A DNA stretch of 64,000 nucleotides from Sphingomonas sp. LY54. Its GTDB lineage: Bacteria > Pseudomonadota > Alphaproteobacteria > Sphingomonadales > Sphingomonadaceae. The notes under the pieces were generated by a model. It had not been told where the DNA came from. It worked only from the letters and a program-made list of their open reading frames with translations, and did no database searches. The translations under genes were made by a program, and so were the position numbers. Shown one piece after another: positions 1 to 64,000 of the stretch; positions within the stretch are counted from its first letter, which is position 1; every line of letters begins with the position of its first letter. The stretch spans positions 124,001-188,000 of the forward strand of contig NZ_CP141588.1 in NCBI RefSeq assembly GCF_035594035.1, written 5' to 3'.

Positions 1-2
1 TG

Positions 3-653
3 GTCGCCGTCATCGGTCTTGGCGGGACCGGAGCCTATCTCCTCGACCTGTTGGTCAAAACGCCAGTGCCCGAGATTCGGGGCTTCGACGGTGACGGGTT
101 TCATGTCCACAACGTATTTCGCTCACCCGGGCGGCTCGACGAAACCGAACTCGGCCTAAAGAAGGCAGACGTCTATCAGGAGCGTTACGAGAATTTCCGG
201 CACGGCCTACGGCTGGAGGCGACCTACATCGACGAAACCTCCGCCGACGCGCTCGCCGGTGTGACGTTCGCGTTCGTGTGCGTCGACAAAGGTTCAGCGC
301 GCGCTGCGATTTTCGAGCTGCTGATCGCAATCGGCATTCCGTTTATCGATGTCGGCATGGGTCTCAAGCGAAAGGACGGGCCACTCAACGGTATGCTGCG
401 GGTGACTCACTACTCGGCGGAGGACGCCCCACAGATGCGCGACCGCCAGCTCGCCGAACTGTCGGATGCCCCCGACAATCTCTATCGCGCCAACATCCAG
501 ATCGGCGAGCTCAACGCGCTCAATGCCTGCCTCGCCCTCATCAGGTACAAACAGCTGCGAGGCTTCTATCGCGAGGAAGAGGCGATCAAGCATCTGTTGT
601 TCGATATTGGCGACCTTCGCATCACCGGGGAGGTCAGCTTTGATGACGTATAG
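3..653 (+). CDS. ThiF/E1-like adenylyltransferase, 5' truncated by the window edge
   Basis: The reading frame is open from base 3, so the start lies before the window; 216 residues are visible. They begin with the ATP-binding glycine motif VAVIGLGGTGAYLLDLL of the ThiF/MoeB/E1 superfamily, whose members adenylate the C-terminus of a ubiquitin-like or sulfur-carrier protein. Later segments (FVCVDKGSARAAIFELL, PFIDVGMGL) fit the rest of the Rossmann-like fold. The stop overlaps the start of a DUF6527-type gene by 11 bases, so the two are translationally coupled. E1-like proteins beside DUF6527 are known from bacterial ubiquitin-like conjugation loci, so an E2, ubiquitin-like or JAB gene may lie upstream; this is inferred. 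The position inside a mobile island suits a defence role. Confidence 0.8.
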   Translation, partial: VAVIGLGGTGAYLLDLLVKTPVPEIRGFDGDGFHVHNVFRSPGRLDETELGLKKADVYQERYENFRHGLRLEATYIDETSADALAGVTFAFVCVDKGSARAAIFELLIAIGIPFIDVGMGLKRKDGPLNGMLRVTHYSAEDAPQMRDRQLAELSDAPDNLYRANIQIGELNALNACLALIRYKQLRGFYREEEAIKHLLFDIGDLRITGEVSFDDV

Positions 654-1047
654 GCTCGCGCGCGTTCGCACTATGCCGGCCCAGCTCGAACCGGGCGTCC
701 TCTATGTTTCAGAGGAGTATGAAACTGCCGCGCATCTGTGCGCATGCGGCTGCCGATCGAAGGTGCGAACGCCGTTGGGGCCGACCGAGTGGTCATTTTT
801 CGAGGCAGCCGAAGGTCCGACGCTAAACCCTTCGATCGGCAATTGGCAGCGGCCGTGCAAGTCACATTATTGGATCATAAACGGTCGCGTCGAATGGTCG
901 ACGCAGTGGTCTTCTGAGCAGATCGCCGCCGGCAGGGCGTGCGAGCAAAGGCGTCGAGAGAGACACTACGCCAATCTAATTCCGAGCGGACACCTGGCTC
1001 GGCTCTGGCGCTGGCTAAAAGGTTTGTGTGGAGACGCGGAAACCTGA
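643..1047 (+). CDS. DUF6527-type small metal-binding protein, partner of the E1-like gene
   Basis: This encodes 134 residues. The core reads LEPGVLYVSEEY, then HLCACGC (Cys33, Cys35, Cys37), PLGPTEW, GPTLNPSIGNW and PCKSHYW (Cys72, His75). The cysteine/histidine pattern suggests one bound zinc. I recognise it as the DUF6527 family, often found next to ThiF/E1-like genes in bacterial ubiquitin-like operons; its biochemical role is not established. The chosen start at 643 overlaps the E1-like stop. A second ATG at 673 (MPAQLEPG) is also possible, because the conserved part begins just after it. The arginine-rich C-terminal tail (about residues 100 to 134) is not conserved-looking. Confidence 0.78.
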   Translation: MTYRLARVRTMPAQLEPGVLYVSEEYETAAHLCACGCRSKVRTPLGPTEWSFFEAAEGPTLNPSIGNWQRPCKSHYWIINGRVEWSTQWSSEQIAAGRACEQRRRERHYANLIPSGHLARLWRWLKGLCGDAET

Positions 1048-1093
1048 TCACCTATGCCAGGCGGGTGCGGAGCAAGTGTCAGGAGGGCAGGCG

Positions 1094-1459
1094 ATGGAAA
1101 CGCACAATTTTGAGCGGTTGAGGGCGCACATCCTGCCGCTGTCCGAATCCACGACATTCGACATCGCCCGCCAGGAGTGGGACCTGATCGGCGTCGAGAT
1201 CAGCGAGGAATTCGACAACTGCCCGTGCGGCCAGGAGATCGAGGAGCATTGCTACATCCGCAACAGGCTCAACGGCAATGCGACCTTTGTCGGTAGCGCC
1301 TGCATCAACCGGTTCATCCAGATCGACACCGGGATTTTATTCGAAGGCCTGAAGCGCATCGCCAAAGACGTTTCGGCGAACGCGAACAACGACCTGATCG
1401 AGCATGCTTCTCGAATGGGGTATCTCTTCGGGGAGGAGGAATACCGGTTCCTGAAGTAG
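1094..1459 (+). CDS. small Cys/His protein, C-terminally truncated by an amber stop
   Basis: A strong ribosome site (AGGAGG, about 1080-1085) precedes the ATG at 1094, so the longer frame opening at 1028 is not needed. The 121-residue product has a putative metal site CPCGQEIEEHC (Cys43, Cys45, His52, Cys53) and a later VGSACI (Cys70). Function is unknown to me; context suggests island cargo. After the TAG at 1457-1459 the same frame continues with protein-like sequence, meets a second TAG at 1490-1492, and ends at a TGA at 1562-1564. That tail includes lysine/arginine-rich stretches such as RKQKINRRILSKMIVQRR, which looks like a genuine but interrupted C-terminus. The gene is therefore probably decaying. 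Confidence 0.6.
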   Translation: METHNFERLRAHILPLSESTTFDIARQEWDLIGVEISEEFDNCPCGQEIEEHCYIRNRLNGNATFVGSACINRFIQIDTGILFEGLKRIAKDVSANANNDLIEHASRMGYLFGEEEYRFLK

Positions 1460-1564
1460 ACGGCGCTCAAGCGGAACCTCTCGCCCGCCTAGGTGGCTCG
1501 GAAGCAGAAGATCAACCGGCGCATCTTGAGCAAGATGATCGTCCAGCGCCGCGCCGCGACGTGA
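1457..1564 (+). pseudogene. interrupted C-terminal tail of the preceding small Cys/His gene
   Basis: These codons continue in frame from the gene ending at 1459, with TAG at 1457-1459 and TAG at 1490-1492 and no frameshift. The translated tail (ALKRNLSPA, then KQKINRRILSKMIVQRR) is far more protein-like than chance. Two point nonsense mutations are the simplest explanation. Read-through or amber recoding is possible but nothing else in the window supports it. Confidence 0.45.
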
Positions 1565-1690
1565 TCAATTCTGGACGTCAGCTACCGGAACGGGCGATCC
1601 GTATGCTGCCTGTCCGCTTACGGCCAGGAAATAGTCGAGGCAATTGCACCGAGTCTGGCTCTTGGCTTGGTATGCAGTTAGCATTGCAGG

Positions 1691-2335
1691 ATGCTGACAA
1701 TTGCCGCCATAATTTTTGCCCTATCAAGCACACCACACGTGCTGAACAAAGCCTTTGGCGTATCGCTTGGTGAGCCAGCGGGAAACATGAGCGAACGAGG
1801 ATTTCGTCGCAATAAATATGGAAACGGCGATAGCTGGGTCAGTACCGACGATTCCTTCTTCGATCGCGTGACGGTGGATGTCTCGAAGTACCAGTCGCTC
1901 GTAGAATCGATCGCAGCGTCCAAGGAATACAAAGAGGGGGGCCGTAGCGCTCGACAGCAAGCGTGTGAGGCAGATCTGGCTACACTTGGAGCCACCATTC
2001 GCTCCAAGTATCCGTCGTTGCGCAAGCCAGCTTGGCTCAAGAGCGAGGATGGCGTTGGTGGGATGCTCGGTTACTACCGCAAGTGGGTGCTCGAAGAGCC
2101 CGTTTCGCTTGAGGCAGATCCATCGCCTGCGCGGATTGTTAGCCTCACATGCTTTGGTCCGAGCGTCTTGGCGAGGGGTGAGGAGCGGGACCGACGCACC
2201 TTCTTATTCGTTATATATCGCATCAGCGAGCTTGAGCGCGCGCCTATCGAAGCTGACTTTCGCGCGAGGGAGCGACAGCGTGAGCGCGACCGCGCACGTG
2301 CACGTGCACTTGGCGTGGACCCAGAAAAACTCTGA
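1691..2335 (+). CDS. hypothetical protein with N-terminal hydrophobic segment
   Basis: This encodes 214 residues that I do not recognise. The N-terminus (MLTIAAIIFALSSTPH) is hydrophobic and resembles a signal peptide or membrane anchor. The middle is mixed polar sequence with tryptophans and two cysteines. The C-terminus (about residues 185 to 210) is very arginine-rich with alternating Arg/Glu, probably a charged helix. GC content is lower than in the chromosomal part, as in the rest of the island. It stands alone between the decayed Cys/His gene and the convergent methyltransferase gene. No clear ribosome site was seen. The 270 bases that follow hold no supported feature. Confidence 0.5.
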   Translation: MLTIAAIIFALSSTPHVLNKAFGVSLGEPAGNMSERGFRRNKYGNGDSWVSTDDSFFDRVTVDVSKYQSLVESIAASKEYKEGGRSARQQACEADLATLGATIRSKYPSLRKPAWLKSEDGVGGMLGYYRKWVLEEPVSLEADPSPARIVSLTCFGPSVLARGEERDRRTFLFVIYRISELERAPIEADFRARERQRERDRARARALGVDPEKL

Positions 2336-2605
2336 CGCGGAATTCCATGACTTAGAAGGCGCAAAACAGCGTCTGGTATGGATGTCTGCAACGCGGCAAT
2401 GCGTGACGCCCAGCGGCGAACCTGTCCATCCCGGAAGCCGCCGTTTATCATGGCGCCTACCTTATGGGGCGGCGGTTAGCCGCTCTTGCCCTCGAAGGCC
2501 CACTCCGGAAGAAAACCTACAGCGGGCGAGAATCTCGCGAGCTCAGCCATTTCCTCCTTGGGTCGTTCGTCACTTGTCACCGCTGGGCCTTCTCATGGAA
2601 CCTTC

Positions 2606-5600
2606 TCACGCGGCGTAACGCCCGTCGCTGAGCCGCCGTGCCATTCCTAGGCCGGCGAGCGCGTCAAGCACGGGGCGGACGCTGACGGCCCGCTTGCCTT
2701 TGAAGCTGCGGGCGATGTCCTGGACCGCGAGTGGGGCTGGCGCAGCGGCGAGGATAGATTGCACAGCGCCGACCTGCTCCGGCAAATTTTTCGGCCACGG
2801 TATAACGTTGCTGACCGGCACGACTGGCCCCTCGCCGAGGTCGAGCGTCGCCGCAACCGGCGCCGTATGACCCGAGACTTGGAATTCGGGACGCAGGTAG
2901 CGGATCAGCCCGCGCGCCTCCTCAGCCTCTCTTTCTTTGTTGAGCGCGACCAGACGGGCGAGGATCGTCTCCTCGTCAAGTGTGCCGGCGCGATGCTCCT
3001 CGCCCCAGCCGTAGGCTTCGGCGACACCCTCATCGATCGCATTGTGATGCTGGCGTATCAGGGTGACGAGGCCCCGATCGTGGATGTCGCGTTCTATGGG
3101 CGAGAGCACCCGGCCCGCACGAAGGGCTTCGAGCACGTTGTAAAGCTTCGTAAGGGTCAGGTCGGGCTGCTTAGAGAGAACGTTCTTCCGCAGATCTTCC
3201 AGTGCCTCGGCTGTCGATGCAATCTGATCTCTCCTGCCTTCATCGACGTCGCCTGGAAACGGGAAGGCATCAAAGCATCGCGACTTATTATATCTCGGGT
3301 GATTGCCGATGCCTCGCCTCGTGCCTGCGCGGATAGACCATATGGAGTGGTACTTTGAGGACAGTACGCCGAGGATGTAAGGGTCAGATGAGGCGATCAT
3401 CACGACGCTACTATCGCCACCGGTGCCTGAGGGCAGGAACTTAAATATTCTATGCTTAGATGTGATCGGTGTTGCGATGAGTCGCGGTAGACCCTGCAGG
3501 GCGGCCCTGAATGGCCCTAAGGCTTCACCGAAAATCCACCAGTTCCTTCGCCGGATCGGACGAGGATTGACGTCGCGTTCAGGCTTAACGTTTATTAGAA
3601 GGTGCTGGTAAGCGGCTTTGAAACGGCTGGCCAGTTCAGTTTCAGTAAGGCCGTAGAAGTCGAGCATCCACAGACGCCTAGGTGCCTGAGTCATGTCGAT
3701 CCCATTCACGTACGGCCTGACAAAACGGTTGAGCTCAGGATCGGCGGCGATCAGCGCGGCGGCCTCCACGGAAGAGATAGAAAAGCCACGACCATTGAAC
3801 TGAAAGCCGACCTGCCCGAGCCCTCGATTGGAGCGTAGCAGTGCTGCCCCTCTTACGTTCGGTCCGATAGTAAGACTTGGAAGTATGTATCCCTTCCTTC
3901 TGATGAATTCAGCGGAGTCGCTAGCGTGCTGCTCTCCGCGAACGAACGATAAGACGTCAAGCTGCCCGTCGTGAACTCCAGCTCGAGCACACGTCATAGA
4001 GATTCGAACAGATGCGCCGTCCATGTTGTCCACCCAAGGATGGTCAGGAACAGCGTATATGACTGAGAGGGCATCGTCGCTGTAAAGATGGTCCGATAAG
4101 ACAGCCGAATTGAACGGTGAGGTTATCTGCGAAGTCGTGATAAGTCCAAACTGCGTCAGATTACCGGTTGTAAGTAGGTTGGCGCTTACGTGCCACCAGT
4201 ACATGACGAGATCACAGTTTTCGCTTATTGCGTATGACGCTCTCAAAGCATCTACGTATCGCTCGCCTAAGCGAACGCGCATTTCTCTCTTGCCGATGAA
4301 GGGTGGGTTGCCAATAATGAAGTCCGCCTTAGGCCAAGCCGCCGCACGCGGGTTGACGTATCGGTAAACCTCCACCCGCGCCGTCTCATCTGGCACCTGT
4401 TTTCCGGTTACGGGGTGTGGCTTCATCGTCTCGCCGTCCCATCGAGTGACCGGCGCACCTTGCTCGTCGCGCTCAAGCACGCGCTCGTCCCATTCGATCA
4501 GCGCATCCCGATTTTCGATTGTTCGAATGTCACGCAGGATTGGCTCAGGTGGGGCGCGGCCCTTGCCGTTCACGCGGAAATGCCACTGCAGGTAGCCGAT
4601 CCACAGCACCAGTTGCGCGATCGCAGCGGCGCGCGGATTGATCTCAATGCCGAGAAAGTTCTCCGGCGTGATCGTGTGACCGGTCAGCTCGGCGAGATAC
4701 TGGTGGTCGCCGAGGTCGACTAGCAAGTCGAGCACCTCGCCTTCAAGCTCCTTCATCCGCGCCATCGCGACATAGAGGAAGTTCCCGGTGCCGCAGGCGG
4801 GATCGAGCACGCGCGTTTGCGCGAGCTTGGTGTGGAATGTCTCCACTGTCCGCCGTGCCTCGTCGACCTTGCCTTGGTCGATCAGTTCGGACGCTGCGAC
4901 GCGCACGCCGGCCCAATCGGTGCGCAGCGGCTCGAGGATCGTCGGCCCAACCAGGCGCTCGACGTAGGCGCGCGGCGTATAGTGGGCGCCCAGCTTCGCG
5001 CGCTCCTTCGGGTTAAGCGCCCGCTCCAGCAACGTGCCGAAGATGGCGGGCTCGACCTCGGTCCATCGATGCTCGGCTGCCTGGACTAGGACATCCAATT
5101 CCTCGGCGTGCAGCGGTATGGCGGTACGGTCCTTGAACAGATAGCCGTTGAAGCGCTTGAGCGGCACGCCAAGCGCAGGCGAAAAGTCGCCGGCATCCAT
5201 CGCCGCCCACAAAGCGCTGAGCTGGTGCTCGAGATGCTCCGGCGCCGCGCATTGTTTCTTGAGCAAGTTGGTGAAGCTCTTCGCCGGTATCAGATTGCTA
5301 TCCTCGGCGAACATCGTGAACAGCAGGCGCATCAAAAAGTTGCCGGTCCGTTCAGCTGAATGGCCACGCCGCTCCAGCCGCCGAGCGACGGTGGCGAGCA
5401 GGTCCGCAATATCGCGCGTCACCCGCGTTGAGCGGACGCTCGGATCGAGGCTCCCCGGCGCCTCCCAGATCGCCGTCAGCCTTTCGCGGACCTCGGGGTC
5501 GCGCAAGTCGTCGAGCATGATTCGGTAGCGTGAGCGGTCGGGAAACTGCGCGTAGGCCTTTCCCGTTCCTGAAAAGTCGGCATAGACCTCGATGCAGTAG

Positions 5601-6079
5601 CCGATGTCCACGACGAGCACGAACGGCGGCCATCCGTGGTCCGCCGGTAGCGCCTTTGCATAACGCTCGGCTTGACCCTTCGCCTGCACCATCGCCTTAG
5701 CCCAGGCCGGCGTCCCACGGCGGGCGGTACCGCGCTTCAGGCGCGCCGATGCGGATTGGCCGAATAGGTCGAAGTCGTCCTCGCCCCGCGCAGCGGCCGC
5801 GCGGTCGGCTTCGCTTCCCTGCTTCGCCTCGACGATGAAGGCGCCCTTCTTGTAGCAGTCGATCCTGCCGAAGCTGACGGTGCCGTCGCCATTGTCTTGG
5901 AATACCCGACGTTCGAACACATAATCGTTCTGCGCATCGTCAGTGCGGCTGCCGTGCGGCGCCTCGACACCGATCAGCCCGCACAGGCCGTTGATGAAGC
6001 TCTGCGTATTCGCGAGCTCCGATCCACCCGTATCGCGCCATTGCGCAATGAAGCGTTCCACGTCGGAAGTGTCCCCCAT
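2606..6079 (-). CDS. MmeI-like (type IIL/IIG) fused restriction endonuclease-adenine methyltransferase
   Basis: At 1157 residues this is a single-chain restriction-modification enzyme. The N-terminus (about residues 70 to 85) carries a PD-(D/E)xK-like nuclease signature, RIDCYKKGAFIVEAKQ. Next is a gamma-class N6-adenine methyltransferase domain: the SAM motif VLDPACGTGNFLY near residue 426 and catalytic NPPF near residue 590. The target-recognition region follows (about 620 to 930), then a C-terminal helical domain. Such enzymes both cut DNA and methylate it through one recognition domain. Bases about 3280 to 4350, covering the recognition region, are clearly lower in GC than either flank, suggesting domain exchange. 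A small HTH gene at 6690 and repeats at 6092-6180 may control it. Exact recognition sequence cannot be read from the protein. Confidence 0.85.
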   Translation of the reverse strand: MGDTSDVERFIAQWRDTGGSELANTQSFINGLCGLIGVEAPHGSRTDDAQNDYVFERRVFQDNGDGTVSFGRIDCYKKGAFIVEAKQGSEADRAAAARGEDDFDLFGQSASARLKRGTARRGTPAWAKAMVQAKGQAERYAKALPADHGWPPFVLVVDIGYCIEVYADFSGTGKAYAQFPDRSRYRIMLDDLRDPEVRERLTAIWEAPGSLDPSVRSTRVTRDIADLLATVARRLERRGHSAERTGNFLMRLLFTMFAEDSNLIPAKSFTNLLKKQCAAPEHLEHQLSALWAAMDAGDFSPALGVPLKRFNGYLFKDRTAIPLHAEELDVLVQAAEHRWTEVEPAIFGTLLERALNPKERAKLGAHYTPRAYVERLVGPTILEPLRTDWAGVRVAASELIDQGKVDEARRTVETFHTKLAQTRVLDPACGTGNFLYVAMARMKELEGEVLDLLVDLGDHQYLAELTGHTITPENFLGIEINPRAAAIAQLVLWIGYLQWHFRVNGKGRAPPEPILRDIRTIENRDALIEWDERVLERDEQGAPVTRWDGETMKPHPVTGKQVPDETARVEVYRYVNPRAAAWPKADFIIGNPPFIGKREMRVRLGERYVDALRASYAISENCDLVMYWWHVSANLLTTGNLTQFGLITTSQITSPFNSAVLSDHLYSDDALSVIYAVPDHPWVDNMDGASVRISMTCARAGVHDGQLDVLSFVRGEQHASDSAEFIRRKGYILPSLTIGPNVRGAALLRSNRGLGQVGFQFNGRGFSISSVEAAALIAADPELNRFVRPYVNGIDMTQAPRRLWMLDFYGLTETELASRFKAAYQHLLINVKPERDVNPRPIRRRNWWIFGEALGPFRAALQGLPRLIATPITSKHRIFKFLPSGTGGDSSVVMIASSDPYILGVLSSKYHSIWSIRAGTRRGIGNHPRYNKSRCFDAFPFPGDVDEGRRDQIASTAEALEDLRKNVLSKQPDLTLTKLYNVLEALRAGRVLSPIERDIHDRGLVTLIRQHHNAIDEGVAEAYGWGEEHRAGTLDEETILARLVALNKEREAEEARGLIRYLRPEFQVSGHTAPVAATLDLGEGPVVPVSNVIPWPKNLPEQVGAVQSILAAAPAPLAVQDIARSFKGKRAVSVRPVLDALAGLGMARRLSDGRYAA

Positions 6080-6091
6080 GCTCTTACATTA

Positions 6092-6180
6092 AGGCGCCGG
6101 GAGCGGGTCGCAAGGCCCGTAAATTGGCCTTCGCCGGAGCAGGTCTCCTGCACGATGCCGGGAGGCGCCGGGAGCGGGTC
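6092..6180. repeat. 18-bp direct repeat pair flanking an inverted repeat, upstream of the MmeI-like gene
   Basis: AGGCGCCGGGAGCGGGTC occurs at 6092-6109 and again, identical, at 6163-6180 (71-base period). Between them lies the inverted repeat AAGGCC (6112-6117) and GGCCTT (6126-6131). The block begins 12 bases before the methyltransferase start codon (6079, minus strand), where promoter or operator elements would lie. It may be the binding site of the small HTH protein encoded at 6690; this is inference from position. Confidence 0.55.
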
Positions 6181-6270
6181 AGCCTGGCTAGTTCGATCGG
6201 TCTGGTATCGTGCGGCCCTATTCAGGTCGTAGTGGGTTCCCTTCTCGAACAGATGCGGTGGATATTACTG

Positions 6271-6573
6271 TCAGTCACGCGGCGCGGCTCGTGCCGCTAA
6301 TTGTCCATTCGCCTCGCTTGGGTCAGTCGATGAATACTCTCCCTGCTTGCGAAGAAAGGTAACCGATGGTCGTTGAGGATTGACCGATATGATCTCCACG
6401 GGTGACCCGTCCGGCGTACAGATCTCGAGTTCACCGGACTTCCCCAGCGGCGTGAAATAAAGGTTTATACCCCGCACCCGCTCCACGCCGCATGTGCTCA
6501 GCTGACCGCAGACGTGCCGTAGCTCCGCCTCGAGCTGCTCGAAGGTGACTTCTCCCCGCATGGTTACTCGCAT
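6271..6573 (-). CDS. hypothetical 100-aa protein
   Basis: The product (MRVTMRGEVTFEQLEAEL at the start, then RVRGINLYFTPLGKSGELEI) has the alternating pattern of a small alpha/beta protein. I vaguely recognise similar short proteins from sphingomonad islands but cannot name a family or function. The start could be 6573 or the in-frame ATG four codons later. It lies divergent to the HTH gene at 6690 and upstream of the methyltransferase gene on the same strand, separated by about 190 bases that contain the direct repeats. Confidence 0.45.
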   Translation of the reverse strand: MRVTMRGEVTFEQLEAELRHVCGQLSTCGVERVRGINLYFTPLGKSGELEICTPDGSPVEIISVNPQRPSVTFLRKQGEYSSTDPSEANGQLAARAAPRD

Positions 6574-6689
6574 GGCGTCTCGTTCGAAGATGCAGACCCG
6601 GTCCGCTCCGGGGCCGTCCCCAAAATGGGGACACTCGTAGGACTCCTATACTGACTTAACCTCGGGATCAATCTGGGGTGGCGTGACGT

Positions 6690-6947
6690 ATGGGACGGGG
6701 TTGGATCGATTCCGCCGCTTACCGAGCTGCTGTCGGAGTCATCACAATCGAACGAACATCGCTGGAGGTGTCGCAGCGGGAGCTCGCACGACGCCTCGGC
6801 AAACCACCCTCGTTTGTGAACAAGATCGAGCTGCTGGAACGCCGCCTTGATATCGTCGAGCTCATAGCAGTCGCGCGAGCGCTTGGCGTGAAGCCCGAGG
6901 CGCTCTTCGGAAAAATTCTCGAGGCTATCCCGAGCGACGATCACTGA
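6690..6947 (+). CDS. small XRE-type helix-turn-helix regulator
   Basis: The 85-residue protein is almost entirely an HTH_3/XRE domain. The helices are read from SQRELARRLGKPPSFVNKIE (about residues 28 to 47), followed by LIAVARALGVKPEALF. Its size matches controller (C) proteins of restriction-modification systems, which delay expression of the nuclease activity; here it would act on the fused MmeI-like gene encoded divergently. Other XRE regulators look similar, so the link rests on proximity. The start ATG at 6690 is followed by about 20 extra residues before the HTH; an internal start is possible. Confidence 0.72.
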   Translation: MGRGWIDSAAYRAAVGVITIERTSLEVSQRELARRLGKPPSFVNKIELLERRLDIVELIAVARALGVKPEALFGKILEAIPSDDH

Positions 6948-7107
6948 TCGGGAGCTGCTAGGGAGAACCGGCTGCCAGTGCGGGTACCATGCGCGAGTGC
7001 GCCAGCCTTATGAAGTGGGTCTTCATTCTCTTAGGGAGAGGCAATCAAATTCTTCTAAAACCACACCCGTTCTTGCTATGTTCCGCGAATCAAGCTAGTG
7101 CGTCCGG

Positions 7108-8184
7108 ATGGCTTGTATGAAGGGAGCACGCGGTCGGGGCGCCACAGAAAATCATCTAAGTTCGCGTTTTGATGATACGATTAGGATATCCGACGGTGAT
7201 TGGCTTGATGGGCAAGAGGCCGTGGATGGCGCTCAATCACAAACTAGGACCGAAGTCACGCCGGAGGTAGCAAAGTCGGCGATTACCTTCAATCGATCCC
7301 CAGACATACCATTTGACCGATCAATAAATGCATTCCGAGGGTGCGAGCACGGGTGTATATACTGCTTTGCGCGTCCAACACATGCCTACCACAACTTGTC
7401 GCCCGGGCTAGACTTCGAGACTAAACTCTTCGTGAAGGAAAACGTAGCGGAGGTTCTTCGTGATGAGCTGGCGAGGCCAAGTTATCATGTCTCACCAATC
7501 GCGTTGGGCACAAATACTGATCCATACCAACCGATCGAGCGGAGGTACGAGTTAACTCGCCGGATATTAGAGGTTCTTTCTGATCATGATCATCCGGTAA
7601 CGATCACTACTAAGTCGGCGGCGGTTACGCGAGATCTTGACATATTAGGGCCCATGGCAGCGAAGAATCTCGTGACGGTCGTCCTCTCAATTACAACCTT
7701 GGACGCGGCGCTCGCGCGAAAGTTAGAGCCGAGAGCATCTGCACCAGCAAAGCGCATCGAAGCGATCGGCAAGCTGGCCGATAGCGGGGTTCAAACTCAT
7801 GTCGGGGTCTCCCCGGTGATCCCCGGCATTACCGATCATGAGATTGAGCGGATTATAGAAGCGGCGGCAGCCGCTGGGGCTACTGGAGCGTTCTCTCTGA
7901 TGGTCCGACTCCCTCATGAGGTCAGCCCTCTGTTCCGAGCCTGGCTTGCAAAGCATTATCCGGAGCGGCTGCAGAAGGTGATGCATCTCATAAATGATAG
8001 TCGGGGTGGTCGCGACAACGATCCAAACTTCTTTTCCAGAATGTCGCCAACTGGCCCTTATGCCGAACTCCTTCGGAGCCGCTTTCTGCTGGCTTGTAAG
8101 CGATCCGGGCTGGTACACGACCGAATGAGGCTCAGAACAGACCTGTTTCAGAGGCCATCTGCCGCCCAACTTCGGTTGTTGTGA
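7108..8184 (+). CDS. PA0069-family radical SAM protein, island-borne complete copy
   Basis: The 358-residue product has the radical SAM cluster motif RGCEHGCIYCFARP (about residues 80 to 93), with three cysteines in CxxxCxxC spacing to bind a [4Fe-4S] cluster and S-adenosylmethionine. It is of the SPL/PA0069-type branch, whose exact reaction is not established. N-terminal sequence GRGATENH and DGDWLDGQEA matches the first 80 codons of the chromosomal copy broken at 14409-14652. The gene is visibly AT-richer than the chromosome, so it came with the island rather than by local duplication. It probably supplies the function lost when the island inserted. Starts at 7108 or 7117 are both possible. 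Confidence 0.9.
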   Translation: MACMKGARGRGATENHLSSRFDDTIRISDGDWLDGQEAVDGAQSQTRTEVTPEVAKSAITFNRSPDIPFDRSINAFRGCEHGCIYCFARPTHAYHNLSPGLDFETKLFVKENVAEVLRDELARPSYHVSPIALGTNTDPYQPIERRYELTRRILEVLSDHDHPVTITTKSAAVTRDLDILGPMAAKNLVTVVLSITTLDAALARKLEPRASAPAKRIEAIGKLADSGVQTHVGVSPVIPGITDHEIERIIEAAAAAGATGAFSLMVRLPHEVSPLFRAWLAKHYPERLQKVMHLINDSRGGRDNDPNFFSRMSPTGPYAELLRSRFLLACKRSGLVHDRMRLRTDLFQRPSAAQLRLL

Positions 8185-8225
8185 GGTGAGCGAGGCCGAG
8201 AGGAATGGTTTTGGTAGTGAACAAT

Positions 8226-8702
8226 CTAGGAGGGATCGCGGAAGGGGACTACGTTCTCGCGCCTCTCCGCCGCCGACTTCGCTAGAAGTCGGTCATGCGC
8301 TTTCTTCCACCTCCGAGCCTCCTGCTCGGCACTGCTTCGGTGGTGATAATGCGCAAGTGCTTCCGCTTGGGCATTGTGCTTCAACACCCTCTCGCTTGCC
8401 AGGTCGGACCTTAGTTTTTCAATGAGTTCCGAGGAGGTGCGGGGACTGGAAGGACGCTCTTCCATGGCTTGCAGAATGAGCTGGCGCGTAGCCGGGTACC
8501 TGCACTCTTTGAGAGCAATCAACGTCCGGGACCTTTTCGCTTCCTGGGCGACCGTTGTGAAGTTGACCTTCAGATTCCCCGTCTTCTGGAGCGCTTTCAA
8601 TTCTTTATGCGTGGGATCCCCGCTCATGAGCCGCGCAAGGGCTGCTCGGAAGTCTTTTTCGATCGCGTCCAGCGGTGGAGCGTCGGTCTTTTTCCTCCTC
8701 AT
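8226..8702 (-). CDS. small basic accessory protein of the recombinase module (TnpC/DUF6262-like)
   Basis: This 158-residue, strongly basic, helical protein is the last gene of a four-gene minus-strand operon. Its start overlaps the stop of the 729-aa recombinase by four bases (ATGA). The segment VNFTTVAQEAKRSRTLIAL resembles a small helix-turn-helix, and the second half (about residues 85 to 145) is rich in Arg/Lys/Glu and probably a coiled coil. Tn554-type elements also place a small DNA-binding TnpC after two large recombinases, and TnpC influences insertion orientation and frequency. Family assignment is by size, position and general look, not by a diagnostic motif. Confidence 0.6.
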   Translation of the reverse strand: MRRKKTDAPPLDAIEKDFRAALARLMSGDPTHKELKALQKTGNLKVNFTTVAQEAKRSRTLIALKECRYPATRQLILQAMEERPSSPRTSSELIEKLRSDLASERVLKHNAQAEALAHYHHRSSAEQEARRWKKAHDRLLAKSAAERRENVVPFRDPS

Positions 8703-10888
8703 GATGCGCCACCGCCGAGGCGGTCTTCTACTATCTGGTCGAGATGAGCAACATCAACGCCAAGGTGGCTCAGGAGCACCTTCGCCTGATTTGCGCGCCC
8801 AAGGATCACCCGGAACCTAGTCTCCTCGCCATCAAGCTGCGCTTGCCGATACGAGAAGAGGTTGCGAATATATCGATCTTCCCAGAAGTGCTGGTGCCGA
8901 CCATCGAGCAGGAAGCACTTGCAGCCTGCACATACAGAAGGCTCACGCGTCGCGTAATTGGGCTGCTTGTTTAGCCAGGACGTGGTGCCGGCTACGTCAT
9001 GACAGCGCATCGCCAAAGGATTTAGGGGCAGGCACTTTCCGTGCGGAGCGAACCACAATCGTAAGTCATATTTGGAAACGAACTTTGCGGTCTCGCGCCA
9101 CGCCCGAGAAGTGCTTTGACCATCGATCCGCTCCCGGAGCTCGAGGATGTGCTTTTCCAGTCGCTCGCCCATCTGCCCGCTGAGAAGCGAGCGACCTGTT
9201 GCCAGTTCGAACATTGTGAGCACAGTCTGCTGCGTCCGCACCGCCTGAAGCGGTGCAACCTGATGGCGGTTTTTGCCGATGTACCCGCCAGAGGTGATCT
9301 CTTGGCTTAAATGATGGAATTGCATCTGGAGAGCGGGCAAGAGGCGAGGATCCACTCCATAGGCAAAACTAGCCCACATCTTGCGGAACTGATGGGATCG
9401 GATCTTGCGGCCAGTCGTTTCGCGCCATTCGACGAGATCGTTGTCCTTGATGCGGTGCGCTGACTCGTCCGGTAACTGGCTAAGATCGACCCAGTTTTCG
9501 ATAAAATCTCGCATGTCGTTCAATAATCTCGATCCCAGAATCCTTCCCACGCCCTGAGCGGACTTGGGCAGGCCCAACGGGCTTGTGATCGAGACGAAGA
9601 GCCGGTCGGACTGCGCGAGCACCCGGTATGGCTCGAGTAGGCGATTCAGTAGCAGAAGAGCGTGGACGGCGGGCGGAAGGTCGTTCGCACCTTTGATCCG
9701 CATTCCAATCACCCAATCCTCGTAAATGGGTGTATCCTCCCCCTTCGCAAGGAGGGTACGGCACAGAAATACCTCGTCCAATCCGGAAGACCCCGTCTCG
9801 ATTCTCACGCACACCGGGAGTCCTGAGATGGGATCCACACCCGCCGGAAGCCCGCAAAGCTCCGACATGCGTAAGCCACCTGCCGCCATAACGGTTATGG
9901 AGCACGCTGCTTGGAGCGCCACGACTAAGCGCCTGATAGCTAGGCCCGTGTGCGCTGGATCAACTTCGGTCGGCGCTATTGGTGGGTGCCATGCTGCTTC
10001 GTGACCATCCAAAACCGAAAACTGGAAGGCTCGAGCGGCTTTCCGTTGGCGGGTCTCTTGCGACGATTTTGCCATACCTGGACCGGCATGATGACTACCC
10101 GGGGGGCGATTGTACAACGCCTCAGCGACATCCCTGAGCCGTAAAATGTCTTCGGCCGGGGTGCCCAGAAACCAGGCCGCCTTGTTTAGGATCGGTATCG
10201 CAACCTCATCGGGCAACGGCTGCACCCATCCCTTCGCTTTAGTGGCGATGGTCCTGGCGATGCCGAGGGCTTTTCTGCCGTCCCATGGCTTCTGAGGAAG
10301 TGGTAAAATGCCCGAAGCTTGCAGTGCGTGGCGTTGCTGGAAGATGAGAAGCGGTATGCGAACACGGTTCCACGCCATGCTCTCGCCGATTTCATCATCG
10401 TCTTCGTCCTCTTGGTCCTCGTCTCCATCATCAGCGGCCTCAGCTAGAAGCCCCGGCAGGTCGTCTAGATACTGCTGTAGAGCCTCTGGCCCGAGATCGG
10501 AGGGCATTTCAGCCGCGTTTGCTACCATCCATCGAATGAGCGTCCGCAAACCGACGGATACCGAGCCGATAGTACCGGGAGCTAGCGGCGATGCCTTATC
10601 GCCCGGTGCCACCATCAAAGACCATACGAAGCGTTTGGCCCAATCCAAAATTTTGGCGAATGGGGCGCTCGTCAGAAGGGCGAGCGAAACTCCATCGCTG
10701 CTCCCAACTTCGAACGCCCAGTTTATGGTGCTTGAACTCGTGCCCGCTCCCGCAGTCGGGTTGTCTAGAACCCAAAAAGAATCCCCCCATTTGCTGACGG
10801 ATGAGATTCGCTCCTCGCCGAGACCGCGATCGCGGCGGAGGTGTAGCGGACTCGTCGAAGTAGCGCTGAAGATGTGCGACGTCTTCAT
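8699..10888 (-). CDS. large tyrosine recombinase-like protein of the integration module
   Basis: This is a 729-residue protein. The C-terminal half carries recognisable tyrosine recombinase boxes: GGLRMSELCGL (candidate catalytic Arg, about residue 340), HQFRKMW (the HxxR box, about 500) and FHHLSQEITSGGYIG (His and candidate nucleophilic Tyr, about 523 to 536). All key residues seem present although the motifs are divergent. A very acidic stretch sits near residues 148 to 168 (Asp/Glu-rich). A Cys-containing tail (VCAGCKCFLLDGRHQHFW) may bind metal. It follows the 624-aa gene with one base between and overlaps the small accessory gene, so the module is one transcript. Confidence 0.72.
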   Translation of the reverse strand: MKTSHIFSATSTSPLHLRRDRGLGEERISSVSKWGDSFWVLDNPTAGAGTSSSTINWAFEVGSSDGVSLALLTSAPFAKILDWAKRFVWSLMVAPGDKASPLAPGTIGSVSVGLRTLIRWMVANAAEMPSDLGPEALQQYLDDLPGLLAEAADDGDEDQEDEDDDEIGESMAWNRVRIPLLIFQQRHALQASGILPLPQKPWDGRKALGIARTIATKAKGWVQPLPDEVAIPILNKAAWFLGTPAEDILRLRDVAEALYNRPPGSHHAGPGMAKSSQETRQRKAARAFQFSVLDGHEAAWHPPIAPTEVDPAHTGLAIRRLVVALQAACSITVMAAGGLRMSELCGLPAGVDPISGLPVCVRIETGSSGLDEVFLCRTLLAKGEDTPIYEDWVIGMRIKGANDLPPAVHALLLLNRLLEPYRVLAQSDRLFVSITSPLGLPKSAQGVGRILGSRLLNDMRDFIENWVDLSQLPDESAHRIKDNDLVEWRETTGRKIRSHQFRKMWASFAYGVDPRLLPALQMQFHHLSQEITSGGYIGKNRHQVAPLQAVRTQQTVLTMFELATGRSLLSGQMGERLEKHILELRERIDGQSTSRAWRETAKFVSKYDLRLWFAPHGKCLPLNPLAMRCHDVAGTTSWLNKQPNYATREPSVCAGCKCFLLDGRHQHFWEDRYIRNLFSYRQAQLDGEETRFRVILGRANQAKVLLSHLGVDVAHLDQIVEDRLGGGAS

Positions 10889-10889
10889 C

Positions 10890-12764
10890 TCAGCCGACCG
10901 GAGGGAGCACGATTTTGAATGTTACGGCCTGCTCAAGAACCCCTTCCGAAACATTCTTCAAAAGCGACTCCAGATCGTCGGCAATAGGCTTCCATTTGGT
11001 CGACCAAGCCTCCGGGGAGACTCTGCCTCTCGATTCAAAGATTGCTGTTCGGAGACCGAGATATTGTGCCACGTTTGAAACTTGGCTCACCTCCGCAGCC
11101 GCCAATGGACAGGCTGGGCACTCACCGTAGGCGGTGCAGAGGCGGTCCGCTTTTTGATTTGCGCGGGGACTGTCAAAGGGATCAAGGCACAGAAATCCTG
11201 GCGTAGCGGCGCCAACGTCGTAAGTGAGGGGCTTATGCCTCGGGTCGATTACTCCTCGCGTGGTAAGCCACCGGTCCCGGACGAGTAATATAAGCCCAAT
11301 CCTCTCCCGATAACGTTGCTTCGTTCCGTCGCTGGTATAGTGCCTCCATAGAGTCTCGGGATTTTTTTGTTTCCCGAGTTCTTGAGCTGCCAATAAGTCT
11401 CCCGTTTGAACTTGGACCTCGTCCAGCAAAGTAAATCTGATTTGAGAAAGATTGAACTTGTCGATAGCGTGCGTTTTGATGAAGCTTCGCAGAGCGCATT
11501 TCCAGACTGCATCGCACGAGGGTCCGCCGCTTTTGTGCTCAAACGTTTTCGCAACCGGCGAGGTTGCTCTGGCCTTCGTGACAAACAGCAACAACTTGTC
11601 TTTGCTGGTAATGCGATTTACCGCTGGTCGAATTCTTGCTGTGATAGATCGAAGTTCGTCCAGTAAGATGGCGATGTTGAAAGCAGCTGAAGGACTAGCA
11701 TCCAGTAGAACGACAGGGTCTTCGGCAGCCCGAGCCTTTGGGCCGGATATCCTGATCGTGGGAAGGCCAAATCGCTCGCCCTCATAGATGTCGCCCCACT
11801 CGAGAGACATTGCGGTGTCGGCGTTGAAAGCGGTTGCCGTCGCAATCAACAATACAAACGGAACTAGATCCCTCGATGTTGGGTATAGGAACCCTACGAG
11901 ATCGCGGACGTCATAGTCAGAGGTGAGAGCTCGGAATAATGGCGGGTCGATGTGCTGCAAGCAGCTTATATCATCAACAAACCTTGGGAAGTGTGTTGCT
12001 AGTGCAGCTAAGCACACGGACCGGTCTTGATAATCAGCGCGCCCCTCCTGGATAGCTTTGTTGCCCTTGCGGAGCAGACGGCGGCCTTTTTGCCATCTGT
12101 CAATGGTGCCTAAGATTTCCGCCTCTGCAGCAAGTATTATCTTTTGCATATGAGCGCTCGACAACCGAGGCACTGGAGTGCCCGTTTGGCTACGGCCCGG
12201 CCATGGATTCAGTGGCAGCGCTTCTTCCGCGCGTCCCGCCGCCGACCCCCACGTGCCATCGCTCTTCAGGTGCTGAAGGACCGCACGGACCACTCCCAGA
12301 CGGTTAGCTCTCGTATTTTTGCTAAGTGGTTTGCCGGTTTTCCCCGGCCGGTTCAGAAAGGCCACGAAACCGGTAAAAAATGTCTCGTCCAATTCTTCAA
12401 GCGAGACGAGCGCGTTCCCCGACTCCATCAGGAATGTGTGCAGTCCGGTGCGCAATTCCATTATGCGCTGGTACCGGCTGAGCGCCGCCACGGTAGCGCA
12501 GTATCGAACCAGCCCCTCCGACATCGGCACTGCTAAGTTCGGCAGTGACAGTAGGAATGAAACAACCAGAGTCTGCTCCTCTCTGTCCGGCGTGGGGAAC
12601 ACCAGCTGAAGGAGAGGTCGGCTAGTCTCCGGATCGATCTTACGTTCAAGCCGTGTGAGGCTTGCACCCGCGTCGAGCACCACGACGTTATCGGTGGCGC
12701 GAGCGACCTTCTTGGCTTGCGCGATCACGGACTGCGCGACGGAGCTACGCTTGCTACTCACCAA
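10890..12764 (-). CDS. TnpB-like tyrosine recombinase homologue with degenerate active site
   Basis: The protein has 624 residues, close to Tn554 TnpB in length and position. The usual Arg box reads TAFNADTAMSLEW (about residue 315), with no arginine at the expected place. The second box is QIRFTLLDEV (about 444) and the final box LGKQKNPETLWRHYT (about 461 to 474), where LGH has become LGK. A tyrosine remains. It may therefore act as a structural or DNA-binding partner rather than an independent catalyst. A C-terminal Cys cluster (CTAYGECPACPL) could bind metal. Its start overlaps the end of the TnpA-like gene by 11 bases. Confidence 0.7.
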   Translation of the reverse strand: MVSSKRSSVAQSVIAQAKKVARATDNVVVLDAGASLTRLERKIDPETSRPLLQLVFPTPDREEQTLVVSFLLSLPNLAVPMSEGLVRYCATVAALSRYQRIMELRTGLHTFLMESGNALVSLEELDETFFTGFVAFLNRPGKTGKPLSKNTRANRLGVVRAVLQHLKSDGTWGSAAGRAEEALPLNPWPGRSQTGTPVPRLSSAHMQKIILAAEAEILGTIDRWQKGRRLLRKGNKAIQEGRADYQDRSVCLAALATHFPRFVDDISCLQHIDPPLFRALTSDYDVRDLVGFLYPTSRDLVPFVLLIATATAFNADTAMSLEWGDIYEGERFGLPTIRISGPKARAAEDPVVLLDASPSAAFNIAILLDELRSITARIRPAVNRITSKDKLLLFVTKARATSPVAKTFEHKSGGPSCDAVWKCALRSFIKTHAIDKFNLSQIRFTLLDEVQVQTGDLLAAQELGKQKNPETLWRHYTSDGTKQRYRERIGLILLVRDRWLTTRGVIDPRHKPLTYDVGAATPGFLCLDPFDSPRANQKADRLCTAYGECPACPLAAAEVSQVSNVAQYLGLRTAIFESRGRVSPEAWSTKWKPIADDLESLLKNVSEGVLEQAVTFKIVLPPVG

Positions 12765-14049
12765 ATATCAGCCTGCGGGTATCGACGATTTTCTCCTGGC
12801 CGTCGAAAATCTCGACAAAGCTCAAATATGTGTTGATAGTGGTCGACAGCCGTGCGTGGCCGAGCTGTGCTTGGACCTTCTTCCAAGGCTCAGGATTTCC
12901 CGCCATTTTTTCTGACCAGTAAGTTAGCACGGCGTAAGTATGTCTTAGGTCGTGGACGCAATGACTCGATTTGAACTCATGGCGAACGTCGCCCGTTTCC
13001 GGGTCGACCCTTTCGACGCTTTTCAGCAAACCTGCTTTCCGGCAGATTTCTTCGACAATCTGTTCAACTCGGCGCTCTGAAATTGCGCTTCCCGGTGCAT
13101 TACTATCCTGGCTGGCAAGAAAGAGCCTCGGGGTGGGGCGTTGTCCTGGGTTTCCGGCAGCTACGCATTCTTTACGTTCGCCTTCGATGTAGGCGGTGGC
13201 GTCTTGGATCAGCCAGCTCGGCACTCCAACGACGCGCTCGACGCCGCCTTTGCCAAGGATCGTGAGCGGGTATTCCAGCAAAGGTGCTTGGGGATCCGGG
13301 CAGATCGACAAGATTTGAAAGATCGTGAGCCCGAGAGCTTCACTAAGGCGGAGGCCGACGGCCCACATAAAGTCAGCGAGTAGTCTGTTCCTTGAGGGCC
13401 GCTCGTCTCCATCTCGATTGGCCGCTTGCGGACCGGCTGCTTTGAGGAACGCTTGGAGTTCTCGGGTGAGAAAAGGTCTGACCCCCCGTCGGTTGAGGCG
13501 AACCTTGGGCCCAATGCCCTTGACGGTAGTTCGCACCGAGCCCGTGGTGCTAACGGTAACCGATGATCCGTCTCGGAATTCGTCCAGAGTAATGCTGCCT
13601 TCCAGCAAATCTCCAGAGTATTTTTTGGAATTATGCTGATAGAAGTGGAGGATGACCGCCACTCGGTTTCGGATCGTGATCGGTGCGTAGGCTGCCCCGG
13701 TTTTTGGAGAAATCGCCACCTGGTAAGCGTCCCGATACTGGATCAAGTCACTGCGCGACGCAGTCGTCCAATCCCGAATTCCGATCTGCGGCAAAAACTC
13801 GAACCAGCTCTGCAGAGCGTACGCAGCTGCCTCCCAGGTTTCCGGAGAGGGGCTTTCGCCGTTTTCTACGTACCTTTCGCGAATGAAACTGGTGGGCGCC
13901 TGTAGCAGGGTCATCGAGGGAGTGAAGAACAGCCCCGGCTCCAATGCCCTGCAGCCATCCGTGGACAGCTTCGTCTTGAACACCTGTATCCGCTCCGAGG
14001 GGCGGTAGAGGTCTATCGGCTGTTCACGCATGCCTCGCATGCGCACCAA
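12754..14049 (-). CDS. TnpA-like tyrosine recombinase/integrase, first gene of the integration module
   Basis: The product is 431 residues with a full tyrosine recombinase catalytic set: AVGLRLSEAL (Arg, about residue 236), VHDLRHTYA (His and Arg, about 368) and LGHARLSTTINTY (His, and Tyr at about 408). The N-terminal half (about 40 to 200) has the expected SAM-like core-binding region. It starts about 360 bases from the island-chromosome junction and is transcribed away from it, as tnpA is in Tn554-type elements. It is the likely strand-cleaving enzyme for insertion into the radical SAM gene. No excisionase is evident. Confidence 0.88.
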   Translation of the reverse strand: MVRMRGMREQPIDLYRPSERIQVFKTKLSTDGCRALEPGLFFTPSMTLLQAPTSFIRERYVENGESPSPETWEAAAYALQSWFEFLPQIGIRDWTTASRSDLIQYRDAYQVAISPKTGAAYAPITIRNRVAVILHFYQHNSKKYSGDLLEGSITLDEFRDGSSVTVSTTGSVRTTVKGIGPKVRLNRRGVRPFLTRELQAFLKAAGPQAANRDGDERPSRNRLLADFMWAVGLRLSEALGLTIFQILSICPDPQAPLLEYPLTILGKGGVERVVGVPSWLIQDATAYIEGERKECVAAGNPGQRPTPRLFLASQDSNAPGSAISERRVEQIVEEICRKAGLLKSVERVDPETGDVRHEFKSSHCVHDLRHTYAVLTYWSEKMAGNPEPWKKVQAQLGHARLSTTINTYLSFVEIFDGQEKIVDTRRLIFGE

Positions 14050-14186
14050 TCCTATGAACAGAAATGCAGAAATCTATTCGTCATAATGCGTACCGGAGCA
14101 CTATTTTCGCCTGCGTAACTCCCGGGGCCATAAAGCAGCTAAAGCTAGGGCTTCTCGCGGAGACCCTCCCCCCGGACCCCCCTCCC

Positions 14187-14302
14187 GAGCGGTTGTCGCC
14201 CGTGGGCCCACAGGCACCTCCCACGGCCGTCGCCGCCTGCGCCCTTGAATGCGCGCGTCGCCGGCCGTGGGGCCCTCCTGTGGACTACGGGGACAACCGC
14301 TC
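14187..14302. repeat. 116-bp nested inverted repeat at the island end
   Basis: Outer arms GAGCGGTTGTC (14187-14197) and GACAACCGCTC (14292-14302) are perfect complements. Middle arms CCACAG (14208-14213) and CTGTGG (14278-14283) and inner arms CCCACGGCCG (14220-14229) and CGGCCGTGGG (14262-14271) are also exact, with partly matching bases between. The whole could fold into one long cruciform or RNA hairpin. It lies between the first recombinase gene and the island junction, so it may be a recombinase site, a barrier to transcription entering from outside, or both. The remaining bases from 14050 to 14408 hold no supported gene. Confidence 0.75.
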
Positions 14303-14408
14303 ATTCAGGCGTCGTGAACACTGCAAACGCTACGAAGTGTACGGTGGCTCGAAAAAGGTTACAGCCGGATTTCCGCCAACCTCTTTCCCCCGCCGACGCT
14401 ACGGAGAA

Positions 14409-14421
14409 CATGCTCGCAGCC
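14409..14421 (-). other. island-chromosome junction (attachment-site half)
   Basis: On the minus strand the chromosomal gene reads GGCTGCGAGCATG, coding for GCEH plus one base of the next codon. Beyond 14409 the sequence no longer encodes the expected continuation (Gly-Cys-Ile-Tyr-Cys). Because of microhomology the exact crossover could be at any point in or just beside these 13 bases. The matching junction at the other end of the island lies before the window. Confidence 0.78.
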
Positions 14422-14652
14422 GCGATAGGGATTGATCGAGCGGTCGAAGCCGATGTCGGGCGAATGGTTGCGGGTGATGATCGTCTTGGGCTTCTCGACC
14501 GTCACGCTCGTCCGCAGCGGCGGCATGACGCCATCGAGCGCCTCGCGCGCATCGAGCCAGTCCCCGTCCGCCTCGCGCACGGCGAGCCCGAAGCGGGTCG
14601 GGACCTTGTTCTCGGGCGCGCCACGGCCGGCGCGGACATCGGGACGGGGCAT
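14409..14652 (-). pseudogene. chromosomal PA0069-family radical SAM gene, cut after codon 81 by the island
   Basis: The first 81 codons are intact, beginning MPRPDVRAGRGAPENK and ending DRSINPYRGCEH. The cluster motif should continue with GCIYC, but the sequence switches to island DNA. The leftover frame runs to a chance stop at 14359, giving a useless 97-residue peptide without the cluster cysteines. It lies 40 bases after the lytic transglycosylase gene on the same strand and was probably the third gene of that operon. The missing C-terminal part should be found beyond the far end of the island. Confidence 0.88.
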
Positions 14653-14692
14653 GCCAATGTTCTACGCCCAAGGCGAGAACAAAGCAAGAACG

Positions 14693-16465
14693 TCAATTGC
14701 TGCCGGCGGCTCCGGCGCGCGATCCTTCGTCGAGGCGGACCGCGGTGGCACCGGGCAGGCCGGGGAAGCGCGGCCACAGTCCTTGGGCGAGCGCCTTGCG
14801 GCTGATCGATTCGCGGCCGGCCTGCTGCTGGTAGATCCAGTAATTGCGCAGGATGATCGGTACGTAGCCGCGGGTTTCCCAATAAGGCAGCGACTCGATG
14901 TAGAGCAGGGGATCGCCGCGGTCGAAGGCGCGGTTGTTCCATTCGGCGATCGGCGCGGGACCGGCATTGTAGGCCGCGATCACCTTGGGCAGCAGGCCGC
15001 CGGTGCCGTAATGGCTGCGCAGATATTCGAGATAGGACTGGCCATATTCGAGGTTGGCGCTGGGCTGGTCGAGCTGGGCGCGGTCGAACGCCTCGCCGCG
15101 GGCGCGGGCGATGTCGCCGGCCGTGCCGGGCCGCACCTGCATCAGGCCGACCGCGCCGGCCGGGCTCACCACGGCGCTGCGGAAATTCGATTCCTGCAGG
15201 GCGTGGGCGTAAGCGAGCGCCGGATCGACCCGCCAGCCGCGCGTCGGCTGCCAGTCCGGCGCGGGATAGCGCGCGGCGAGGTTCATGCGCGTGCCCTTGG
15301 GGACATTGTGCGCCAGCCAGAACTGGGCAGAGGCGAGGTCGAGGTCGGCGGCGAGATGGACGAGGGCGGCGTGGTCACCCGGCGCGATCCGCGCCTGGTG
15401 CCGGATATGCTCTTCGGCGAGCGCGGTTTCGCCGATCTCGACCAAAGCCATCGCCGCCTTGACGTTGGGCTTGGCCGCGATGCCGCGCCACTCGGCGTCG
15501 CCGAAGTCGTGCAGCCCCGCATAATTGCGCGTCTTGATGCCGAGTGCTTCGGCCGCGAGCAGCCCGTAGAAGGTTTCCTTGAGCGCTGCGGCGCTGCGCA
15601 GCCGCGCCTGCACCCGCTCGGGCTTGGCGCAGCGCGTGTCGGCCCGGGCCGCCCAATAATGGCCGGCCGCGGTCAGTTCGGGATCGCCCGAACGCGCGCC
15701 GACGGTGGCGAAGGCGTCCGCGGCCGCATCGCAATCGTGGAGGCGCCAGGCGGCGAGCCCCGACACCCAAGCCGCCTGCAGCGCCCACTCGCCGCTGCCG
15801 CTGCCGCTGCGCGCCGCGTCGGCGAGGCGGCGGGCGTCGCTGTCGGCGCCGATCAGATAATAGGACCAGGCGATGCGCTGCTGGAATTCGGTGAGCGCGA
15901 CCGGCGACAAAGCATATTGCTGCGGCGTCAGGATCGCCTCGGCCTCGCGCGGCCGGTCGGCGACGATCAGCGGCTGGATCTGCGCCTCGAGCGGCGCCGC
16001 CACGGGATCGGACTTAGTGACGCTCCGCGCCCGCGACCGGCGCGGCTGCTCGCCGCCCCAGATCAGGGTCTGCGTCGGCGTGACGACGGGCAGCGCGATC
16101 GCGCCGCGGGTCTGGGCGAGCCGGCCAAGCTGCGCCGCCTGCGGCTGGTCCGGGGCGAGGGCGACCAAAGTGGTGAGCTGGTCGAGCGTCGTCACCGGCG
16201 AGCCCTTGGCGAGATAGAGCTGGGCGCGGGCAGTCGCGTGAAGCGGGCCGTTGCCCATGCCGTCGAGCCGGGCCGTGGCGCCGGCCCAGTCATTGGCGCG
16301 GATCGCGGCGAAGACCTCGCGATAGGAGCTGCGCTCGGCGGCGGTCAGCGCAGTCGGCTTGGCGGCGCGCGCCTTGGCGATGGTCGGCGCGGCATCGGCC
16401 AGCGCCGGCGCGGCGGGAAAGGCAAGCGCCACGGCGGCCAGCAGCAGGGTGCGGATCTGGGTCAT
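14693..16465 (-). CDS. soluble lytic murein transglycosylase, periplasmic
   Basis: The start at 16465 gives a 590-residue protein with a clean signal peptide ([19 protein letters not shown], cleavage near ALA) and overlaps the upstream gene's stop by four bases; the longer upstream frame is unlikely. A long helical, TPR-like N-terminal region (about residues 30 to 400) is followed by the SLT domain (about 415 to 530) with catalytic glutamate in HALQESNFRS, then AVGLMQVRPGTA and YNAGPAPI. It cleaves peptidoglycan glycan strands to 1,6-anhydro products, in the Slt70 manner. Confidence 0.9.
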   Translation of the reverse strand: MTQIRTLLLAAVALAFPAAPALADAAPTIAKARAAKPTALTAAERSSYREVFAAIRANDWAGATARLDGMGNGPLHATARAQLYLAKGSPVTTLDQLTTLVALAPDQPQAAQLGRLAQTRGAIALPVVTPTQTLIWGGEQPRRSRARSVTKSDPVAAPLEAQIQPLIVADRPREAEAILTPQQYALSPVALTEFQQRIAWSYYLIGADSDARRLADAARSGSGSGEWALQAAWVSGLAAWRLHDCDAAADAFATVGARSGDPELTAAGHYWAARADTRCAKPERVQARLRSAAALKETFYGLLAAEALGIKTRNYAGLHDFGDAEWRGIAAKPNVKAAMALVEIGETALAEEHIRHQARIAPGDHAALVHLAADLDLASAQFWLAHNVPKGTRMNLAARYPAPDWQPTRGWRVDPALAYAHALQESNFRSAVVSPAGAVGLMQVRPGTAGDIARARGEAFDRAQLDQPSANLEYGQSYLEYLRSHYGTGGLLPKVIAAYNAGPAPIAEWNNRAFDRGDPLLYIESLPYWETRGYVPIILRNYWIYQQQAGRESISRKALAQGLWPRFPGLPGATAVRLDEGSRAGAAGSN

Positions 16466-17217
16466 GGGGTCGGTCCTTCGACGAGCATCTGCAGGTCCGC
16501 CCAGGCGAGCCGTTTGGCGCTGGGTTGTTCGAGCAGGTGGGAGGGAGCGAAAGTGACGAGAGCCGGGATGTCGCCGGCATGCGTCGAAATCCGATGCCAG
16601 CGGCCGCGCGCCTTGGCGACCGGCAGGCCGAGCAGCGCCTTGGAACAGGCGTCGCCGAACAAGAGTACGCAATCCGGCGACGCGAGCCCTACATGATGGC
16701 GTGCGAGATTCGCGCAATGCGTAGAAGCCGCAGTCGTGAGTCTACCGTCCGGGGCGCGCAGACAGGACAAGGAGGCGAGGTAGATCGCATTGCGGTCGCG
16801 GCCGATCGCGGCGAGCATCCGGTCGAACAGGCGCCCGGCTTCGCCGGAGAGCAAGGTCCCGGTGCTGCAATCCTCCGCCGCCGGCATGTCGGTCACGATC
16901 ATCAGGCCCGAGGCGGGATCGCCCGACGGGCAGACGCGCGGCGCCGACGGCGAGGCGTAGGGCAGGCTGTCATTGTCGCGCAGATAAGCGTGGAAAAGCG
17001 TAAGCTGGTCGGGGAGCGGCTCGGCGGGCGCAGGCACTGGCGTCGGTTGAGCGCCGGTTCCCGGTACAGGCGGCGCGACGGCTGTCGCGGCCTTGGCTTT
17101 CGGGCGCAGCCAGTCGCGCGGCTCCTCGTCGACCATCACATCGACGCCCGCGTCAGCCCACCACTGCAACGCGCTTGCCGCGGCTGCAGGGTCCAGGGGA
17201 TTGTTGCCCCGCTCCAC
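16462..17217 (-). CDS. uracil-DNA glycosylase superfamily protein
   Basis: The protein has about 250 residues. After a proline/alanine-rich linker (about residues 45 to 75) comes the glycosylase-type core: [18 protein letters not shown], then [21 protein letters not shown] and the C-terminal [11 protein letters not shown]. These resemble family 4/5-type enzymes that remove uracil from DNA, but the usual iron-sulfur cysteine set is not complete, so activity is uncertain. The GTG at 17217 follows an AGGAGG; a TTG at 17253 would add 12 residues. Its stop overlaps the transglycosylase start, forming an operon. Confidence 0.7.
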
Positions 17218-17332
17218 GCCCTCCTTAGGGGCAGTACTTGACGGGCTGGTCAACCGTAAAATCGCAGCTTATCTGCCAGACGTTGGCCGTTTGCGACGAA
17301 GAAGACCGCACGGCGCCGAAACGGAGAGCGGA

Positions 17333-18979
17333 ATGTCTGAGCGCGAGTCCATGGCTTATGATGTGGTGATCGTGGGCGCAGGCCCCGCTGGCCTCGCCGC
17401 ATCGATCCGCCTGAAGCAGCTCGCCGAGGCGCAAGGCCGCGAGCTCAGCGTCTGCATCCTCGAGAAGGGTTCGGAGGTTGGCGCGCACATATTGTCGGGC
17501 GCGGTGATTGATCCCAAGGCGTTGGACGAGCTTCTTCCCAACTGGAAGGAACTGGATAGCCCGCTCACGGTGCCGGTGACCGAGAACCACCATTGGGTGC
17601 TCACGGCGAAGAAGAAATACGGCATGCCGCATCTGATGATGCCGCCGTTCATGAACAACAAGGGCACCTACACCGCCTCGCTCGGCAATGTCTGCCGCTG
17701 GCTCGCCGGCCAGGCCGAGGCGCTCGGTGTCGAAATCTTCCCCGGCTTCGCCGCCGCCGAAGTGCTGTTCCACGCGGACGGCTCGGTGAAGGGCGTCGCC
17801 ACCGGCGACATGGGCGTCGCCCGCGACGGCACGCGCAAGCCCGACTACCAGCCCGGCATGGAGCTGCACGGCCGCTACACCTTCTTTGCCGAGGGCGCGC
17901 GCGGCCACCTCACCAAGGAGCTGCGGCGTATCTTCAGTCTCGATGAGGAGAATGAGCCGCAAGTCTATGGACTTGGGCTGAAAGAGCTTTGGGATATCGA
18001 TCCGGACAAGCATGTTCCGGGCCGCGTGATCCATACCCAGGGCTGGCCGCTCGACGACGCCTGGGGCGGCGGTTTCCTCTACCACCAGGAGAATAACCAG
18101 GTCGCCTTGGGGTTCGTCGTCGCGCTCAATTACCGCAACCCCTATCTCTCGCCGTTCGAGGAGTTCCAGCGCTGGAAGCAGCATCCGGAGATCCGTGCGA
18201 TCCTCGAGGGCGGCCGCCGCATCAGCTACGGCGCGCGCGCGATCAACGAGGGCGGCTGGCAGGCGGTGCCCAAGCTCGCTTTCCCGGGCGGCGCGCTGAT
18301 CGGCTGCTCGGCGGGTTTCGTCAACGTGCCGCGCATCAAGGGCAGCCACACGGCGATGAAGTCGGGCATGCTCGCCGCCGAGGCGGCGTTCGAGGCGATC
18401 GCTGCCGATCGCCGATCGGATGAACTTTCCGCTTACGAAAATACGCTTCGGAACAGCTGGATAGCCGATGAGCTTAAGATGGTCCGCAATGTCGAGCCGA
18501 TGGTCGCGAAGTTCGGCGGCACGCTCGGCACGATGCTCGCCGGCACAGACATGTGGATGCGCTATCTCGGCATCGGCCTGCCGTTTACGATGAAGCACCA
18601 TCCCGACAATGAGGGCCTGTGGCGCAAGGACGTGGCGCGGCCGATCGCCTATCCCAAGCCCGACGGCGTGATCAGCTTCGATCGCCTCTCCTCGGTGTTC
18701 CTGTCGAACACCAATCACGAGGAGGACCAGCCCGTTCACCTCACGCTCAAGGACGCTTCGATACCGGTCGACGTCAATCTCGCGGACTATGCGGGGCCGG
18801 AGCAGCGTTATTGTCCCGCGGGCGTTTACGAATTCGTGGAGGAAGGCGGCCAGCCCCGCCTCCAGATCAACGCGCAGAATTGCGTGCACTGCAAGACGTG
18901 CGACATCAAGGATCCGACCCAGAACATCAACTGGGTCGTGCCGGAAGGCGGAGGAGGCCCCAATTACCCCAATATGTAA
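17333..18979 (+). CDS. electron transfer flavoprotein-ubiquinone oxidoreductase
   Basis: The start ATG at 17333 ([20 protein letters not shown]) gives 548 residues, the usual length. The FAD-binding motif [12 protein letters not shown] lies near residue 15. The C-terminal ferredoxin-like part holds the four cysteines for a [4Fe-4S] cluster in CPAGVYEF and [12 protein letters not shown]. The enzyme sits on the inner membrane and passes electrons from ETF, reduced by acyl-CoA dehydrogenases, to ubiquinone. It opens the plus-strand series that leads to ispE. An in-frame extension upstream to 17093 is not supported. Confidence 0.95.
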
Positions 18980-20636
18980 GTCCGGGCTCTACGGTCTCCT
19001 CGCCGCGGCCTTGATCGTCCCGGCCGGCGCCGCGCATGCGAGCCGCGAGGATCTGGCGGTGATGAGCGCCTACGCCCAGGCGCGTGCCGCCGACAATGCC
19101 GGCGAGGCGGGCCGCGCGGCGCAGGGTTATGCTGCCGCGCTGGCGCTGATGCCCGACAACGACGTGCTCGCCGCACGCGTCCTGACGCAGGCGCTCCAGG
19201 CAGGCAACCGCCCGCTCGCGGTCCGCGCCGCCCGCCGGCTCGAGAAGAGCGGAGCCCTCGCGCCCGACGCGAGGCTGCTCCTGTTCGGCGAGGCGCTCGC
19301 GGCCCGGAACTGGAAGGCGGCCCGGCTCCAGGCCGACGGGATCGCCGCCGACGAAATCTTTGCCTTCATGACGCCGGTTCTGAACGCCTGGCTCGCGGTC
19401 GAATCCCGCAAGGGCGATCCGCTCGCCATTCTCGACGCAGCCAAGGAAAATCCGCTCGCCGCCGCTTATGCCGCCGAGCATCGCCCGTTCATCCTGATCG
19501 CCCGGGGCGACGAGCCGCAGGGGGTCGCCGAACTGCTGGCCACCGCGCCGGGCAGCGGCGGGCGCGCCAGCCGTCTGCGCATCGCCGGCGCCGCCGAATT
19601 GGCCAGGAAGGGCAAGCGCGACGCGGCCTTGCTGCTGCTGCAGGGCGACGACGAGCCCGTGGTCGCCGCGCGCCGCCTGCTCGACGCGCGCAAGCCGATC
19701 CCCGGGGCGATCGGCGGGGCCGAGACCGGCGTCGCCGAATTCCTGGTCCGCATCGCCATCGATCTCAATCGCCAGGACGTCGCTCCGCTGGCGCTGGCCT
19801 TCGCGCGGCTCGCCACCTTCCTCGCGCCCGACAATAGCGAAACCTGGATCGTCACCAGTCAGCTGCTCGGCGCCCGGGATCAACAGGCCGAGGGTTTGGC
19901 CGTGCTCGCCAATGTCCCGGCGGGCGATCCCTTTGCCGGTTCGGTCGAAGACCATCGCATCGCGCTCCTCGTCGACGCCGGCAACAAGGAACAGGCCTTG
20001 GCCGAGGCGCAGCGCGCCGTCGCCGGCCCCAGTCCGACCGCGGCTGACTGGACCCGGCTTGGCGATCTCAACAATCAGCTGAAGCGCCTCGACGAGGCCG
20101 CAGCGGCCTATGGCAAGGCGCTGGCGCTGGTCGAGTCCGGTGAGGCGGGGCAGCAGGCCTGGACGCTGCATCTGCTGCGCGGCGGCGCGCTCGAGCAGGC
20201 CGGCAAGTGGCCCGAGGCCAAGGCGGCCCTGGAAGCGGCGTACAAACTGGCGCCGCAGCAGCCGATCGTGCTCAACTATCTCGGCTACGCCCAGCTCGAG
20301 CGGCGAGAGAATATCGACGAGGCGATGAAGCTGATCGCATTGGCATCACGCATGCAGCCCGACAGCGCCGAGATCACCGACAGCCTCGGCTGGGCGCATT
20401 ATCTGCGCGGCAATTTGCCCGAAGCGATCACCCTGCTCGAGCGCGCGGTCGAAGGGCAGCCGGCCGATCCGGCGATCAACGAGCATCTCGGCGACGCTTA
20501 TTACAGCGCCGGCCGCCGCTACGAGGCGCGCTATGCCTGGGAGGCCGCCTTGCTCCATGCCGAGGAAGAGGGTGATGCCGGCCGCCTGCGCGCCAAGATC
20601 CAGGCCGGGCTGACGCCGAAGCTCGCTTCGCCCTGA
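18972..20636 (+). CDS. exported TPR-repeat protein, start codon uncertain
   Basis: This frame encodes about 554 residues with a signal-peptide-like start ([22 protein letters not shown]) followed by TPR-type helix pairs, clearest at the C-terminus ([43 protein letters not shown]). It is probably a periplasmic scaffold. The signal region has no ATG, GTG or TTG before it: the nearest in-frame codons are ATA at 18972 and ATT at 18963, overlapping the ETF-QO stop. The next ordinary starts, TTG at 19011, GTG at 19059 and ATG at 19062, would destroy the signal peptide. The stop shares one base with the ispE start (TGATG). Confidence 0.8.
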
Positions 20637-21451
20637 TGCGGGAACAGGCCTACGCCAAGGTCAATCTGGCGCTCCACGTCCGCGGCCGCGAGCCAGACGG
20701 CTATCATCGCCTCGAAACCCTGTTCGCCTTCTGCGAGGACGGCGACACCCTGTCCGTCGGGCCAGGGGAGGGCCTTTCCCTCGCCGTCGCAGGCCCGTTC
20801 GCAGCCGCGCTGGGCGACGATCCCGACAATCTCGTCCTCCGCGCGGCGCGCGCCCTGGCGACGCGCTTCGGCGTGAGCGCCGGCGCGGCGCTCCATCTCG
20901 ACAAAAGACTGCCGGTCGCGTCCGGGATTGGCGGCGGGTCGGCCGACGCCGCCGCGGCCTTGCGGCTGCTGTCGCGCTGGTGGGGTCTCGACGCGTCCGA
21001 AGCGGTCCTGCTCGGGATCGCGGCGGGCCTTGGCGCCGACGTTCCCGCCTGTGTCCGCAGCGAGACGGTGCGCGGCGAGGGCAGGGGCGACCGCCTCGTG
21101 CCGCAGCCGGATCCGGCTCTCGCAGGCGCGCCTCTGTTCCTGGTCAATCCGCGCGTGCCCGTGCCGACCGGCCCGGTCTTCGCCGGCTGGGACGGTGTCG
21201 ACCGCGGCCCGCTGGCCGACATCCACTCCGGCCGCAACGACCTCGAAGCGCCGGCGGTCGCGGTCGCGCCCGTCATTCGCGACGTTCTGTCCGCCTTGCG
21301 CGCGCAGGCTGGAACGCGCCTGGTCCGCATGTCCGGCTCCGGCGCGACCTGCTTCGCCTTGTTCGCCGACGAGGCTGCGCGCGACGCCGCGACAGCGGCG
21401 CTGGCCGGCGCCCATCCCGATTGGTGGCTGCTGCCGACTCGTCTCAGGTGA
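20636..21451 (+). CDS. ispE: 4-diphosphocytidyl-2-C-methyl-D-erythritol kinase
   Basis: This is a 271-residue GHMP-type kinase of the MEP isoprenoid pathway; it phosphorylates CDP-methylerythritol with ATP. The N-terminus AYAKVNLALHVRGREPDGYH is diagnostic, followed by the ATP-binding loop PVASGIGGGSADAAAAL (about residues 92 to 108) and the C-terminal MSGSGATCFALF. Translation is coupled to the TPR gene by a TGATG overlap. The gene ends before a sigma-54-type promoter that begins a new transcription unit. Confidence 0.95.
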   Translation: MREQAYAKVNLALHVRGREPDGYHRLETLFAFCEDGDTLSVGPGEGLSLAVAGPFAAALGDDPDNLVLRAARALATRFGVSAGAALHLDKRLPVASGIGGGSADAAAALRLLSRWWGLDASEAVLLGIAAGLGADVPACVRSETVRGEGRGDRLVPQPDPALAGAPLFLVNPRVPVPTGPVFAGWDGVDRGPLADIHSGRNDLEAPAVAVAPVIRDVLSALRAQAGTRLVRMSGSGATCFALFADEAARDAATAALAGAHPDWWLLPTRLR

Positions 21452-21518
21452 CCCGCCGCTCCCGTAGCGGGACGCTTTTCGAAGGCCCTTAACCATCGTG
21501 TGCGGCTCGCATCCGTTT

Positions 21519-21534
21519 TGGCACGCCTCTTGCT
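21519..21534 (+). promoter_or_regulatory. sigma-54 (RpoN) promoter, -24/-12 type
   Basis: TGGCACG (21519-21525), four bases, then TTGCT (21530-21534) matches the TGGCACG-N4-TTGCW consensus almost perfectly, with GG and GC at the invariant -24 and -12 positions. Transcription should begin near 21544. A bound enhancer-binding protein would be required; no upstream site was identified. Confidence 0.78.
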
Positions 21535-21543
21535 CCTCGTTTC

Positions 21544-21669
21544 GCGGACGAGTCGAAGCGCGCTCTGGAGCGTGTGGACATTCGGGGACAGTCCCCGGCC
21601 CCCTGCGGCCGGGCGCTGTCGCTCCCTGTAGGGCCGGGCCGCCGTCAGCTGCGGTCCGGCCTTTTTTTT
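21544..21669 (+). ncRNA. candidate sigma-54-driven short transcript (sRNA or attenuated leader)
   Basis: From the predicted start at about 21544 to the T-run ending at 21669 is about 126 nucleotides. It would contain one long hairpin at about 21584-21624 (GGGGACAG pairing with CTGTC, a CCGGCC/GGCCGG stem and six-base loop CCCTGC) and then an intrinsic terminator. No convincing reading frame with a ribosome site lies in it. The next gene starts 37 bases after the terminator, so it may be a free small RNA or a leader that controls read-through into the enoyl-CoA hydratase gene. Confidence 0.55.
21632..21669 (+). terminator. intrinsic terminator
   Basis: GGCCGGGCCGC (21632-21642) pairs with GCGGTCCGGCC (21651-21661) across an eight-base loop and is followed by eight T residues (21662-21669). 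It is among the strongest intrinsic terminators in the window. Confidence 0.88.
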
Positions 21670-21705
21670 CGGGACAAAATCGCCCCGCGGGGGCATGAAC
21701 CGGTC

Positions 21706-22443
21706 ATGTTCGACCTTCACATCGCAGGCGGGCTGGCGCGCCTGGTCCTGAACCGGCCGGAGGCGCGCAACGCCATTCCTTTCTCGGGCTGGGCCGAGCT
21801 TGCCGCCGCCGTCCTGCAGGCCGAAGCCGCCGGCGCCCATATGCTGGTCGTGTCCGGTAGCCCGGGCGGCAGCTTCTGCGCGGGCGCCGATATGGCGAGC
21901 TTTCACGCTTTCGCCAACGATCCCGACGCCCGCACCGCCTTCCGCCTCGCCATCCGCCAGGGCCTGGACGCACTGCGCGATACGCCGCTTCCCACGCTCG
22001 CGGTGGTGGAGGGGCATTGCTACGGCGCTGGCGTCGCCCTCGCCATGGCCTGCGACACGCGCTTCGGGGGCTTCGAGGCGGAGTTCGCGATCACCCCGGC
22101 CAAGTTCGGCATCTCCTATCCCCAGGAGGACGTGTACCGCCTCGTCGCATTGGTCGGGCCGGGCGAGGCCGCACGGCTCCTGTTCGGCGCGCAGGCGATC
22201 GGCAGCCGCGAGGCGGTCCGGATCGGCCTGCTCGACCGGGCCTTCGACGCCAACGTCGCCACCGGTGTCGATGAATTCGTCAAGGCGGTGATGGCCAATG
22301 AGCCGGCGAGCCTGCGCACGCTGAAGCGCGGCATCCGCCTCGCCATGGCGGGCGTGGCGAGCGACCCCGAGCAGGATCGCGCGTTCGACGATCTGCTCGG
22401 CTCGGAGACGCTGGCCGCGCGCCTCGCTGATCGCCGCAAATGA
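21706..22443 (+). CDS. enoyl-CoA hydratase/isomerase family protein
   Basis: The ATG at 21706 gives 245 residues of crotonase fold, which polarises acyl-CoA thioester carbonyls. Visible marks are RLVLNRPEARNAI, the oxyanion-hole segment GGSFCAGADMASF and the second one GHCYGAGVALAMACD. The substrate cannot be told; a glutamate pair typical of full hydratases is not obvious at the usual sites. The frame open from 21574 would run through the terminator and is not credible. The stop overlaps the next start (ATGA), so it is in one operon with the amidohydrolase, lipoprotein, nnr and RNA methyltransferase genes. Confidence 0.85.
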   Translation: MFDLHIAGGLARLVLNRPEARNAIPFSGWAELAAAVLQAEAAGAHMLVVSGSPGGSFCAGADMASFHAFANDPDARTAFRLAIRQGLDALRDTPLPTLAVVEGHCYGAGVALAMACDTRFGGFEAEFAITPAKFGISYPQEDVYRLVALVGPGEAARLLFGAQAIGSREAVRIGLLDRAFDANVATGVDEFVKAVMANEPASLRTLKRGIRLAMAGVASDPEQDRAFDDLLGSETLAARLADRRK

Positions 22444-23168
22444 ACGGCGCCGCCGAGTATATTCCGGGCGCGCCCGGCTCCGATCTGCTGCTGATCGCCG
22501 ACCACGCCTCCAATTTCGTGCCCGAGGACATCGATCTCGGCATTTCCGAGGATCTGCTCGGCCAGCATATGGCGGTCGACATCGGCGTCGATCCGCTCGC
22601 CCGGGAGATCGCCGGTCGGCTCGGCTGCCCGGCCATCCTCGGCGGCGTCTCCCGCCTGGTCGTCGACCTCCATCGCGAGCGCGGTGATCCGGCGGCGATC
22701 CCGGTCGTCAGCGACGGCCACGCCATAACCGGCAACGAAAGTCTCGGCGCGCAGGCGCAGGAGGATCGCCTCCGCCGCTTCTGGGACCCCTACCATTCGC
22801 TGATCGCCTCCAAGGTCGACGCGCTGCAGCCGACCAAGTTGGTCGCGATCCACAGCTTCACGCCGCGCCTTGCCACCCGGCCCGAGGAGGAGCGGCCATG
22901 GGAAGTGGGCATCCTCTACGCGCAGGACCGCCGCGCCGCCCATATCGCGATCCGCCTCCTGCGCGAGGCCGGCGTGGTGACCGGCGACAACCAGCCTTAT
23001 TCGGGGCTCGACCTCAACCTCACCATGGACCTCCATGCGGAGAGCCGGGGCATCCCGTACATCGTCGTCGAGGTGCGCCAGGACCTGATCGGCGACGATG
23101 ACGGCGTGCAGCGTTGGGCCGACCGTCTCGCGCCCGTGATCCGCGCCACGCGCGCTGCGCTTGCCTGA
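22440..23168 (+). CDS. N-formylglutamate amidohydrolase family protein
   Basis: This is a 242-residue zinc-dependent amidohydrolase-type protein. Key segments are LLLIADHASNFVP (first metal-binding region), RLVVDLHRERGDP, LVAIHSFTPRL and the late IVVEVRQDLIGDDDG. Family members release formate or glutamate from N-formylglutamate in histidine breakdown, but this copy is not next to hut genes, so its substrate may differ. The start overlaps the stop of the enoyl-CoA hydratase gene by four bases. Confidence 0.85.
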   Translation: MNGAAEYIPGAPGSDLLLIADHASNFVPEDIDLGISEDLLGQHMAVDIGVDPLAREIAGRLGCPAILGGVSRLVVDLHRERGDPAAIPVVSDGHAITGNESLGAQAQEDRLRRFWDPYHSLIASKVDALQPTKLVAIHSFTPRLATRPEEERPWEVGILYAQDRRAAHIAIRLLREAGVVTGDNQPYSGLDLNLTMDLHAESRGIPYIVVEVRQDLIGDDDGVQRWADRLAPVIRATRAALA

Positions 23169-23198
23169 GCGATGGGAAAGGGGGCAGGGGTCAGAGCC

Positions 23199-23567
23199 AT
23201 GAAGTTTGCGCTTCCCGCCTTCCTGCTCCTCGCCGGCTGCGGCGGTCCGGATACGGCGCAGGAAACCCAGGTCGACGGCGCCGCCGTCGCTCCCGGAAAT
23301 GACCGCATCGCCTGCGCGGTCGGGGGCGCCGAGACGTTCGATCGCGTCTGTACGCTCGACCGCACATCCAGCCCGGACGGTACGACGCTGACGCTCCGTC
23401 ACCCGGACGGCGGCTTCCGCCGCCTGCTCGTCACGCGCGACGGACGCGGGGTGGTCGCCGCCGACGGCGCCGATCCGGCGCAGGTCACGGTCGTCGGCGC
23501 GCAGGAAATCGAGGTGAGCCTCGCCGGGGACCGTTACCGCCTGCCGGCCACGCTCCGCGGCGAATGA
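23199..23567 (+). CDS. small putative lipoprotein
   Basis: The ATG at 23199 is preferred over the one at 23172 because it places a lipoprotein signal at the very start: MKFALPAFLLLAGCGG, with lipobox LAGC. The mature part, about 105 residues, is mainly beta-like with two further cysteines (IACAV, RVCTL). I do not recognise a family. It overlaps the nnr start by four bases and so is translated with it. Confidence 0.72.
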   Translation: MKFALPAFLLLAGCGGPDTAQETQVDGAAVAPGNDRIACAVGGAETFDRVCTLDRTSSPDGTTLTLRHPDGGFRRLLVTRDGRGVVAADGADPAQVTVVGAQEIEVSLAGDRYRLPATLRGE

Positions 23568-24934
23568 GCGCCATCCTGACCGCGGCAGAGACGCGCGCCG
23601 CCGAGCAGCGGGCGATCGATGCCGGCATCGCGGTAGAGACTTTGATGGAGCGCGCGGGGCTGGGAGCGACCGAGGCCGTCTGGCGCTACGCGGGGCCGCT
23701 CCCGGCGCTCATTCTCTGCGGCCTGGGCAACAATGGCGGCGACGGCTATGTCGTCGCGCATGGCCTGCAGGAGCGCGGCGTGCCGGTGCGCGTGGCGGCG
23801 CTCCGCGCGCCAACCAGCCCTGCCGCGCAATGGGCGCGCGGCCTCTGGGATGGCCCGGTCGAGGATCTGGCCGCGGCGAAGCCCGCGCCCTTGCTGATCG
23901 ACGCCTTGTTCGGCACCGGCCTCACGCGCCCGCTCGCGGCGGATGTGTCGAGGGCTCTGCTCCGGCTTGCAGAGGCAGCGAAGGTGCGCGTGGCGATCGA
24001 CCTGCCGAGCGGGGTCGCCACCGACGACGGCGCCCTCCTGTCGCGGGTCCCGGACTATGATCTGACGATCAGCTTCGCGACGCTGAAGCCCGCGCACCTG
24101 CTCCAGCCTGCTGCCCGTCACATGGGGCGGATCGCCGTCGTCGACATCGGCATCGTAGCCGAATCTGCCTTGTCGGCCATCGAGCGCCCGCGGCTTCCCG
24201 CGCCCGGGCCTGACGATCACAAATACAGCCGCGGCTATGTCACGATCCTGGCCGGCGAGATGCCCGGCGCGGCCGCGCTGGCCGCTGCCGCCGCCGCTCG
24301 CGCGGGGGCCGGCTATGTCCGCCTCGTCGCGTCGGCCGCCGTGGCCGGCGTGCCGAGCGCCGTCGTCCAGGCGCCAGGCATGGGTTTCGCGCATGACGAT
24401 GCCCGGCTTGGCGCGATCGTCCTCGGCCCGGGCCTTGGCCGCGGCGGGGAAAGCAAAGCCCTGCTGGAGCAGGCGCTGGGCTGGCAACGCCCGCTCGTCC
24501 TCGACGGCGACGCGCTGGGCCTGATCGGCGAGCACGGCCTGCGTCCGCCAGCGGGCACGATCCTCACCCCCCACGGCGGCGAGTTCGCACGCTTGTTCCC
24601 GGACGGCCTCGCCGGCAGCAAGGTCGATCAGACCCGAGAGGCGGCGCGGAAACTGGGCTGCGTGATCGTCTATAAGGGCCCGGACACCATCGTCGCCGCG
24701 CCGGACGGACATGCGGCCATTGCTCCGCCCGCGCCGCACTGGCTGGCGAGCGCCGGTACCGGCGATGTCCTGGCCGGCATGATCGGCGCGCTGCGGGCCC
24801 GCGGCCTCGATCCGTTCGAAGCGGCCTGCGCCGGCACATGGCTGCACGGCCGGGCTGGCGCCGCCGCCGGCCCGGGGCTAATCGCCGACGACCTCATCGC
24901 CTTGCTTCCCCTTATTCTTGCCGAGTGCCTGTGA
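23564..24934 (+). CDS. nnr: bifunctional NAD(P)HX epimerase/dehydratase
   Basis: The 456-residue fusion repairs hydrated NADH and NADPH. The N-terminal YjeF_N epimerase domain (about residues 1 to 205) has LILCGLGNNGGDGYVVAHGL and VRVAIDLPSGVATDDG. The C-terminal ADP/ATP-dependent dehydratase domain (about 215 to 456) has GYVTILAGEMPGAAALAA, ILTPHGGEFARLF and ASAGTGDVLAGMIGAL. Length and order match bacterial Nnr. It overlaps both neighbours by four bases. Confidence 0.95.
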   Translation: MSAILTAAETRAAEQRAIDAGIAVETLMERAGLGATEAVWRYAGPLPALILCGLGNNGGDGYVVAHGLQERGVPVRVAALRAPTSPAAQWARGLWDGPVEDLAAAKPAPLLIDALFGTGLTRPLAADVSRALLRLAEAAKVRVAIDLPSGVATDDGALLSRVPDYDLTISFATLKPAHLLQPAARHMGRIAVVDIGIVAESALSAIERPRLPAPGPDDHKYSRGYVTILAGEMPGAAALAAAAAARAGAGYVRLVASAAVAGVPSAVVQAPGMGFAHDDARLGAIVLGPGLGRGGESKALLEQALGWQRPLVLDGDALGLIGEHGLRPPAGTILTPHGGEFARLFPDGLAGSKVDQTREAARKLGCVIVYKGPDTIVAAPDGHAAIAPPAPHWLASAGTGDVLAGMIGALRARGLDPFEAACAGTWLHGRAGAAAGPGLIADDLIALLPLILAECL

Positions 24935-26127
24935 CCGAAAAGATTGTCCGCATTTCCGCGCGCGGCGAGGGCGTCACCGAAAGCGGGCGGCATCTGCCCT
25001 TCACCGCGCCGGGCGATAAAGTCGCGGCCGATGGCGCCATCACGCCCGGACCGCACCGGATCGTGCCGCCCTGCCGTCATTTTCCTGAATGCGGCGGTTG
25101 CCAGCTCCAGCATCTCGACGACGATTCTTTCGGCGGATTTCTGGTCGACCGCGTTGCGTCGGCGCTGGCCGGGCAGGGGATTGCGGCGACAGAGATCCTG
25201 GTCCCGCACATTTCGCCGCCGGTCAGCCGCCGCCGCGCCTCGCTGCGCGCCGAGACGCGCGGCCGACAGGTCGTGCTCGGCTTCAACGCCGAGAAAAGCC
25301 ATCGCGTCGTCGATATGCGCGAATGCTTCATCCTGCGGACCGAATTGTTCGCGCTGGTGGAGCCGCTGCGCCGCTTGATGGGGCAATTGCTCGGTCCGCG
25401 CGGCAAGGGCGGAGTCCGCATGACCTGGGCCGATCAGGGCGCAGACATCCTGCTCGAGGGCATCGGCGTCGACACGCTCGAAGCGACCGAGGCGCTCGCG
25501 GTCTTTGCAGAAACGCACCGTCTCGCTCGCCTCACCCTCGACGACGGCAGTGGGCCGCAGACCCGCTGGGAGCCGGAACCCGTCAGCGTGACGCTGGGCG
25601 GCATCGCCGTGCCGCTTCCGCATGGCGCCTTCCTTCAGGCCACCCTGGAAGGCGAGGAAGCGCTGGTCGCTTCGGTCCGCCAGGCCGTAGGTCCGGCGCG
25701 AATCGTCGCCGACCTGTTCGCCGGGCTCGGCACGTTCGCGCTCGCGCTGGAGGGCCGCGTGCTCGCCGCCGAGGCCGATCGCGAGGCGGCCATGATCCTG
25801 AAGGGCGTCGCCAACCGCACCCAGCGCCCGATCTTCGTCGATCATCGGGACCTGTTCCGCCGCCCGCTCCAGCTCGCTGAGCTCAACCGCTTCGAGGCGA
25901 TCGTGCTCGATCCGCCGCGCGCCGGCGCCCGCGAGCAGGTCGAGCATCTCGCCGTCTCCAGCGTGCCGCGGATCGCCTATGTGTCGTGCAACCCGGTCAC
26001 CTTCGCGCGCGACGCCAAGCTGCTGGTCGACGGCGGCTACCGGCTCGATTGGGTGCGCCCGGTCGGCCAGTTCCGCTGGTCGACCCATGCGGAACTGGCG
26101 AGCCAGTTCACCCGCGCAGGTGAATGA
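24931..26127 (+). CDS. TrmA/RumA-family class I SAM-dependent RNA uracil methyltransferase
   Basis: A GTG at 24931 overlapping the nnr stop (GTGA) gives 398 residues; the longer frame from 24838 is inside nnr. An iron-sulfur-type cysteine cluster CRHFPECGGC lies near residue 51, with another cysteine in RECFIL. The SAM motif is VADLFAGLGTFALAL, and the catalytic cysteine is in YVSCNPVTFARD. It probably makes 5-methyluridine in 23S rRNA or tRNA; which one cannot be decided here. Its last 20 bases overlap the convergent MAPEG gene. Confidence 0.9.
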   Translation: MTEKIVRISARGEGVTESGRHLPFTAPGDKVAADGAITPGPHRIVPPCRHFPECGGCQLQHLDDDSFGGFLVDRVASALAGQGIAATEILVPHISPPVSRRRASLRAETRGRQVVLGFNAEKSHRVVDMRECFILRTELFALVEPLRRLMGQLLGPRGKGGVRMTWADQGADILLEGIGVDTLEATEALAVFAETHRLARLTLDDGSGPQTRWEPEPVSVTLGGIAVPLPHGAFLQATLEGEEALVASVRQAVGPARIVADLFAGLGTFALALEGRVLAAEADREAAMILKGVANRTQRPIFVDHRDLFRRPLQLAELNRFEAIVLDPPRAGAREQVEHLAVSSVPRIAYVSCNPVTFARDAKLLVDGGYRLDWVRPVGQFRWSTHAELASQFTRAGE

Positions 26128-26549
26128 GCGCCATTCCGGCGTGGATCGTGAGCATCAGCAAAGTGATTGAGGCTGCCGCGAAAAGCAGGAAACGCCAGCG
26201 CACGACGTTGACCGTCGCCTGCACCAGGCTGTGGGCGATGCGCAACCCGACATAGGCCCCAGGCGATAACGAGGTTGAGGCCGTCGCCCTGGCCGATCAG
26301 CGCCAGCGTCAGCGCGACCGCATAGAACAACGTCGGCTGCTCCATCAGATGGTTGTAATTGTGCGCCTTCCACTGGACCTGGTCCTCGATGACCCCGTCC
26401 AGCTGGGTGCCGCGCCCGCCGACCCGCCCCTTGAGGTCGATGCCCTTTCGCTTCATCGCCGGGAAGCGGGTCGCGTACAGCCACATCATCATCACCAGCG
26501 ACCAGGCGACCAGAGCGACGACCGGACCCAGAATCGGACTGTAACCCAT
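26108..26549 (-). pseudogene. MAPEG-family membrane protein gene with a one-base frameshift
   Basis: The first part (MGYSPILGPVVALVAWSLV, then WKAHNYNHLMEQPTLFYAVAL) is typical of MAPEG glutathione-related membrane proteins. After NLVIAW the original frame degenerates. Skipping one base in the run CCCC at 26257-26260 (plus strand) restores YVGLRIAHSLVQATVNVVRW and a final membrane segment ending at 26108. About 146 residues with four membrane helices would result. The cause may be a real mutation or a run-length sequencing error. Confidence 0.75.
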
Positions 26550-26556
26550 AAAGAAA

Positions 26557-26585
26557 CACCTCCCCCCGAAAACCGGGGGAAGGTG
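26557..26585 (-). terminator. terminator-like hairpin that includes the next gene's ribosome site
   Basis: On the minus strand CACCTTCCCCCGG pairs with CGGGGGGAGGTG across a four-base loop, followed by TTTCTTT. It lies after the deoxyhypusine synthase-like gene and can end that operon. The 3' arm holds GGGGGGAGGTG, the ribosome site for the MAPEG-family ATG at 26549. Confidence 0.62.
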
Positions 26586-26654
26586 CGTCAGAAACCGGAT
26601 ATGTTCAACTCCCGTAACGATCGGCCCGGGGCCGCGCTACGGGCGCGAAAGTCC

Positions 26655-27710
26655 TCAGTCGAACAGCTTGGAAAAAGCGCGCTTGGCGCGGGTTTTCCAA
26701 TGGCCGCGATGGTAGGCGTCGGAGGCGAGCAGCGGCAACACGGTGGTCGCCTCGGCGAACACCATCTGCTCCATCGCCGTCGAGACCTTACCCCACGAAG
26801 CGGCTTCCTGCAGCGTCGAGGAGGAGCAGGCGCCGTCGCGGACGTCGGCGACCGTGATCTGCACCGCATATTTGTGCACTTCGACATCCTCGTGGCCGAG
26901 GATTTCGGCGCAGACCACGGTGTCCTGCACGAAATTCTTCGGCACGCCGCCGCCGATCATGAGCAGGCCGGTGGTGCCCGCCTTGATCTTGATGTCGGTC
27001 AGCTCGCGGAAGTCGGCGATGCTGTCGATCGTCAGATACTGGCGGCCCGCCTTCATCGCATCGACCTGGTGCTTGACGAGGCCGAAGCCGGCCGAGCTAT
27101 CGGTGAACGCCGGGCAGAAGATCGGCACGTCATGCTCGTAGGCGAGCTTGACGAGGCTGTTCTCCTTCTTGCCGTTCTCGATCAGCCACTTGCCCATCTC
27201 GCGGATGAACGCGCGGGAGGAGTAGGCCTTCGGCTCGAGGCTGTTGGCGATCTCGCCGATCGTGTGATCGGTCTCCTGCAGCTTCTCTTCGTCGATATAG
27301 GTATCGTAGATACGGTCGATGTAGAGCGAGCGCAGCGTGTCGTCGTCGGGGATCTCGAGCGCCTGGTAATGCTTGTGGCCGAGCGCCTCGAAGAAATCCA
27401 TGTCCACGATGGTGGCGCCGGTGGCGACGATCGCGTCGACCATGTTGTTCTTCACGAGGTCCGCATAGAGATCCATGCAGCCGCCGGCCGAGGTCGACCC
27501 GGCAACGACCAGGATCACCGAGCAATCGGGATCGGCGAGCATCTGGTTGTAGATGTCGGTGGCGCGGCCGAGGTCGCGGCTGGAGAAGCTCATCTTCCTC
27601 ATCGCGTCCACGATCGGGCGCGCGTCGAAGCTCTTGATGTCGATATGCTCGACGACGTTCGACAGCAGCTCCGCCTTGCGGGTGTCGTTGATGGGGGTCT
27701 GCTCGTTCAT
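26655..27710 (-). CDS. deoxyhypusine synthase-like polyamine enzyme
   Basis: The 351-residue protein belongs to the deoxyhypusine synthase family. Bacteria lack eIF5A, so bacterial relatives act on small polyamines; homospermidine or guanidino-polyamine products have been described for relatives. Visible marks are the NAD-binding region VVAGSTSAGGCMDLYADL and the Lys-containing ASWGKV near residue 316, matching the catalytic lysine region of eukaryotic enzymes. It follows the ornithine decarboxylase gene on the same strand (117 bases between), so putrescine produced by that enzyme is a plausible substrate. Confidence 0.85.
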   Translation of the reverse strand: MNEQTPINDTRKAELLSNVVEHIDIKSFDARPIVDAMRKMSFSSRDLGRATDIYNQMLADPDCSVILVVAGSTSAGGCMDLYADLVKNNMVDAIVATGATIVDMDFFEALGHKHYQALEIPDDDTLRSLYIDRIYDTYIDEEKLQETDHTIGEIANSLEPKAYSSRAFIREMGKWLIENGKKENSLVKLAYEHDVPIFCPAFTDSSAGFGLVKHQVDAMKAGRQYLTIDSIADFRELTDIKIKAGTTGLLMIGGGVPKNFVQDTVVCAEILGHEDVEVHKYAVQITVADVRDGACSSSTLQEAASWGKVSTAMEQMVFAEATTVLPLLASDAYHRGHWKTRAKRAFSKLFD

Positions 27711-27827
27711 CTTACTTCCTCAAAAAGCTCGTGCCGGCCCAACCCGGCATCTCAGGGAAACGGAAAAGCGGGACGGAACCCGGGCTCGCGCCCGGGCCGC
27801 GCCATGTCCTCGCTAGCTAGTGCGCTT

Positions 27828-29030
27828 TTACAGCTTAACCACGTTCGAACGGACGGTCCGTTCCTCGTCCACGCCATACAGCGTCGCCATCGGCTCGTCC
27901 GCGGCAATCACCTTCATGTCGGATCCGAAACCATTGAACGCGGTGCGCATGGCGCAGCCATAGGCGCCCAGCATCCCGATCTCGATATAGTCGCCGGCGC
28001 CGATGTCGGCCGGTAGGTCGAACGGACCGGCCATGTGGTCGAGATCATCGCAGGTCGGCCCGTAGAAGCTGAAGCCGAAATCCTTCGCGTCGGATTCCTC
28101 CTCGCGCAGCAGCTTCACCGGGAAGCGCCATCCGATATGCGCCGCATCGAACAACGCGCCATAGGCGCCATCGTTGATGTAGAGCTCGGACCCGCGGCGC
28201 TTCTCGACGCGGACGAGCAGGCTCGCATATTCCGCGCACAAGGCGCGGCCCGGCTCGCACCACAGCTCGGCCGAATAGGAAATCGGCAGGCTCTCGAAGG
28301 CATTGTGGATGACTTCGAAATAAGCCTCGAGCGGCGGCGGCTCCATGCCCGGATAGGAGGAGGGAAAGCCGCCCCCGACATCGACGATGTCGACGGTGAC
28401 CGCGGCCTCGACGATCGCCTGGCGGACGCGCGACATCGCCTCGGCGTAAGCGGCCGGCGACATCGCCTGGCTGCCGACGTGAAAGCAGATACCGAGCGCG
28501 TCGGCCGCCTGACGGGTGGCGAACAGCAGCTCCTTGGCTTCCGTCGGATCGACGCCGAACTTGGAGGCCAGGCTCAGCTTCGAATGGTCAGAGGAAACGC
28601 GCAGCCGCACGCACAGGTTGAGATCCGTCGCGACGCTGCCGTCGGGGCTCGTCGTGGCGCGCACGATCTTCTCCAGCTCCTCCATCGTGTCGAGGGAGAA
28701 GGTGCGGACGCCGTAGGTGAAATAGGCTTCCTCGATCGCTTCCTCGGCCTTCACCGGGTGCATGAAGCACAAGGTAGCCTCGGGCGCGATCTTGGCGACA
28801 AGACGCACTTCGGCGATCGACGCCACGTCATAATGGGTGATGCCGCTCTCCCACAGGATCTCGATGAGGTCCGGGGACGGGTTCGCCTTCACCGCATACA
28901 TCGAGCGGCCCGGAAACTTCTCGGCAAAGAAGCGGGCAGCACGGCTGGCGGCGTGCGGACGAAGGAGCGTGACCGGCTGAACCGGACGAAGGGCGGTCGC
29001 TAGCCCCAGCGCGCTATGGTGCTTGTACAA
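27828..29030 (-). CDS. ornithine decarboxylase, PLP group IV
   Basis: A TTG at 29030 preceded by TGGAGG nine bases upstream gives 400 residues starting with the usual YKHHSALGLATALRPVQPVT. This is better than ATG 29090 or earlier ones, which add unconserved residues. The PLP lysine is in YAVKANPS (about residue 48), the glycine loop in VDVGGGFPSSY, and the substrate cysteine in YGPTCDDLDH (about 327). It is the alanine-racemase-fold type that converts ornithine to putrescine. It heads an operon with the deoxyhypusine synthase-like gene. Confidence 0.88.
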   Translation of the reverse strand: MYKHHSALGLATALRPVQPVTLLRPHAASRAARFFAEKFPGRSMYAVKANPSPDLIEILWESGITHYDVASIAEVRLVAKIAPEATLCFMHPVKAEEAIEEAYFTYGVRTFSLDTMEELEKIVRATTSPDGSVATDLNLCVRLRVSSDHSKLSLASKFGVDPTEAKELLFATRQAADALGICFHVGSQAMSPAAYAEAMSRVRQAIVEAAVTVDIVDVGGGFPSSYPGMEPPPLEAYFEVIHNAFESLPISYSAELWCEPGRALCAEYASLLVRVEKRRGSELYINDGAYGALFDAAHIGWRFPVKLLREEESDAKDFGFSFYGPTCDDLDHMAGPFDLPADIGAGDYIEIGMLGAYGCAMRTAFNGFGSDMKVIAADEPMATLYGVDEERTVRSNVVKL

Positions 29031-29180
29031 TTCAAGGGACCTCCAGGGGTAGTTGACGAAGAAGCTGCCTTGCGGTTTGGAAGTCCCCATGGGGCAGCGG
29101 AGGCGCATATATGGGTCGCGGTCCCCCATGTAAAGAGCTGCATTTTCTCGTGGTTTGACAAGATGTTGCGTAGCGGCGCT
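29031..29180 (-). promoter_or_regulatory. ornithine decarboxylase leader, candidate speF-type regulatory RNA
   Basis: The roughly 210-base gap to the divergent gene at 29241 contains, on the minus strand, several small hairpin elements just before the TTG start, including the palindrome CCCCATGGGG (29085-29094), and an in-frame open stretch without stop. Alphaproteobacterial ornithine decarboxylase genes are known to carry the speF leader RNA at this place. I cannot verify the covariance model by eye, so this is a positional suggestion. Confidence 0.35.
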
Positions 29181-29240
29181 GAAGCGAATTTTCTGTCGCC
29201 CAGGCGTGAGGCTCCGGCGACGGAACGATTGGAGATTCGA

Positions 29241-30224
29241 ATGCTGGAGAGAAGACCCACCCATCAGGGGGTCGAAGCCGCGGCCCGCCGCATCCATGGC
29301 GACGTCACTCGGACGCCTTTGCTCCCGGTCGAGATCGGCGGCACCTGGCTGTGGGTCAAGGCCGAATGCCTGCAGCAGGGCGGGGCCTTCAAGCTGCGCG
29401 GCGCGACCAACCGCCTGATGCTGCTGAGCCCCGAGGAAAGGCAGCGCGGCGTCGTCGCCTTCTCGTCCGGGAATCACGCCCAGGGCGTCGCTTTGGCGGC
29501 TCGCCGCATGGGCATCGCCGCCACCATCGTCATGCCCGCCGACGCTCCGGCCGTGAAGCGCGAGGCGACACTCGCCGCAGGCGCCCGGATCGTCGACTAT
29601 GACCGCGCCACCGAAAGCCGCGAGGAGATCGGCGCCCGCCTCGCCCGTGAGAGCGGCGCGACCCTCGTCCCCTCGTTCGACGATGTCGACATCATCGAAG
29701 GCCAGGGGTCTGCGGGGGTCGAAATCGGCGAGCAGGTGAGAGAAGTTGCCGGCGAAGGGCCCGACAAAGTCATCGTCCCGTGCGGCGGCGGCGGACTTTC
29801 CGCCGGCATCGCGCTGGCGCTGCCCGATGCGGCAATCGTCACGGTCGAGCCCGAAGGCTGGGACGACATGGCCCGTTCGATCGTCGCCGGCCATCCGGTC
29901 CCCGTCGGCCCGGATGCGCCCCCGACACGCTGCGACGCGCTCCAGACGACCCTGGTCTCGCCGCTGACGCTTGCCGCCTTGCGCCAGGAAGGCGCCCGCG
30001 GAATCGCCGTCAGCGAACGGGAGATCGAGGCGGCGATGGCGTTCGCCGCGCGCAGCCTGCGCCTCGTGGTCGAGCCGGGCGGCTCGGTCGCGCTCGCGGC
30101 GGCGCTGGCGGGCAAGGCGGGGCCGCTCACGGAGCGCAGCGTGATCGTGCTGTCAGGCGGGAATGTCGATCCGCTGGTCTATGCGGAGATCATTGCCGGT
30201 CAGGCGCGGGCGGCGGCCCGGTAG
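29241..30224 (+). CDS. PLP-dependent threonine/serine dehydratase-type enzyme
   Basis: The ATG at 29241, preceded by GGAG, gives 327 residues of fold-type II PLP enzyme. The Schiff-base lysine is in GGAFKLRGA (about residue 54), followed by VAFSSGNHAQGVAL (phosphate loop neighbour) and VPCGGGGLSAGIAL (PLP phosphate glycines). It has no regulatory ACT domain, so it resembles catabolic threonine dehydratase or serine racemase more than biosynthetic IlvA. The preceding open frame from 29016 crosses the ornithine decarboxylase leader and is not used. Confidence 0.85.
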   Translation: MLERRPTHQGVEAAARRIHGDVTRTPLLPVEIGGTWLWVKAECLQQGGAFKLRGATNRLMLLSPEERQRGVVAFSSGNHAQGVALAARRMGIAATIVMPADAPAVKREATLAAGARIVDYDRATESREEIGARLARESGATLVPSFDDVDIIEGQGSAGVEIGEQVREVAGEGPDKVIVPCGGGGLSAGIALALPDAAIVTVEPEGWDDMARSIVAGHPVPVGPDAPPTRCDALQTTLVSPLTLAALRQEGARGIAVSEREIEAAMAFAARSLRLVVEPGGSVALAAALAGKAGPLTERSVIVLSGGNVDPLVYAEIIAGQARAAAR

Positions 30225-30520
30225 TCGCGGTCCTCGCCGGGGAGGGGCGCCATGCGCTCGACCTCGCGGGTCAGCGTCTCGAGCTGGAGCGCGATCGTGC
30301 GCAGCTCGGCGGCATAGACTTCGGCGTCCACGCCGGGTTGGGCCAGCGTGGAGGCTTCGAGCAACGTGTCGAGCATCATCGAGATGCTCGGCAGGATGGT
30401 CTCCTCGATCTGCTCGAAGGCCTCGTCCAGGCCGTGCCGGTCTGCATATGCCATGAGGTCATTATAGAGGATCAGGCTTAAGCGCGCGTAAAGATCGTTC
30501 GCGTCTTTTCGATTCACCAT
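30200..30520 (-). CDS. hypothetical helical 106-aa protein
   Basis: The ATG at 30520 (MVNRKDANDLYARLSLILYND) is preferred to the upstream one, which adds antisense-like residues of the next gene. The product is acidic and predicted helical throughout, with no cysteines. Family unknown to me. Its 3' end overlaps the convergent dehydratase gene by 25 bases and its 5' end is 19 bases from the divergent small membrane gene. Confidence 0.6.
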   Translation of the reverse strand: MVNRKDANDLYARLSLILYNDLMAYADRHGLDEAFEQIEETILPSISMMLDTLLEASTLAQPGVDAEVYAAELRTIALQLETLTREVERMAPLPGEDRDYRAAARA

Positions 30521-30539
30521 CGGCGTGGCAGGGAGGCGC

Positions 30540-30713
30540 ATGGCTTCCACCCTGCTCTCCATCGCCACGATCGCCGCCTTCCTGCTGGGCGCTAGCGGCA
30601 TGTGGCTGATCGTTAAGCGCCGCGACGCGAAGAGGGGCATCCTCATGCTCGTCGCGGCGCTCGTGATCCTCGGCAACGTCCTGATCTGGTCGCTCCCCCC
30701 GCCGGCCGGCTGA
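30540..30713 (+). CDS. small two-helix membrane protein
   Basis: A GGGAGG just before the ATG at 30540 supports translation of this 57-residue product. Two hydrophobic helices (LLSIATIAAFLLGASGMWLI and ILMLVAALVILGNVLIW) are joined by the basic loop VKRRDAKRG, consistent with an inner-membrane hairpin. No family is recognised. Confidence 0.62.
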   Translation: MASTLLSIATIAAFLLGASGMWLIVKRRDAKRGILMLVAALVILGNVLIWSLPPPAG

Positions 30714-30756
30714 GCGTCGTCCCGGCGTAGGCCGGGGCTCCAGGACGGGCAGGCGG

Positions 30757-31413
30757 CTACTTGATCGTGCAGCTCGGATCGAGGCGGAAGTCGAGATAGT
30801 CGTCCACCGACTTCATCAGCTGCGGCATCTCGTTGGCGAAGAAGTGGTTCGCGCCCGGGATCGTGTCGTGGTGGATGGTGATGTGGCGCTGGGTGCGCAG
30901 CTTGTCGACCAGCTTCTGGACCGCGCCCGGCGTGACGACCTCGTCGGCCTCGCCCTGGATGATGATGCCCGAGGAGGGGCAGGGCGCGAGGAAGGTGAAG
31001 TCGTACATATTGGCCGGCGGGGCGATCGAGATGAAGCCACGGACTTCAGGGCGGCGCATCAGCAATTGCATGCCGATCCAGGCGCCGAAGCTGAAGCCGG
31101 CGATCCAGGTCTGCTCGGCTTCGGGGTGGATCTGCTGGACCCAGTCTAGCGCCGAGGCAGCGTCGGAAAGCTCGCCGATGCCGTTGTCGAACACGCCCTG
31201 ACTGCGGCCGACGCCGCGGAAGTTGAAGCGCAGGGTCGCGAAACCGCGCCGCACGAACGTCTTGTAGAGCTGCTGCACGATCGGATTGTTCATCGTGCCG
31301 CCGGCATGCGGGTGCGGATGAAGGATCATGGCGACGGGCGCGCGCGGACGCGGACCCGGCTGGAAGCGGCCTTCGAGACGGCCTTCGGGACCGGGGAAAA
31401 TGACTTCGGGCAT
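30757..31413 (-). CDS. alpha/beta hydrolase
   Basis: The start at 31413 (MPEVIFPGPEGRLEGRF) gives 218 residues, the usual size of the dienelactone-hydrolase-like branch. Visible are the oxyanion region LHPHPHAGGTMNN, the nucleophile elbow AGFSFGAWIG (catalytic Ser), a candidate Asp in GEADEVVTP and the final His in PGANHFF. The substrate is unknown. It lies divergent from the first cysteine desulfurase gene. Confidence 0.85.
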   Translation of the reverse strand: MPEVIFPGPEGRLEGRFQPGPRPRAPVAMILHPHPHAGGTMNNPIVQQLYKTFVRRGFATLRFNFRGVGRSQGVFDNGIGELSDAASALDWVQQIHPEAEQTWIAGFSFGAWIGMQLLMRRPEVRGFISIAPPANMYDFTFLAPCPSSGIIIQGEADEVVTPGAVQKLVDKLRTQRHITIHHDTIPGANHFFANEMPQLMKSVDDYLDFRLDPSCTIK

Positions 31414-31518
31414 TGCACCTGCGCTTGAGCTAAATTGGGAAGATCGCACATGGGCGGTGCCATGTGCCGCGGGCACCTATATAGGGCGAAGCGCCTGCTT
31501 AGCAATCAAGAGGAAAAA

Positions 31519-32571
31519 GTGCCGCAAGGCCGTATCTATCTGGACCATGCTGCGACGACGCGGGTGCTGCCCGTTGCGCAGGCGGCGATGGCGGACGCGC
31601 TCGCAGCCTGGGCCAATCCGAGCTCGCCCCACGCCGATGGCCGCGCCGCCAAAGCGAAGCTCGAGGAGGCACGCACGCGGATCGCACGCGCGCTCGGCTG
31701 GACTGGAAAGATCCTCTTCACGTCGGGCGCGAGTGAGGCGCTCGCCATCGTCCTGCACCGCGCCATGGCGGGAACACGTTACGTGTCCGCGGTCGAGCAC
31801 GACGCCGTTGCCCGCGCAGCGCCGAACGCGGTCACGCTCCCGGTGGGTAGCGACGGTATTGTCGACCTGACGCTGCTCAAGGGCGAACGCCCGCTCGTGG
31901 CGGTCCAGCATGCCAATAACGAGACCGGCGTGCTCCAGCCGCTCGGTTCGATTGCGGACGAGGTGCACGCCAGAGCCGGCCTGCTGCTCGCCGATTGCGC
32001 CCAGACGGCCGGCAAGCTGCCGTTGCCCGACGCCGACTTCATCGCCTTGTCGGCCCACAAGTTCGGCGGCCCGCCGGGCGTCGGCGCGCTGCTGGTGCGT
32101 GATTTCGCCGAGCTCGAAGCCGTGGGCGGCCAGGAGCAGGGCTATCGCCCGGGCACCGAGAATCTCCCCGCCATCCTCGCTATGGCCGCCGCGCTCGAAG
32201 CGGGCCATGACTGGCTCGACGAGGCGGCTGTTTTGCGCGAGCGGCTGGAAACGGCGCTGGCGGCGGCAGGGGCCGAGATCGTGGGTGGCGAAGGCGAGCG
32301 CATCGCCACGATCGGTGCCTACCGCATGGCGGGCGTGCCGGCGAACGCGCAGCTTATCCAGTTCGACATGGCCGGCATCGCGGTTTCGGCCGGAAGCGCC
32401 TGCTCGTCGGGCAGCCTCAAGGCCAGCCATGTGCTCGCCGCGATGGGCTGGGACGAGGGACCGGCGCGCGAGGTCGTACGGGTGAGCTTCGGACCGTCCA
32501 CGACTGCGGCCGAGATCGACCGCTTCGCCGCTCTATGGACCGAGATGAAGGCAAAGCGCCGCGCCGCATGA
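31519..32571 (+). CDS. cysteine desulfurase family protein, first of a tandem pair
   Basis: A GTG at 31519 after AGAGGA gives 350 residues. PLP-binding parts are YLDHAATTRV, AVEHDAV (His), HANNETGVLQP and the Schiff-base lysine in LSAHKFGG (about residue 181). The catalytic cysteine lies in SAGSACSSGS (about 297). Such enzymes move sulfur from cysteine to the enzyme as persulfide for Fe-S assembly or tRNA thiolation. It overlaps the second desulfurase gene by four bases. It is shorter and more divergent than housekeeping IscS. Confidence 0.85.
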   Translation: MPQGRIYLDHAATTRVLPVAQAAMADALAAWANPSSPHADGRAAKAKLEEARTRIARALGWTGKILFTSGASEALAIVLHRAMAGTRYVSAVEHDAVARAAPNAVTLPVGSDGIVDLTLLKGERPLVAVQHANNETGVLQPLGSIADEVHARAGLLLADCAQTAGKLPLPDADFIALSAHKFGGPPGVGALLVRDFAELEAVGGQEQGYRPGTENLPAILAMAAALEAGHDWLDEAAVLRERLETALAAAGAEIVGGEGERIATIGAYRMAGVPANAQLIQFDMAGIAVSAGSACSSGSLKASHVLAAMGWDEGPAREVVRVSFGPSTTAAEIDRFAALWTEMKAKRRAA

Positions 32572-33689
32572 TCTACCTTGATTATCAGGCCACAACCCCG
32601 CTCGCGCCCGAAGTGGCAGCCGCCATGCGGCCGTGGCTCGAGACGCGCTTCGGCAATCCGCACAGCCCCCATCGCCTGGGCCGCGAGGCCGCCGCCGCCA
32701 TCGAGGTCGCGCGCGGCCTGATCGAGGCGGCGCTGGGGGTGGGGGAAGGACGGCTTTATTTTACGTCCGGGGCCACCGAAGCGGCGAACTGGGCACTGAA
32801 GGGCGCCGCCGCCCGGCTGCCGGAAGGCCGGCGCCGGATCGTCACCCTCGCGACCGAACATGCCTGCGTGCTCGACACGGTCGAATGGCTGGGGACCCAA
32901 GGTTTCGAAGTGGACATTCTCCCGGTCGGCGCCGGCGGGCTCGTCGACCTCGAACTGGCCGCGGAGCGGATCGACGAGAGCACCGGCCTCGTCGCCGCGA
33001 TGCTGGTCAATAACGAGATCGGCGTCGTCCAGCCGATCGCCGAGCTCGCCGTGCTCGCCCGCGCCAGCGGCGCCGTCCTTTTCTGCGACGCGGTCCAGGG
33101 CTTCGGCCGGGTCGACGTGCCGAGCGATGCCTGCGACATGGTCGCGATCTCCGCCCACAAGGTGCACGGCCCCAAGGGTATCGGCGCGCTGTGGATCCGC
33201 GGGGGGGTCGCGATCGAGCCCTTGCTGCACGGCGGCGGCCAGGAAGGCGGCATCCGATCCGGGACCCTCTCGCCCGCTTTGTGCGTCGGCTTCGGCGAGG
33301 CGGCACGCTTGCTGTCCGCACGCCGCTCGGAGGACCATGCGCATGTTGAGGCGTTGTGGGCGCGGACGCTGGCCGTGCTGGGCGACAGCTGGAGCCTCAA
33401 CGGTTCGGCCGATCACCGCTACCACGGTAACCTCAATCTTCGTTCCACGGGCATCGACGCAGCCCGCCTGATTTCGGAGTTGCGCGGTATCGCTTTCTCG
33501 GCAGGATCGGCCTGCGCCAGCGGCTCGGGTCGGCCCAGCCACGTCCTCTCGGCGCTCGGCCTGAGCGAGCGCGAGGCGCGATCCAGCGTCCGCATCGGTT
33601 TCGGGCGCTATACGAGCGAAGACGAACTGGCCGAGGCGCTGACGATGATCGAGGATGCGGCCGCGCGGCAGCGGAGCTTCGTCGCATGA
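32568..33689 (+). CDS. cysteine desulfurase, second of a tandem pair
   Basis: The start overlaps the preceding stop (ATGA) and gives 373 residues. Marks are YLDYQATTPL, ATEHACV, LVNNEIGVVQP, the PLP lysine in ISAHKVHGPKG (about residue 199) and the active-site cysteine in SAGSACASGS (about 314). All needed catalytic residues are present. This copy looks closer to NifS/IscS than the first. The next gene, a ferredoxin, also overlaps by four bases, so the three proteins are made together and probably act together in Fe-S supply. Confidence 0.9.
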   Translation: MIYLDYQATTPLAPEVAAAMRPWLETRFGNPHSPHRLGREAAAAIEVARGLIEAALGVGEGRLYFTSGATEAANWALKGAAARLPEGRRRIVTLATEHACVLDTVEWLGTQGFEVDILPVGAGGLVDLELAAERIDESTGLVAAMLVNNEIGVVQPIAELAVLARASGAVLFCDAVQGFGRVDVPSDACDMVAISAHKVHGPKGIGALWIRGGVAIEPLLHGGGQEGGIRSGTLSPALCVGFGEAARLLSARRSEDHAHVEALWARTLAVLGDSWSLNGSADHRYHGNLNLRSTGIDAARLISELRGIAFSAGSACASGSGRPSHVLSALGLSEREARSSVRIGFGRYTSEDELAEALTMIEDAAARQRSFVA

Positions 33690-34021
33690 CCCGCATCCGC
33701 TTCGTCTCGGCCGACGGTTCCGAAATCCGCGAAGTCGTCGCCCCGCCGGGCGAGCGGCTGCTCGATATAGCCCAGGCCGCCGGCCAGCCGCTCGAGGGCA
33801 CGTGCGAGGGCCAGATGGCCTGCTCGACCTGCCACGTTATCGTCGCGGACGAGGATTTCGCCCGGCTCCCGCCGGCCAGCGAGGAAGAGGAGGACATGCT
33901 CGACCTCGCCTCCCACGTCACCCGCCACTCGCGCCTCTCCTGCCAGATCTGGACCGACGAAGCGCTCGACACCCTGACGGTGAAGATGCCGGGCGGCAGC
34001 CACAACATGCAGGGCCGGTGA
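33686..34021 (+). CDS. [2Fe-2S] adrenodoxin-type ferredoxin
   Basis: This is a 111-residue ISC/adrenodoxin-type ferredoxin. The cluster ligands are in CEGQMACSTCHVIV (CxxxxxCxxC) and the later LSCQIW. The C-terminus keeps the DMLDLA helix typical of the family. It would donate electrons to persulfide reduction during Fe-S assembly or to a cytochrome P450; the preceding desulfurases favour the former. Confidence 0.92.
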   Translation: MTRIRFVSADGSEIREVVAPPGERLLDIAQAAGQPLEGTCEGQMACSTCHVIVADEDFARLPPASEEEEDMLDLASHVTRHSRLSCQIWTDEALDTLTVKMPGGSHNMQGR

Positions 34022-34052
34022 TCGGAAGGCGGGATTATGGTGGAGAGCGGCC

Positions 34053-34290
34053 ATGGCTGAGCTCAAGATCGACCTTCCCCACGCGCTGTGGTGTACATAG
34101 AGTCGCAGGTCGCGACGGGGTATTTCGCCGATGCCGGCGTCTGGTCTCGCATCTGCTTGAAATCAACCAGCGCGATCATAGCCGGCTTCGCGCATTGATC
34201 GCAGCGGGCGAGCGCAGCGGTATGAGCGACCTGTCATTCGATGAGATCGTCGAGCGGACCAGAGAGCGCGCAAAATCGCGCCCCGCCTGA
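34053..34290 (+). pseudogene. ParD-like antitoxin remnant with two frameshifts
   Basis: The sequence starts MAELKIDLPHAL, shifts after GCGCTG by two extra bases, continues as VYIESQVATGYFADAGV, shifts again near 34142, and ends as SHLLEINQRDHSRLRALI and a charged tail to 34290. Joined, these make a typical ParD/CopG-like antitoxin of about 80 residues. No ParE toxin gene follows: the SRP RNA gene begins 48 bases later. It is a dead remnant. Confidence 0.7.
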
Positions 34291-34338
34291 GATTCACGTG
34301 ATCTTGCCTCGGCGTCCAACTTCCCCCATATGCGCCGC

Positions 34339-34427
34339 GGGAGTCGGGCGGACGGAGTTGTCGCCAACCCGGTCAGATCCGGAAGGAAGCAGCCGTAACG
34401 ATTTCGCTCCGGGTCGTTCCGGCTCCC
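34339..34427 (+). ncRNA. ffs: signal recognition particle RNA, small bacterial type
   Basis: The apical domain contains the diagnostic GGTCAGATCCGGAAGGAAGC and AGCCGTAAC that bind Ffh. The terminal stem is formed by GGGAGTCGG (34339-34347) and CCGGCTCCC (34419-34427). The gene lies upstream of dnaX-ybaB, although a membrane protein gene is interposed. Exact ends may differ by a few bases. Its partners ffh and ftsY are also in this window. Confidence 0.93.
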
Positions 34428-34475
34428 ACCACTCCCATTTCGACTAAATTTACGTCAGCACGCTAGGGCTGCCCG

Positions 34476-35537
34476 ATGACTCGGGGGCAGCGATGGGCGG
34501 CGCGCATGTGGTGGTTGATCACCATCCTCGCGCTCATCGCTATGGTGATTCCGGGCTTTTTGATCTTCCTCATGTTCGGAATCATCACGATTCCGCTGGC
34601 GATCCTGGGCTGGATGGCCCCGACGATATGGCTTTATTCGACGCCGGCCTTGGGCGCGTATGCGCTTTCCAGACGTCGCCTGCGCCGGCGCTTGTATGCG
34701 TTGTTGCTCGCACTCGGCACACTCATGATATCCTTAGGCGCCGGCTCTGCCGTTTCGGTCCTGGCCAACCGCGAGATCGCCAGACAGGTTTCGCAGCTGA
34801 GGGCGGATGACCTCGCTACGGTGCCGACAATCCGCCCGGTGAAAACGGCTGCGCTTCTGAGCCGAATGGATCGGCAGTCGGACCGGGATCGCAAGTGCGA
34901 CCAGTTCTGCCAGCGTCTCTTGTTCACCGGTCTGGCGCAACAGGTAATCGTTGGCTCTGTGGGGTTCCGGCGTGGCGAGAGAAATCGCTCGCGCACCCTC
35001 CACGAAATCGTTCCGATTGCATCGGGCTGCGACAACAAGCTCCTGGCTGCGGTCAGGGCGGAGCGACGGGATGCGCCCGATCTCGATCCGCGCCAAGGGG
35101 TCTATCTATGGGCGAAACTGGACGACCTGTGGGAGAAGGGACGCTGTTTTCGATCGCGCCCCGTTCCGTCGGCCGATGCCGACATATGGTTCATTGAAAC
35201 CTTCCCTCGCGTCAGCCCCACCAGACCAACTTACGACATGCGGCTCATTCCGGTTGATTTCGTCTGGCGGCGCGAGATTATCGTCCGGCGCGGCGAGGAC
35301 CGTGTCCGCATCATGCGGGAAAGCCACGTCGCCTATCATCGTCTGGCGGTCCCGCTCCAAATCGCGAGCTGGACCGATTTCACGACGGGGCGGCCGGGAC
35401 ACTGGGGATACGCCGGCACTTCCTTTGACGTCTCTGCAGGCTATCGGCTTGATGAGTGGCTCGGGAACGACCTCGCCGTGAAGGGACTTGAACTCGAAAC
35501 CATCACTGTGACAGCGGCCAGTACGCTACCACGCTAG
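34476..35537 (+). CDS. hypothetical membrane protein
   Basis: The 353-residue protein has about three N-terminal membrane helices (WLITILALIAMVIPGFLIF, the following IITIPLAILGWMAP and a third near residues 75 to 95) and a soluble C-terminal region with several cysteines and tryptophans. I do not recognise the soluble part. GC content is slightly lower than its neighbours. It is interposed between ffs and dnaX, which usually are close, so it may be a recent arrival. Confidence 0.68.
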   Translation: MTRGQRWAARMWWLITILALIAMVIPGFLIFLMFGIITIPLAILGWMAPTIWLYSTPALGAYALSRRRLRRRLYALLLALGTLMISLGAGSAVSVLANREIARQVSQLRADDLATVPTIRPVKTAALLSRMDRQSDRDRKCDQFCQRLLFTGLAQQVIVGSVGFRRGERNRSRTLHEIVPIASGCDNKLLAAVRAERRDAPDLDPRQGVYLWAKLDDLWEKGRCFRSRPVPSADADIWFIETFPRVSPTRPTYDMRLIPVDFVWRREIIVRRGEDRVRIMRESHVAYHRLAVPLQIASWTDFTTGRPGHWGYAGTSFDVSAGYRLDEWLGNDLAVKGLELETITVTAASTLPR

Positions 35538-35609
35538 CGCCCGTTCCTGTAACGCAACATCCGAGCGTTCAGCTTCGACAGGCCCAGCCCGAACGGCTAG
35601 AGTTTCTGC

Positions 35610-37325
35610 ATGCCCTCCGATTCTCCCGACTCCTTCGGCCTCGGCCTCGACGAACCGCCGCAGCCGGCCAAGCCTGTCCTGAGCGCCGCAAGCGGCGCCG
35701 AAGGGGCCCAACCCTATCGGGTGCTCGCCCGCAAATATCGGCCGCAAAGCTTCGAGGAGCTGATCGGCCAGGACGCGATGGTGCGCACGCTCGGCAACGC
35801 CATCAAGCGCGACCGGCTCGCCCATGCCTTCATCCTCACCGGCGTCCGCGGCGTCGGCAAGACCTCGACCGCCCGCCTGGTCGCCAAGGCGCTCAACTGC
35901 ATCGGCCCGGACGGGCAGGGGGGACCCACCATCTCGCCCTGCGGCGTCTGCGAGCCCTGCGTCGCGATCGCCGAGGGGCGGCATATCGACGTAGTCGAGA
36001 TGGACGCCGCGTCCAATACCGGCGTCGACGACGTGCGCGAGATCATCGAGGCCGTCCGTTACGCAGCGGTCTCGGCGCGCTACAAGGTCTACATCATCGA
36101 CGAAGTCCACATGCTGTCGAAGAACGCGTTCAACGCGCTTCTGAAGACGCTTGAGGAGCCGCCGGCCCACGTCAAATTCCTGTTCGCCACCACCGAGGTG
36201 AACAAGGTGCCGGTCACCGTCCTTTCGCGCTGCCAGCGCTTCGACCTGCGCCGCATCTCGGCCGAGCAGCTCGCCGCCCATTTCGCCGACGTCTCGGCGA
36301 GGGAGGGCGCAGAGGTCGAGCCCGAGGCGCTGGCGTTGATCGCCCGCGCCGCCGAGGGCTCGGCCCGCGACGGCCTCTCGATCCTCGACCAGGCGATCGC
36401 CCATGGCCATGGCGCGGTCACCGCCGACCAGGTCCGCGCCATGCTCGGCCTGTCGGACCGCGGCGCGATCCGCAAATTGCTCGGGCTGCTGCTCGCCGGC
36501 GACGCCCGCGCTGCGCTCGCGGCGATCAAGGACCAGCACGATCTCGGCGTCGACCCCGCCGCTCTGCTGCGCGGCCTGCTCGAGAGCGTTCACGGCATCA
36601 CCCGCGCAAAGGTTGGCGGCGCCACCGATCCGGCGCAGAGCCACGAGGAGCGCGCCGCCTACGAGGAGTGGGCGGGCAAGCTGAGCTACGCCGCAGTCCA
36701 CCGTCTTTGGCAATTGCTGCTGAAGGGGCTGGGCGAGGTCCAGACCGCGGCGATGCCGCTGGAAGCCGCCGAAATGGCGTTGCTCCGCGTCATCCATGCC
36801 AGCGAGATGCCCGATCCCGGCGCGCTGATGGAGCAGCTGGCCAGCGGCGGGGCGGTATCGGTGCCGCAACGCACGGCGCCGGCCGCATCGGCCGCGCAGG
36901 CGGAGATGGCTCACCAACCTGCCGTGCCCGAAGCGCCCGCGCCGGCCTTCCAGGCGCCGCCGACCTTCGCCGGGCTTGTCGACTACCTCGCCAATAACGG
37001 CAAGCCGCACCTCGCCCAGATGCTGCACGATTTCGTGGGGGTCGTCCGTTACGCGCCGCCTGAACTTGTGATCCGCCCGACCAAGCCGATGGCCGGCGAT
37101 TTCATGCGCGATCTCGCGGCTTCGCTGAAGGTTCTGAGCGGAACGATCTGGACGGTCGAGGTTTCGGAGGAGGAGGCCGAGCCGAGCCTGCTCGAGCAGG
37201 AGAAGAAAGCGGCGGGTGAGGTGCGCCAGGCGGTGCTCGATTCACCGATGGTGAAAGCCGCGTTCGACGCCTTTCCCGACGCCGAGCTCACCCATTTCAC
37301 GATCAACGAACAACGGAGTGCGTAA
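35610..37325 (+). CDS. dnaX: DNA polymerase III gamma/tau subunit
   Basis: The 571-residue clamp-loader subunit has an N-terminal extension of about 35 residues, then YRVLARKYRPQSFEELIGQ, Walker A GVRGVGKTSTA, a zinc module (CGVCEPC), Walker B IIDEVHMLS and sensor FATTEVNKVPVTVLSRCQRF. The C-terminal tau-like part (about 410 to 571) binds other holoenzyme components. No A-rich slippery site for programmed frameshifting was seen. The stop overlaps the ybaB start by one base (TAATG). Confidence 0.95.
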   Translation: MPSDSPDSFGLGLDEPPQPAKPVLSAASGAEGAQPYRVLARKYRPQSFEELIGQDAMVRTLGNAIKRDRLAHAFILTGVRGVGKTSTARLVAKALNCIGPDGQGGPTISPCGVCEPCVAIAEGRHIDVVEMDAASNTGVDDVREIIEAVRYAAVSARYKVYIIDEVHMLSKNAFNALLKTLEEPPAHVKFLFATTEVNKVPVTVLSRCQRFDLRRISAEQLAAHFADVSAREGAEVEPEALALIARAAEGSARDGLSILDQAIAHGHGAVTADQVRAMLGLSDRGAIRKLLGLLLAGDARAALAAIKDQHDLGVDPAALLRGLLESVHGITRAKVGGATDPAQSHEERAAYEEWAGKLSYAAVHRLWQLLLKGLGEVQTAAMPLEAAEMALLRVIHASEMPDPGALMEQLASGGAVSVPQRTAPAASAAQAEMAHQPAVPEAPAPAFQAPPTFAGLVDYLANNGKPHLAQMLHDFVGVVRYAPPELVIRPTKPMAGDFMRDLAASLKVLSGTIWTVEVSEEEAEPSLLEQEKKAAGEVRQAVLDSPMVKAAFDAFPDAELTHFTINEQRSA

Positions 37326-37648
37326 TGCCCAACCTCGATGACATCATGAAGATGGCCCAGAATGCCCAGGCCGAGCTGCAGAAGGCGCAGGCCAATCTCG
37401 ACACGATCGAGGTCGAGGGCGTCTCGGGCGGCGGCCTGGTCAAGGTTCGCGCCTCGGCCAAGGGCCGCATCATCGGCGTCGACCTCGACGAGAGCCTGCT
37501 CGCGCCCAGCGAGAAGCAGATGACCGAGGATCTGATCGTCGCCGCACTGAACGATGCGCGGAGCAAGGCAGACGTCGCGGCCAATGCCGAGATGCAGAAA
37601 ATCACGGCCGGCCTGCCGTTGCCGCCGGGCATGAAGATGCCGTTCTAA
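37325..37648 (+). CDS. YbaB/EbfC-family nucleoid-associated protein
   Basis: The 107-residue product has the N-terminal helix MAQNAQAELQKAQANLDTIEV, the GGGLVKVRASAKGRIIGVDLD strand region and a C-terminal helix ending in LPPGMKMPF, all typical of YbaB/EbfC. It forms dimers that bind DNA. Position directly after dnaX is the standard arrangement; recR, which often follows, is absent here. Confidence 0.93.
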   Translation: MPNLDDIMKMAQNAQAELQKAQANLDTIEVEGVSGGGLVKVRASAKGRIIGVDLDESLLAPSEKQMTEDLIVAALNDARSKADVAANAEMQKITAGLPLPPGMKMPF

Positions 37649-37651
37649 GCC

Positions 37652-38590
37652 CTACATACCATTCAGGTCTTGAAGCGCCGTCGGTTCCGGATCCGGAGCC
37701 GGCGGCGCTGTCTTTTCGGCAGCCGGCTCGGTCACGACCGGCGCCACATCGGCCGGATCGATATAATCCTCGGCCTTCTCCGGCGCGGGCGCGGCCTTGG
37801 GTTCGGCCTTCTTCTTTTTGGCGGGCGCGGCGCGCTCTTCGGGCTCCGCCGCCGGCGTGGCATCCTCGCCCCTCAGGCAGGCGTCGAGGCCGTCGCGCTG
37901 GACCACCCGGATCCGCGACGCGATCGAATTGCCGTAGCGCCGCGTGAAGCCGCTCGGCGCGATCGCATCGCGCTCCTTGGGCAGCGGCAGCACGGCCGCG
38001 ATCCGCGCCGCTTCCTGCCGCGTGAGGTTGGATGCATCCTTGCCGAAATAACGCTGCGCCCCCGCATTGACGCCGTAGGTGCCGATGCCGGTCTCGGCGA
38101 TGTTGAGATAGACTTCCATGATCCGTTGCTTGGTCCACATCTGCTCGATCAGCAGGGTGAACCAGGCCTCAAGGCCTTTGCGGAAATAGCCGCCGCCCTG
38201 CCACAGGAAGGCGTTCTTGGCGGTCTGCTGGCTGATCGTCGATCCGCCGCGCATCCTCTTCTTGCCCTCGGCATTGCTGCGCATCGCGGCGGCGATGGCG
38301 TCGGTGTCGAAGCCATTATGGGCGCAGAACTTGCCGTCCTCGGCTGCGATCGCCGCGCGCTCCATGTCGTTGTCGATTTCCGACAGCGGCATCCAGCTCT
38401 TTTCGACGCCGCGCCCGCCGAGCAGGTCGCCCATCTGCGTGAAGGTGATCGGCGGCGGCACGAAGCGATAGAGCAGCACCCACAGGACGCTGAAGAGGAT
38501 GAAGAGGAAAAAGGCGCGGATGATCCAGCCGATGATCCGGCCGCCCAATCCGCGCCTTTTGGTCTTACGCTTCGATACTGCTCGTGCCAT
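37652..38590 (-). CDS. mtgA: monofunctional biosynthetic peptidoglycan transglycosylase
   Basis: This glycosyltransferase family 51 enzyme has 312 residues. A basic start and one membrane anchor (IIRAFFLFILFSVLWVLLY) precede the catalytic domain: AAIAAEDGKFCAHNGFD with the first catalytic glutamate, GGSTISQQTAKNAFLW and KQRIMEVYLNIAETG with the second. It polymerises lipid II into glycan strands at the inner membrane. The C-terminal 75 residues are an unusual Ala/Pro/Glu/Lys-rich tail after the conserved domain. It converges with ybaB, three bases apart. Confidence 0.93.
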   Translation of the reverse strand: MARAVSKRKTKRRGLGGRIIGWIIRAFFLFILFSVLWVLLYRFVPPPITFTQMGDLLGGRGVEKSWMPLSEIDNDMERAAIAAEDGKFCAHNGFDTDAIAAAMRSNAEGKKRMRGGSTISQQTAKNAFLWQGGGYFRKGLEAWFTLLIEQMWTKQRIMEVYLNIAETGIGTYGVNAGAQRYFGKDASNLTRQEAARIAAVLPLPKERDAIAPSGFTRRYGNSIASRIRVVQRDGLDACLRGEDATPAAEPEERAAPAKKKKAEPKAAPAPEKAEDYIDPADVAPVVTEPAAEKTAPPAPDPEPTALQDLNGM

Positions 38591-38617
38591 GCGGCCCGTT
38601 AGCGCGCCGCTTGGCGC

Positions 38618-39523
38618 TTAGCCAGCGGGAAGCAATCGGCGTTCGCCCGCCAAGTTCATCAGCGCCTTCTGCAGCTTCTCGAACGCCCGCACCTCGATCT
38701 GGCGGATGCGCTCGCGGCTGACGTCATAGACCTGGCTCAGTTCCTCTAGCGTCTTCGGATCTTCCGACAGGCGACGCTCGGTGAGGATGTGCTTCTCGCG
38801 GTCGTTCAGCGCGTCCATCGCCTGGACGAGCAGATCGTGACGGACCTTGGTCTCCTCGGCCTCGGCGACGCGCTCGTCCTGCAGCGGGTCGGTGTCGACC
38901 AGCCAGTCCTGCCACTGGCCTTCGCCTTCCTCGCGCAGCGGCACGTTCAGAGACGTGTCGCCGCCCATCGCCATGCGACGGTTCATCGAGATCACGTCGT
39001 CCTCGGAGACGCCGAGATGGGTCGCGATCTTGGTCACGTCCTCAGGCTTCAGATCGCCGTCCTCGAACGCCTCGATCTGGTTCTTCATCCGGCGAAGGTT
39101 GAAGAACAGCTTCTTCTGCGCCGCGGTCGTGCCCATTTTCACGAGCGACCACGAGCGCAGGATGAATTCCTGGATCGACGCGCGGATCCACCACATGGCG
39201 TAGGTCGCCAGGCGGAAGCCCCTTTCGGGCTCGAACTTCTTCACGCCCTGCATGAGGCCGATATTGCCCTCGGAGATCAGCTCGGACACCGGCAGGCCGT
39301 AGCCGCGGTAGCCCATCGCGATCTTGGCGACGAGGCGCAGGTGCGAATTGACCAGCTTGGCCGCCGCATCGGTATCCTGATGCTCGGTCCAGCGCTTGGC
39401 CAGCATATATTCCTCCTCGGGGGCGAGGATGGGGAATTTCTTGATTTCGGTCAGATAGCGATTGAGACCCGCTTCGCCGCCGGTCGCGGGGATCGTCGCC
39501 AGGCCTTTGTTACCGCTTGCCAT
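38618..39523 (-). CDS. rpoH: RNA polymerase heat-shock sigma factor RpoH (sigma-32)
   Basis: The 301-residue sigma factor has region 2 (LVNSHLRLVAKIAMGYRGYG and ATYAMWWIRASIQEFIL), the RpoH box QKKLFFNLRRMK that distinguishes sigma-32 from the primary factor, and region 4 with DVSRERIRQIEVRAFEKLQ. It directs transcription of chaperone and protease genes. The leader upstream is short and AT-rich (TTAGTTATATT just before ATG on the minus strand). It lies downstream of the pseudouridine synthase gene with a 59-base gap. Confidence 0.95.
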   Translation of the reverse strand: MASGNKGLATIPATGGEAGLNRYLTEIKKFPILAPEEEYMLAKRWTEHQDTDAAAKLVNSHLRLVAKIAMGYRGYGLPVSELISEGNIGLMQGVKKFEPERGFRLATYAMWWIRASIQEFILRSWSLVKMGTTAAQKKLFFNLRRMKNQIEAFEDGDLKPEDVTKIATHLGVSEDDVISMNRRMAMGGDTSLNVPLREEGEGQWQDWLVDTDPLQDERVAEAEETKVRHDLLVQAMDALNDREKHILTERRLSEDPKTLEELSQVYDVSRERIRQIEVRAFEKLQKALMNLAGERRLLPAG

Positions 39524-39582
39524 AATATAACTAAGCTCCCTTTGGGCGCTGCACGTTTATTCTCCGTGCCTGCACTTGATTG

Positions 39583-40548
39583 CTATACGGTGAGCGCCCT
39601 GAACAGTTCCTGCATATCGGACGGGACGGCGCTTTTGAAGGATAAGTTTTCCTTCGAGACGGGATGAACGAACCCGAGGACTGCAGCATGCAGAGCCTGA
39701 CGTTTGAAGTCCAATTGATTGAGTACATCACGGTGAACGGTTCTGGTGCGCCCATAAACCGGGTCGCCGAGCAACGGATGCCCAATCGACGTCATGTGGA
39801 CCCGCACCTGGTGCGTCCGCCCGGTCTCGAGGCGGCATTCGATCAGTGCGGCTTCGCGGAGCGGCGTCACCAGCCGGAAATGGGTCACCGCGCGCTTGCC
39901 GCGCCCCTCGGCCACGATTGCCATCTTCTGGCGATTGGCGGACGAGCGGGCGAGCGGGGCGTCGACCGTTCCGCTCGCCGGATTGGGCACGCCCGCGACG
40001 ATCGCCTGGTAGCGGCGGTCGATGCTGTGCCTGGCGAACTGCGCGGAAAGGCCTTCGTGCGTCACGTCCGTCTTGGCCACGACGAGCAATCCCGACGTGT
40101 CCTTGTCGATGCGGTGCACGATGCCCGGCCGCGCCACCCCGCCGATGCTCGAAAGCCGTCCGGCGCAATGGTGGAGCAGGGCGTTGACCAACGTCCCGTC
40201 GAAGTTTCCGGCGGCGGGGTGGACCACCATTCCGGCAGGCTTGTCGACGATCACGAGGTGGTCGTCCTCAAACACGATCTCCAGCGCGATATCCTGCGGC
40301 TCGTTATGCGCCGGCGCGGGCTCGGGGATGCGGATCTCGTACGCCCCCGGCTTGGCCTTCGCCGCCGGATCCCGAACCTGAACGCCTTCCGGATTGCGGA
40401 CTTCGCCGGCGCTGATCAGCGCCTTCAGCCGCTCGCGCGAGACGGTCGGCAGCGCCGCGGCGAGCGCGCGGTCAAGCCGCCAGCCCGCGGCATCGGCGGC
40501 GATCGTCGCCTGAATAACAGAAACCCCCCGGTTCATTGGACGATCCAT
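39583..40548 (-). CDS. RluA-family 23S rRNA pseudouridine synthase (RluD-like)
   Basis: This is a 321-residue pseudouridine synthase with an N-terminal S4-like RNA-binding part (AAGWRLDRALAAALPTVSRERLKALI) and the catalytic domain containing VHRIDKDTSGLLVVAK, where the aspartate is the nucleophile. The later RVHMTSIGHPLLGDPVYG matches RluC/RluD types. An in-frame ATG five codons later is an alternative start. Substrate specificity is inferred from similarity to RluD. Confidence 0.92.
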   Translation of the reverse strand: MDRPMNRGVSVIQATIAADAAGWRLDRALAAALPTVSRERLKALISAGEVRNPEGVQVRDPAAKAKPGAYEIRIPEPAPAHNEPQDIALEIVFEDDHLVIVDKPAGMVVHPAAGNFDGTLVNALLHHCAGRLSSIGGVARPGIVHRIDKDTSGLLVVAKTDVTHEGLSAQFARHSIDRRYQAIVAGVPNPASGTVDAPLARSSANRQKMAIVAEGRGKRAVTHFRLVTPLREAALIECRLETGRTHQVRVHMTSIGHPLLGDPVYGRTRTVHRDVLNQLDFKRQALHAAVLGFVHPVSKENLSFKSAVPSDMQELFRALTV

Positions 40549-40668
40549 GTGGGGTGGAATGCCCGAATTTCAAGGGCCGGAGGCATAACCACCGCCTTGC
40601 AACATGCGCCGCCACGCGCCAATAGGGGGCGGGCAGTCGCTTTGGATACGAACAGGGGCATTAAAGGC

Positions 40669-41304
40669 ATGAAATCCTACGAATTTGCGAGCCTGCTCTG
40701 CTCGCGCCTCTGCCATGACCTGCTGAGCCCTGTCGGCGCGCTGAACAACGGTATTGAACTGCTGGCCGACGAGCACGACCCCGAAATGCGCGCCCGCTGC
40801 CTCGATCTTCTCGGCGAGAGCGCCCGCGCGTCCGCCAACAAGCTGAAATTCTTCCGCCTCGCCTTCGGCGCTGCCGGCGGTTTCGCCGACGAGGTCGATA
40901 CGCGCGAGGCGCGCGTCGCGATCGAGGGCCTGTTCGGCGGCGACGGCCGTATCCAGCTGGGCTGGATGGTCGACGAGCCGACGATGAGCAAGTCGGCGCT
41001 CAAGGTGCTGCTCAATCTCGTCCTGATCGCCGGCGACGCTCTCGTCCGCGGCGGCCGCATGGATGTGGGCGCCGAACGCCACGACGGCGGCATCGACATC
41101 GTCATCCGCGCCGAGGGCAGCCGCATCGTCCTCGACCCGGAGCTGAAGAAGGCGCTGCTCGGCGAAAGCCCGGAGGAGCAGATCGCGCCCCGCGCCGCCG
41201 CCGCCTGGCTGGTCCACAGCCTCGTCACCGAGGGCCGGGGCGAAGTGCAGGTTATGGACGCCGACGAAGGTATGATCCTGTTCGGAGCCTCGCTTCCAGC
41301 CTGA
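40669..41304 (+). CDS. chpT: histidine phosphotransferase ChpT
   Basis: The 211-residue protein has the DHp-like helix FASLLCSRLCHDLLSPVGALNNGIELL with the phosphorylated histidine near residue 16, and a degenerate ATPase-like C-terminal domain, as in Caulobacter ChpT. It relays phosphate from CckA to CtrA and CpdR, controlling the cell cycle and, in sphingomonads, motility genes. The long in-frame region upstream is antisense to the pseudouridine synthase gene and excluded. cheA follows 102 bases later on the same strand. Confidence 0.88.
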   Translation: MKSYEFASLLCSRLCHDLLSPVGALNNGIELLADEHDPEMRARCLDLLGESARASANKLKFFRLAFGAAGGFADEVDTREARVAIEGLFGGDGRIQLGWMVDEPTMSKSALKVLLNLVLIAGDALVRGGRMDVGAERHDGGIDIVIRAEGSRIVLDPELKKALLGESPEEQIAPRAAAAWLVHSLVTEGRGEVQVMDADEGMILFGASLPA

Positions 41305-41406
41305 AAGCGGTTTTCGGCGCCTCCGTTGGAAGCGCCCGCCCAGTAAACACCTCCTTTACCACCTCGTCTCCATAAGGCTGTCCGACACCGTTCCGGATGG
41401 GGCCTG

Positions 41407-43749
41407 ATGGAAGACCTGATCAACGATTTTATCGCGGAAACCCGCGAGATGCTGGAAGCGCTCGGCGGCGAGATCGTCGCCTGGGAAAGCGCTCCGAACG
41501 ATCGCGCCCGGCTCGACGAGATTTTCCGCTTCGTCCACACGGTGAAAGGCAATTGCGGCTTCTTCGATCTGCCGCGGCTCGAGGCGCTGAGCCACGCCGC
41601 CGAGGACGCCCTGGTCGAGGTTCGCTCGGGCAGGCGTTCGGCCGATCACGGCCTGGTCAGCGCGGTGCTGGCCATCATCGACCGGATCGGCGAATTGGTG
41701 CAGGCCCTCGAGACCGGCGAATCCATCGCAAGCGCGGATGACCGCCAGCTGATCGACGCGCTCAGCGACAAGCCGTCGCCCGTCGCCGAGGCAGCCGATG
41801 CCGTCGCCGGCCCGGCCGTCGAAGTGCGCAAGTCCTTCCGCAGCATCCGGCTCTCCGTCGACCTGCTCGATCGCATGATGAGCGGCGTCTCGGATATGGT
41901 GCTGGCCCGCAACGAACTGGCCCGCCGCCTGCGCGAGGCGCCGACCGATGTGGCGGTCGAGGCCGCGTTCGACCGCGTTTCGGCCTGCATCGCCGAAATG
42001 CGCGACGCCATCACCCGCACGCGCATGCAGCGGATCGACAATCTGTTCGTCACCCTGCCGCGCATGGTCCGCGACCTCTCCGCCGAGCTCGGCAAGCAGG
42101 TGACGCTGGAAGTCGACGGCGGCGATGTCGAGCTTGATCGCGAGATGATCGAGATGATCCGCGACCCTTTGAGCCACATCGTCCGCAACTCGGTCGACCA
42201 TGGCATCGAGAGCGCCGAGGAGCGGACCAAGGCCGGCAAGGCCGCGACCGGGACGCTTCGCGTCGCCGCGCGCCAGGCCGGCAACCAGATATTGATCGAG
42301 ATCGCCGACAATGGCCGCGGCATCGACAGCACCAAGCTGGTGCGCAAGGCCGTCGCCAACGGCGTCATCACGCCGGAACAGGGCGAGCGCCTTTCGCCGG
42401 CGCAGCGCAACAGCCTGATCTTCGAGGCCGGGCTCAGCACGGCCCAGCAGGTGACGTCGATCTCCGGCCGCGGCGTCGGCATGGACGTCGTGCGCGCCAA
42501 TATTGAGCGGATCGGCGGCGTGGTCGATGTCGAGAGCAAGCTGGGGCAGGGCGTGCGCCTCACCCTGCGCGTGCCGCTCACCCTCACCATCATCCCGGCG
42601 CTGACGGTCAGCATCGGCGGCCAGAATTACGCCATCCCGCGCTCGGCGATCGAGGAGATCGTCCGCAGCAAGAACAGCAGCGTTCGCATCGAAACCGTGG
42701 GCGGGGCCCAGGTCGCGAGCATCCGCGACAAGCGCATTCCCCTGGTTTCGCTCGGCGCCGTGCTCGAGGTCGAGCAGCAGATCGAGGCGGCCGAGCAGAC
42801 GATGATCGTACTGAAGCCGGCGGGCGGCGACGTCTATGCGCTCGCGGTCGATCATGTGCACGACCATGAAGAACTGGTGGTGAAGCCGGCCGCGCCGGTC
42901 GTGATGGCGACCGGCCTCTATGCCGGCACGACGCTCGCCGACGACGGCATTCCCATCCTCCTGCTCGATCCGTCGGGCATCGCCGCTGCGGCGGGGGTCG
43001 TCCTCGACCAGACCGAGATCGAGAAGCGCACCGCCGCGCCGGCACCCGAGGAAGAGCAGCGCGTGGAGACGCCGGCCTTGCTGTTCGTCACCTTGGGCGG
43101 CGCGCGCCGTGCGATCCACTTGCCGGTGGTTGAACGGATCGAGGACGCGAAGCCGGAGGCGGTCAGCTGCAGCGCGGGCCGCCTGCGGGTCGTGATCGGC
43201 GACCGCATCCTGCCGCTCGCCGGCATTTCCGAGGCTCCCGACCAACCATTTCGTATCCTGCGTCTCTCCGACGGCGTCAGCGAGCTGGCTTATGCTTTTG
43301 CCGAAGTGGTCGACATCGTCGGCCTCACCGACGCGATGCTGCCGGCCCCGGCCGCGGGCGAAGTCAGCGGTGTTACTTTGATCGACGGCGTCCAGGTAGA
43401 GATCGTCGACAGCTATTGGCTGTTCGGCGCGCACGGCCATGACGTCTCGGACGCGAAGGCGCGGCCCGTTTGCGCGCTGCCGACCGGCGATCCGTGGATG
43501 GAGAATATCCTCCGCCCGATCATCGAGGGCGCCGGCTACCGGGTCGTCGCAGCCGACGGTGCGGAAGCGCAGGAAGTGGACGTGCTTATTACATCCGCGG
43601 AGGCCGAGCCGGTTCCGCTCGTGGCCGGGCAGATCGTCAAGATCCGCGCCCATCCGGAGCCGAATGCGGACCATGACGACAGCATCTATCGCTACGATCG
43701 GGCCGGGTTGCTGAGTGCGCTCAGCCGCGTCGCTGGAAGGAAAGGCTGA
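41407..43749 (+). CDS. cheA: chemotaxis histidine kinase CheA with two CheW-like domains and a degenerate receiver
   Basis: The 780-residue kinase opens with an Hpt domain (phosphorylated His44 in FVHTVKGNCGFF). A linker of only about 30 residues leaves no room for the usual P2 domain. Dimerisation helices (about 138 to 190), the ATPase domain with HIVRNSVDHGIE (about 257), DNGRGID and GRGVGMD, and a first CheW-like domain (about 395 to 520) follow. A second CheW-like domain lies at about 557 to 690. The last 90 residues resemble a receiver domain lacking a convincing phosphorylatable aspartate. It starts the cheA-W-Y-B-R operon. Confidence 0.92.
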   Translation: MEDLINDFIAETREMLEALGGEIVAWESAPNDRARLDEIFRFVHTVKGNCGFFDLPRLEALSHAAEDALVEVRSGRRSADHGLVSAVLAIIDRIGELVQALETGESIASADDRQLIDALSDKPSPVAEAADAVAGPAVEVRKSFRSIRLSVDLLDRMMSGVSDMVLARNELARRLREAPTDVAVEAAFDRVSACIAEMRDAITRTRMQRIDNLFVTLPRMVRDLSAELGKQVTLEVDGGDVELDREMIEMIRDPLSHIVRNSVDHGIESAEERTKAGKAATGTLRVAARQAGNQILIEIADNGRGIDSTKLVRKAVANGVITPEQGERLSPAQRNSLIFEAGLSTAQQVTSISGRGVGMDVVRANIERIGGVVDVESKLGQGVRLTLRVPLTLTIIPALTVSIGGQNYAIPRSAIEEIVRSKNSSVRIETVGGAQVASIRDKRIPLVSLGAVLEVEQQIEAAEQTMIVLKPAGGDVYALAVDHVHDHEELVVKPAAPVVMATGLYAGTTLADDGIPILLLDPSGIAAAAGVVLDQTEIEKRTAAPAPEEEQRVETPALLFVTLGGARRAIHLPVVERIEDAKPEAVSCSAGRLRVVIGDRILPLAGISEAPDQPFRILRLSDGVSELAYAFAEVVDIVGLTDAMLPAPAAGEVSGVTLIDGVQVEIVDSYWLFGAHGHDVSDAKARPVCALPTGDPWMENILRPIIEGAGYRVVAADGAEAQEVDVLITSAEAEPVPLVAGQIVKIRAHPEPNADHDDSIYRYDRAGLLSALSRVAGRKG

Positions 43750-43751
43750 GC

Positions 43752-44186
43752 ATGCAGGAGCTCCTCCTCATCATCACTCTGGGCGGCCAGCGAATCGCGG
43801 TCCCGGCCGCGGACGTCGAATCGGTCGTCGAAATCGAAGGCTTAACGCCAGTGCCGCGTGCGGCGGCCCATGTCGCCGGCCTTTCGGCGCTGCGCAGCCG
43901 CGTTCTCACCGTGATCGACGGCCTCGCCTCGCTGGAACTGGGCGCCTCGAATGCCGACGGTCCCCGCGACGCGATCGTCGTCGAGACGGACGGTCATCCC
44001 TATGCCTTGCTCGTCGACAGCGTCGAGGACGTGCTGGAATTTTCGGGCGACGTTCGCCCGGTCCGCACGTCGCTCGACAGCGGCTGGCGGCGGGTCGCCA
44101 AGGGCATGGTCGAGGCCGGCGACGACCTGCTCCTGCTCGTCGACAGCCAGGCTTTGCTGGCCGGTCCGACGGCGCAGGCCGCGTAG
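43752..44186 (+). CDS. cheW: chemotaxis coupling protein CheW
   Basis: This 144-residue single CheW domain begins ELLLIITLGGQRIAVPAADVESVVEI and contains GLSALRSRVLTVIDG, the part that links receptors to CheA. It follows cheA after two bases. No receptor gene is present nearby. Confidence 0.9.
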   Translation: MQELLLIITLGGQRIAVPAADVESVVEIEGLTPVPRAAAHVAGLSALRSRVLTVIDGLASLELGASNADGPRDAIVVETDGHPYALLVDSVEDVLEFSGDVRPVRTSLDSGWRRVAKGMVEAGDDLLLLVDSQALLAGPTAQAA

Positions 44187-44252
44187 CCGCCTTAAGACTG
44201 TCATTACCAATTGCGGCTAGGCTCCGAATGCCGCCAACGAAGCGAGAGTGGA

Positions 44253-44618
44253 ATGAAGAGCTGTCTTGTCGTCGATGATTCCAAGGTGATCCGGAAAGTG
44301 GCGCGCCACATCCTGGAAACGCTGAACTTCTCCGTCGACGAGGCCGAGGACGGTCGCGAGGCGCTGTCGCGGATCGAGACCCAGATGCCGGACGTCGTCC
44401 TGCTCGACTGGAACATGCCCGTGATGAGCGGCATGGAGTTCCTGCGCACGCTGCGGCAGCTCAATTACGAGACCCAGCCCAAGGTCGTCTTCTGCACGAC
44501 CGAGAACGACGTCGCCCATATCCGCGCCGCCATCGAGGCCGGCGCAGACGAATATGTGATGAAGCCGTTCGATCGCGAGACCCTGGAAAGCAAGCTGCAG
44601 ATCGTCGGGGTCGCGTGA
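44253..44618 (+). CDS. cheY: chemotaxis response regulator CheY
   Basis: The ATG at 44253 gives 121 residues with only a receiver domain. Acidic pocket D8 and D9, phosphorylated D52 (in VVLLDWNMPV), switch threonine in VFCTTEND and lysine in VMKPFDRE are all present. The neighbour order supports a CheY function over other single-domain regulators. The stop overlaps the cheB start by four bases. Confidence 0.92.
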   Translation: MKSCLVVDDSKVIRKVARHILETLNFSVDEAEDGREALSRIETQMPDVVLLDWNMPVMSGMEFLRTLRQLNYETQPKVVFCTTENDVAHIRAAIEAGADEYVMKPFDRETLESKLQIVGVA

Positions 44619-45718
44619 CCCCCAACGCGTCTGCGCCTGACCGCCGCGGCGGCCCGGCGGGGGCGCGTCCGATCGCATTGATGATCGTCGATGATTCGCC
44701 GATCGCCCGCGCCGTGCTGTCGCGGATGCTGTCCGCCTACAAAGAATTCGAGGTCGTAGCGCTCGCCGGCAATGCCGAGGAGGCGCTGGAGACGCTGAAG
44801 GCCACACCGGTCGACATCGTTCTGCTCGACGTCGAGATGCCGGGCACCACCGGTCTCCAGGCGCTCCCCGAAATATTGAAGCACGGCAAGGGCGCGCGCG
44901 TCATCATCGTCTCTTCGCTCGCCGAGGACGGCGCCGCCTCGACGATCCAGGCGCTCGCGCTCGGCGCCGCCGACACGCTTCCCAAGCCCGGGACGGGGCA
45001 TTTCGCAGGGCGCTTCGCCGAGGTTCTCGCCGAACGGCTGCGCCGCATCGGGCCGGCCGAGCGCGGCTTCGGGCTGGCCGCGGTCGGCACCGCTCCGGCG
45101 CTCGACATCGCGCTGCGCGCAGCTACCCATCACGGCCTCGGCTGCCTCGCGCTCGGCGCGTCGACCGGCGGCCTCCATGCGGTCGGCGAATTCCTGCGCG
45201 CTCTACCCAAGAAGATCGGCGCGCCAATCCTCATCACACAGCATCTCCCGCCCGTGTTCATGCCCTTCTTCGCCCGCCAGATCGAAGCCGCTTCGGGGCG
45301 CGAGGCGGTGGTCGCCGAAGACGGCATGCCCTTGCGCGCGGAGCGGATCCACATCGCGCCAGGCGACGCCCATCTCGGCCTCGCCCGCCTCGGCAGCGGC
45401 GTCGCCGTCAAGCTCAGCCGCACGCCGGCCAGCTCCGGCTGCATGCCCTCGGTCGATCCGATGTTCTGGTCGGTGAGCGAGACCTACGGAAAGACCGGCG
45501 TCGGCATCGTGCTGAGCGGCATGGGCCGCGACGGCCTGGTCGGCAGCGCCCGCGTCGTCGATCGCGGCGGCGCCGTCCTGGTCCAGGATCAGGCCACGTC
45601 CGCAGTCTGGGGGATGCCCCGCGCCGTCGCCGAGGCCGGTCTCGCCTCCGCCATTTTGTCCCCGGCCGAACTCGCCCAGCGTATCGCCGCCCGTGTCGCG
45701 GGGGCCCCGTGGAAGTAA
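44615..45718 (+). CDS. cheB: chemotaxis protein-glutamate methylesterase CheB
   Basis: A GTG overlapping the cheY stop (GTGA) starts 367 residues. The receiver domain (about 15 to 135) has MIVDDSPIARAVL and the phosphorylated Asp in IVLLDVEMPG. The methylesterase domain (about 165 to 360) has catalytic Ser in ALGASTGGLHAV, His in ITQHLPPVFMP and Asp in SGMGRDGLVGS. It removes methyl groups from chemoreceptors. Its stop overlaps the cheR start by ten bases. Confidence 0.94.
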   Translation: MTPNASAPDRRGGPAGARPIALMIVDDSPIARAVLSRMLSAYKEFEVVALAGNAEEALETLKATPVDIVLLDVEMPGTTGLQALPEILKHGKGARVIIVSSLAEDGAASTIQALALGAADTLPKPGTGHFAGRFAEVLAERLRRIGPAERGFGLAAVGTAPALDIALRAATHHGLGCLALGASTGGLHAVGEFLRALPKKIGAPILITQHLPPVFMPFFARQIEAASGREAVVAEDGMPLRAERIHIAPGDAHLGLARLGSGVAVKLSRTPASSGCMPSVDPMFWSVSETYGKTGVGIVLSGMGRDGLVGSARVVDRGGAVLVQDQATSAVWGMPRAVAEAGLASAILSPAELAQRIAARVAGAPWK

Positions 45719-46572
45719 GCGACTCCTCCGGGCGCATCCTCGCCGGCCTGCTCGAAATGCGCACCGGCCAGCAACTGGCGACGAGCCGGCGCTGGCGCCT
45801 CGAAACCTCCTTGAAGTCGCTGATGCGCGAGCGCGCCATCGACAGCATCGACCAGCTCATCGCCACGCTCGTCTCGGGCCGGGAGCCGAGCCTTGCCGAC
45901 CAGGTGGTGGAAGCGCTCTTGAACAACGAGACCTTCTTCTTCCGCGACCGTGCCTCCTTCGACCTGCTGCTGAACGGCGGACTGCGCCGTCTCGAGCGCG
46001 CCCGCGCCCGCGAGAAGCGCCTGCGCATCTGGTGCGCCGGCTGCTCGACGGGCCAGGAAATCTATTCGCTCGCCATGCATTTCGCCGACGAGGCGGCGCG
46101 CTGGCGCGACTGGCGCATCGAGCTCGTTGGCACCGACATTTCGGGCTCTGCGCTCGATCAGGCGCGCGAGGGCGTCTATTCGCAGTTCGAGGTGCAGCGC
46201 GGGCTTCCCGTCCTGCAGATGATTCGCTGGTTCACCGAGCAGCCCGGCCAGCAATGGCGGATTGCGCCCCAGATCCGCGATTCGGTGCGGTTCCAGCAGC
46301 ACAGCCTGCTCGAGCAGCCGCCCCGTCCAGGCGCGTTCGACATCATCCTCTGCCGCAACGTCCTGCTCTATTTCTCGGCGGAGAAAAGGCGCGAGGTGTT
46401 CGACAGGCTCGCTTTGGCGAGCGCGCCCGACGCCTGCCTGATGCTCGGCGCCGGCGAGACGATCATCGGCCAGACCGAGGATTTCATCTCCGATCCGGAA
46501 CATCGCGGCCTCTATCTGCGCCGCCCGGCCGCGCAGGCCGCCGAGCCGCAGCGCCTGTCCGGCCTCCGCTGA
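45709..46572 (+). CDS. cheR: chemotaxis protein methyltransferase CheR
   Basis: A GTG within the end of cheB starts this 287-residue protein. The N-terminal helical domain contains ALLNNETFFFRD, and the methyltransferase domain has the SAM motif RIWCAGCSTGQEIYSLA (about residue 107) and the conserved IILCRNVLLYFS. It methylates receptor glutamates, opposing CheB. It ends the chemotaxis operon; cheD and receptor genes are absent here. Confidence 0.94.
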   Translation: MEVSDSSGRILAGLLEMRTGQQLATSRRWRLETSLKSLMRERAIDSIDQLIATLVSGREPSLADQVVEALLNNETFFFRDRASFDLLLNGGLRRLERARAREKRLRIWCAGCSTGQEIYSLAMHFADEAARWRDWRIELVGTDISGSALDQAREGVYSQFEVQRGLPVLQMIRWFTEQPGQQWRIAPQIRDSVRFQQHSLLEQPPRPGAFDIILCRNVLLYFSAEKRREVFDRLALASAPDACLMLGAGETIIGQTEDFISDPEHRGLYLRRPAAQAAEPQRLSGLR

Positions 46573-46619
46573 TTTCCACACGCTTGACGCGCCGCCCATT
46601 TTAGAGCGCAAGTGGCGCC

Positions 46620-47315
46620 ATGATCGACGTCATCGACAGCCCTTCGCCCAATTTCGACGATCGTGAGCTGCCGATCACGATGCTCGTCCTTCATTATACC
46701 GGGATGGAGGATGCGGCCTCGGCCATCGCCCGGCTGCGCGATCCGGAGGCCAAGGTCTCCTGCCATTATCTCGTCTCCGAGGACGGTCAGATCCTGCGCA
46801 TGGTCGATGAGGGCAAGCGCGCCTGGCATGCCGGCCGGTCCTACTGGCGGACGATCACCGACGTGAACTCGGCCAGCGTCGGCATCGAGATCGTCAATCC
46901 CGGCCACGAGTTCGGCTATCGCCCTTTTTCCGAGGAGCAGATGGACGCGCTCGTCCCGCTCGTCGCCGACATCGTCAAGCGCCACAATATCCCCCGCGCC
47001 AACGTAGTCGGCCATTCCGACATCGCGCCGGCGCGCAAGCAGGATCCGGGCGAATTGTTCGACTGGGCCCGTTTGGCCAAATGCGGACTGGCGCTGCCGC
47101 GGCCGACCACCGGCCTCATGGACCCGCACTGGACCGACGGCGGCTTCCTGCTGGCCCTCGAGCGGTTCGGCTATGACGTGCACGACGCCAAAGCGGCGAT
47201 CACGGCATTCCAGCGCCGTTTCCGCCCCGACAATCTGGACGGGATCATCGATGGCGAGACCCGCGCCATTCTTCTCAGCCTGCTCTTGGATCGCGAGCGC
47301 GGGCACGCTAGATAG
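46620..47315 (+). CDS. N-acetylmuramoyl-L-alanine amidase, AmiD type
   Basis: The 231-residue zinc amidase (Amidase_2) has VLHYTGM with a zinc-binding His, SCHYLVSEDG, SVGIEIVNPG and VVGHSDIAPARKQDPG, carrying the remaining zinc ligands and catalytic Lys. A peptidoglycan-binding domain of about 65 residues forms the C-terminus (AITAFQRRFRPDNLDG). No signal peptide is visible in the first residues. Related enzymes cleave anhydro-muropeptides during cell wall recycling. rnpB begins six bases after the stop. Confidence 0.9.
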   Translation: MIDVIDSPSPNFDDRELPITMLVLHYTGMEDAASAIARLRDPEAKVSCHYLVSEDGQILRMVDEGKRAWHAGRSYWRTITDVNSASVGIEIVNPGHEFGYRPFSEEQMDALVPLVADIVKRHNIPRANVVGHSDIAPARKQDPGELFDWARLAKCGLALPRPTTGLMDPHWTDGGFLLALERFGYDVHDAKAAITAFQRRFRPDNLDGIIDGETRAILLSLLLDRERGHAR

Positions 47316-47320
47316 GCCCC

Positions 47321-47684
47321 GCCAGAGGGTTGGGCGACCGCGGCTCGCATCATGCGGGGCGAGGAAAGTCCGGGCTCCACGAAACGACGGTGCCGGTTAA
47401 TTGCCGGCGGGGGTGACCCCAGGGAAAGTGCCACAGAAAGCATACCGCCGGTCTTCGGGCCGGTAAGGTCGAAAGGGTGCGGCAAGAGCGCACCGCGGGC
47501 CCGGCAACGGGAACGGCATGGCAAACCCCACCGGGAGCAAGACCGAATAGGGGCGGCACATGGGCCTGTTTCGGCTCGTCGCCCGGGTTGGTTGCTGGAG
47601 GGACGGAGCAATCCGTCTCCTAGAGGAATGGTCGCACAGGCGGATTTATCCGCCGGACAAAACCCGGCTTATAGACCCTCTGGC
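47321..47684 (+). ncRNA. rnpB: RNase P RNA, bacterial class A
   Basis: Characteristic conserved parts are present in order: GAGGAAAGTCCGGGCTCC, then CCACAGAAA, GGCAAACCCCACCGGGAGCA, AGACCGAATAGGGG and ACAAAACCCGGCTTATAG. The ends pair as CCAGAGGGT (47322-47330) and ACCCTCTGG (47674-47682), giving about 364 nucleotides. It is the catalytic RNA that trims tRNA 5' ends. The ends are placed from the pairing and may differ by a few bases. Confidence 0.95.
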
Positions 47685-47739
47685 TTATTTTCCCCCGGGG
47701 CGGGTGGCGCCGGGGCAGGGGCGACGCTATCTGGGCTCC

Positions 47740-48273
47740 ATGGCCAGGCCGACACGTTCAAACGATTGGGGATTTCCGCGCTGGCGCAGCTATGGCAGCG
47801 AGCGCGCCGCGCAACAGGTGCGCCTGTGCGACCGGCACGGCTGCACCGAGCCCGGCGACCGTCCCGCGCCCAAGGCGCCGAACAAGCCCGACCGCTGGTA
47901 TTTCTGCGAGCGCCACGCCGCCGAATACAACAAGAACTGGAATTATTTCGAAGGCCTGACCGCCGAAGAAGCCGCTGAGCGCGAAGCTGCCGAGCGGCGC
48001 GATTCGAAGGGCTTCCAGGAGGCCAAGCATTATGGCTGGGGCGGGCCGGGGGACGGCAGCCGCAGTCGCGACGAGATGCGCGCGATGGAAGTGCTCGAGC
48101 TCGAAGGCGACCCCGATTTCGAGGCGATCAAGGCCGCCTATCGCCGGCTCGCCAAGGCCAACCATCCCGATCTCGCCAAGGGCGAGGAAGCCGCGGTCCG
48201 CTTCCAGGCCGTGCAGGCCGCCTACGAGGTCCTGCGCCAGGCCGAGGAACGGCGCTCCGCTTTGTCCGACTGA
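47740..48273 (+). CDS. J-domain protein with Cys/His N-terminal region
   Basis: The ATG at 47740 is preferred because the longer frame runs through rnpB. The 177-residue product has a J domain only at its C-terminus (about residues 115 to 177), with the HPD motif in AKANHPDLAKG. The first 100 residues contain VRLCDRHGCTEPG and WYFCERHA, a pattern suggesting a metal site. It should stimulate a DnaK ATPase but lacks the GF and zinc domains of true DnaJ. Confidence 0.86.
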   Translation: MARPTRSNDWGFPRWRSYGSERAAQQVRLCDRHGCTEPGDRPAPKAPNKPDRWYFCERHAAEYNKNWNYFEGLTAEEAAEREAAERRDSKGFQEAKHYGWGGPGDGSRSRDEMRAMEVLELEGDPDFEAIKAAYRRLAKANHPDLAKGEEAAVRFQAVQAAYEVLRQAEERRSALSD

Positions 48274-48294
48274 CCGCCACAGCAGACGCGGTGG

Positions 48295-48735
48295 TCAGCC
48301 CGGTTTGCTCGTGAACATGAAGGTCGCGGCGACGTGCGCGACGGGATCGGCGGGGTCGCCGTCATGGGCGAGGCCGCGGGTGAAGCCGACCGAGCGCCGC
48401 ACCGCATAGCATTCGCCGCGGCCGATGATCCTCTTGCCCGGCGTCGCCGGCCGCAGATAGTCGATGCGCAGGTCGAGCGTCGCCTGGTGCTTGAAGCGGT
48501 CGAGCTTGACCCAGATCGCCATGCTCGTCGCCATGTCCATCAGGCTGATGATCGGGCCTGAGGCGATGATACCGCTGGCGGGCACCCCGATCAGTTTCTC
48601 GTCATAATCGAGCGCGAGCTCGACCCAGTCCGGCCCGTGGTCGTGATAGGCGATGCCGAGCGCGCCGCCATGGCCGACCTGGCTCACATAGGACATGAAC
48701 AGACGGGGATCGAACCCCTTGTCGGAGAGGCTCAT
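48295..48735 (-). CDS. PaaI-type hotdog thioesterase
   Basis: The 146-residue protein has the single hotdog fold of the PaaI family, recognised from GIIASGPIISLMDMATSMA and TLDLRIDYLRPATPG, where the Asp in SLMDMA is the usual active-site region. It hydrolyses acyl-CoA thioesters of unknown type. Its start overlaps the sufE stop by four bases, so the two genes form a small operon. Confidence 0.85.
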   Translation of the reverse strand: MSLSDKGFDPRLFMSYVSQVGHGGALGIAYHDHGPDWVELALDYDEKLIGVPASGIIASGPIISLMDMATSMAIWVKLDRFKHQATLDLRIDYLRPATPGKRIIGRGECYAVRRSVGFTRGLAHDGDPADPVAHVAATFMFTSKPG

Positions 48736-49145
48736 CCGGCGAGGCGATCGGCGGTCTGGCGAATGAGGGCGATCATGTTCGGTATGCCCTGGGTGCGGTT
48801 CGAGCTGAGCTGGTTCTTGAGGTCGAACGGCGCCAGTTCGGTCTCGATGTCGGTCCCCAGTATCTCCTGCGGCGTGCGGTCCTGCACCGCCATCAGCACG
48901 AGGGCGATGATCCCCTTGGTGATCGCCGCGTTACTGTCGGCAAGGAAATGAAGCCGCCCGTCGTCGCGCGGCATCGGATAGACCCACACCGCCGCGGAGC
49001 AGCCGCGCACCAGGGTGGCGTCGGTCTTGAGAGCGTCGGGCATCGGCTCCAGCGCGCGGCCGAGGTCGATCAGCAGGCGGTAGCGGTCATCCGCCTCAAG
49101 CAGCTCATAGTCGCCGTAAATGTCGTCGAGATTCTGGTGCGTCAT
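48732..49145 (-). CDS. sufE: SufE-family sulfur acceptor protein
   Basis: The ATG at 49145 (MTHQNLDDIYGDYELLE) gives 137 residues of SufE fold with the persulfide-receiving cysteine in RGCSAAVWV. The C-terminal LSSNRTQGIPNMIALI is typical. It accepts sulfur from a SufS-type desulfurase. No suf operon is adjacent; the desulfurase pair at 31.5-33.7 kb is a possible but unproven partner. A start at 49181 would add 12 unconserved residues. Confidence 0.9.
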   Translation of the reverse strand: MTHQNLDDIYGDYELLEADDRYRLLIDLGRALEPMPDALKTDATLVRGCSAAVWVYPMPRDDGRLHFLADSNAAITKGIIALVLMAVQDRTPQEILGTDIETELAPFDLKNQLSSNRTQGIPNMIALIRQTADRLAG

Positions 49146-49192
49146 GCCGTTGCAATTAGTCCTGCGGGGGCGGTTCGTCACCCCCGTCGGGA

Positions 49193-49429
49193 CTAGGGAT
49201 CGATGCCGTTGGCAATGCGCTCCAGCTTGCGCACCCGCTCCCGTAAATCTGCCAGCTCGATCCGTGCTGCCGGGGAGGGGTGGGAGGAGTGTCCTCCCGA
49301 TCCGGCCTCGATCTCCATGCGCCTCACGTCCAGCCAGCCATGCCAGCCCCTGAGCGCTGCGCCGGCGAAGATGCAGAGGCCGAACAGGGCGGCGGAGGCG
49401 AGGGTGGCGAAGAGCGCAAGGTCATTCAT
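49193..49429 (-). CDS. small membrane protein with PspB-like C-terminal helix, end of Psp array
   Basis: The ATG at 49429 gives 78 residues: one N-terminal membrane helix (LFATLASAALFGLCIFAGA), a linker with SGGHSSHPSPAAR and a final ELADLRERVRKLERI. That helix is shared with other genes in the array. It lacks the EIxxLR ending. It lies 11 bases after the preceding gene and is the last of the array. Confidence 0.65.
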   Translation of the reverse strand: MNDLALFATLASAALFGLCIFAGAALRGWHGWLDVRRMEIEAGSGGHSSHPSPAARIELADLRERVRKLERIANGIDP

Positions 49430-49440
49430 CGCCGGCACCC

Positions 49441-49698
49441 TCAGCTGTCCCGAAGCCGTTCGATCTCGCGTTCGAGCGAATTCTCCTTCTCGATCGTGAT
49501 CCGCTCGAGCACGGCGAGCCGCTCCTTGAGCTGCCTCACCTCGTCGCGCAGCCGCTGGTTCTCGACCGTGTCGGTCGCGGAGCCAGCCTCGATACCGCCG
49601 TGGCGATGCCGGCGCTGGTGCCCGTATTTCGCCTTGATGATGCTGGCGATCATTACCATCGCCACGATCAGCACCACCATCATCTGGCCGCCGCTCAT
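49441..49698 (-). CDS. PspB-like small membrane/coiled-coil protein
   Basis: The 85-residue protein has an N-terminal membrane helix (MMVVLIVAMVMIASII), a His/Arg-rich cytoplasmic linker (GHQRRHRHGG) and a C-terminal coiled coil, RQLKERLAVLERI followed by REIERLRD. An AGGAGA precedes the ATG. The layout matches PspB: one membrane helix and a cytoplasmic leucine zipper. Confidence 0.7.
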   Translation of the reverse strand: MSGGQMMVVLIVAMVMIASIIKAKYGHQRRHRHGGIEAGSATDTVENQRLRDEVRQLKERLAVLERITIEKENSLEREIERLRDS

Positions 49699-49744
49699 CG
49701 TCTCTTCTCCTTTTAAGTCGTTCGTTTCGTAGCGCCGGGCGGCG

Positions 49745-50020
49745 TTAGTTCAGCGGCTGCTCGCGCAGCGCGTCGATCTCGTCGGCAACGACGATCCCCT
49801 TGTCGGTGACGATCCGTTCGAGCACCCGCACCCTTTGCTCCAGCCTCTCATTATGGGCGGCATATTGCGCCGCGCGCTCGGCCGTCTGGCCGGCCTGCAA
49901 CTCGAGCTGACGTTCCTTGAAACGCATCCAGGTGCGGAAATAGAATCCGCCGAAGATCGTGATGAGCGGCAGTCCGATGACGATGAAGGCGACTGCAATC
50001 TTGGCGAAATCACTTTCCAT
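49745..50020 (-). CDS. PspB-like small membrane/coiled-coil protein
   Basis: This 91-residue protein has a membrane helix (IAVAFIVIGLPLITIFGGF) near the start, then a cytoplasmic coiled coil with RLEQRVRVLERIVTDKG and ending EIDALREQ. It is closely similar to the gene at 50382, suggesting duplication within the operon. Confidence 0.72.
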   Translation of the reverse strand: MESDFAKIAVAFIVIGLPLITIFGGFYFRTWMRFKERQLELQAGQTAERAAQYAAHNERLEQRVRVLERIVTDKGIVVADEIDALREQPLN

Positions 50021-50030
50021 GATCCGTTCC

Positions 50031-50357
50031 TCAGTTGCGCGGGATGCGCAGCGCGTCGATTTCCTGGGTCAGCCGGTGGCTGTCGTCAGTGACGATCCGC
50101 TCGACCGTGGCGAGGCGGTCCTTGATTGAGCCGAGCTCGGCGCGGAGCTGGGCATTCTCGCCGCTCAGCAGCTTGATCCGCTCCATCGCCTCGTCGCTGG
50201 TCTTGGGATAGACCGACTGGCCCCAGGCGCCGTCGAGCGGATAGCCGTGGCGGATGCGCAACCAGGTGGTGATCACCCAGCCGCCGATGCCGAGCGAGGC
50301 CATGACCGCGATGAACGGGAACAGGTCCCTGATGAATTGTGCCTTTTCCGGATCCAC
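50031..50357 (-). CDS. PspB-like small membrane/coiled-coil protein
   Basis: A GTG at 50357 with AGGGGAGAA upstream starts 108 residues. One membrane helix (LFPFIAVMASLGIGGWVIT) is followed by a linker and the coiled coil DRLATVERIVTDDSHRL, ending QEIDALRIPRN. It lies 10 bases before the next gene in the array. Confidence 0.72.
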   Translation of the reverse strand: MDPEKAQFIRDLFPFIAVMASLGIGGWVITTWLRIRHGYPLDGAWGQSVYPKTSDEAMERIKLLSGENAQLRAELGSIKDRLATVERIVTDDSHRLTQEIDALRIPRN

Positions 50358-50381
50358 TGATATTCTCCCCTGGTCCTGATG

Positions 50382-50633
50382 CTACCGCAGATCCTCGATC
50401 TCGGCGGCGAGGTGGTTTCCCTTGTCGGTGGCGAGGCGCTCCAGCACCCGCATCCTTTGTTCGAGCCGTTCGATATGGGCGGCCTGCGTGGCGGCCTTGT
50501 CCGCCGCCAGCACCGCAGCATGCTCGAGCTGCTTCTCCTTGAGCTTCGTCCAGCGCTTGAACATGTCGCTGGCAATTCCGAGCACCGTCGGAATGCCCAC
50601 GACGATGATGAAAAACAGTATCCAGTCGGACAT
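50382..50633 (-). CDS. PspB-like small membrane/coiled-coil protein
   Basis: The ATG at 50633 (MSDWILFFIIVVGIPTVLGI) gives 83 residues: one membrane helix and a coiled coil with RLEQRMRVLERLATDKG and ending EIEDLR. It starts 14 bases after pspC. The longer open frame to 51092 is a shadow of pspC. Confidence 0.74.
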   Translation of the reverse strand: MSDWILFFIIVVGIPTVLGIASDMFKRWTKLKEKQLEHAAVLAADKAATQAAHIERLEQRMRVLERLATDKGNHLAAEIEDLR

Positions 50634-50647
50634 CCGGCCCCCCGAAT

Positions 50648-51031
50648 TCAGCGCAGCTTCTCGATTTCCTGCGACAGGCTGTGGTTGGAGCTGGTGACGT
50701 AGATCTCCACGTCGGCCAAGCGACGATCGATGTCGCGAAAGCGGGAGCGGACATCGCGGGTGGTGCGCGCCGGGTTGGAGCGCACGCCCTGCCAGAATTT
50801 CGCCTGCTCGGGGCTCTGGTTGCTGAACTCGCGGGGCTTGTCGGAGGCGATCCAGCCGGTGGCGAGATAGACCAGGATCAGCGCGCCCGAGCCGAGCACG
50901 ATGCCCAGGACCATCCCGATCCGGATCAGCGTGACGTCGATCCCGGTATAATCGGCGATCCCCGCGCACACGCCCATGAACTTGCCGTTGCGCTTGTCGA
51001 GATAGAATTTGGTTTGGCGCGGTTCGGTCAT
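50648..51031 (-). CDS. pspC: phage shock protein C
   Basis: The ATG at 51031, overlapping the pspB stop by four bases, gives 127 residues. The PspC domain is clear: FYLDKRNGKFMGVCAGIADY and IGMVLGIVLGSGALILVYL as the membrane helix. The C-terminal half ends SHSLSQEIEKLR-like (NHSLSQEIEKLR), the same coiled-coil ending as the downstream genes. PspB and PspC sense membrane damage and free PspF from PspA. Confidence 0.9.
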   Translation of the reverse strand: MTEPRQTKFYLDKRNGKFMGVCAGIADYTGIDVTLIRIGMVLGIVLGSGALILVYLATGWIASDKPREFSNQSPEQAKFWQGVRSNPARTTRDVRSRFRDIDRRLADVEIYVTSSNHSLSQEIEKLR

Positions 51032-51312
51032 TGTCCGATCCTCCGGACGGTGTTGCGGTCCTCGATGCCGGTGGCGGCCGGATCGGCGGCAATGCTGCGC
51101 CAGCCCGGATTTTCGGCGGTCATGATGCGTTCGATCGTCTGCAGGCGATCGTCGAGGCGGCGCGCCATTTCGTGCATCTCGTCGAGCAGCTTCTCGTCCT
51201 CGCCGGTCAGCGTCGCGGCGCTCTTCCACTTGGTCACATAGTGGAAGATCAGCCACGGCAGCCCGAGGAACAGGATCGAGATGGCAAAAAAGGGTACGAG
51301 GACTTCTTCCAT
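51028..51312 (-). CDS. pspB: phage shock protein B
   Basis: The 94-residue protein begins with a membrane helix, MEEVLVPFFAISILFLGLPW, followed by a cytoplasmic coiled coil including DEKLLDEMHEMARRLDDRLQ and TIERIMTAE. Order pspA-B-C is standard. The start is three bases after pspA. Confidence 0.9.
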   Translation of the reverse strand: MEEVLVPFFAISILFLGLPWLIFHYVTKWKSAATLTGEDEKLLDEMHEMARRLDDRLQTIERIMTAENPGWRSIAADPAATGIEDRNTVRRIGQ

Positions 51313-51315
51313 GGC

Positions 51316-51996
51316 TTAGCCTTCCTGGCTCTTGTTGCCGCTGCGCGCGGCCTTCATGGCGGCGAGCTCGGCGTCGATCTTTTCCGAGCTGCGCAGTTCG
51401 GCAATTTCTTCCTCGAGCGTCTTGGCCGGTGCGCCGAGGCTGAGCGCGTCGGCATGGCCTTCGACCATGTCCACGCGGCGCTCGAGCACGTCGAAGCGCG
51501 AGAAGGCTTCGTCGACCTTGGCGCCGGCATACATTTCGCGCATGCGGGCGCGGTTGTGGGCGCTCTCGAGGCGGTTGGTGATTGCGTTCTGCCGGGTGCG
51601 GGCCTCGCGCAGCTTGTTCTGCAGCTTGAGGATGTCCTCTTCCGAGGCGCGCAGCGCGTCGTCCAGGACCTGGATCTCGGTGCGGAGCTGGTCGGCCATG
51701 TCGCCGGCCTTCTGCTTCTCGACCAGGGCGGCTTTGGCGAGATCCTCGCGGTCCTTGCTCAGCGCCAGTTCGGCTTTCTCGGTCCAGCTCTCCTGGAGCT
51801 TGTCGAGCTTGGTGATCTGGCGGCGCATTTCCTTCTGGTCCGCGATCGTCCGCGCTGCCGACGCGCGCACTTCGACGAGCGTCTCCTCCATCTCCATGAT
51901 GATCATGCGGATCATCTTGGCGGGGTCTTCGGCCTTGTCGAGCAGGTCGGCAAAGTTGGCGGCGACGATATCGCGGGTCCGCGAAAAGATACCCAT
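51316..51996 (-). CDS. pspA: phage shock protein A, membrane-stabilising ESCRT-III-like protein
   Basis: The 226-residue protein begins MGIFSRTRDIVAANFADLLDK, the diagnostic amphipathic N-terminal helix, and is then almost wholly coiled coil. PspA binds and inhibits PspF under normal conditions and assembles on the inner membrane when it is damaged. It lies downstream of a sigma-54 promoter and a small exported-peptide gene. Confidence 0.95.
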   Translation of the reverse strand: MGIFSRTRDIVAANFADLLDKAEDPAKMIRMIIMEMEETLVEVRASAARTIADQKEMRRQITKLDKLQESWTEKAELALSKDREDLAKAALVEKQKAGDMADQLRTEIQVLDDALRASEEDILKLQNKLREARTRQNAITNRLESAHNRARMREMYAGAKVDEAFSRFDVLERRVDMVEGHADALSLGAPAKTLEEEIAELRSSEKIDAELAAMKAARSGNKSQEG

Positions 51997-52052
51997 TTTA
52001 TGAAAGCTCCTGGTTGTTCCGAGCGGTTTCGCCGATCCCTTTTAGCACCGGA

Positions 52053-52205
52053 TCAGGCGTTCGCCCCACCGATATTCTGCTGGGCGACGACCGGGGTGGC
52101 GGCGGCCTGGGCCGGGCCGACGGCGGCGCCGACGCAGACGGTGGTGAGGACGAGCGCGCCGACTGCGGCAGTGGCGATGCGCTGGAATTTGTCGATGTTG
52201 AACAT
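52053..52205 (-). CDS. 50-aa exported peptide at the head of the Psp operon
   Basis: The ATG at 52205 follows a good ribosome site (GGGAG, six to ten bases upstream). The product is mostly a signal peptide (MFNIDKFQRIATAAVGALVL, cleavage near AQA) with a mature end of only about 15 to 18 residues (ATPVVAQQNIGGANA). It is about 50 bases downstream of the predicted start of sigma-54 transcription and 56 bases before pspA. Function unknown. Confidence 0.6.
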   Translation of the reverse strand: MFNIDKFQRIATAAVGALVLTTVCVGAAVGPAQAAATPVVAQQNIGGANA

Positions 52206-52268
52206 GGTGTGGCTCCCTGATCCTTGGCCTGGTCCTGATCCGCCTTTGCGGCGGTATGCCCATTCTTC

Positions 52269-52284
52269 TTCAAGAGCCGTGCCA
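52269..52284 (-). promoter_or_regulatory. sigma-54 promoter of the Psp operon
   Basis: On the minus strand TGGCACG, GCTC and TTGAA form a -24/-12 promoter. The -24 element is perfect; the -12 element has TTGAA in place of TTGCA, so it may be weaker. The divergent pspF gene, a sigma-54 activator, makes the assignment likely. Confidence 0.7.
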
Positions 52285-52353
52285 ACTCGCAAAAGCGGCT
52301 GATTTCCGCGGGAAATGACGATTTGCGAGGGAAGGGCGGTCATTCTGTTCTTG

Positions 52354-52384
52354 CCAAGGGGTGGGAAATAGTCCCAAAACTTGG
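52354..52384. promoter_or_regulatory. 31-bp interrupted palindrome, likely PspF binding site
   Basis: CCAAG, GGG, TGGGA, AATAG, TCCCA, AAA, CTTGG: both arm pairs are exact complements. It lies 70 to 100 bases upstream of the psp -24 element, the usual place for an enhancer, and directly before the pspF ATG. PspF bound here could activate psp and repress its own gene. Confidence 0.6.
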
Positions 52385-52386
52385 GA

Positions 52387-53427
<1,041 letters not shown>

Positions 53428-53470
53428 ATCGCCGAAATATGCTATGGGTTCTCGAGAGGAGGACTCGGCT

Positions 53471-54025
53471 ATGTTCGGCAAATTCCTCATTCCGGCGATT
53501 GCGGTTCTGGCCGCCGCGCCGTCCGTCGCAGCGGTCACGGTGCTCGGCGCGAGCTCGGCGCGTCTCTGCTTCGAAGCCGCGGAGTCCGCGGCCCTGCCGT
53601 CGAACGACAGTCTCGATCGTTGCGACGCCGCGCTCCGCGAGGAAGCGATCAGCGGCCACGACACCGTCGCGACCTACGTGAATCGCGGCATATTGAAGTT
53701 GCGACGGGGCGACGTGGCGGCGGCGGTCGCCGATTTCGACGAGGCGATCGCACGTGATCCCAAGGAGCCCGAAGCCTATCTCAACAAGGGCTCGGCGCTG
53801 ATGCGCAATCCAGCCACGGTGCGCGCCGCTCTGCCTTTGTTCACGACGGCCCTGGAATATCGCACCAGCCGACCGGCCATCGCTTATTACGGACGCGCCT
53901 TGGCGCACGAGGAGCTCGGCAACATCCGCGCCGCTTATTTCGATTTCCAGCGCGCCGCGGCCGCCGACCCGAAATGGCGCGAGCCTAAGGCCGAACTGGC
54001 GCGTTTCACGGTGCGGAAGAACTGA
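53471..54025 (+). CDS. exported TPR-repeat protein
   Basis: The ATG at 53471 follows GAGGAGG and begins a signal peptide ([20 protein letters not shown]). The 184-residue product has two cysteines (RLCFEAA, DRCDAAL) and about three TPR-type repeats, such as [19 protein letters not shown] and [20 protein letters not shown]. It is probably periplasmic. Function unknown; a terminator follows. Confidence 0.8.
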
Positions 54026-54026
54026 A

Positions 54027-54070
54027 CGGGGTGCGCGGCACCTCGCTTTGAGCGCGGCACCCCGCTTTTT
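54027..54070 (+). terminator. intrinsic terminator after the TPR gene
   Basis: CGGGGTGC (54027-54034) pairs with GCACCCCG (54057-54064), followed by CTTTTT (54065-54070). It separates the TPR gene from sodB. Confidence 0.75.
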
Positions 54071-54176
54071 CCGCTCCGCTCGGCCTGAAGCGGTTCCTTG
54101 TACGCGCCCGCTGCGTTATCGGATCGGCGCACCCGGCCGTTCGGCCGACGACCAAGCCCCTAGCAGGAGGATATCC

Positions 54177-54788
54177 ATGGCTTTCACGCTCCCGCAGCTC
54201 CCGTACGCCTATGACGCGCTCGAACCGACGATCGACGCCCAGACGATGCAGCTCCACCACAGCAAGCATCACCAGGCCTATGTCGACAAATTGAACGAAG
54301 GCGTCTCCGAGGATTCGAGCCTGGAAGGCAAGTCGCTGGAGGAGATCCTCGCCGTCATCTCGACCCAGCCCAAGAAGGTCCGCAACAATGGCGGCGGCCA
54401 CTGGAACCACAGCTTCTTCTGGGAAACGATGGTCGGCGGCGGCAGCCAGCCGAGCGGCCGTCTCGCCGAGGCGATCGACGCCAAGTTCGGTTCGCTCGAC
54501 GCGCTCAAGACCAAGTTCAACGAGGCCGGCGTCGGCCAGTTCGGTTCGGGCTGGGCCTGGCTGATCGTCGGCGAGGACGGCGAGCTCGCCAACGTCTCCA
54601 CGCCGAACCAGGACAATCCGCTGATGGACGACGCGCCGGTGAAGGGCACGCCGATCCTCGGCAACGACGTCTGGGAACATGCTTATTATCTGAAGTACCA
54701 GAACCGCCGCCCGGAATATCTCGCGGCGTGGTGGAACGTCGTGAACTGGGAGAAGGTCGCCGAGCGCTTCGAAGCCGCGACCCGCTGA
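54177..54788 (+). CDS. sodB: superoxide dismutase, Fe/Mn type
   Basis: An AGGAGG eight bases before the ATG at 54177 sets this start over the longer frame. The 203-residue enzyme has the metal ligands in [20 protein letters not shown] and [16 protein letters not shown] and the GGG run in TMVGGGSQP suggest the iron-using type, although metal choice is uncertain from sequence. No signal peptide, so cytoplasmic. Confidence 0.94.
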
Positions 54789-54810
54789 CCCGAGGCCTGC
54801 CGGCTGGAGA

Positions 54811-55583
<773 letters not shown>

Positions 55584-55587
<4 letters not shown>

Positions 55588-56516
55588 CCGCGCTTCCTTT
55601 CCGTAACCAGGCTCACGAAAATCTCCTCGAGCGAGCTTTCGCTCGTGTGGAGGTCCTTGAAGCCGATGCCGAGGTCGCTCATCCGCCGCAGCAGCGAAGG
55701 GATTCCGGTGCGGTCGGCCTGGCCGTCGAAGCTGTAGAGCAATTCGTTGCCGCCGTCCTTCAACTCCAGTTGCCATTCGGCCAGCTCGGGCGGAAGCGCT
55801 TCCATCGGATCGGTCAGGTTGAGCGTCAGCGCCTTCTTGCCGAGCTTCTTCATCAGCTCGGACTTCTCCTCGACGAGGATCAGCTCGCCCTTGCTGATCA
55901 CGCCTACCCGATCGGCCATCTCTTCGGCTTCCTCGATATAATGGGTGGTGAGGATGATCGTAACGCCGCTCTCCCGGAGACCGCGGACCAGCTCCCACAT
56001 GTCGCGCCGCAGCTCGACGTCGACGCCCGCGGTCGGCTCGTCGAGGAACAGGATGTCGGGCGCGTGGCTCAGCGCCTTGGCGATCATCACGCGACGCTTC
56101 ATGCCGCCGGACAGCTCCTTGATCCGCGCCTTGCGCTTGTCCCAGAGCGACAGGTCCTTGAGCAGTTTTTCGATATAGGCGGGATCGGGCGCCTTGCCGA
56201 ACAGGCCCCGGCTGAAATTGACCGTCGCCCAAACCGTCTCGAACGCGTCGGTATGGAGTTCCTGCGGCACCAGGCCGATCCGGCTGCGCGTCTCGCGATA
56301 GTCGCGCTGGATGTCGTAGCCGTCGACCGTGACGCTGCCGCCGCTGGGCGTGACGATGCCGCAGACGACGCTGATCAGGGTCGTCTTCCCGGCGCCGTTC
56401 GGGCCCAGCAAAGCGAATATCTCGCCGCGGCCGATCTCCAGGCTGACGTCCTTCAGCGCCTCATGCCCGGTCGCGTAGCGCTTGCCGAGATGGGAGATGG
56501 CAATGACGGGCTTCAT
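55584..56516 (-). CDS. ABC transporter ATP-binding protein
   Basis: The ATG at 56516, after GGGGGGAGAGAG, gives 310 residues. Walker [13 protein letters not shown]-loop LVPQELH, signature LSGGMKRRV, Walker [13 protein letters not shown] and H-loop TTHY are intact. The C-terminal part after residue 220 is the regulatory extension seen in ABC-2 drug or polysaccharide exporters. It works with the following permease. Confidence 0.92.
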
Positions 56517-56533
56517 TCTCTCTCCCCCCAGGG

Positions 56534-57139
56534 TCAGGCCGTCGGCGGCACCGGCGGCTCTTCCTTCGCTTTTTCGAGCTGCATGCCGTGTCGCATGAGC
56601 ATCGGCACATTGGCCAGCGCGAAGATGAAGGTCGCGGGGAGGAAGCCCCAGAGCTTGAAGCCGATCCAGAATTCGGTGCTGGTCGTCCGCCACACCGCCT
56701 CGTTGACGAGCGCCATGACGATGAAGAAGACCGCCCAGTTGCGGGTGAGCAGCTGCCAGCCACGCTCCGACAGGCCGGGATAGGCGGTGCCGAGGACGGC
56801 CTTGAGGAGGTTGCGCCCGGTATAGAGCCCGAACAGGAGCAACGCGGCGACCGTCGTGTAGTAAATGGTCGGCTTGATCTTGATGAAGGTCTCGTCGTGC
56901 AGCCAGATCGTGATGCCGCCGAGTACGAGCACCATCACGCCCGAGAACCACAGCATCGGCGAAATGTGGCGATATTTGATCTTGGAGACGATCATGGCGA
57001 CCGCGATCGCGACCATGAAGGCGCCGGTCGCGGCGAAGATGCCGCGCCACGCGTTGACGGCGAAGAAGATGATCAGTGGGCCGAGGTCGATGGCCAGCTT
57101 CGCCATGGGCGAAGCCCGTTCCTGTTCGTTCACGGTCAC
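56534..57139 (-). CDS. yciB: inner-membrane septation protein YciB/IspZ family
   Basis: A GTG overlapping the ftsY stop by four bases starts 201 residues with five to six membrane helices. Family marks are [32 protein letters not shown] and [19 protein letters not shown]. The family influences cell envelope and division. An internal ATG at 57106 (MAKLAID) is an alternative start. Confidence 0.92.
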
Positions 57140-58074
57140 GCTTCGATCACTCCTGTAGCGCCCGCGATCGCGCGGGCGGCTTCCTCCGCGTCGAACGGAC
57201 GCAGGTCGTTCATGCCCTCGCCGACGCCGATGGCGTGGATCGGAAGGCCATATTGCTCGGCGGCGGCCACCAGCACGCCGCCGCGCGCGGTGCCGTCCAG
57301 CTTGGTCATGACCAGGCCGGTGACTCCGGCCACTTCCTTGAACACCTCGATCTGGCTCAATGCATTCTGCCCGGTGGTGGCGTCGAGCACGAGCACCACG
57401 TCGTGCGGCGCGGCCGGATTGAGGCGACCGAGCACGCGCCGGATCTTGGCGAGCTCGTCCATCAGCCCGGTCTTGTTCTGGAGGCGCCCGGCGGTGTCGA
57501 CGATCAGCACGTCGATGCCCTCGGCGGTCGCCTTCTTGACGCCGTCGAACACGATCGCGGACGGGTCGCCGCCCTCCGGCCCGGTGATGATCGGCACGCC
57601 GATCCGCTCGGCCCAGACCTTGAGCTGCCCGATCGCCGCGGCGCGGAACGTGTCGCCGGCGGCGAGCAGCACGCTGTAATCCTGCTCGAGGAACAGGTTG
57701 GCGAGTTTGGCGATGGTGGTGGTCTTGCCGGAACCGTTCACGCCGACGACCAGGATGACCTGCGGGCGCGGGAAGGCGTCGATCTCAAGCGGGTCGGCGA
57801 CCGGCGTCAGGATCTTGGCCAGCTCCTCGGCGACGATCTCGCGGACGCCGGCTTCGGTGAGGCCGCGCTCGAAGCGCTCGCCCTCCAGCCGTCCGCGCAC
57901 CTTGGCGGCGGTGGCGGGGCCGAGATCGGAAGCGATCAGGGCCTCCTCGATATCGTCGAGCGTTTCCTCGTCCAGCGCCGACCGCGAGATGAGGCCGGTA
58001 AGGTTGTCGCTCAATTTCTCCGATGTCTTCTTGAACCCGCCGCGTAGCCGCTCGAGCCAGGGAGTATCGCTCAA
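57136..58074 (-). CDS. ftsY: signal recognition particle receptor FtsY
   Basis: A TTG overlapping the mtaB stop (TTGA) gives 312 residues. The NG GTPase has G1 [27 protein letters not shown]3 DTAGRLQ and G4 [10 protein letters not shown]. The acidic A domain of E. coli FtsY is missing, as in many alphaproteobacteria. It receives ribosome-SRP complexes at the inner membrane. ffh and ffs are also in this window. Confidence 0.95.
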
Positions 58075-59309
58075 GCCGCCTCTCCGATCAGTATGTCATT
58101 GTTCAACGCAATCATCTTCATCGGCACGATCTGGCCAATGTCCTGGCCGGCGGCAACCCGCACCGGAGCGAAATTTTCGGCGTGGCCGATGCCGTTGCGC
58201 TCCACCAGCACCCGCTGCGTCGTTCCGACCAGGCTTTGCAACCATGCCGTCTTGCGCCGTGCCGTCGCCGCGCGGAGCCCGCGCGCGCGTTCCTTGACCG
58301 CATCGTGCGGGACCTGCGGCATGCGCGCCGCCGGCGTGCCGGCCTTGGCCGAATAAGGGAAGATATGGCCCATCACGATGTCGCACTCGTCGATCAGCTT
58401 GAGGCTGTTCTCGGCCATCGCGTCGGTCTCGGTGGGGAAGCCGGCGATGAGGTCGGCGCCGATCGCGATCTCGGGCCGCTTGGCCTTGAGGCGCGCGACG
58501 GTCTCGACCGCCTCGGCGCGGCAGTGGCGCCGCTTCATCCGCTTCAGGATCATGTCGTCGCCGGCCTGAAAGCTCATATGCAGATGCGGCATGAAGCGCG
58601 GCTCGTGGCAGATGATGTCCTCCAGCCGCTCGTCGATCTCGACGCTGTCGAGCGAGGAGAGGCGCAGGCGCGGCAAGGCGGGCACGTGGCGCAGGATGCG
58701 CTCGACGAGCAAACCGAGGCTCGGGCTCCCGGGTAGGTCGGGACCGTAGCTGGTGACGTCGACGCCGGTCAGCACGACCTCGGCATAGCCCTGTTCGACC
58801 ACCGCCTTGATCCGGTTGACGACCAGGCCGGCCGGGACCGAGCGGCTGTTACCGCGTCCGAACGGGATGATGCAGAAGGTGCAGCGATGGTCGCAGCCAT
58901 TCTGCACCTCGATGAAGGCGCGGCTATGCTCGGCGAAGGCGGTGACAAGGTGCGGCGCCGTCTCGCGCACCGCCATGATGTCGGAGACGCGGACGTCGGC
59001 TTCCTTCGTCAGCTGGAACGAAGCGGCGTCGAATTTCTCGCGATTGCCGATAACCCCGCTCACTTCCGGCATGCGCGCGAACATCTCCGGATCGACCTGC
59101 GCCGCGCAGCCGGTGACGACGACGCGGGCTTGCGGCCGTGCACGCTTGGCCTTGCGGATCGCCTGTCGCGCCTGGCGCACCGCCTCGTTGGTAACGGCGC
59201 AGCTGTTAACGACGATGAGGTCGTCCTGGTCACCCGCGAGCACGCGCATCGCCTCGCTCTCCGCGGCGTTGAGGCGGCAGCCCATCGTGATGATCTCGGG
59301 CCCGCTCAT
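58071..59309 (-). CDS. mtaB: tRNA t6A37 methylthiotransferase MtaB
   Basis: The 412-residue radical SAM methylthiotransferase has an N-terminal UPF0004 domain (ITMGCRLNAAESEA, VVNSCAVTNEA, VVTGCAAQ) with three cluster cysteines and the radical SAM motif NGCDHRCTFCIIPFGRG. It inserts a methylthio group into t6A37 of tRNA. It overlaps dapF and ftsY by four bases each. Confidence 0.93.
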   Translation of the reverse strand: MSGPEIITMGCRLNAAESEAMRVLAGDQDDLIVVNSCAVTNEAVRQARQAIRKAKRARPQARVVVTGCAAQVDPEMFARMPEVSGVIGNREKFDAASFQLTKEADVRVSDIMAVRETAPHLVTAFAEHSRAFIEVQNGCDHRCTFCIIPFGRGNSRSVPAGLVVNRIKAVVEQGYAEVVLTGVDVTSYGPDLPGSPSLGLLVERILRHVPALPRLRLSSLDSVEIDERLEDIICHEPRFMPHLHMSFQAGDDMILKRMKRRHCRAEAVETVARLKAKRPEIAIGADLIAGFPTETDAMAENSLKLIDECDIVMGHIFPYSAKAGTPAARMPQVPHDAVKERARGLRAATARRKTAWLQSLVGTTQRVLVERNGIGHAENFAPVRVAAGQDIGQIVPMKMIALNNDILIGEAA

Positions 59310-60106
59310 CCCAACGCCGCCAGGTCGATCTCGCCGGTGAAGACGTGGGTGGCCGGCCCGCTCATCCGGATCTGTTCGCCCGGCGCCCAGGCGATCGTGA
59401 GGGTCCCGCCGGGCAACCGTACTTCGACCGGGCTCTCAACGAGGCCGCGCCGGATCGCCGCCACTGCAGTGGCGCAGGCGCCGGTGCCGCAGGCTTGCGT
59501 CAGCCCGACCCCGCGCTCCCAGACGCGCAGCCGGACCGCGCCGCCCTCGATCGAGGCGACGTTGACGTTGATCTTTTGCGGAAACAGCGGATCGGTCTCG
59601 ATCAGCGGACCGAGCCGCTCCAGCTCCACCCCTTGCGCATCGTCGACGAAGAAGATGACGTGCGGATTGCCGACATTGACCGCGGCGGGGCCCTGCAATT
59701 CCTCCCACCCGACCGGCATCGCGGCCGTGTCCATCGGATAGGCGAGGGGGATCGCATCCCAGTCGAAGCGCGGCTCGCCCATGTCGACGGTCGCGCCCGC
59801 GCCGTCGCTGGAGCCGCTGATGATGCCGCCCGCGGTCTCGATCCGGGCTGCGCCGCCGGCGAGCAAGGCGACGCAACGCGAGGCGTTGCCGCAGGATTCG
59901 ACCTCGCCGCCGTCGGCGTTGAAGATGCGCATCCGCAGATCGGCCACCTGCGACGGCTCGATCACGATCAACTGGTCGCAGCCGACCCCGGTCTTGCGGT
60001 CCGCGATGGCGCGTGCGCGCGCGCTGTCCATCTCGACCGGCTCCTCGCGGGCGTCGAAGATCACGAAGTCGTTGCCGAGCCCGTGCATTTTGTGAAAGCG
60101 GCGCAT
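59306..60106 (-). CDS. dapF: diaminopimelate epimerase
   Basis: The 266-residue enzyme interconverts LL- and meso-diaminopimelate for lysine and peptidoglycan. The two catalytic cysteines are in ESCGNASRCVA and QACGTGACATAV. The N-terminus FHKMHGLGNDFVIFD is diagnostic. It is the first gene of a six-gene minus-strand operon to the ABC permease and is divergent from ffh. Confidence 0.95.
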   Translation of the reverse strand: MRRFHKMHGLGNDFVIFDAREEPVEMDSARARAIADRKTGVGCDQLIVIEPSQVADLRMRIFNADGGEVESCGNASRCVALLAGGAARIETAGGIISGSSDGAGATVDMGEPRFDWDAIPLAYPMDTAAMPVGWEELQGPAAVNVGNPHVIFFVDDAQGVELERLGPLIETDPLFPQKINVNVASIEGGAVRLRVWERGVGLTQACGTGACATAVAAIRRGLVESPVEVRLPGGTLTIAWAPGEQIRMSGPATHVFTGEIDLAALG

Positions 60107-60346
60107 CGAGCGCGATCTAAGGCGCAGGCGGCGTCAAGTCCACATGCGTGCGCGCGAGCGATCGTCCGTCGCGGGCCCGGCCCGTTTCGGCCGCTCCGCG
60201 CTTGCGTTCGCCGCCCGGCGCCGCTATGCGCCCCTCCACCCTGTTCAAGGAATAGGTACATATCAGCGTCCCTGGACGCACGCTGGCCGGCGAGATTTCG
60301 CCCGCCGGCGCTTTTGCGTTTGGGACCTGTGGGAAGGAATGCAAGG

Positions 60347-61825
<1,479 letters not shown>

Positions 61826-61852
61826 GTATAAGTATCAGAAAGGACTATCAAA

Positions 61853-62485
61853 ATGGCAGTTGCAATTCGTCTCGCCCGTGGCGGCGCCAAGAAGCGCCCT
61901 TATTACAAGATCGTCGTGACCGACTCGCGCAACTCGCGCGACGGCAAGTTCATCGAGCGCATCGGCAGCTACAATCCGCTGCTTCCCAAGGACAGCGAAG
62001 AGCGCGTGAAGATCGACGCCGATCGCGCCAAGCATTGGCTGTCGGTCGGCGCCCAGCCGTCTGACCGCGTCCTGCGCTTCCTCGACGCCGCCGGCATCGT
62101 CGAGCGCACGGCGCGCAACAACCCGAAGAAGGCCGAGCCGGGCGAGAAGGCCAAGGAGCGCGCCGAGGAGCGTGCCACCAAGGAAGCCGAAGCCGCCGAG
62201 GCCGCTGCTGCTGCCGCCGCCGCTCCGGCTGAAGAGCCCGCCGCTGAGGAAGCACCGGCTGCCGAGGCTCCGGCCGCTGAAGAGGCGCCCGCTGCTGAGG
62301 CTCCCGCTGCTGAAGAAGCACCCGCCGCTGAGGCTCCGGCCGCTGAAGAGACCCCGGCCGCTGAAGCTCCGGCTGCCGAGGAAGCTCCGGCTGCCGAAGC
62401 CACCAACGAAGGCGAGTCCGCCTCCGCTCCGGCCGAAGGCGCTGAAGAAGCCGCTCCGGCCGAAGGCGCCGAAAAGGCCGAATAA
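61853..62485 (+). CDS. rpsP: 30S ribosomal protein S16 with long repeat-containing C-terminal tail
   Basis: Residues 1 to about 85 are normal S16 ([43 protein letters not shown]). The rest, to residue 210, is a Lys/Glu then Ala/Glu/Pro tail with five 11-residue repeats [12 protein letters not shown]16 is a small 30S assembly protein, so this protein is over twice the usual length. The order ffh-rpsP-rimM is typical. Confidence 0.95.
62246..62410 (+). repeat. five tandem 33-bp repeats inside rpsP
   Basis: Units at 62246, 62279, 62312, 62345 and 62378 each encode [11 protein letters not shown]; the fourth has Thr for Ala and the fifth ends ATN. Codons differ between units, so protein-level conservation exceeds DNA identity. 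Confidence 0.88.
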
Positions 62486-62488
62486 GCC

Positions 62489-62974
62489 TTGGACGACGCT
62501 CAGGTCACGCTCGCCGCCATCGCAGGTGCCCACGGCATCGGCGGCGAGGTGCGCCTGAAACTGTTCGCCCAAACTGCCGAAAGCCTGGGCCGTCACAAGA
62601 CGGTCCAGGTCGGCGGCCGCGCCCTGACGCTGAAATCGGTGAAGGGCGCGGGCGGCATGCCGATCGCCCGCTTTGCCGAGATATCGGACCGCAGCGCCGC
62701 CGAGGCGTTGCGCGGCCAGCTCCTGACCGTGCCCCGGTCCGCCCTCCCGCCGCTGGAGGAGGGCGAATATTATCACGCCGACATCATCGGCCTGCCATGC
62801 GTCGATTCCGAAGGCGCCCCGCTCGGCACGGTCGCTACGATCGAGAATTTCGGCGCAGGCGACATCATCGAGATCGAGAAGCCCGACGGCAAGCGCACCA
62901 TGGTGCCCTTCCGCGCTGGCGTCGCCGATCTCGCCGACGGCCGGATCGTCGTCGACCCCGTCTTCCTCGCCTAG
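62489..62974 (+). CDS. rimM: ribosome maturation factor RimM
   Basis: A TTG at 62489, three bases after the rpsP stop, starts 161 residues. The N-terminal domain has [16 protein letters not shown], and the PRC-barrel C-terminal domain has [16 protein letters not shown] and [16 protein letters not shown]. It binds S19 and helps mature the 30S head. trmD, which often follows, is not here; a convergent flavoprotein gene overlaps the last four bases. Confidence 0.92.
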
Positions 62975-63885
62975 CGTACCAGCGGCGCGCCCTGCGCGAG
63001 ATCGTTGCGGATGGTCGTCGCCGCGACGCCGCCTTCGCCCATCGCATGGCTGATCTGGTCGAGCCCGATCACCACGTCGCCCGCCGCATAGAGGCCGGGG
63101 ACCGAGCTGCGCTGGTGCGAATCCACCAGGATACAGCCGCTCTCGGCGAGGTCCGCACCCACCATTTTCGCCAGATGGGAATGCACATCCGATCCGAGCG
63201 CGGGATAGATGCTGTCGAACGTATAATGGCCCTCGGCCGTGTCGACGGTGATGCACTTCCCCTCCGCCGCCACCGCCTGGCACGGGCCGTTCACAGTCTC
63301 GATGCCGTAGCGCTCCAGCTTCTCCCAATCCTGCCGCTTGAGGTCGCGCAGCTCGCTGTCCGGCGCGATCAAGGTGACGTCGCTGGTATAGCCGCGCAGG
63401 AACACGGCTTCGGCCACGCCATGGCTGTCGTCGCCGATCACGCCGACCCTCTTGTCGGTTACCTCGAAGCCGTCGCAGATCGGGCAATAGCGGATCAGGC
63501 CCTGCGCCAGCGCGGCGTCATGCAAATCCTCGTCCATCGGCGGGCGGCGGTTGGCGACGCCCGTCGCGAGCAGAACCGTCTTCGCCCGCACCCAACCGCT
63601 GCCCCATTCGGCCTCGAAGCCGCCCTCGATCCGATCGAGCCGGGTAACCCGTCCGGTTTCGATCGAGGCGCCGTATTTCCGCGCCTGTCCGGTCATCCGC
63701 GCGATCAGTTCCTGGCCTGAGATCCCATCGGGGAAGCCGGCATGGTTGTGGGTGCAGGGGATCAGGCTCGCCCGGCTCTTCCCGGCGTCGACCACCTTCA
63801 GCGAGAGGTGGAAGCGGGTGAGGTAGATCGCCGCGGTCAGCCCTGCGGGCCCGCCGCCGATGACGAGGCAGTCGAAATCATCCAT
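62971..63885 (-). CDS. thioredoxin-reductase-like FAD/NAD(P) oxidoreductase
   Basis: The ATG at 63885 gives 304 residues (63894 adds three). FAD site [15 protein letters not shown], redox motif CPICD (about residue 135), NADPH-binding [15 protein letters not shown] and final FAD motif YAAGDVV are all present. The CxxC spacing and neighbours differ from housekeeping TrxB (CATC), so it may be a specialised disulfide or ferredoxin-type reductase. The stop codon CTAG is shared with rimM. Confidence 0.88.
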
Positions 63886-64000
63886 CGGCGGCATAGCGCA
63901 GGCGGACGCTGCCGGTTCCCTCGCGTCTCTCGGATCGGCTTATTGCTGCATAGGCCTTGTCGCTGGGGCGGACCTGGCAACGAACAACGAACGGGATTTT

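Follow-up and report, generated by a model that had tools for sequence, protein, structure and literature searches.

The general view is that mobile elements either stay clear of conserved coding sequence or restore a gene end. SXT inserts in prfC. In target-restoring islands, the att region supplies a gene end, and a hybrid gene is rebuilt in place. The Tn554 family possesses three genes, tnpABC, and inserts in radC; to our knowledge, no spare target gene is known for this family. Synthetic cleave-and-rescue gene drives are engineered elements: they break their target and provide a rescue copy whose sequence is recoded where the cut is made. Among natural elements, GInts carry a ginABCD operon, and all four genes are needed for excision and integration, according to passages of PMC5385486. 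The same passages describe a short AT-rich far end, flanking imperfect direct repeats of 10-17 nt and a GinC without the first catalytic arginine. The sites named there are gene ends, 5′ ends or intergenic positions, and the authors considered that the target is probably not fully inactivated. In a part of PMC10121019, GInts are called the Tn6571 family. Strand-biased circularizing integrative elements (SEs) are treated as a sequence group distinct from GInts, and the Tn554 family is also compared, in portions of PMC10214605. For target-restoring islands, a section of PMC12884075 describes that the function of the target is restored and the insertion cost is thereby lowered.

A split PA0069-type gene, its island and the gin module

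The window is the whole stretch of 64,000 nucleotides that we analysed (G000:C1:124001-188000), taken from a one-contig genome of 3.28 Mb. Its relevant features are as follows.

1..14409: portion of the 44,788-bp island inside the window
2606..6079, minus strand: cargo, MmeI-like type IIG restriction enzyme-methyltransferase, 1157 aa
7069..7083, plus strand: LexA-type box GTTCTTGCTATGTTC, 24 bp before the start codon of the spare
7108..8184, plus strand: intact spare encoding a PA0069-family radical SAM protein at full length (358 aa); it comes directly after ginD, in convergent orientation
8226..8702, minus strand: ginD-like small protein, 158 aa
8699..10888, minus strand: ginC-like protein, 729 aa; R340, K382, R502, H526 and Y536 are conserved
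10890..12764, minus strand: ginB-like protein, 624 aa
12754..14049, minus strand: ginA-like tyrosine recombinase, 431 aa
14360..14409, minus strand: island end adjoining ginA; the junction comes after GCGAGCAT in gene direction
14410..14652, minus strand: N-terminal half of the broken host PA0069-type radical SAM gene, 81 codons, native up to ...RGCEH
14677..14691, minus strand: LexA-type box GTTC-N7-GTTC upstream of the broken host gene

The initial annotation had stated that the host gene is intact for 81 codons and passes into island DNA after GCEH. Both the junction and the profile match agree with this: in the minus-strand gene starting at 14652, NCBIfam rSAM_PA0069 is covered at positions 2-69 of 348 only. 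The 97-aa ORF at 14359-14652 consists of 81 native and 16 island-encoded codons, which is a small correction. The far C-terminal half, for which that annotation had proposed a search, was found 44.8 kb away on the same contig, outside the window (G000:C1:92794-93621, minus strand; residues 82-358 of the spare), and internal stops are absent from it. Because this half is located there, the insert between the two halves measures 44,788 bp; its GC content is 0.60 versus 0.68 in about 3 kb of flanks. The break lies between codons 81 and 82, within the CX3CX2C iron-sulphur motif. In the tree, the native C half clusters with genes from genomes of the same genus (100/96). Therefore, the split gene is the inherited one. 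A PA0069-type gene was matched in 330 of 396 genomes of the order at E<=1e-10, and 66 gave no match. Two full-length copies were seen in none of the ten order genomes inspected: two with a weak single match, and eight with two matches, which are all such genomes besides the source genome.

The start of ginA is 360 bp from the junction. Thus, the gin operon is located at one end of the island, at the attachment site. Three recombinase-like proteins and one small protein are encoded in line (431, 624, 729 and 158 aa). Pfam integrase domains were detected in the 431-aa and 624-aa proteins only; the conserved residues of the ginC-like protein are also compatible with a tyrosine recombinase. The GinA catalytic residues R234 and K267 are conserved in 24 of 25 aligned rows, and H366, R369, H398 and Y408 in all 25. 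In GinB, R298, K343, R443 and Y476, which we read as probably catalytic, are present in 24/25 rows. The first catalytic arginine of GinC, R340, is present in 24/24 rows, within GGLRMSEL at 337. The far island end is AT-rich: its last 60 bp have a GC content of 0.45, against 0.60 for the island, and values of 0.28-0.45 were obtained for six others measured. Inspection of this island's ends by eye revealed imperfect inverted end motifs and no clear 10-nt direct repeat. Across ten island ends, a (T/C)GAACA motif was observed about 27-30 bp inside the far end in every case, and imperfect inverted end motifs were also seen. Classed by the published description of GInts, the predicted driver of the island is a four-gene, ginABCD-like (GInt) module. 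A four-gene recombinase module at the junction had been named as the likely driver at the outset; the module was confirmed, and related modules are located at the same codon elsewhere.

The island carries other cargo in addition to the type IIG enzyme. A DUF6791-ThiF protein is encoded at G000:C1:123460-124653 and an M78 peptidase at C1:121715-122596. A Cas9-like gene (1054 aa; G000:C1:102475-106484, L004:12475-16484) is accompanied by a repeat array of 11-12 units with a spacing of 65-67 bp; cas1 and cas2 were not recognised by eye among the ORFs listed near it.

The spare is 48 bp from ginD. It matches positions 1-347 of 348 of rSAM_PA0069 with 461.9 bits (cut-off 360) and is 59% identical to the native C half. 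Its GC3 is 0.54 versus a mean of 0.83 in 40 intact genes, and its sister in the tree is the gene of genome G343 (97/93), not the native gene. This position rules out local duplication of the host gene as the origin of the spare. The full profile match, GC3 and tree thus agree with the earlier statement that a complete 358-aa homologue, which is not a local duplicate, is present on the island. Recoding of the spare for immunity was also considered. Around the break site, the spare has synonymous differences from the native consensus at 6/9 codons. TGT is used at one or both cysteine codons in 7/7 copies (five on-island spares, the unlinked copy of G413 and the fragment of G623) versus 3/40 intact genes. 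The product probability of the codon difference at the break site, given each gene's own codon use, is 0.05. Divergence in the site window is roughly that of the remainder of the gene, so that nothing points to recoding for immunity, and we rejected this idea.

Islands at the same codon and the history of their spares

A pattern scan based on a GinA alignment was performed on 84,980 species genomes and gave 35 loci; it reaches only relatives that fit two peptide patterns. At 23 of the 35 loci, ginABCD is complete and in order. We followed 27 loci (L060-L086) and their 27 genomes and left out L087-L094, which contain ginA alone or nothing. A GinA search of the order found the source genome only among 396 (E<=1e-30). 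In the family of G402, GinA was found in 6/294 genomes, three of them new. The 31 gin genomes considered below are the 27 from the scan, these three and the source genome. A search of 37 plasmid records gave one close relative, on a Sphingobium plasmid, and no spare of its target-like stub was found in 41 kb. Several of the surveyed genomes are drafts or MAGs, and targets were read by eye from stubs and by family searches.

A radical SAM N-terminal fragment ending at residue 81-83 is located just upstream of ginA in 11 of the 31 gin genomes. The ten besides our own are Janthinobacterium (G398), Massilia (G402, G403 and G405), Cupriavidus (G407), an Acidobacteria MAG (G413), Dyella (G414), Oleiagrimonas (G417), a Burkholderiales MAG (G421) and G623 from the family of G402. 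The junctions agree closely. C halves of the broken gene were found in 10/11 genomes; in G413, the only match besides the copy is 44% identical and was taken for another protein. An intact full-length copy is present on the island in 5/11 (our own, G402, G403, G405 and G407). The spares of our own island, G402 and G403 are bracketed by both host gene halves on one contig. Those of G405 and G407 are on the island side of the C half, and their gin end is on another contig; their island membership therefore rests on the position beside the C half. About 0.4 kb separates the G402 spare from ginD. Distances to the far island end are 4.7 kb for the G403 and G405 spares and about 0.2 kb for the G407 spare. 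An intact copy of G413 is on an unlinked 5.2-kb contig, and G623 contains a fragment only (residues 78-184). In G398, G414, G417 and G421, neither a spare nor an intact gene was seen in the genome search; the gin matches in G414 were limited to ginA and part of ginB. Because such hosts without a spare exist, the spare cannot be required. The initial annotation had proposed to check whether each related island lies at this codon with an intact homologue, and had regarded related elements that lack a cargo copy and insert at other sites as counter-evidence. The common codon stands, with ten further islands; the intact copy holds for 5/11 only. The counter-evidence is partly present, since four islands have no copy, G623 has a fragment, the G413 copy is unlinked and other insertion sites exist.

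Further inserts were observed at this codon. In G121, a genome of the order, an N stub ends at the same codon and is followed by a gin-like left end; the contig ends there without gin genes, and this case was not counted. G132 (L053), G183 (L054), G328 (L055) and G334 (L056) contain inserts of about 0.5-1 kb at the same PA0069 codon, and the left ends of these inserts are partly alike (for example, CCCCGYAAC.GTTRTG). The G183 insert contains a 139-aa ORF, and ORFs in G328 and G334 were read by eye. An intact gene follows the insert in G132, G183 and G328. In G132, both the stub and the C-part resemble native sequence (81% and 84% to L020), unlike the N-part of the intact gene (69%). This arrangement is perhaps a second way of restoring the gene, via a new 5′ part.

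Among the other 20 gin genomes, seven have no PA0069 match and 13 have exactly one (E<=1e-5). Thus, a second copy is present in 0/13 of those having the gene. In 11/13, the contig with the single gene differs in length from the gin contig; in G581 the gene is on another contig, and in G712 it is 1.3 Mb away. Fisher's test for 5/11 versus 0/13 gives p = 0.011, with a small control group and with rows of one element (G396, G397 and G399; G403 and G405) that are not independent. These counts bear on the idea that the homologue is accidental cargo, one of the many chromosomal genes that GInts acquire. GInt cargo is described as diverse and mostly from related bacteria in a passage of PMC5385486, and 6/11 islands have no intact linked copy, as accidental cargo would predict. 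However, the spare is present in 5/11 islands at the PA0069 site versus 0/13 elsewhere, the PA0069 spares come from several sources, and the spare matches the target in three further genes. We therefore consider an accidental origin very improbable.

GTTC-N7-GTTC, which we take to be the alphaproteobacterial LexA consensus, was found upstream in 27 of the 29 best full-length order matches (L008-L036), as well as upstream of the broken gene and the spare in the window. The four other on-island spares possess CTGT-N8-ACAG, presumably the beta/gamma type of LexA box, 47-64 bp ahead of the point at which the first codon aligns. A LexA-type box is therefore upstream of all five on-island PA0069 spares (5/5), and the background is about 0.005 per 100 bp. 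The full box is present in 7/11 broken stubs and absent in G407, G413, G414 and G417. No LexA box precedes the unlinked G413 copy, or the recJ spare and the G411 B12 spare described below. In most of these hosts, the gene therefore resembles one under SOS control, and such control has been retained by, or is present in, the on-island spares.

The tree of spares comprises 61 rows (residues 86-344). The G402 spare and the G403/G405 pair are at different places in a clade of Massilia and relatives, and the G407 spare groups with Antarcticirhabdus, Microvirga and Roseicella (100/97); its protein thus groups with alphaproteobacteria and its box is of the beta/gamma type. The on-island spares thus have at least four origins. 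The G403/G405 pair clusters with the gene that is broken in the host of G403 itself (100/100), so a near relative of such a host was the source of this spare. Between G403 and G405, dS is 0.23 for the spares and 0.79 for the broken C halves, and over four genome pairs silent-site divergence is 3.5-8 times lower for the spares than for the host genes that were broken. Thus, spare and island travel together. The dN/dS values of the spares are low (0.06-0.23): 0.17 for G403 versus G405 and 0.06 for G402 versus G403, the latter at a dS of 2.8, which is near saturation. For our own spare versus G343, dS is saturated and gives no usable dN/dS. Because the broken C halves of G403 and G405 also have a dN/dS of 0.07, the low values of the spares are by themselves no clean proof that the copy works.

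These histories can be compared with capture as a by-product, in which an island picks up the target allele of an earlier host, keeps it for a while and then loses it, with no selection for rescue. The positions of spares near ginD or near the far end, the G623 fragment and the four islands without a spare fit such capture, and the grouping of the G403/G405 spares with the broken gene of G403's host is what it would give. On the other hand, capture at a split site would sooner yield halves than full genes with an upstream LexA box, which 5/5 spares have. Moreover, the G407 protein groups with alphaproteobacteria, yet its box is of the other type, and spares remain with the island over a dS of 0.1-0.2. 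Capture of this kind seems unlikely to us.

gin islands in other target genes

G410, G411 and G412 each have a gin island within a B12-binding radical SAM gene; the cut, at RGCPF|, is once more at the CX3CX2C motif. A second full-length copy of this gene is present in 3/3 genomes, and two of the copies are on the gin contig. The G412 spare is between the N stub and the C half on one contig. The G411 spare is about 1 kb after ginD, and the far half is not on the contig; the G410 spare is on a separate contig. In the three pairs, dS is 0.10-0.21 for the spares versus 0.78-0.85 for the broken stubs. The gene cut in G415 is recJ, and ginD is directly followed there by a full-length gene of the RecJ family (DHH, DHHA1 and RecJ_OB domains). 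This RecJ-like spare is 39-41% identical to the broken recJ, and its score of 348 bits is below the family cut-off of 397. A search up to the contig end, with the 39%-identical spare as a query, did not reveal the far half of recJ. The island of G416 interrupts an acyltransferase gene (best NCBIfam match, PRK06814) at AFNDN|LFKNAL. A homologue with 49% identity and a 657-codon open frame is inside this island of about 50.6 kb, beside the host N stub, and is bracketed by the N stub and the C part.

Because spares matching the target are present in the B12-binding radical SAM, recJ and acyltransferase islands, the idea of a self-restoring element is strengthened. That the island restores what it breaks had been proposed from the window alone; the same-codon islands and the spares for three other targets support it. 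The recurrence of this arrangement in islands breaking three other genes suggests that elements of this family have repeatedly adopted the strategy of bringing along a spare of their target.

Several gin islands gave a different picture. For the target of L060, L063 and L207, whose stub is PAPS-reductase-like by eye only and gave no match in family searches, a search that took in 41 kb of L207 detected no intact spare linked to the island. The same is true of L082, in which a deoxyinosine glycosylase gene is the target (21 kb searched), and of G409, in which the target is a DUF455 gene and a second DUF455 match is on another contig. Rescue by a spare is therefore not universal: 4/11 PA0069 islands are without a spare, and several other targets are without a linked intact one. 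In L082, two C-terminal target pieces that are 89% alike stand in tandem (L082:6936-7292 and 9233-9772), and two C-terminal pieces of the target gene are likewise in tandem at the right end of the G623 island. In these cases, the spare itself may have been hit by a later insertion. In G401 (L065), the gin module adjoins the C part of dnaE2, which encodes an error-prone polymerase. We did not accept this locus as another clean case, since the second G401 dnaE2 (contig C57) is truncated, with its start at profile position 661. Repair genes are represented several times among the gin targets (dnaE2, recJ and the DNA glycosylase gene).

Proposed rescue and comparison with known systems

The split, the common site, the module, the full-length spare with its LexA-type box and a spare history that is shared with the island and not with the host are direct observations. 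Alongside them, we consider it rather likely that this is a GInt-like island that is site-specific for the CX3CX2C codons of the PA0069 family and carries a complete, separately controlled homologue as a rescue. According to this proposal, the recombinases would insert the island site-specifically into these codons. Once the island is in place, the spare would be expressed, probably in response to DNA damage as for the native gene, and would provide the enzyme that was lost. This rescue would lower the insertion cost, and the recombinases could therefore use a conserved coding motif of many hosts as an attachment site. Because islands without a spare and genomes without the gene exist, rescue would be helpful, not needed.

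A real rescue might instead have been selected as an anchor: with the host gene broken, partial loss of the island costs the gene. The anatomy would be the same, and addiction modules are reported to be common in GInts in a passage of PMC5385486. However, precise excision would restore the host gene, and some hosts do without the gene; selection as an anchor is, in our view, highly unlikely.

Beyond the rescue of a PA0069-type gene proposed above, we lean slightly towards a wider statement, namely that a widespread group of ginABCD islands is self-compensating by design. Each lineage would pair motif-cutting recombinases with a mobile full-length spare of exactly the gene that they cut, and the spare and target specificity would coevolve. 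The conserved motifs cut would be the radical SAM CX3CX2C motif, RecJ and the FNDN of the acyltransferase. With a complete spare under regulation, an element could take conserved coding DNA that is widely shared as its address. This would explain gin islands mid-way in conserved genes across several bacterial classes and would give a rule by which the target of a gin island is predictable from its cargo. It would also mean that some horizontally moved repair and housekeeping homologues are rescue genes of mobile elements.

In open-licence PMC papers, with the supplementary target tables of PMC5385486 outside the scope, we found neither a gin island described in a PA0069 gene nor gin islands described as bearing spares of their target. 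Like GInts, the island has a four-gene module at one end, long variable cargo, an AT-rich other end and site-specific insertion. In contrast to GInts as described, GinC here keeps the first catalytic arginine. Two further features differ from the GInts described there: the gene is cut inside a catalytic motif, and a whole spare is carried. With SEs, which published description sets apart from GInts, the island shares a four-gene recombinase module and target specificity. With the Tn554 family, it shares several tyrosine recombinases plus a small protein and insertion into a coding gene; unlike that family, it has four genes and a PA0069 target. As in target-restoring islands, the insertion cost would be lowered by restoring the function of the target; here, however, a separate full-length homologue is located elsewhere on the island, and the host gene stays split. 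Break and rescue are also the principle of cleave-and-rescue drives, in contrast to which no recoding beyond general codon bias was found in the spare. If our proposal is true, self-compensating gin islands would be the natural counterpart of break-and-rescue gene drives.
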